Assembly: GCA_009908735.1 (NCBI GenBank)
Contig: JAAAOR010000011.1
Span: 1-22,947 of the forward strand
DNA length: 22,947 bases
Reading direction: 5' to 3'
Source of the DNA: Spirochaetota bacterium
Lineage (GTDB): Bacteria; Spirochaetota; Spirochaetia; DSM-27196; PWMO01
Below the pieces are notes generated by a model, which saw nothing but the letters and a program-made list of their open reading frames with translations, ran no database searches and was not told the DNA's origin. Made by a program: the position numbers and the translations under genes. This document shows positions 1 through 22,947 of this stretch, piece by piece (position 1 is the stretch's first letter; each line of letters starts with the position of its first letter).

Positions 1-72
1 CTGCAGATGCTGGATTCGATACGCTCCCGGTGTCGTGGCTCCTAAACCTCCACAGCGACCGTCTACGCCCAG

Positions 73-567
73 CTATCGAACTCCGGCACCCGCCTCAACC
101 AAACGTTGCACGATTGCCACGCTGCGGCGAGAGTTCCCGTAGCGCATCGCGATGTCGAGCGCTGTGTTGCCGCTAGTGTTCTCCGCCCGAACGTCGGCGC
201 CGGCACTGATGAGCGCATCCACGCTCTCGATTGACGGGACCGCACGGTGCAGCGGCGTGTTGGAAAGCGAATCGCGGGCGTCTACGTTAGCCCCCGCCTC
301 GAGGAGCAACGCGATGATGGCAGGATGCCCTACCGCGAGGTGCAGAGGAGTTCGTCCGAAGACATCCCGCGAGTTCACGTTTGCACCGTTGTCGATGAGT
401 GTCTGCACGACTTCCACATGTCCGTGTTGGGCCGCCCAGTGCAGCGGCGTGCGGGTGCGCCCCTGCGAGCATACAGGGGCGGCAAGCGCCACCCCGAGGA
501 TCAGGGAGAGGACTGTAATGCGTGTAATAGCGGCGACACGTGAGGTCGGCGTGAACTGACTGCTCAT
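73..567 (-). CDS. Secreted ankyrin-repeat protein
   Basis: The product is 164 residues. Residues 11-33 form a hydrophobic signal-type segment after a short positive N-terminus, so the protein is probably exported; a Cys at 33 (APVCSQG) gives at best a poor lipobox. Residues 37-164 hold about four ankyrin repeats, recognisable by TPLHWAAQHGH, TPLHLAV, TPLHRAV and TALDIAM, each followed by an LL/LI..GA(D/N)V helix-turn. The second and third repeats are slightly short. Ankyrin repeats mediate protein-protein contact; partner and role are unknown. The ATG at 567 has a GGGAG Shine-Dalgarno sequence five bases upstream. The gene is divergent from the GH13 gene with a 116-bp gap, and the stop is a TAG at 73-75. 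A periplasmic adaptor role is inference only. Confidence 0.85.
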   Translation of the reverse strand: MSSQFTPTSRVAAITRITVLSLILGVALAAPVCSQGRTRTPLHWAAQHGHVEVVQTLIDNGANVNSRDVFGRTPLHLAVGHPAIIALLLEAGANVDARDSLSNTPLHRAVPSIESVDALISAGADVRAENTSGNTALDIAMRYGNSRRSVAIVQRLVEAGAGVR

Positions 568-683
568 GCATACTCCCTTTTCTCAATCATCGGCAGCCCC
601 GGGGACAATTCAATCGGGTCTCGACGCAACTGCAGCGTCTCTTGACGCTTTTGCCGGTGACTGCGACGCTGTAACTCAAATAT

Positions 684-2363
684 ATGAGCTACAGCGCACG
701 CAGCTGGTGGAAAGAAGCAACCGCCTATCAGATCTATCCCCGCAGTTTCAGGGACTCCAACGGAGACGGCATCGGAGATCTCGCGGGTATAACCCAAAAG
801 CTTGATTACCTCGGCGAGCTCGGCATCGACCTTCTGTGGATTTCGCCGGTGTATCAGTCGCCAAATGCGGATAACGGTTACGACATCAGTGACTACCGTG
901 AAATTATGGACGAGTTCGGAACGATGGAGGACATGACCGAGCTCATCCATGCAGCCCACGGGCGGGGCATTCGCATTGTCATGGACCTCGTGGTAAACCA
1001 TACCTCGGATAGACACGCCTGGTTTCGCTCTTCGCGCTCCAATCCCGGTGGGCCCTATGGTGACTACTACATCTGGGCGGACGGACGCGAGGGTAGACCG
1101 CCCAATAACTGGCTCTCGGCATTCGGGGGTGAGGCATGGAGCTTCGATGTGCGACGCGGTCAGTACTATCTGCATATCTACACGCCGAACCAACCGGATC
1201 TCAACTGGGACAATCCCGGTCTGCGCGCAGACATCTACGCGATGATGCGTTTCTGGCTCGAGCGCGGTATCGACGGCTTCCGGATGGACGTCATAAACCA
1301 GATCTCCAAGCCCCCCTCGCTTCCCGACGACACGGCCCCGGCACCCGGAACGCGGCCAGGGTTTCGTCTCTATACGAATGGCCCCAACATTCACACGTAT
1401 ATTCAAGAAATGAATACCGAAGTCCTCTCACACTATGACGTCGTGACCATCGGTGAGATGCACGCCACAGGCACCGACGAGGCTCTCCGGTATGTGGCGC
1501 CGGAGCGCAACGAGCTGGACATGATTTTTCACTTCGAGCACATGCTCCTCGACGCGGGTCCCGGGGGGAAGTGGGACGTGCGACCGTGCGACCTCGATGA
1601 GCTCAAGTTCGTGCTCACCCGGTGGCAGCAGGCGCTGCACGGCAAGGGGTGGAACAGTCTCTTTCTCAACAATCATGACTATCCCCGTATGGTCTCGCGT
1701 TTCGGAGACGACGAGACGTATCGTGTGGAGTCGGCCAAACTGCTCGCAGGCGTGACATACCTCATGCAAGGCACCCCGTTTCTCTTCCAGGGTGAGGAGA
1801 TCGGCATGACCAATGCCCGCTTCGAGAGTATCGACTCCTACCGGGATGTGGAAACACTCAATTACTATGACGAACAACGCGCGGCAGGCGTGTCGGAAGA
1901 GGAGATTCTGCGGCGTATTCACCACGCGAGTCGGGACAACGCCCGCACGCCGTTTCAATGGAACGGAGGACCCGGCGCCGGGTTCACGACCGGAACTCCA
2001 TGGATTCCGCTCAACGATAACTACCGCAGTATCAACCTGGCGGCCCAGTGGGACGACCCGTACTCGGTGGTGAACTTCTACCGCAGTCTCATCCGCATTC
2101 GCAAGGAATCTTCTGTCGCGCTCTACGGTGATTTCGAGCTTGTGGAGGCGGCGGCCTCGCCGCTTTTCGTGTATCGGCGATGCACCGAGGGGCAAACCCT
2201 TACGGTGCTTGCAAACTTTTCCTCGGCGGAACACACCGTCCCGCCGGAAACCGTCGGAGGCACGCTCGCACTGGCGAACTACGTCGACCGCTCACCGAAT
2301 CTCCCTACGCTGCGCCCCTGGGAGCTGGTCGTACTCACCGCCGCGCCCGCATCGCGCCAATAA
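684..2363 (+). CDS. GH13 alpha-glucosidase, oligo-1,6-glucosidase type
   Basis: A 559-residue glycoside hydrolase family 13 enzyme of usual length with no signal peptide, so cytoplasmic; it should release glucose from the non-reducing end of short alpha-glucosides. The N-terminus (WWKEATAYQIYPRSF) is typical. Conserved regions are visible: region I DLVVNH at 101-106, region II GFRMDVIN at 199-205 with nucleophile Asp202, region III with acid/base Glu258 (IGEMH), region IV NNHD at 329-332 with Asp332, and QPDLNWDNP at 170-178. Val203 directly after the nucleophile is the residue associated with alpha-1,6 preference in this subfamily (Thr for alpha-1,4), so isomaltose-type substrates are favoured; trehalose-6-phosphate hydrolase is an alternative. 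A stop codon at 672-674 fixes ATG 684 as the first possible start, although no Shine-Dalgarno sequence is visible. The 3' end overlaps the convergent oxidoreductase gene by 29 bp. Confidence 0.95.
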   Translation: MSYSARSWWKEATAYQIYPRSFRDSNGDGIGDLAGITQKLDYLGELGIDLLWISPVYQSPNADNGYDISDYREIMDEFGTMEDMTELIHAAHGRGIRIVMDLVVNHTSDRHAWFRSSRSNPGGPYGDYYIWADGREGRPPNNWLSAFGGEAWSFDVRRGQYYLHIYTPNQPDLNWDNPGLRADIYAMMRFWLERGIDGFRMDVINQISKPPSLPDDTAPAPGTRPGFRLYTNGPNIHTYIQEMNTEVLSHYDVVTIGEMHATGTDEALRYVAPERNELDMIFHFEHMLLDAGPGGKWDVRPCDLDELKFVLTRWQQALHGKGWNSLFLNNHDYPRMVSRFGDDETYRVESAKLLAGVTYLMQGTPFLFQGEEIGMTNARFESIDSYRDVETLNYYDEQRAAGVSEEEILRRIHHASRDNARTPFQWNGGPGAGFTTGTPWIPLNDNYRSINLAAQWDDPYSVVNFYRSLIRIRKESSVALYGDFELVEAAASPLFVYRRCTEGQTLTVLANFSSAEHTVPPETVGGTLALANYVDRSPNLPTLRPWELVVLTAAPASRQ

Positions 2364-3321
2364 AGCGCATAACCGCAAGCCCGTCCATGGCGCTCGAGAC
2401 CGGCTCGTGTCCCGGGTCACGAGCGCAGCGGACGGCGTCCGCCATCATGTTGGCAAAGTAGCCGGTCTGTTCTATCACCGGCGCCTCATCGTGGTGCAGG
2501 GATCGGTATCCCTCGTAAAAACGACTCTCACCGCTCCCCTCGAAGCTCAAAACACCGTTTCCCACCCGGATCCGACCACGCTCGAAACTCAGCTCGAGCT
2601 CGAAGACAAGGTGATCGCGTTCGCTCCCAACCTCGATAACTACGGGAATCCGTTTGACGTTGCCGAAGAGGTAGGCCGACGACGTGCGACCGCGCATGCG
2701 CCCAAAGCGACGAGTTGGATAAGTGCGGCCTCCGACGAGGAAGTTGATGATATCTACCATATGGGTGCCGTCATGCAGCAAGACCTGATCATGGCGTCCC
2801 GGCCCGAAGTACAGTGTCCCCCGGACCGACAGAAGGCGGCCGTAGGTCTCGCGACGTATACAATCCCGAACGGCAAGGTAATCGGCGGAGTATCGGCGCT
2901 CGTGGTTGGTGATTACCGTTATGCGCCCCGAGCGATGAAGGCGCGCGATACGCTTCGCCGCGCCGAGTCTGTGCGCCAGCGGCTTCTCGCAGACGGCGAC
3001 GGTGGCGCCGCCCAGGCTTGCTGCTCGAACCATGCGATAGTGGGAATCGGGGTGCGTCGCGATACAGAGCACATCGGGGAGGGTATCTGCAACGAGCTCC
3101 TCGACATGGGGATAGATCGCATGACAGTTCCAACGCTCGCGAAAGGCGATACGCCGGTTTTCGTCGATATCGCAGCCGCCGACGAGCTCACAATCAGGGT
3201 TCGCCGCGATGGCCCCTGCATGAGTCGCCGGCTTTTCGCGCAGCTCATCACCTTCGAGAAGGCTCCCGATACGACCGAGACCTACGACGGCACACCGTAT
3301 TCTGTCGTCACTGTCGGTCAC
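2335..3321 (-). CDS. Gfo/Idh/MocA family NAD(P)-dependent oxidoreductase
   Basis: A 328-residue cytoplasmic dehydrogenase of the Gfo/Idh/MocA family, which oxidises or reduces sugars, inositols and related polyols with NAD(P). The Rossmann fingerprint GLGRIG is at 14-19, the acidic residue ending the second strand is Asp51 (GGCDID), the catalytic-lysine motif is CEKP at 111-114, and GTHMVD at 185-190 supplies the His187/Asp190 pair typical of the C-terminal domain. The substrate cannot be read from the sequence. The start is GTG at 3321, overlapping the TGA of the STAS gene (GTGA), so translation is probably coupled; it is the last gene of the operon beginning at 6441. The 3' end overlaps the convergent GH13 gene by 29 bp, so a shared role in carbohydrate use is possible but not shown. 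Confidence 0.92.
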   Translation of the reverse strand: MTDSDDRIRCAVVGLGRIGSLLEGDELREKPATHAGAIAANPDCELVGGCDIDENRRIAFRERWNCHAIYPHVEELVADTLPDVLCIATHPDSHYRMVRAASLGGATVAVCEKPLAHRLGAAKRIARLHRSGRITVITNHERRYSADYLAVRDCIRRETYGRLLSVRGTLYFGPGRHDQVLLHDGTHMVDIINFLVGGRTYPTRRFGRMRGRTSSAYLFGNVKRIPVVIEVGSERDHLVFELELSFERGRIRVGNGVLSFEGSGESRFYEGYRSLHHDEAPVIEQTGYFANMMADAVRCARDPGHEPVSSAMDGLAVMRFIGAMRARR

Positions 3322-3866
3322 CCGAGGAACACCTGCCCGTCGTCATCGACAAGGAGAATTGTCTTGCAGCTCGAGCACCGAAATCGACCCGCGCGCTGGG
3401 CACGCAGCCGCGACGAGCACACGGGACAGGCAAAGCTGCGGGGGAACGGTGTGACGCGCCTGCGTGCGCGCCCAGACTCGAGAACGCGGCGCGCGTGGTC
3501 AACGTCATCGGCGAAGGCGAAAAACTCGCTAAAGCCGAGAATCTGAAAAACTTCGTAAACCTTCGGTTGCACCTGCACGAGCGCGATGTCGCCACTCTTT
3601 GACTCGAGCACCTTTAGGAAAGCCACAAAGGTACCAATGCCCGTGCTGGAGATGTAGGCAAGCCCGCCGCAGTGAAAGACGAGCCGGTGGTACCCGCTCT
3701 CTATCACCTGGTTTATACGTCGCTGGAACTGGTGAGAATTGTAGGTGTCGATATAGCCTTTGAGGTGAAAGACGGCTCCACCCTCGACGCCCTCGAGCTC
3801 CGTGGCCTCGATCGTGAGGCTGTCGACGGATTCCTTGCTGAAGTTTGCGATCGGCCTGCTACTCAC
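3318..3866 (-). CDS. STAS-domain protein with C-terminal zinc ribbon
   Basis: A 182-residue protein. Residues about 18-125 form a STAS (anti-sigma factor antagonist) domain; AYISSTGIGTF at 70-80 matches the phosphorylation loop, with Ser74 in the place of the phosphoserine of SpoIIAA. Residues 147-182 carry CPVC and CSSC (Cys147, 150, 164, 167), a rubredoxin-like zinc ribbon, which is an unusual attachment to a STAS domain. The GTG at 3866 is chosen because it follows a purine-rich GGGGGAGGAG sequence and leaves a 43-bp gap to birA. A TTG at 3941 would add 25 unconvincing residues and overlap birA. It probably acts as a phospho-switch binding an anti-sigma factor kinase or another partner; no kinase or phosphatase gene is adjacent. 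The following gene starts on this gene's stop codon. Confidence 0.88.
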   Translation of the reverse strand: MSSRPIANFSKESVDSLTIEATELEGVEGGAVFHLKGYIDTYNSHQFQRRINQVIESGYHRLVFHCGGLAYISSTGIGTFVAFLKVLESKSGDIALVQVQPKVYEVFQILGFSEFFAFADDVDHARRVLESGRARRRVTPFPRSFACPVCSSRLRAQRAGRFRCSSCKTILLVDDDGQVFLG

Positions 3867-3909
3867 TGCTCCTCCCCCGTCTCTCCACCGCCCATGGGAG
3901 TATAGCAGC

Positions 3910-4689
3910 TCAAACGCTATTCGAGAACCCGCTTTCGACAACGGTTACGTCCCCTGCGCCGACCTTCACGGTCTCGCCCTGCTCGTCCTCGAGGATGAGC
4001 GCACCGTACATGTCTACGCCGGTCGCCCTGCCCGTTATCACGCCGCCGCGGCTGCGAACACTGATTCTCCGCTCTAGCGTCGTGAGGAGCGCCGTCCAGC
4101 GCTGCTGCAGCCCTTGGTCGAGCCGCCACCGATCGAACTCTCGAGCGACCGCGCCCACGAGCACCTCCCGGTCGATACCCTCCGCATTCGGCGTATGCCG
4201 GGAAATACTCGTCGCACGACGCAACAGCTCCTCCGCTGCGCCGCCTATGGCCGCGAAGTTCAGATCGACGTTTATACCAATTCCCACGATATAGAAAGTC
4301 TTCTCGGCGACGGTCTGATGCTCGATGAGGATGCCGGCCACTTTGCGCCCGTCGATTTCCACATCATTCGGCCACTTCAGCCCCACGGCCCCCTCTACGA
4401 GCGGCTGTATAGCGGCGGCGGTGGCAACCCCCGATGCCTGCGGGAGCCCGGCGGGCGACTCGGCCCCCACCACGAGGCTCATAGCGATCGCCGTGCCGGG
4501 AGGCGTCTCCCAACGCCGTCCGAACCGACCGCGTCCGGCCGTCTGCTCATCGGCAACAACGACGGCGCCCGGCGGCGGGGGACTATTGCTCTGCAGCCAC
4601 GCACGCGCTGCAGCATTGGTACTGTCGACAGACTCGTAGAAATGCACCGGTCGTCCGGCAAGCTCCCGGGTCAGTCGCTCGGCGTTCAT
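3910..4689 (-). CDS. birA: Biotin--[acetyl-CoA-carboxylase] ligase
   Basis: Biotin protein ligase makes biotinyl-AMP and attaches biotin to a lysine of carboxyl-carrier domains in the cytoplasm. The 259-residue product shows STNAAAR (23-29), the biotinyl-AMP loop GRGRFGRRW (52-60), KWPNDV (105-110) and KVAGILIE (116-123), with Lys116 at the position of the conserved active-site lysine. A short SH3-like C-terminal domain follows (about 212-255). There is no N-terminal helix-turn-helix, so it is a monofunctional, non-repressor ligase. The ATG at 4689 overlaps the hslO stop (ATGA), which decides the start; an upstream TTG-type start inside hslO would add 27 residues without family similarity. 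It sits in the operon between hslO and the STAS gene. Confidence 0.94.
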   Translation of the reverse strand: MNAERLTRELAGRPVHFYESVDSTNAAARAWLQSNSPPPPGAVVVADEQTAGRGRFGRRWETPPGTAIAMSLVVGAESPAGLPQASGVATAAAIQPLVEGAVGLKWPNDVEIDGRKVAGILIEHQTVAEKTFYIVGIGINVDLNFAAIGGAAEELLRRATSISRHTPNAEGIDREVLVGAVAREFDRWRLDQGLQQRWTALLTTLERRISVRSRGGVITGRATGVDMYGALILEDEQGETVKVGAGDVTVVESGFSNSV

Positions 4690-5630
4690 CCGGCCTGAGG
4701 GCTCGCCTCGCGGCGAAGATCCGCGACAGCTTCTTTGCTGAACTCGTATGTACTTCCGCAGTTCCAGCACGTCGTTTTTAGCGGAAGTGGTCCGTTTTCC
4801 TGTATGTCGGCGAGCTCTTCCGCTCCGAGCGCCACCAGAAACCGGGAGAAGCGCTCGCGACTACAGGGGCAGCTAAACTCTACCCCACGCGTTCCCACGA
4901 TTTCCGGGGAAAACTCACCGAAATGGTTGTGAACAACGTGTGCCGTCGTATCGCCGGATGAGAAGAGCTGCCCGAGGGACGGAAGGTCCTGTATGATCTC
5001 TTCGAGCTCGACCCTGGTATCTTCGGTCGCGTCCGGCATGGCCTGGACCATTAAACCCCCGGCGCCCGTGACCCTCCCGTCCTCGTCAAACTGTATGCTG
5101 AGGTTGAACGCCGTGGGCGTCTGCTCTGAGCGGAGAAAGTAGTTGGCAAGGTCCTTGGCAATGCTCTGGTATTCCAGTTCGACCTGGCCGGTGTAGGGCA
5201 CGTAGGCTCCCTGCGGAAAACGCGTCACCGAGAGGAAGCCGCTACCGATGAACGGACCGGTATCGAAGCTCTCCAGCGGCTCGTCAAGCTCGATGGAGTC
5301 GTTTCTGAGGTAGCCGCGCACCTCGCCATGGACGTTGGACTCTACGGTAATGCCCCCGACGGGTCCGTCGCCCTGGAAGGACAGCGACATGCGGTCCTTG
5401 CTCTTCATCTGGGAGGTCAGAAGGCCGGCAGCAAGGTATGCATGTCCAAGTAACAGGGTTTCGAGCACGCCGATGTCATGGTTGGCACGCATCTGGTTTA
5501 CCAGTTGCGTGCCGTTGAGCACTGCCCCGCGTACAGATCCTTCGTTCAGAAGGAACACGTCCATGCCGTCTCGGCTTATATCGTCGAGGTGCTGATTCAG
5601 CGTTTCGTCTTTGATTTCGTGAAGTCTCAT
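4686..5630 (-). CDS. hslO: Hsp33 redox-regulated holdase chaperone
   Basis: A 314-residue protein of the Hsp33 family, a cytoplasmic holdase switched on by oxidation and unfolding of a C-terminal zinc domain. The four zinc cysteines are present as CPC (Cys254, Cys256) in SCPCSRERF and CWNC (Cys288, Cys291), the CXC...CXXC pattern of the redox switch. The N-terminal domain shows the expected GDGPVGGITVE and GYLRN segments. The start ATG at 5630 gives MRLHEIKDE and leaves 34 bp to the upstream ADP-ribosylglycohydrolase; a longer version from 5738 would overlap that gene by 74 bp and begins with residues unlike the family. The length is at the upper end of the usual range. It is translationally coupled to birA through an ATGA overlap. 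Confidence 0.95.
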   Translation of the reverse strand: MRLHEIKDETLNQHLDDISRDGMDVFLLNEGSVRGAVLNGTQLVNQMRANHDIGVLETLLLGHAYLAAGLLTSQMKSKDRMSLSFQGDGPVGGITVESNVHGEVRGYLRNDSIELDEPLESFDTGPFIGSGFLSVTRFPQGAYVPYTGQVELEYQSIAKDLANYFLRSEQTPTAFNLSIQFDEDGRVTGAGGLMVQAMPDATEDTRVELEEIIQDLPSLGQLFSSGDTTAHVVHNHFGEFSPEIVGTRGVEFSCPCSRERFSRFLVALGAEELADIQENGPLPLKTTCWNCGSTYEFSKEAVADLRREASPQAG

Positions 5631-5664
5631 GCGGTTTCCAATTTCGACACGTGCGCCCCCTGGG

Positions 5665-6441
5665 TCAAGTCCGAAGAAACCGATCACAGAACCGGTCATT
5701 GATGTCGAGCAATTCGGCCGGCATCCGCTCCCGGACATGCTTCTCGAGCTCGGCTGTTATACGTCGATCGTGCGCCTGGGCAATACTTGCCCCGATACAG
5801 GCCTGGGTATCGCTGTCACCGCCGAGTGATACCGCACTTCTTACCGTATCCTCGACGGTGCGCCCTTCGAGAAACGCAATAATGGATTCGGGCACGGAGC
5901 CTTGACAGGTGACGTCGAAGGAGTAGCCCGGACGTATATCCGATAGGCTGCGCGAGAGATCGTAGCCAAAGCGCTCGGTGATCTCGCCCGCGATGTCGTC
6001 CGGGTCGGTGCCGGTGCGGGCCCGAAACAGGGCGAGCGCTGTTGCCTGCGCGCCCCTGATACCTTCGGCATGACTGTGAGTGCACGCAGCGCTCTGCTCG
6101 GCCTGGCTGAGCACCTCTTCGGCCGTATCAAAGGCCCATCCCACGGGACTCACGCGCATCGCCGAGCCGTTTCCGAAGCTGTTGTAGGGTCCGGCCGCGT
6201 CGGAGATGAACCATCCGCGGAAGTTCCCGCCGTATCCGGCGTGTGGGTAGCGGCGCGCAAGGTCTCGATACAGCTCTGCATAGTTACCGCCGGAGAGGAT
6301 GGCCTCGGCGGTCGCCATCGTGAGCACCGTATCGTCGGTAAACCGGGCGCGTGAGTCGATCAGTGGGAAGTCCGTACTCTTGGTGGGGCGTCCCTCGTAG
6401 ATCGAGCCGACCACATCACCGACAGCTGCTGCGAGTATCAT
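5665..6441 (-). CDS. ADP-ribosylglycohydrolase family protein
   Basis: A 258-residue cytoplasmic protein of the ADP-ribosyl-glycohydrolase (DraG/ARH) family, which uses two metal ions to remove ADP-ribose from proteins or small molecules. It shows the family's N-terminal AAAVGDVVGS, the metal-site motif FTDDT (34-38), GNGSAMR (90-96) and the C-terminal GGDSDTQA (207-214) carrying Asp209 and Asp211. The substrate (arginine-linked ADP-ribose, O-acetyl-ADP-ribose or another) cannot be decided. The ATG at 6441 has a strong GGGAGGG Shine-Dalgarno sequence about six bases upstream; a longer reading to 6600 would invade the divergent gene's promoter side. It is the first gene of a five-gene operon with hslO, birA, STAS and the oxidoreductase. 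No nitrogenase genes or ADP-ribosyltransferase are nearby. Confidence 0.93.
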   Translation of the reverse strand: MILAAAVGDVVGSIYEGRPTKSTDFPLIDSRARFTDDTVLTMATAEAILSGGNYAELYRDLARRYPHAGYGGNFRGWFISDAAGPYNSFGNGSAMRVSPVGWAFDTAEEVLSQAEQSAACTHSHAEGIRGAQATALALFRARTGTDPDDIAGEITERFGYDLSRSLSDIRPGYSFDVTCQGSVPESIIAFLEGRTVEDTVRSAVSLGGDSDTQACIGASIAQAHDRRITAELEKHVRERMPAELLDINDRFCDRFLRT

Positions 6442-6563
6442 TTTGGCCCTCCCTCTCTCAAAACCTACTACGTGGAGGGTTTTTCGTGAACGATCTGTTG
6501 CCGCAGACGACCCGATTGACGAATTTGTATGGAATAAGTACGCGCCACGAAGGAATTGGATTG

Positions 6564-7847
6564 ATGCCGGAGCCCAGTACCCTGACCTTTCATAATACAT
6601 TCACCAAACGACGCGAAGCTTTTGTTCCGAGGTCCAAAGACGCGGTGCGCATGTTCACCTGCGGGCCCTCGGTCTACCGCCGGCAGCACCTGGGAAACTA
6701 TCGGACCTTCCTCTTCGAAGACGTGCTGCAGCGCTACCTCGAATACCGCGGGTATCACGTAAAGCGGGGTATAAACTTCACCGATGTCGAAGACAAGGCT
6801 ATCGAGGAGGCCAAAGCCTACGGGAGGACTCTGACCGAGCTCACCCAACCGGTCATCGACGAGTTCCTGGATTCAGCGCGCAAGCTCGGGATCAAGCTCC
6901 CCGAGGGCGAAATACCCCGAGCCACAACGTCCGTAGAGGAAGCAGTAGGCATCATAGAGACCCTCGTCGAGCGGGGCCACGCCTATCACCACGACGGGAA
7001 CGTCTATTTCGATCCCCTTACCTTCGAGGGCTTCGGTGAGGTGTTCGGACTCGATATGAGCCGGTGGCCCAAGAGACGCTATCGATTCTCGCGCGATACC
7101 TACGAGGGGCTGCGCTGGAACCTCGGCGACTTCATCCTCTGGCACGGCAATCTCGAGGACGACGGGTTCTCCTGGAACACGCGCCTCGGCCGGGGACGCC
7201 CGGCGTGGAACGTTCAGGACCCTGCAATGATCTCGCGCGTACTGGGCTACGAGATCGACATCCACTGCGGCGGCATCGACAACGTGTACCGGCACCACGA
7301 CTACAATCGCGCCGTAATGGAAGGGGTGACGGGAACCGAGTTCTGCCACTACTGGGTTCACGGCGAGCATCTGCTCCTCGAGGGTCGAAAAATGTCGAAG
7401 TCCACCGGCAACGTCATGTATCCAGGGGATCTCCTCGAGAAAGGTTACAGCCCCGAAACATTGCGCTTCGCCCTGATCTACGGGCACTACCGCAAGCGAC
7501 TGAACATGACCGACAATCGCCTCGAAGAGCGTAGCGCGAAGCTCGAAAAGCTCCGTGACCTCGCGGCACGTGCTACCGAACCCATCCGCGCCTCCACGGC
7601 GCGAATCGCGCGTCCGGAGTCCGAGGCTCACCGCAGCGATCGCATAATCGAAGAAATTCCGCGTCAATTCGCGCTCAACATGGACAACGATCTGCAGCTC
7701 GGGCGAGCTGTCGACGACCTCATGGGAGTGCTCGAGCACATCGTCCGCCGCGGCAGAACCTACGGATTAAGCGCCGACCAGGCCGCTCGTGTGCGTGAGC
7801 ATCTCGCGGCCGTGGATAGCGTGCTCAGAGTAATCCTCAGCGGATAG
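6564..7847 (+). CDS. Cysteinyl-tRNA synthetase-like class I ligase, altered zinc site and truncated C-terminus
   Basis: The 427-residue product is clearly related to CysRS: CGPSVY at 33-38, HLGN at 42-45 (HIGH signature), NFTDVEDK at 71-78, DIHCGGID at 232-239 and KMSKS at 276-280. It differs at the zinc site that binds the cysteine thiol. Of the E. coli ligands Cys28, Cys209, His234 and Glu238, the first is kept (Cys33) and the third is kept (His244), but the second is Asp219 (WNVQDPAM replaces WHIECSAM) and the fourth is Asn248 (HHDYN replaces HHENE). It also ends right after the helical bundle, lacking the usual terminal domain (KDW..AD.IRD.L...GTTW) that reads the anticodon. It may charge a different amino acid, act on a small molecule as MshC does, or be a degenerate CysRS. 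The ATG at 6564 follows AAGGA; in-frame sequence upstream is not conserved. Divergent from the ADP-ribosylglycohydrolase gene. Confidence 0.85.
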   Translation: MPEPSTLTFHNTFTKRREAFVPRSKDAVRMFTCGPSVYRRQHLGNYRTFLFEDVLQRYLEYRGYHVKRGINFTDVEDKAIEEAKAYGRTLTELTQPVIDEFLDSARKLGIKLPEGEIPRATTSVEEAVGIIETLVERGHAYHHDGNVYFDPLTFEGFGEVFGLDMSRWPKRRYRFSRDTYEGLRWNLGDFILWHGNLEDDGFSWNTRLGRGRPAWNVQDPAMISRVLGYEIDIHCGGIDNVYRHHDYNRAVMEGVTGTEFCHYWVHGEHLLLEGRKMSKSTGNVMYPGDLLEKGYSPETLRFALIYGHYRKRLNMTDNRLEERSAKLEKLRDLAARATEPIRASTARIARPESEAHRSDRIIEEIPRQFALNMDNDLQLGRAVDDLMGVLEHIVRRGRTYGLSADQAARVREHLAAVDSVLRVILSG

Positions 7848-7867
7848 CTCGGCCCGTCGGCAAACCC

Positions 7868-9800
7868 TCAGAGCGAGAAAAGGTGCCGGACCGCCTGCCG
7901 GTTGCGCTCATTGCGATGGTCTTGACCGTCCTCGGCATACATCGCGTCGATCCGGTCTTTGTGCGCCTCCACGACCTTGAAGCGGACCATCTTCATGCTC
8001 GAGTTGATCATCTTGTTCTTCTCGGTGAACTGTTCCTCGAGGACCTGAAAGGTGGATGGGATCCACTGGGAGGGAAACGCCCGACGGTAGGCCGGGTCTT
8101 CCTCGAAGCGATAGAGTTCGGTGCGAAGCTCATCAAGCAGGGAATCTGCGTCGGCGATGCCATGCTCGGCGATACGCGCCCTAACTTTCTCATCGTCGAG
8201 TGTGATCAGGGCGCCGGTATAGCGGTTGTGGTCGTTGTAGACGAGGGCCTGGTGGATAAGCTCGGAGCTATTGACAATGGCCTCTTCGATTTCCTCCGGC
8301 GAGTACTTCTCGCCGTCGGGAGAGATAAGCAGCGCCTTCTCACGGCCGACAACATACAGATAGCCGTGTTCATCGAAAAAGCCCCGGTCGCCGGTCAGAA
8401 GCATGCCGTCCCGGAGGGTTTCGTCGGTGGCGGACTCGTTTTTGAAGTAACCCTTCATCACGTTCTCACCGCGAATCGCTATCTGCCCGACCTCCCCGAC
8501 CGCGCAGTCGCTGCCGTCCTCGGCAAGGATCCGGCAGTCAATGGAAGCCGCAACCCTGCCCGAGCTTCCGATTTTGTGTGCGGACGGCGTGTTCGAAGAG
8601 ATGACCGGAGCCGCCTCCGTAAGCCCGTAGCCCTGGTAAATCGGCACGCCGATGGCCTTGAAGAACTCCTGCTGCTTGCGGTCGAGAAGTGCTCCCCCGC
8701 CAGAACTGAATATTGCGTCCGAACGTCTGCCGCACTTTGCTGAAGACGATCGCATCGGCGAGCTTGTACGGAAGGTAGTTTTTGAGTCGCGTGAAAAACG
8801 GCGGCTTGTTGTGCACGTCACCGTAGTAGGCAATTCCGGCGGCAAGCCCCGCGTCGAAGAGCTTCTTCGCCGGCCCGCCCTGTGCTGCAACCCCCTCTTT
8901 GATTTTCTTCATGAAGTTTCCGGTGAGTGCAGGTACCGTAAGCAGGAATACCGGCTCGGTTTCCTTCAGATTGGTCGGGATGTTACGGATCGTCGCCATC
9001 CCGCCGCCACGAGCGTCGACAAAATAGATCTGTATGCCGCGGGGAAGTGCAGCGTACAGACCGACGGTATGCGCAAAGGAATGATCGCAGGGAAGAACCA
9101 AAAGCGTGGAATAGCCGCCGTGCGGCACCTGATGAAGGTTCACCGAATCATGCACATTCACGTAGTAGTTCTTGTGCGTGAGCATGATGCCCTTCGGATT
9201 CCCCGTAGTACCAGACGTGTAAGAGATAGTGACCACGTCGTCTTCGGAGATGTCCTCAGCGAGCGCCGAGAGCTCCGCGTCGAGGGCACCGAGTTCCCTG
9301 CCACCGCGTTCGAGCAACTCCGGATAGGAAAACAGCCGCTCGCCCCGGCGTAACCCCGTAGCCTCCTCGATACGCCCGAGCGTGTCGGCGTCGTCGTCGA
9401 GGCACAGCACCATAACCTTGTTCTCGAAGTTACTGAAGACTTCGGTGACCCTGGAGGCGGTGTTCGTCGAAAGAATGACCAGTTTGCTCTCGGAATGGTT
9501 CACGCGAAACGGAATCTCATCGGGCAGCAGCTTTATCGAGAGCGGCACCGAGACTCCGCCGGCGTGGAGAACGGCCAGCTCGCCGACGACCCATTCCTGA
9601 CGGCCCTCGGAGAGGATTGTGACCTTGTCGTCCCGCCCGATTCCGATCGATCGAAGTCCGGCCGCGAGTGCCCGCACGGCGTCGCGGACCTCGTTGAAAG
9701 TCATGGGTCTCCACCCAGCGTCCGTCTTTTGCCATACGTACGGCGTTTCCAGGAATTCTTCCGCTGCCCGCTCGAGCATAGCCAAAACCGTTCGTCGCAT
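7868..9800 (-). pseudogene. Long-chain acyl-CoA synthetase (AMP-forming), frameshifted
   Basis: Two reading frames together encode a complete AMP-binding enzyme of the long-chain fatty acyl-CoA ligase type. The first part starts at ATG 9800 (MRRTVLAMLERAAEEF) and contains the P-loop TSGTTGNPKGIMLTHKN. After FGRNIQF near 8703-8708 similarity jumps to the next frame: SGGGALLD, IYQGYGLTEAAPVIS, LLTGDRGFF, VVGREKALL, and KNKMINSSMKM carrying the C-terminal catalytic lysine, ending at a TGA at 7868-7870. The whole span is 1933 bases, one more than a multiple of three. Because SGGGALLD is intact in the second frame back to its serine, the lesion is probably loss of 2 (or 5) bases just before it; a miscount in the five-G run next to it is less consistent. 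It could be a true mutation or a sequencing error. Divergent from the coiled-coil gene at 9884; convergent with the CysRS-like gene, 20 bp away. Confidence 0.82.
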
Positions 9801-9840
9801 GACTACGAGTTTATGGGCAACTTGACCGATAATCAAGATA

Positions 9841-9868
9841 TTGCATAAGCTCCAAAATGCGTTAGAGT
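9841..9868 (+). promoter_or_regulatory. Possible sigma-70-type promoter for the coiled-coil protein gene
   Basis: TTGCAT at 9841-9846 and TAGAGT at 9863-9868 are separated by 16 bases, a fair match to -35 and -10 boxes. The start codon at 9884 lies only 15 bases beyond the -10 box and has no clear Shine-Dalgarno sequence, so the leader would be very short. It is a moderate match in an 83-bp divergent gap and could be chance. Confidence 0.28.
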
Positions 9869-9883
9869 ACGAGTGCAAACCAT

Positions 9884-12253
9884 ATGTCCGGACTTCTGAA
9901 GCGCGGTAACACGTACCGCACACGACTCCTCGTCGAAGACAACGTAAAGCCGAGCGACCTCCTCGAGGCGGACGACTCAGGACTCTCCGCGGAAGACAGA
10001 AGCGAGATTCTCGCCGAGATCGACCGCATGACATCCGACAGCCGTGCGGGGCTCTCTCCCGACGCTCTGACCCTTTCCCGCGCGACACGGCGCGGGTTTG
10101 TGTTTCCCCTCATCGTAAACCTTGCGATGGCGGTCATCGTCGCGGGCGGTCTCCTCGGGCTCTACGCCTACTTCCAGCAGGAAGAGCAGGCGCAGATAGA
10201 AGCCCAGCGCGAGGGGGCGAGCGCACGGGCAGAGCTGCTTCGTCGAATACAGGAGCAGGCCCAGGCCGAGCTCGAGCAAAAAGAGCAAGAAATTGCCGAC
10301 ATACAGCAGCGGCTCGGCGACATCGAGGCGCGACGCGCCGCCCTCGAAACCAACCTCGAGGGGGAGCTCGCCCGCCGCGAGGCGGAACTGCGCGCCGAGC
10401 TCGAGGCCGAGCTTGCCGCGGAGCGCAGCCGCCTCGAAGACGAGGAGGTCGGGGAAGGCGCGATCAATGAGCGGATCGCAATTCTCGAGGCAGAGGGTAA
10501 CGCGCGTATCGAGGCTGAGCTCGCCGAGCTTCGCGCTCAGGTCGAAGCGGAACAGGCCGAGCTCGATGAGACGCTTGCCGAGCTTGAGTCGGAGTTCCAA
10601 GGAGAGCTGCAACAGCTCGAGCAAGACCGGGCACAGATTATCGACCAGGCACAGCAGCGCGAGGCGCAGTTGCGCAGTCAGTTCGAGCAGCAGCTCAGCG
10701 CCTCACAGGAAGAACTCACCGACGCACAGGCCGAGCTCGGTGCGCTCTCCGACCGCCGCGAGCGCGAGCAGCAAGCGGCCAATCAGATTGTCGGTTACTA
10801 CGATGAGATCCGCACAGAGATTCGCAGCAATGCCTACGGAGAAGCGCTCGGGACCATCGAGCAGCTTCGAAGCTATCTATCTGAAGAATCGGTAGCAAGC
10901 CTCCCTGCGGTCGCCCAACGCCGTGAAGCGGAGCTTTTCATACTATCCTCCCTCGAGCAGCTCGTCGAGGAGCAACGCACCGCCCGCTCGACGGATACCG
11001 ACGCCCTTATCGCCCAGTCACGCACAGTTCAGGAGGCCACACGCCTGGTAAACGAGGGAAACGCCGCATTCGAGGCGGGCGATATCGAAGAGGCGGAAGC
11101 TCTCTACAACGAGGCACTCAACCTCATCCCGGCGGTAGCCGAGGGGCACCGGTATTTCGTCTCTGCGCAGCAAGACGTGATAGAGGACCTTCGGGATCAG
11201 CAGATCGAGCGCTCCGAGGCGGCGGAGGCTGCCATTTCCGAGGCGAGCGCATCATTCGCGGCGGCTGATTACGGCGCAGCCCTCGCCGCTTACCAGGAGG
11301 CAATCGCCCTGCTGCCCCAGGATGCCGAGCCCGCCGAGGAGGTCATCTCCCGAATTCGAGCGTCCGCCGTAGCAATCTCTGACGCGCAGACCACGGAGCA
11401 GCAGACCGAGGCTGCAGCACCGCTTTTCGCGGCCGCCGAAGAGGCCCGCGACGACGGCAACTACCAGGCGGCCGTCGACACTTACCTCCAGGTCGCTGCG
11501 CAGTATCCGCGCAGCCGACAGATGGCGCAGCTCCCCGGCGCCGTTCGCTCCACCATAACGCGCGCCACCGGGGAGCTGCAGGATCGGATCGACACTCTGC
11601 AGACGGACATCGCCGAGCTCGAAACCCAGAACCAGGAGCTTCAGGAGGGCTCCGGTGAGCGGCAGGAGCAGCTGGCCTCGCTGCGCACCCGCAATGCGGA
11701 GCTACAGACTCGCGTCGAGGAACTTCGCACCGAGCTCGATGAAACCGGAGAGGAGCTCGACGCGGCTCTCAGTGCGGCCGAAACACGCGATGCGCAGCCG
11801 GCGGAAGCGGACTCGCCTGGAGAAACGGCTCCCGTGGTGACCCCCGAGCTTTCGCAGGAGATCGCTCAACTGCGCGAGGTAGAGGAAGACTACGAGGCGC
11901 TTCGCCGTGCCTATCTTGCCTACGCAAACCGCGAGGATGACATCCTCGAGTCCGGAACAGACGCCGCCCGGCTTCAAACCAAGCTTCTCTTCGACTCGTT
12001 CCTCGCGTCGAGGCCCGTGCGCGAGGCGCTGCCGGGCCTCCGGGATCGCATAAAAGCTTACGACCGCGCCTTCGAGGAAGTAGGTCGCGAGACGGCCCTA
12101 CTCGACACCGTCGATATCATCTACGAGCTCTCCGCCTACGAGACGACCGAGCGCAAGCTCACCTACCTTGCCGAACAGAGGCGGAATACGAGCGACCCCA
12201 ACATGACGGCATTTCTCGACGAGCTCGAGGTTCTGATACGGGAAAGCAGTTGA
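9884..12253 (+). CDS. Membrane-anchored coiled-coil/TPR protein of unknown function
   Basis: A 789-residue protein I cannot assign to a named family. Residues 1-70 are a hydrophilic, probably cytoplasmic N-terminus. Residues 72-97 form one transmembrane helix (GFVFPLIVNLAMAVIVAGG at its core). Residues 98-300 are a long acidic, Glu/Gln/Ala-rich coiled coil. Helical-pair repeats resembling TPRs occur at about 386-420 (EGNAAFEAGDIEEAEALYNEA), 450-480 (AAADYGAALAAYQEAIALLP) and 514-545 (DDGNYQAAVDTYLQVAAQYP). A second coiled coil spans about 560-632, followed by a Pro/Ala/Glu linker and a helical C-terminal domain (655-789). The positive residues before the helix suggest the large domain is periplasmic. 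Such a layout suits a scaffold spanning the envelope. It converges on the five-gene operon ending at 12305. Confidence 0.9.
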   Translation: MSGLLKRGNTYRTRLLVEDNVKPSDLLEADDSGLSAEDRSEILAEIDRMTSDSRAGLSPDALTLSRATRRGFVFPLIVNLAMAVIVAGGLLGLYAYFQQEEQAQIEAQREGASARAELLRRIQEQAQAELEQKEQEIADIQQRLGDIEARRAALETNLEGELARREAELRAELEAELAAERSRLEDEEVGEGAINERIAILEAEGNARIEAELAELRAQVEAEQAELDETLAELESEFQGELQQLEQDRAQIIDQAQQREAQLRSQFEQQLSASQEELTDAQAELGALSDRREREQQAANQIVGYYDEIRTEIRSNAYGEALGTIEQLRSYLSEESVASLPAVAQRREAELFILSSLEQLVEEQRTARSTDTDALIAQSRTVQEATRLVNEGNAAFEAGDIEEAEALYNEALNLIPAVAEGHRYFVSAQQDVIEDLRDQQIERSEAAEAAISEASASFAAADYGAALAAYQEAIALLPQDAEPAEEVISRIRASAVAISDAQTTEQQTEAAAPLFAAAEEARDDGNYQAAVDTYLQVAAQYPRSRQMAQLPGAVRSTITRATGELQDRIDTLQTDIAELETQNQELQEGSGERQEQLASLRTRNAELQTRVEELRTELDETGEELDAALSAAETRDAQPAEADSPGETAPVVTPELSQEIAQLREVEEDYEALRRAYLAYANREDDILESGTDAARLQTKLLFDSFLASRPVREALPGLRDRIKAYDRAFEEVGRETALLDTVDIIYELSAYETTERKLTYLAEQRRNTSDPNMTAFLDELEVLIRESS

Positions 12254-12259
12254 CGTGGA

Positions 12260-12279
12260 GGCCGCCACCGGTCGCGGCC
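12260..12279. terminator. Hairpin between convergent genes
   Basis: A perfect 6-bp GC-only stem (GGCCGC / GCGGCC) with an 8-base loop lies in the 51-bp gap between the two convergent transcription units ending at 12253 and 12305. There is no T-run on either side, so intrinsic termination is not supported; a transcript-end stabiliser or a chance GC palindrome is equally possible. Confidence 0.25.
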
Positions 12280-12304
12280 GGGCGAGGGCTCCGGAGGATG
12301 CGCG

Positions 12305-13597
12305 CTACCATTGGTACCGCACCCCCAGGCGCACAGAAAGCAGATCCAGGTAGCCCGAGTCGCCGTCGAAGATGATCGGTTCGATGCCGGAGTCATCGGA
12401 GAACTGCGCCGCGAGAAAGTCAGGCTCCGCAGCAATGGCCACCGTCGGCGTGTGTTCGAAAAAGAGACGGAGCTTTCGCTCCGGAAAAAACTCGACCCCG
12501 TTTACAAGCTCGATCCCCCACGGCGCGATCGGCTCGAGCCCCGTGAAGGCCGAGGAGGTTATGATACGTACCAGTGGGCCGGCCGCGCTGTAGAGCCGCA
12601 GATTTCCGTGAGGCCTGTTCCAATAGGTGCCGAAGAGGAGGCGAAGATTCGTCAGAGGACGCGAGACACGGAGTTGCGCCTCACCCGCCTGGTTCTCGTT
12701 GGCTTCGGGGTCGACGAAGGGGACGATACCGAACGCGTAGGTGTAGAACCCGCCCCGGATAAACACGTGCGGAGGGGCGATCATGTAGGAAAGGTCGACG
12801 CCAAAGTAGGAAAACTCCTGGCCGTAGGCACTCACCAGGAATTGGGACCGCTCATCCTGATTCAGAATTATTTCCGCCTCTCTGCCACCGAGAAAGAAAT
12901 CCAACCGCTGAGGGTAATGCAGATCGGACTCCGCCTCTAGCTCGTAGACGCCCGGCTGCTCGAGCACGACCCGCAGCTCATCGGATTGCATCCGAATCCG
13001 TGTGCCGGTCAGCCCCACGATCTCGCTTCCGGGAGCACCGCGGATGATTACTGTCGATTCCGTGGAAACCGTCGAATATGCCTCGGCCACGGCTCGCGCG
13101 CCGCGGTTCCACAGCCGCAGCGCCAGGCTTCTCTCGCTCTCGGTCGCCGCCGCCTCGTAGAAAAGCTCGAGCACCGTTTCCCCGCTGTAGAGAAACACGG
13201 ATCGCACGCTCACGCCGTATCGGGATCCGCCGCCGGCGCGTTCCACAGTAACCAGGATCCACGCATCCGCTCCACCCGAGCGTGACCGGACAGTGCGCTG
13301 CGCGTCGGTGACTGTCGGAGAAGCCCCGTCTACCGCGGCCGCCTCGCCCTCCTCGGGTGTGGCAGCCAAAGTTAGGAACTCCGTGTTCGGATTCTCCCGG
13401 TGCAGTGCCACGAGAAGAGACTCGTAGAGAAAGCGTGTTCGCGCGGGATCGGCGGCGATGTCTTCTTCGACCTCGAAGAACACGCCAATACGCCGTGCCG
13501 CCTCCTGCGCGTGCAAACGCGGCACCGCGAGCGACCCCAGGAGGAGTCCGACCATGGTGAAAAGTGCAAGTTTTGCGCGCAACACCCGTGCAAACAT
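12305..13597 (-). CDS. Secreted protein with PEGA-like domain and putative outer-membrane barrel
   Basis: A 430-residue protein without a recognised name. Residues 1-31 are a signal peptide (hydrophobic core FTMVGLLLGSLAVP, likely cleavage after HAQ). Residues about 35-180 form an alpha/beta periplasmic domain (RRIGVFFEVEEDI, ADAWILVTVERAG). Residues about 185-255 resemble a PEGA-type beta domain (TVIIRGAPGSEIVGLTG, GVYELEAESDLHYPQRLDF). From about 275 the sequence alternates hydrophobic and polar residues with aromatic girdles and ends in LGVRYQW, an aromatic C-terminus typical of outer-membrane barrels. The ATG at 13597 is chosen because it begins the signal peptide and lies 13 bp after the previous gene's stop; a TTG at 13639 would overlap that gene. 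Last gene of the operon starting at 20229. The barrel assignment is inferred from pattern. Confidence 0.88.
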   Translation of the reverse strand: MFARVLRAKLALFTMVGLLLGSLAVPRLHAQEAARRIGVFFEVEEDIAADPARTRFLYESLLVALHRENPNTEFLTLAATPEEGEAAAVDGASPTVTDAQRTVRSRSGGADAWILVTVERAGGGSRYGVSVRSVFLYSGETVLELFYEAAATESERSLALRLWNRGARAVAEAYSTVSTESTVIIRGAPGSEIVGLTGTRIRMQSDELRVVLEQPGVYELEAESDLHYPQRLDFFLGGREAEIILNQDERSQFLVSAYGQEFSYFGVDLSYMIAPPHVFIRGGFYTYAFGIVPFVDPEANENQAGEAQLRVSRPLTNLRLLFGTYWNRPHGNLRLYSAAGPLVRIITSSAFTGLEPIAPWGIELVNGVEFFPERKLRLFFEHTPTVAIAAEPDFLAAQFSDDSGIEPIIFDGDSGYLDLLSVRLGVRYQW

Positions 13598-13610
13598 CAG
13601 TTCCGTCGCC

Positions 13611-14951
13611 TTACCTCTGCCATTTAACAAGCGTGCCAAGAGTCACAAATGGTCCGATCTCCCCGGCGTCTATCAGGCCCGGCTCCAGCAGGCCGTTATC
13701 GCGTCCGGTGGACCATCGTGCAGCGCTGCTTAGAAAAAACGCGACGTCCGTGAAGTTCACCTCCAGCCAGAGCGCAAACAGCTCGAGATAGGTGTCGCGA
13801 TAGGTCTCCGCATCCGGTGAGGAGAAAAACGTAAAAGTGGTACCGACCCCTGTCTGCGCCCCGATGCGAAAGAGCGACTTACGCGGGAATGCAAGGTAGC
13901 GCCCGACCAGCAGGCGGAAATCCTGGTGATATGCCACCGGCGTCGCCCCGGGATTGGCGCTCTGTGCGTATCCGTAGGTCTCCGCCGCTAGAAAGGTCCA
14001 GTCGGGACGGAGGTAGCCCCGCACCCCGACGCCAAGGCCCAGCAGTTGTCCGGTCGTATAAGACACCGTCGTGGCGAACCTCGTCTCCGGCTCCATCGGA
14101 CTCAAAGGTATTGCCGTCCTTCCCGAGCGCACCAGGACCTCTTCGCGCTCCTCGTAGTGTCCGGATTTGCGCTTGCGCACCTCCACGGTGTCGCCGGGAC
14201 GGAAGGGTAGGTACGGAAGGCGGACCGTACCCTCAGTGATACGGCCCACCCGAAGGTTCTCACCGAGGGAAACGTGCATCCCCTCGTCCGGAGAGGAGAG
14301 CACCAAGGCATCCGAAACGGGTCGGTCACCGGCGACGTCTACAACATTGCCGTCACCCCCGCGCGCGACCGCCCGGTCGAGCCCGGGGCGAAGGTCCTGA
14401 AACAAGCGCCGCGTGAGGTTGAATACCGCGAGGTCGCTGCGGCCGAAGCCCGCGGCAGCCGAAACCATCCCACCTGAGCGGCTGTCATAGACGCGAACAT
14501 TGACGGTAACCCTGCCCGAGGGAAAGCCGGAGAAACCGAGAGCCGCGAAATCGGCACCTGCCTCCCTGGCCGCCTCCACCACCAGGGGGGCCACGCCACC
14601 GGGTGCGGCCGTCTCGTCTATACCCGGGAGCGGATCGCCCACGACGATTTCGAACCCCGCGTCGGAGAACTCCGTATAGAGACTTTCGCTGAGAAGCTCG
14701 GTGAGGTCTCCGCCGATGGCCGACAGAGCCGGCGCAGGACCGACCTGCAGCAGAGGTAGCACGTAGATCCGCACCCCGGAAAACGCCGCATCCGTCTGCT
14801 CTCCCCCCGCCTGACCTCGCTCCGGCGGCTCCTCCGCCTGCGCCGGCAGAGGAGGCGCATTCACTCCGGACGCGCCGAAAAGCAGCGCTGCGGCAAGCAA
14901 CACCGAAAACAGAGACGGCGTTTCGCTGGAGACGACCCCTGCACCTCTCAC
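13611..14951 (-). CDS. Secreted protein with periplasmic alpha/beta domain and putative outer-membrane barrel
   Basis: A 446-residue protein of unknown family. Residues 12-38 form a signal peptide (SLFSVLLAAALLFGASG, cleavage probably near AQA-EE). Residues about 57-200 form an alpha/beta domain (GVRIYVLPLLQVG, LTELLSESLYTEFSDAGFEI, GADFAALGFSGF) reminiscent of the CsgG/TolB-N type of envelope domain, but this is only resemblance. A beta-rich segment follows (about 210-295), then a C-terminal half with barrel-like strands ending in TLGTLVKWQR. The general layout matches the next gene's product. The start is GTG at 14951, overlapping the TGA of the cyclase gene (GTGA), which argues for translational coupling. 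It is the fourth gene of the operon. Confidence 0.87.
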   Translation of the reverse strand: MRGAGVVSSETPSLFSVLLAAALLFGASGVNAPPLPAQAEEPPERGQAGGEQTDAAFSGVRIYVLPLLQVGPAPALSAIGGDLTELLSESLYTEFSDAGFEIVVGDPLPGIDETAAPGGVAPLVVEAAREAGADFAALGFSGFPSGRVTVNVRVYDSRSGGMVSAAAGFGRSDLAVFNLTRRLFQDLRPGLDRAVARGGDGNVVDVAGDRPVSDALVLSSPDEGMHVSLGENLRVGRITEGTVRLPYLPFRPGDTVEVRKRKSGHYEEREEVLVRSGRTAIPLSPMEPETRFATTVSYTTGQLLGLGVGVRGYLRPDWTFLAAETYGYAQSANPGATPVAYHQDFRLLVGRYLAFPRKSLFRIGAQTGVGTTFTFFSSPDAETYRDTYLELFALWLEVNFTDVAFFLSSAARWSTGRDNGLLEPGLIDAGEIGPFVTLGTLVKWQR

Positions 14952-16612
14952 TTTGACGTCATGACCTCGATGCCCGTCCAGTTTTTAGGCGGCGGAGAGC
15001 TGCGGTAGCGGGAGCATCGATCGGCCATCATAGTGGCGATTTGGTCGCCAGGCAGAATTCGCAGCACTTCCCGAAACGCCTCTTCGGCTTTGCCGAACTG
15101 TCGGTCAAAATACAATCGAACGCCCTGATGGTGAATCTTCCAGGCCTGCGTCTCATCGGAGGTGAGCGATCTTTTGGCGGTGAAGATATCCGTGCCCGTC
15201 TTTTTCCCCTTCACCGCCACGCGATCGACATGGCGGCACGGAACGAGATCCTTTACTTTCCGCTGCAGACTCTCCGATATGATAAGCTCCTGCTTGTAGT
15301 TTTTTGTCAGCCCCTCGAGACGCGAGGCAAGGTTTACCATGTCACCAATCACGGTATAGTCCATCTTGCGCTCGGTACCGATATTTCCGACGGTGACGAC
15401 GCCGTAATTGAGCCCGATTCCGATGTGAAACTCCGGTTTCCCGGCGGAAACCTGTTTGCGGTTGAACTCGTCGAGGGACTCGCCCATTTCGATTCCGGCC
15501 ATTACCGACTGCACCGCATCGTCTTCGCGCTTCACCGGCGCGCCGAAGAAGGCCATGATGGCGTCGCCGATGTATTTGTCCACTACGCCGTTGTGGTTCA
15601 TGATGATATCCACCATGATCGAGAAATAGGCGTTGAGGGAGTTGACGAGGTCGTCCGGCATCATGCCCTCGGAGATGCTCGTAAAGCTGCGAATGTCCGA
15701 GAACAAAACAGAGACTACGCGATTGTCTCCGATCAGCATCGATTCGGGATGCTCGAAGAAGCGATCTATGACTTCCTGAGGCACATAACGCTGGAAGATA
15801 TTGCGAATCTTCGCCTCTTTCTTCTGGGCAATCACGGCCTGGAAGGCGTAGCTCTTGATCTGGTTGTAGGCCTTCTCAAGCTCTCCCACCATGACGTTGA
15901 AGGTGTGTGCAAGCTCCCCCGTCTCGTCGCGGTACTCGACTGCGACACGCTCGGAGAGATCGTTGGAGGTGATGATCTCCCGCATGGTGTTTCGCACCTT
16001 CACGAGCGGCCGCGTGAGCTGCTGGGCGAACAGCAACAGAAGGAGCACCGAGAGCAGACTGGCGCCTGCCACGATGTAGATGGTCTGTGTGGTGATGCGG
16101 TCGACATCCCGAAAGAACGTATCCCGAGCCTCGGTGAGAAATACGCGCCAGCCGTAGGGCTCGAAGGAAAACTCCTGGGCCACCCGCTGGGTCCCACCGA
16201 TGGTCATGGTCGCGAGCTCACCCGTAGTTTGCTGCCCCATCTCCAGTTCCAGAAGGGAGTCACGCTCTTCCTCGGTCAGCGGAACCTCACCGGTTGCCAT
16301 CTGCACCTCACCTGAGTCGTCCACGGCAAAGATGAGCTCAGTATCGCTTCGAATGAGCCCCCGGGCAAAACTCTGTACGCCGACTTTCGTCGCCTCTACC
16401 ATCTCTTGCCGGCCGGTGAGGTTATTCTCCTCGAGGATCAGCCACTGCCCTTCGGCGTAGGACTCGAGCTCCTCGGCTTTGAACTGCAGGAAGTCGCGCG
16501 CAATCCGCGTTATGCCGTTGGTGGCGACAAAATATGACGAGGCGCCGGCAAGTATCAACGTTGCAACGAGCAGAGGGAGCACGACGGAGACGATCTTAAA
16601 GCGGATGCTCAT
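14948..16612 (-). CDS. Transmembrane class III adenylate cyclase with sensor and HAMP domains
   Basis: A 554-residue inner-membrane receptor cyclase that should make cAMP from ATP in response to a periplasmic signal. Transmembrane helix 1 is at about 6-28 and helix 2 at about 177-197; between them lies a ~150-residue periplasmic sensor domain of Cache-like type. A HAMP linker (TRPLVKVRNTMREI... at 200-250) and a coiled helix precede the catalytic domain (about 298-475). Metal-binding aspartates are Asp306 (LFSDIRSF) and Asp350 (YIGDAIMAFFG); Lys346 is the adenine-specificity lysine, Thr420 stands where many enzymes have Asp (the class IIIb pattern), and Asn427 and Arg431 (VNLASRLEG) complete the site. 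A single TPR-like helix pair (about 488-523) follows. The start is ATG 16612, 2 bp after the AAA gene's stop. Confidence 0.95.
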   Translation of the reverse strand: MSIRFKIVSVVLPLLVATLILAGASSYFVATNGITRIARDFLQFKAEELESYAEGQWLILEENNLTGRQEMVEATKVGVQSFARGLIRSDTELIFAVDDSGEVQMATGEVPLTEEERDSLLELEMGQQTTGELATMTIGGTQRVAQEFSFEPYGWRVFLTEARDTFFRDVDRITTQTIYIVAGASLLSVLLLLLFAQQLTRPLVKVRNTMREIITSNDLSERVAVEYRDETGELAHTFNVMVGELEKAYNQIKSYAFQAVIAQKKEAKIRNIFQRYVPQEVIDRFFEHPESMLIGDNRVVSVLFSDIRSFTSISEGMMPDDLVNSLNAYFSIMVDIIMNHNGVVDKYIGDAIMAFFGAPVKREDDAVQSVMAGIEMGESLDEFNRKQVSAGKPEFHIGIGLNYGVVTVGNIGTERKMDYTVIGDMVNLASRLEGLTKNYKQELIISESLQRKVKDLVPCRHVDRVAVKGKKTGTDIFTAKRSLTSDETQAWKIHHQGVRLYFDRQFGKAEEAFREVLRILPGDQIATMMADRCSRYRSSPPPKNWTGIEVMTSK

Positions 16613-16614
16613 GG

Positions 16615-18525
16615 TTAGTGCTCAAACTCCTCCATCCGCGGGATATCGTGCTTGGTAATCGAACATAGTATTTTATCGGTCAGCGGCGTCACACTCGAAA
16701 TACGGTTTGCCTGCTTTTCGACGATGCGCTCGAAGAGATTCCGGATGAAACGCCCATTCCCGAAGCCTTTGTCGCGACGACGATAGAAGTGGGTGATAAG
16801 CCGAAGCAACTCCCGCCTCGCGCCCTGAGTCAGGGTAAAGGAGGAGTTTTCGGCGAAGATGTTGAAGATTTGCAGCAGCTCCTGCGGCGCGTAGTGATCG
16901 AAGTAGAAATAGCGGCTGAAGCGCGACTGCAGCCCGGGATTACTGTCGATGAAGTCTTGCATCTCGTCGGGATACCCGGCAACGATGACCACGAGACGGT
17001 CGCGGTGGTCCTCCATACGCTTGAGAAGGGTGTCGATCGCCTCCTGACCGAAATCCGAACCGGCCGAGCGCGGGCTCAGCGTGTAGGCCTCATCTATAAA
17101 AAGCACCCCGTCGAGTGCCTGCTGCACCACCTCATCCACCTGAATCGCGGTCTGCCCTACGTAGCCCGCCACGAGTCCCGCACGGTCCGTCTCCACCATG
17201 TGGCCCTGCTCGAGAAGCCCCAGCGATTTGTAGACCTTCCCGAGATAGCGAGCGATCGTGGTCTTCCCGGTGCCCGGCGGACCGTAGAATACTGCGTGCT
17301 TGGAGAACGGAGTGACGGGTAGGCCTCGGCGCTCTCGCTCCTTGTGAACCTTGATAAGGTTGACGAAGGTCTCTATCTGCCCCTTCACCTTCTTCATCCC
17401 GATGAGGTTGTTGATCTTCTCCATCACCTCTTCGAGACTCTCGGCCTGCTCCTCGGAGACCGTCACAGCTTGCTGCGCGGCAGACTGCCCATCCGCCGCC
17501 GAGGTGCCGTCGACCTGCTCACCGTAGATGAGCTTGCGGATGCTCTTTATCTGCCGGGACTCCGCCTCGCTTACCGTGCCGTCGGCTTTGATCGCGACCT
17601 GCGCAAAACTGAAGAACACCGCGGCCAGCTTATCGAAATGCGAGCTGTCCTCGCGTTTGTCGTAGGACTTCAGGTAGGAGAGCGACTTCAGAGAGCGCGT
17701 ATTCGGCACTCCCTTCATCTTCTTGATTTCGTTGTGAAACAGGTCCCAGTACTCGAGGATGCTGCGGCGCTGGTGCAGCGGCAAGCTGTCGTAGCGGAAT
17801 ATATCGACGATGACGTCGCGGTCACTAACCAGGCGCTGGCGCAGGTACATGAGCACCATGATCACGAAAAGCCGCGTCTCCTCGGAAACGGACTTGGAGC
17901 TTCCCACGCAGCGGTATGAGACGAGAAAGAGGTCGTCGATGAGTTGCTGCAGAAAGGCCGGCTCGTTGTTGAACTGCTTGTACTCGTTTATCGCGCGGAT
18001 GATGCGTTGGGCTTCCTTGTGCAGGAAGTTCAGGTTCGTAAGCTTCTCGGGGCTTTTGCGACCGGGCCCTTCGCTCGACTCGGAGCGAAGGTCCTCCACG
18101 TGCAACAGATCATCGCCAATACTTCCACGTACGCTCTCGAGGAAGGAATCAGACTGCCCCCCTCGTTTCGTGGAGGTGAGTACGCTCTGCCCCGTACCGC
18201 GATGCAGGGTTATCTTCGCACTCTGATCGGTGCGCCGAACGCTGATGGCGGTAATCTCTTCGAAGATGAGCGTGTCGGCCGCGGTCGCCGTGCCGCCGTT
18301 GAGAAGAAAGAGCACGCGTCGGTCGGTTATGCAGAGAATTCCCGGCGCGCCCGAGCCCGAGGCGGCGATATGATCGGCCGAATAGAAGCCTTCAAGCAGA
18401 TCGACGAGAATCTCATCTTCGTCGAGCACCTGATGAAAGGTGGTGAGGATATTCTTCTTGAAGGAAACGCCGCCCCAGTTTCGGATATGTCCTAGCTGGG
18501 TCTCGATTTCCTGCTGAAGTGGCAT
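16615..18525 (-). CDS. AAA+ ATPase of CbxX/CbbX type with PH-like and TerB-like N-terminal regions
   Basis: A 636-residue cytoplasmic protein. The C-terminal third (about 365-630) is an AAA+ module like CbxX/CfxQ: LIGMKKVKGQI at 374-384, Walker A GPPGTGKT at 415-422, pore-loop-like AGYVGQT at 453-459, Walker B GVLFIDEA at 473-480 and arginine-finger region LQSRFSRYF at 532-540. Residues about 35-110 resemble a bacterial PH/YokE-like domain (DEILVDLLEGFY, GILCITDRRVLFL), and about 298-335 a TerB-like helical segment (FFSFAQVAIKADGTVSEAE). CbbX remodels Rubisco, but no Rubisco is here; related proteins remodel other assemblies, so the client is unknown. ATG 18525 follows GGGAGGGG about 11 bases upstream. 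It lies 36 bp after the MinD-like gene and 2 bp before the cyclase gene. Confidence 0.92.
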   Translation of the reverse strand: MPLQQEIETQLGHIRNWGGVSFKKNILTTFHQVLDEDEILVDLLEGFYSADHIAASGSGAPGILCITDRRVLFLLNGGTATAADTLIFEEITAISVRRTDQSAKITLHRGTGQSVLTSTKRGGQSDSFLESVRGSIGDDLLHVEDLRSESSEGPGRKSPEKLTNLNFLHKEAQRIIRAINEYKQFNNEPAFLQQLIDDLFLVSYRCVGSSKSVSEETRLFVIMVLMYLRQRLVSDRDVIVDIFRYDSLPLHQRRSILEYWDLFHNEIKKMKGVPNTRSLKSLSYLKSYDKREDSSHFDKLAAVFFSFAQVAIKADGTVSEAESRQIKSIRKLIYGEQVDGTSAADGQSAAQQAVTVSEEQAESLEEVMEKINNLIGMKKVKGQIETFVNLIKVHKERERRGLPVTPFSKHAVFYGPPGTGKTTIARYLGKVYKSLGLLEQGHMVETDRAGLVAGYVGQTAIQVDEVVQQALDGVLFIDEAYTLSPRSAGSDFGQEAIDTLLKRMEDHRDRLVVIVAGYPDEMQDFIDSNPGLQSRFSRYFYFDHYAPQELLQIFNIFAENSSFTLTQGARRELLRLITHFYRRRDKGFGNGRFIRNLFERIVEKQANRISSVTPLTDKILCSITKHDIPRMEEFEH

Positions 18526-18561
18526 CCGAGTCGATCCCCTCCCAGCGACCGCTGGCGCTCA

Positions 18562-20229
18562 TTATAGACCATCATCATCCGCATCGCCAACTCTCTGTGG
18601 CGGGGAATCAAAGCTCTGCGCAAGGGCCTTCGCGCCGTCTTGTATAGTGCGCGCCGCCGTGGTATGTGCCATGCCGACGGTAATGCCGAGGCCGCTGTTG
18701 GCAGTGTCGTGCATCCACGTGGTCAAAAGCTTCAGGTAAGCCGTACGGTGCACCTCTCGGGTTTTTGAACGCAACACCAGCGGCTGCAGGTGCTGCGTCT
18801 CGATAAGTTTTCGTAACTGGCCGATTACGATAGGAAAAAACCGCTTCACGAGCTCGAAAAAGCGGCGGTGATACTGTTCATCGTGCTCGATGAGAGAGCG
18901 GATTTGGCGGTAGCGATCCCGCACGAGCTTGCCCTGCTCATCGCGGCGCACAGGCACGAAAGAGCGGAGGAGTCCTCGGATGCGATCTGAGGCCAGCAGC
19001 TTATGGACCGAAACGTAGAGAAGCAGGCACCCGGCCGCATTACGAAGCGCCGGACGCGCCCGCCTCTTGTCACGAGCGAGCGCGCGGAGCGCGGCGATGG
19101 TGCGCTTCTCGAGGGCTCGGCCGCGCGCACTCTGATGCTCCCGCGAGCTGTCCCCCCAGGTATCGAGAACCGTGTTGATGAGATCCCGCGCGTGTACCGC
19201 GGCGGCACGCACCCGGTCAGCGGCAAGCGACTCCAGGTACTTCAGCAGCACCGAGCGCTCATCGGCGGTCAGAACCTCCACACCCCCGGCATTGTCAGTC
19301 CGCCGGGCGCCAACGATGCCGCTTGACTGCATCTCACCGAGGTAAGACTCAAGGCGCTTGAGGGTCTTGCCGGTATCGATGGGGCCGGTATCACGTACAA
19401 GTCGCGTGCGAAGCAGGTGCCGGGCCGGTGAGTAATGCCCGTCCACGGTGCGTATCGACGGGGTGAGCTCCTCCACTATCATCTCGAGCATGCCGAGCAT
19501 CCGATGGTAGAGCGTAGCCTCGAACGAGAACCTCGTCTGAAGAAGGTCCAGCGACGGATCGTGGGGCACGAAGGCGATATCGACGATCCGAGCGGCCTCC
19601 GAGGTTGCGATACGCTGCTGCGGTCCCACGTAGCGATTGTAGTTGGTGATGACCGCTCGCGGGTCGAAGCGCCCCTCCTGTAGCGAGTTGTACTTGTTGT
19701 GCCATAGCAGGATTGAAGCCTGCGGCGCAACGTCAATCGCGGCTCGAATGTAGCCGCCCGCGGAGACGTGCGAGGTCGGCTCCGGCTGCACGACCACCAG
19801 GATGGTCTCAACAAGGGGCAGAAAGGCCAGGTTTTCGTCGTGATCGATGCCCGCAGGCATATCGAGGAGTACAATGTCGTAGCGCGTCTCGATCTGTTCC
19901 CGCAGGTGCCGGAAGAGGAGCGTGCGCATCGCGATGCTCTCCTCACTTCGCTCCGAGGGACGAGGGAAGAGCAGATCGAGGCGATCGAACACGCGGTAGG
20001 AAAAGCGCGAGAGATCCAGTCCTTTTCGACGCACCTCCTCGGTGCTGTAGTCAAAACGGGTATTTGCCACGTCGAGAATCGTCGTCAAGTTGGATAGCGG
20101 GTCCAGGTCGGCAAGCGCCACGCGCATCCCGCTCTTTGCGTACTGAACAGCGAGGTTCAAGGCCGTCGTGGATTTCCCTACGCCGCCTTTTCCGGATGCC
20201 ACGGCTACCGATCGCCTGAGTCGTTCCAT
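18562..20229 (-). CDS. MinD/ParA-like ATPase with long C-terminal extension
   Basis: A 555-residue protein whose first ~265 residues are a deviant Walker-A ATPase of the MinD/ParA/FlhG group: SGKGGVGKST at 12-21 with signature Lys14 and Lys19, ADLDPLSNLT at 40-49, and Walker B VLLDMPAG at 120-127. Such proteins dimerise on ATP and position or regulate cellular structures. Residues 270-555 are mostly helical, Arg-rich and unfamiliar to me (for example RTIAALRALARDKRRARPAL region and RRFFELVKRFFPIVIGQLRKL); typical MinD or ParA proteins stop near residue 260-290. I see no clear amphipathic membrane-targeting helix at the C-terminus. The start is ATG 20229; no strong Shine-Dalgarno sequence is seen. 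First gene of the five-gene operon running to 12305. Confidence 0.92.
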   Translation of the reverse strand: MERLRRSVAVASGKGGVGKSTTALNLAVQYAKSGMRVALADLDPLSNLTTILDVANTRFDYSTEEVRRKGLDLSRFSYRVFDRLDLLFPRPSERSEESIAMRTLLFRHLREQIETRYDIVLLDMPAGIDHDENLAFLPLVETILVVVQPEPTSHVSAGGYIRAAIDVAPQASILLWHNKYNSLQEGRFDPRAVITNYNRYVGPQQRIATSEAARIVDIAFVPHDPSLDLLQTRFSFEATLYHRMLGMLEMIVEELTPSIRTVDGHYSPARHLLRTRLVRDTGPIDTGKTLKRLESYLGEMQSSGIVGARRTDNAGGVEVLTADERSVLLKYLESLAADRVRAAAVHARDLINTVLDTWGDSSREHQSARGRALEKRTIAALRALARDKRRARPALRNAAGCLLLYVSVHKLLASDRIRGLLRSFVPVRRDEQGKLVRDRYRQIRSLIEHDEQYHRRFFELVKRFFPIVIGQLRKLIETQHLQPLVLRSKTREVHRTAYLKLLTTWMHDTANSGLGITVGMAHTTAARTIQDGAKALAQSFDSPPQRVGDADDDGL

Positions 20230-20315
20230 GCTCGGGCAAGCTTAGTACGTCACCGCCTCGATGACAAGAACTGATACAGTCACGCCGGCGCTCTCGGCCG
20301 AGTTTGTTGCCTAAT

Positions 20316-20334
20316 GACACAGGTGTGCTGTGTC
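20316..20334. promoter_or_regulatory. Dyad, possible activator or repressor site
   Basis: GACACA at 20316-20321 and TGTGTC at 20329-20334 form a perfect 6-bp inverted repeat around a 7-base centre. It is centred about 120 bp upstream of the sigma-54 candidate, a usual distance for an enhancer-binding protein, and about 95 bp upstream of the divergent MinD-like start. The assignment as an operator is inference. Confidence 0.35.
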
Positions 20335-20353
20335 GATTTGCGCTCACTGTTGA

Positions 20354-20367
20354 CCTATTGCCATAGG
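20354..20367. repeat. Short inverted repeat CCTAT-TGCC-ATAGG
   Basis: Two perfect 5-bp arms flank a 4-base centre, lying about 20 bp from the GACACA/TGTGTC dyad in the same divergent intergenic region. It may be a second regulator site or chance; arms this short are weak evidence. Confidence 0.22.
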
Positions 20368-20442
20368 GACACCATCTGGCGGGCCCGAGGCCTCACATTT
20401 GCCGCTAACCGTCAGCATTATAGAGATTTACGGTTCCCAAAC

Positions 20443-20459
20443 TTGGCACACTTACTGCT
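20443..20459 (+). promoter_or_regulatory. Sigma-54 (RpoN) promoter candidate for hsp20
   Basis: TTGGCACA at 20443-20450 followed by CTGCT at 20455-20459 matches the RpoN consensus TTGGCACG-N4-TTGCT with only two mismatches, and the invariant GG (20445-20446) and GC (20457-20458) have the exact spacing. Transcription would begin near 20470, giving a leader of about 75 bases to the hsp20 ATG. Sigma-54 promoters require an enhancer-binding protein; an upstream dyad is present at 20316-20334. Confidence 0.55.
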
Positions 20460-20545
20460 GCGTAGTAAGTGAACGGAAACGGGCTGGGGCGTCGGCCCGC
20501 CCGAAAAGATCAAACGATATCACATCGGACCGAAGGAGGTTTAAT

Positions 20546-20998
20546 ATGAACCTGATGAAACGACGAAACAACCGCTACGAGGTACCGGCGGAGGTCGACC
20601 GGCTTCGGAACGAGATCAACCGCATCTTCGACGATGACTGGTTCGGGGGCCGAGGCCTTCTCGACAGGACCTTCGCGCCGAGCATGGACATCGAGGACTC
20701 CGGCGATGAGGTGCTCGTCACCGCCGAGCTTCCGGGGATCGACATCAAAGACGTCGACGTCTCGGTCTCAGGCAACGTGCTTACGGTGAAAGGAGAGAAG
20801 AAAGACGAGCACGAGGACCGCGACGGCGGCTACTACCACCGAGAACGCTGGAGCGGCAGCTTCCAGCGAAGTGTCACCCTACCCGACGCCGTCGACGCGG
20901 AGAACGTCAAGGCCGAGATGAAAAGCGGCATTCTCCGCATCACCTTCCCGAAGCGGGAAGAGGTCAAGCCGAAACAAATCTCTGTGAAGTCGGCGTAA
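20546..20998 (+). CDS. Hsp20/alpha-crystallin family small heat-shock protein
   Basis: A 150-residue cytoplasmic small heat-shock protein that holds unfolding proteins for later refolding. The alpha-crystallin domain spans about 43-136: MDIEDSGDEVLVTAELPGID, VSVSGNVLTVKGEKK (72-86), HRERWSGSFQRSVTLP (98-113) and the SGILRITFPK motif (127-136). The C-terminal I-x-V motif (ISV, 145-147) for oligomer assembly is present. ATG 20546 is decided by a perfect AAGGAGG Shine-Dalgarno sequence at 20533-20539; the reading frame is open upstream to 20399 but that part does not resemble the family. Next genes are a DegP-type protease and a DnaJ-type co-chaperone, so this is a protein-quality-control operon, probably started from the sigma-54 candidate at 20443-20459. 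Confidence 0.97.
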   Translation: MNLMKRRNNRYEVPAEVDRLRNEINRIFDDDWFGGRGLLDRTFAPSMDIEDSGDEVLVTAELPGIDIKDVDVSVSGNVLTVKGEKKDEHEDRDGGYYHRERWSGSFQRSVTLPDAVDAENVKAEMKSGILRITFPKREEVKPKQISVKSA

Positions 20999-21013
20999 GG
21001 ATCGCTATCTTCT

Positions 21014-21035
21014 ATCCCGGCGGAAACGCCGGGAT
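21014..21035 (+). terminator. Stem-loop between hsp20 and the HtrA gene
   Basis: A perfect 9-bp stem (ATCCCGGCG / CGCCGGGAT) closed by a GAAA tetraloop lies 16 bases after the hsp20 stop. Only three Ts follow before the run is broken, and a strong Shine-Dalgarno sequence for the next gene follows at once, so it looks like a partial terminator or an mRNA-stabilising hairpin that would raise hsp20 output over the downstream protease. Confidence 0.55.
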
Positions 21036-21062
21036 TTCTGTGTCTCTTGATCGGAGGAGTAG

Positions 21063-22682
21063 ATGATGATGCGGACGCGAGTGGGCCGGTGGATCGGCGT
21101 TGCTTTTGCTCTAGTTACCGGCGTGCTGATCGGGCTGATTGTCGACGCGTCGGCGGGCGCGGCCCGGTCGGCGGTCGTGAGCCGCGCGGCGGGCGCAATT
21201 TCTCAGGACCAGGCTGCCGGCACCGGCGGGCAGCGTGTGGCAGAACACGCTGCGTCAATACCGCTGCCGGTCGCGGGCAGCCGGGAAGAGGGAGCGCAGA
21301 ACAGACCGCTGCGCACGCAGCAGTCGAGGGAGCCGGAGCCGGTGATCCCGGGGGCACAGGCCGGGCCGCCCATGTCATTCCGGGAAGTTGCCGCGGAAGT
21401 TCTGCCGACCGTGGTGGAGATAAACACCGTCGAGGTGGTGCGCCGCAGCACCCCCCGTTTCCGATCACCCTTCGACTTCTTCTTTGGGCCGGGGCCGGGC
21501 GCCGAGGAGCAGGAGTTTCGCCGGCCCGGCCTTGGCTCCGGCGTGATCGTTCGCCAGGATGGGCGCGACGTTTACGTGCTTACGAACGACCACGTCGTGG
21601 GCGATGCGACCGAAATCAGCGTCCGACTCTCCGACGGCCGGGAGTTCGAGGCGGACCTCGTAGGCAAAGATGCCCGCACGGACCTGGCTCTCGTTGCGTT
21701 TACCACCCGGGAGGATGTGCCGATGGCGCGCCTCGGCGATTCCGATTCGCTTTACGTCGGCGACTGGGTGCTCGCAATCGGGAATCCTCTGGGATTCGAG
21801 TCGACCGTTACAGCCGGCATCGTCAGCGCCCTCGGGAGAGAGCCCCAGCCGGGGTCGCCGATAGCGGGGTTTACGGATTACATTCAAACCGATGCCTCGA
21901 TCAATCCCGGCAACTCCGGTGGCGCCCTCGTCAACCTCAACGGCGAGGTGGTCGGCATAAACACCTGGATTGCCAGTCGCAGCGGCGGAAGCGTCGGCCT
22001 CGGGTTCGCGATTCCGGCCAACAACGCCCGACGGGCGGTGGACGAATTCATATCTGAGGGGCGCATCGTCTACGGATGGCTCGGTGTCAGCATCGAGGAC
22101 GCGACCGATGCGCGGCTCCCCGGCGTCGCGAGCTCGCTCGGCGTCGAGGGGCGTGACGGTACTCTCGTGCTCAACGTGCACCGCGGTAGTCCGGCGGCTC
22201 GCGCCGGCATGAGGCCGGGGGATTACATCGTGTCGGTCGACGGGCAGCCGGTGGCGGATTCGCAGGCGCTGACGCGCATCGTCGGCAACCTGCCGCCGGG
22301 ACGTCGAACGGAGTTTCGTGTGGTCCGGCAGGGAGCCGAACAGACGCTCTCGGTTCGCCTCGAGCAGCGCGGCACCGAAGAGGAAGTCGAAGGTGCCGGC
22401 CAACTCTGGCCGGGCGTTGCGGCCGTCGCGCTCACCGATGACATGCGGGAGCGAGGTGAGTTTGCTGGGGAGGTGGACGGCGTGGTTGCGGCCGCGGTAG
22501 TCTCTGATAGTCCGGCCGCTCGTGCCGGACTGCGACGGGGAGACATTATTACTATGGTGAACGGGGTGGCTGTAGACTCGGTGGCCGGGTTCTACGCGGC
22601 GCTCAACGAGGATGAGGGGACTGTGGCGCTCCGCGTGTACCGGGACGGCACCCTTATCGGGCTTCGGATGCCGGGACTCTAA
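21063..22682 (+). CDS. degP: DegP/HtrA-family Do-like serine protease with two PDZ domains
   Basis: A 539-residue periplasmic or membrane-anchored serine protease/chaperone for misfolded envelope proteins. Residues 10-31 form an N-terminal signal anchor, followed by a low-complexity linker to about 100. The trypsin-like domain (about 105-330) has the triad His177 (LTNDHVVG), Asp207 (DARTDLALV) and Ser285 (NPGNSGGAL). PDZ1 is at about 340-435 ([29 protein letters not shown]) and PDZ2 at about 445-535 ([20 protein letters not shown]). GGAGG at 21053-21057 precedes three consecutive ATGs; 21063 is taken, 21066 or 21069 are possible. Length and domain order are normal for the family. It follows hsp20 after a hairpin and precedes a DnaJ-type gene by 20 bp. 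Confidence 0.96.
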
Positions 22683-22702
22683 GCGCAGACAGGAGCAGCG
22701 CA

Positions 22703-22947
22703 ATGGCGGTGAAATACAAGGATTACTACGAGACGCTGGGCGTGGACCGCTCGGCGTCTCAGGATGCAATACACGACGCGTACCGCAAGCTTGCGCGAAA
22801 ATACCACCCCGATGTCAACAAATCCGAGGAAGCTGAGACCACGTTCAAAGAGATAAACGAGGCCTACGAGGTACTCAAGGATCCGGAAAAGCGGCGCAAG
22901 TACGATCAACTCGGGCCGAACTACCACGAGGGCGATGAGTTCAGGCC
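22703..22947 (+). CDS. DnaJ/CbpA-type co-chaperone, N-terminal part
   Basis: Only the first 81 codons are in the window; the gene runs off the right edge. They encode a full J-domain ([47 protein letters not shown]), with the HPD motif at 35-37 needed to stimulate Hsp70 ATPase. The sequence after it ([13 protein letters not shown]) is like CbpA-type J-proteins, which have no cysteine-rich zinc domain, rather than classical DnaJ with its Gly/Phe linker; the rest of the gene would decide. ATG 22703 follows AGGAG seven bases upstream. Third gene of the hsp20-protease operon. Confidence 0.93.

What the first reader, a model, noticed from the sequence alone, without database searches (positions are those of the whole stretch)
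6564..7847. CysRS-like enzyme with two zinc ligands replaced and no anticodon-binding domain
Seen: HIGH-like and KMSKS signatures are intact, yet the Cys209 position is Asp219 and the Glu238 position is Asn248, while Cys33 and His244 remain; the protein stops at 427 residues, before the usual C-terminal domain. Known: in CysRS the zinc binds the substrate thiol and gives specificity, and MshC is a CysRS relative that lacks the tRNA domain and joins cysteine to a sugar, but MshC keeps the zinc site. Inference: this protein may activate another amino acid or acylate something other than tRNA-Cys, making it a candidate new ligase branch.
Basis: partly seen in the sequence, partly recalled or inferred. 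Interest (0 to 1): 0.8.

Follow-up and report, generated by a model that had tools for sequence, protein, structure and literature searches.

The report
CysRS-derived ligase family, rebuilt pocket
A shortened relative of the enzyme that loads cysteine onto its tRNA, with a consistently altered metal-binding pocket, occurs in anaerobic bacteria beside the normal enzyme and probably attaches an amino acid to something other than the cysteine tRNA, though to what is unknown.

Summary
ORF 6564-7847 (427 aa) is a CysRS homologue with Cys33, Asp219, His244 and Asn248 at E. coli positions Cys28, Cys209, His234 and Glu238, and no C-terminal anticodon-binding domain. It is not a decayed copy: in 242 retrieved proteins Cys33, Asp219 and His244 are invariant and position 248 is Asn/Thr/Ser in 241. 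The family forms one clade apart from CysRS in a quick tree. Of 50 genomes holding a member, 46 also hold a separate canonical CysRS.

MshC, the known cysteine ligase, also lacks the Glu ligand (HHEYS; here HHDY[N/T/S]), so only Cys-to-Asp is unusual. And Cys, Asp, His could still bind a metal: the site looks re-tuned, not lost.

Best reading: an adenylate-forming ligase that works like MshC on an unknown amino acid and acceptor. It is not MshC (174 bits, cut-off 485), and no tRNA gene lies in 51 loci, unlike the selC*/selB*/cysS* operon. An RNA acceptor stays possible. Substrate, acceptor and metal are unproven; gene neighbours help little. Eight searches of an open-access library showed no description of the family.

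The parts
6564..7847 (+). CysRS-derived, ABD-less ligase-family gene, 427 aa
6660..6662 (+). Cys33 (E. coli Cys28), metal-ligand position, kept
   Evidence: 242 of 242
6687..6698 (+). HLGN, the HIGH signature (residues 42-45)
   Evidence: H42 and N45 in 242 of 242
7065..7121 (+). Family-specific segment W168-N186 (W168, D178, Y180, W185, N186 invariant in 242)
7218..7220 (+). Asp219 (E. coli Cys209), the unusual replacement
7293..7307 (+). H244-H245-D246-Y247-N248: His ligand kept, Glu238 position Asn, MshC-like Tyr before it
7389..7403 (+). KMSKS (residues 276-280)
7581..7844 (+). C-terminal helical bundle (residues about 340-427); no anticodon-binding domain follows

Best explanation
A member of a conserved, CysRS-derived family, found here in spirochaetes and deltaproteobacteria, that forms an aminoacyl-adenylate and passes the amino acid to an acceptor other than elongator tRNA-Cys; it works like MshC. 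Shown by sequence: fold and adenylation motifs; loss of the anticodon-binding domain; an amino-acid pocket changed in concert, with the Cys-Cys-His-(Glu) metal site turned into Cys-Asp-His-(Asn/Thr/Ser) and an MshC-like Tyr before the last position; a separate canonical CysRS in nearly all hosts examined. Inferred: a metal held by Cys33, Asp219 and His244 touches the substrate side chain; the acceptor is the amine or hydroxyl of a small molecule or a protein; the amino acid is cysteine or another small polar one.
For: Adenylation core: H42, N45, T73, W215, D239 and K279 each in 242 of 242. Missing domain. Clade apart from CysRS: 30 of 30 family rows on one side of a branch, SH-aLRT 100, in a quick tree of 64 rows. 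Separate CysRS in 46 of 50 genomes. MshC shares the missing domain and the Tyr-then-small-polar replacement of Asn-Glu. 26 positions at least 95% fixed in 242 family rows and held by under 10% of 51 CysRS, many beside the ligands. No tRNA gene in 51 loci, 828 kb.
Against: No substrate, acceptor or metal was measured. MshC keeps the second Cys, this family does not. The helical bundle is as conserved relative to the catalytic part as in CysRS (0.34/0.60 against 0.32/0.55 pairwise identity) and the catalytic part is more positive (+1.8 against -1.6 net charge per 100 aa), which does not argue for lost RNA binding. There is no linked biosynthetic pathway. Four of 50 member-holding genomes showed no other CysRS.
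Confidence: 0.45

Rival explanations
1. It acylates an RNA: a special tRNA, as CysRS* is held to do with selC* tRNA, or a modified tRNA nucleoside, as GluQRS does.
For: Truncated synthetases with RNA acceptors exist (CysRS*: PMC7609411, PMC9437257 and PMC11415595, passages; GluQRS: PMC9437257 passage). The helical bundle is kept and as conserved as in CysRS, and the catalytic part is more positive.
Against: No tRNA gene in 51 family loci (control: one tRNA in 381 kb of canonical-cysS loci). No anticodon domain. No selC-like RNA at Rfam gathering scores in 20 loci searched.
Confidence: 0.3
2. It is a back-up CysRS for zinc shortage: it still charges tRNA-Cys, with a changed or absent metal.
For: Zur-linked CysRS paralogues are known (PMC2770081, passages).
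Against: That paper says such CysRS paralogues keep their zinc residues, and one beside a repressor and a GTP-binding protein on a Klebsiella plasmid reads CCHE. No Zur or COG0523 gene was recognised beside family members in the neighbours I read, by eye and for 19 proteins by Pfam; not a full scan. The anticodon domain is missing.
Confidence: 0.1
3. It no longer makes an adenylate: a regulator or a binding protein made from CysRS.
For: Such aaRS-like regulators are known (recalled). No pathway is linked to the gene.
Against: The HLGN and KMSKS signatures and the pocket residues T73, W215 and D239 are kept (242 of 242 for H42, N45, T73, W215, D239, K279).
Confidence: 0.1

Closest known systems
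Canonical cysteinyl-tRNA synthetase (CysRS, cysS; TIGR00435, PF01406)
   Different: No anticodon-binding domain; Cys209 is Asp and Glu238 is Asn/Thr/Ser; 26 family-specific positions; 300 bits against a cut-off of 340; a CysRS coexists in 46 of 50 genomes
MshC, mycothiol cysteine ligase (TIGR03447)
   Different: MshC keeps the second Cys (WHVEC); 174 bits against a cut-off of 485
CysRS* (cysS*) of Desulfobacterales
   Same: A CysRS paralogue without anticodon-binding domain, beside a canonical CysRS (reviews, passages)
   Different: CysRS* sits with selC* tRNA and selB*; no tRNA gene was found near this family. No CysRS* sequence was compared
GluQRS (YadB) and EpmA (PoxA)
   Same: A synthetase catalytic core without anticodon domain put to a new acceptor (GluQRS: passage; EpmA recalled)
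   Different: Other parent synthetases; no evidence here for either acceptor

Membership tests
Canonical CysRS | Catalytic domain with HIGH and KMSKS | tested here: met
   PF01406 254 bits; HLGN and KMSKS
Canonical CysRS | Cys-Cys-His-Glu metal-ligand set | tested here: not met
   Cys-Asp-His-Asn; Asp in 242 of 242 relatives; 58 of 59 CysRS-like ORFs CCHE, the other -CHE
Canonical CysRS | C-terminal anticodon-binding domain | tested here: not met
   Aligns to 1u0b residues 1-397 of 461
Canonical CysRS | NCBI equivalog cut-off of TIGR00435 | tested here: not met
   300.4 bits, cut-off 340
Canonical CysRS | Charges tRNA-Cys with cysteine | not testable with these tools
   Needs assay
MshC | NCBI equivalog cut-off of TIGR03447 | tested here: not met
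   174 bits, cut-off 485.1
MshC | Second metal Cys kept | tested here: not met
   Asp219 here, Cys in MshC
MshC | No anticodon-binding domain | tested here: met
   MshC chains of 413-414 residues align over most of their length, to residue 412
MshC | Joins cysteine to GlcN-Ins; other mycothiol genes in the host | not tested
   No assay; the other mycothiol genes were not searched
CysRS* (cysS*) | Lies with selC* tRNA and selB* | tested here: not met
   No tRNA by ARAGORN in 51 loci including the window; an unusual tRNA could be missed; Rfam at gathering scores on 20 loci found none. selB was not searched by model
CysRS* (cysS*) | Lacks anticodon-binding domain | tested here: met
   feature from reviews
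CysRS* (cysS*) | Sequence kinship with known CysRS* | not tested
   The original paper is not held; no CysRS* sequence was fetched

The most novel reading that the evidence does not exclude
An undescribed ligase family in anaerobic bacteria uses a Cys-Asp-His metal site, made from the CysRS zinc site by one ligand swap, to select an amino acid other than cysteine, and joins it to an unknown acceptor, giving a new metabolite or a new protein or RNA modification.
Probability: 0.35. Interest if true: 0.82.

Novelty: new variant of a known kind. Interest (0 to 1): 0.6.

Why it matters
CysRS chooses its amino acid through its zinc site. A natural family in which one ligand is always Asp, mostly beside a normal CysRS, is a ready experiment on how that choice can be changed. 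It also marks a probable unknown ligation step in spirochaetes and deltaproteobacteria. Many members carry the name 'cysteinyl-tRNA synthetase' in their source (for example P0004, P0025; for example P0125), which is probably a wrong label.

Tried and rejected
Decayed or misassembled copy: rejected, since the pattern is fixed in 242 of 242 retrieved relatives and members lie in two genomes whose contig 1 is about genome-sized, G611 (4.54 Mb) and G627 (4.99 Mb). Sole CysRS of its host: rejected for 46 of 50 genomes; the other four (G002, G004, G191, G232) showed none, which may be incompleteness. Mobile or phage gene: no listed plasmid or phage hit exceeds 37.7% identity to P0001 (plasmids: 20 best and 60 spread rows of 624 records; phages: 20 of 20 records); most of those hits were not checked at the ligand columns.

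Function from neighbours: blocks are kept within lineages but none spans them. With 19 neighbour queries against 20 family regions and 20 canonical-cysS regions of the same genomes, source locus left out, loci hit were (family/control): OsmC-hydrolase 4/0, hibernation-type factor 4/0 (two queries), CNNM 2/0, ABC permease 4/0, ABC ATPase 6/3, rubrerythrin 1/0, disulfide reductase-rhodanese 1/0, Hsp20 0/2, the other ten 0/0. The 4/0 and 2/0 rows are each one lineage's block, and the queries came from these neighbourhoods, so this is no test of significance; redox stress stays a hint. A riboswitch or T-box that could name the amino acid: Rfam at gathering scores on 20 loci gave two matches, a TPP riboswitch in L009 about 1.8 kb past the family gene and a group II intron piece in L087 about 4.2 kb away, neither beside the gene. 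MshC in the tree: no full MshC sequence was obtained; two actinobacterial records gave only sub-threshold matches, and only the MshC stretch printed was seen (its first Cys region was not printed). The careful tree did not finish, so the quick one is used. In one search the 51 CysRS were picked partly by a motif with Cys, so the Cys209 column there is circular; one search repeats it by BLAST score. P0122 and P0123 overlap at 100% identity (same protein), and the 242 are the best hits of two searches plus the two queries, so they do not probe the family's edge. One search drew the same sample as apart from its centre. Five of 51 loci (L070, L086, L128, L136, L139) were not anchored, so their gene order was not printed there.

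Full report
What is there. The ORF at 6564-7847 encodes 427 aa. It matches the CysRS catalytic domain PF01406 at 254 bits and the cysS model TIGR00435 at 300 bits, below its cut-off of 340; the MshC model gives 174 bits against 485. Cys33, Asp219, His244 and Asn248 fall on E. coli Cys28, Cys209, His234 and Glu238. HLGN and KMSKS are intact.

It is a family. Two searches, with P0001 and with a 49% identical member from L089 (identity), gave 242 rows: the best 120 hits of each plus the two queries; two rows are the same protein. Cys33, Asp219, His244, His245, Asp246 and Tyr247 are in 242 of 242; position 248 is Asn 111, Thr 92, Ser 38, Leu 1. Lengths run from 321 to 479, with 239 of 242 at 440 or less. 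At E up to 1e-100 a member was found in 13 of 296 genomes of the phylum of G003, a spirochaete MAG, 10 of 297 of the phylum of G008, a deltaproteobacterial MAG, 22 of 39 of the order of G008 and 12 of 46 of the order of G115. Each draw includes its centre, and each centre was known to hold a member; a laxer cut-off might find more. That these are anaerobes is general knowledge, not a test.

It stands beside CysRS. The window's genome is not held. In genomes holding a member, a separate canonical CysRS match was found in 11 of 13 and 35 of 37, 46 of 50 in all. Sorted by BLAST score only, 59 ORFs closer to E. coli CysRS than to P0001 read Cys-Cys-His with Asn-Glu at 247-248; one of them lacks the first Cys because its frame is interrupted. 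They include long frames and ten named records, and two are second copies. All 15 ORFs closer to P0001 read Cys-Asp-His with Tyr-[Asn/Thr/Ser]. In a quick tree of 64 chosen rows the 30 family rows form one side of a branch with SH-aLRT 100 and length 1.28; the careful tree did not finish.

The pocket changed in concert. Twenty-six positions are at least 95% fixed in the 242 family rows and held by under 10% of 51 CysRS. Several sit next to the ligands: F31 and S36 around Cys33; N216, Q218 and D219; N240, R243, D246 and Y247 around His244. A second group (W168, P169, R174, G182, W185, G188, H194) lies in an altered segment. The Cys209 column of that call is circular because of how the CysRS rows were chosen; one search is not.

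The MshC parallel. In the alignment to M. smegmatis MshC the motifs read WHVEC and HHEYS. MshC keeps the second Cys but has Ser at the Glu238 column and Tyr before it, as this family has Tyr and Asn/Thr/Ser. The Glu change is therefore no mark of lost cysteine binding. A structural survey lists the zinc shell of CysRS as Cys, Cys, His and the substrate Cys (PMC7387524, passages). On that view this family differs by one ligand, Cys to Asp, and Cys33, Asp219 and His244 may hold a metal. That is inference.

Against tRNA independence. The helical bundle is no less conserved, relative to the catalytic part, than in CysRS (0.34/0.60 against 0.32/0.55), and the catalytic part carries more positive charge (+1.8 against -1.6 per 100 aa). 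So binding of an RNA acceptor is not excluded and is kept as the main rival. On checking I lowered the main reading for this.

Surroundings. In the window an ADP-ribosylglycohydrolase (5665-6492) and Hsp33 (4686-5738) run the other way upstream and an AMP-binding enzyme (7868-8890) converges from downstream. In the order of G008, 21 of 22 member loci were fetched with flanks; by ORF clustering an alpha/beta hydrolase-OsmC fusion lies in 18 of 21, a hibernation-type factor (S30AE plus cold-shock domain) in 14 and a CNNM/CorC transporter in 14 (domains of one example each). Five spirochaete loci have an ABC ATPase and a permease directly downstream and L011 an ABC ATPase (Pfam for L074; the permease by eye). 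A rubrerythrin-like gene follows in L084, L142 and, 0.5 kb on, L086. L087 has a superoxide dismutase and a rubrerythrin; L084 a rhodanese-fused disulfide reductase, a DUF488 and a hemerythrin protein. These point loosely to redox stress, but the cross-locus check was thin. No tRNA gene lies in 51 family loci of 828 kb; the same program found one in 381 kb of control loci.

Literature. Reviews list MshC and CysRS* as CysRS paralogues with other roles (PMC9437257, PMC7609411, PMC11415595; passages). A study of class I aaRS-like ligases treats MshC and a MetRS paralogue (PMC2922099, passages). Zur-linked CysRS paralogues keep the zinc residues (PMC2770081, passages). Eight searches of the open-access library showed no description of this family in their listings; most subscription papers are not held.

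How it most likely works. ATP and an amino acid bind in the HLGN/KMSKS core; a metal held by Cys33, Asp219 and His244 touches the side chain; the adenylate is attacked by an amine or hydroxyl of an acceptor, perhaps held near the family-specific W168-N186 segment. The first step follows from the conserved motifs; the metal, the amino acid and the acceptor are inferred. It works like MshC but fails tested features of both MshC and CysRS, so I file it as a new variant of CysRS-derived ligases.

Noticed in passing
L028, L029 (also L123, L124 by tree placement; frames of 759-889 aa): Proteins with a cysteine-synthase-like N-terminal part (by eye, L028 and L029) fused to a CysRS part. In L028 and L029 the metal ligands are CCHE but KMSKS reads KMSQD or is lost. 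Four form their own branch in the quick tree. The other long frames were not read.
   Followed up: partly
L176 (Klebsiella pneumoniae plasmid NZ_CP047701.1, 184209-188384): A plasmid-borne cysS lies beside a 'transcriptional repressor' and a 'GTP-binding protein'; its metal ligands are CCHE. This recalls zinc-shortage islands. 503 of 624 plasmid records with a CysRS-like match are Klebsiella.
   Followed up: partly
window 7868-10088 (-): An AMP-binding enzyme lies in two overlapping frames (7868-8890 and 8538-10088), while the close relative L001 has one 748-aa frame at 5946-8192; this looks like a frame break or a sequence error.
   Followed up: no
L001:3389-5866 and L011:35-2521: A LonB-like protease (Pfam AAA_32, Lon_C) lies next to the family gene in a spirochaete MAG and two genes upstream in a Desulfobacteraceae MAG, with a Usp protein between in the latter. 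The window lacks it at that place.
   Followed up: partly
L027 (G001:C149): A second CysRS-like frame with one internal TAG, in a MAG that also holds an open canonical one, L022; a pseudogene or a mixed bin.
   Followed up: no
window 16615-20229; L003, L004, L006: An AAA+ ATPase gene and a MinD/ParA-like gene (names by eye) lie about 9 kb from the family gene in the window and directly after it, convergent, in three spirochaete loci.
   Followed up: no
51 family loci, 828 kb, window included: Not one tRNA gene by ARAGORN; one was found in 381 kb of control loci. Whether this is a real depletion was not tested.
   Followed up: partly
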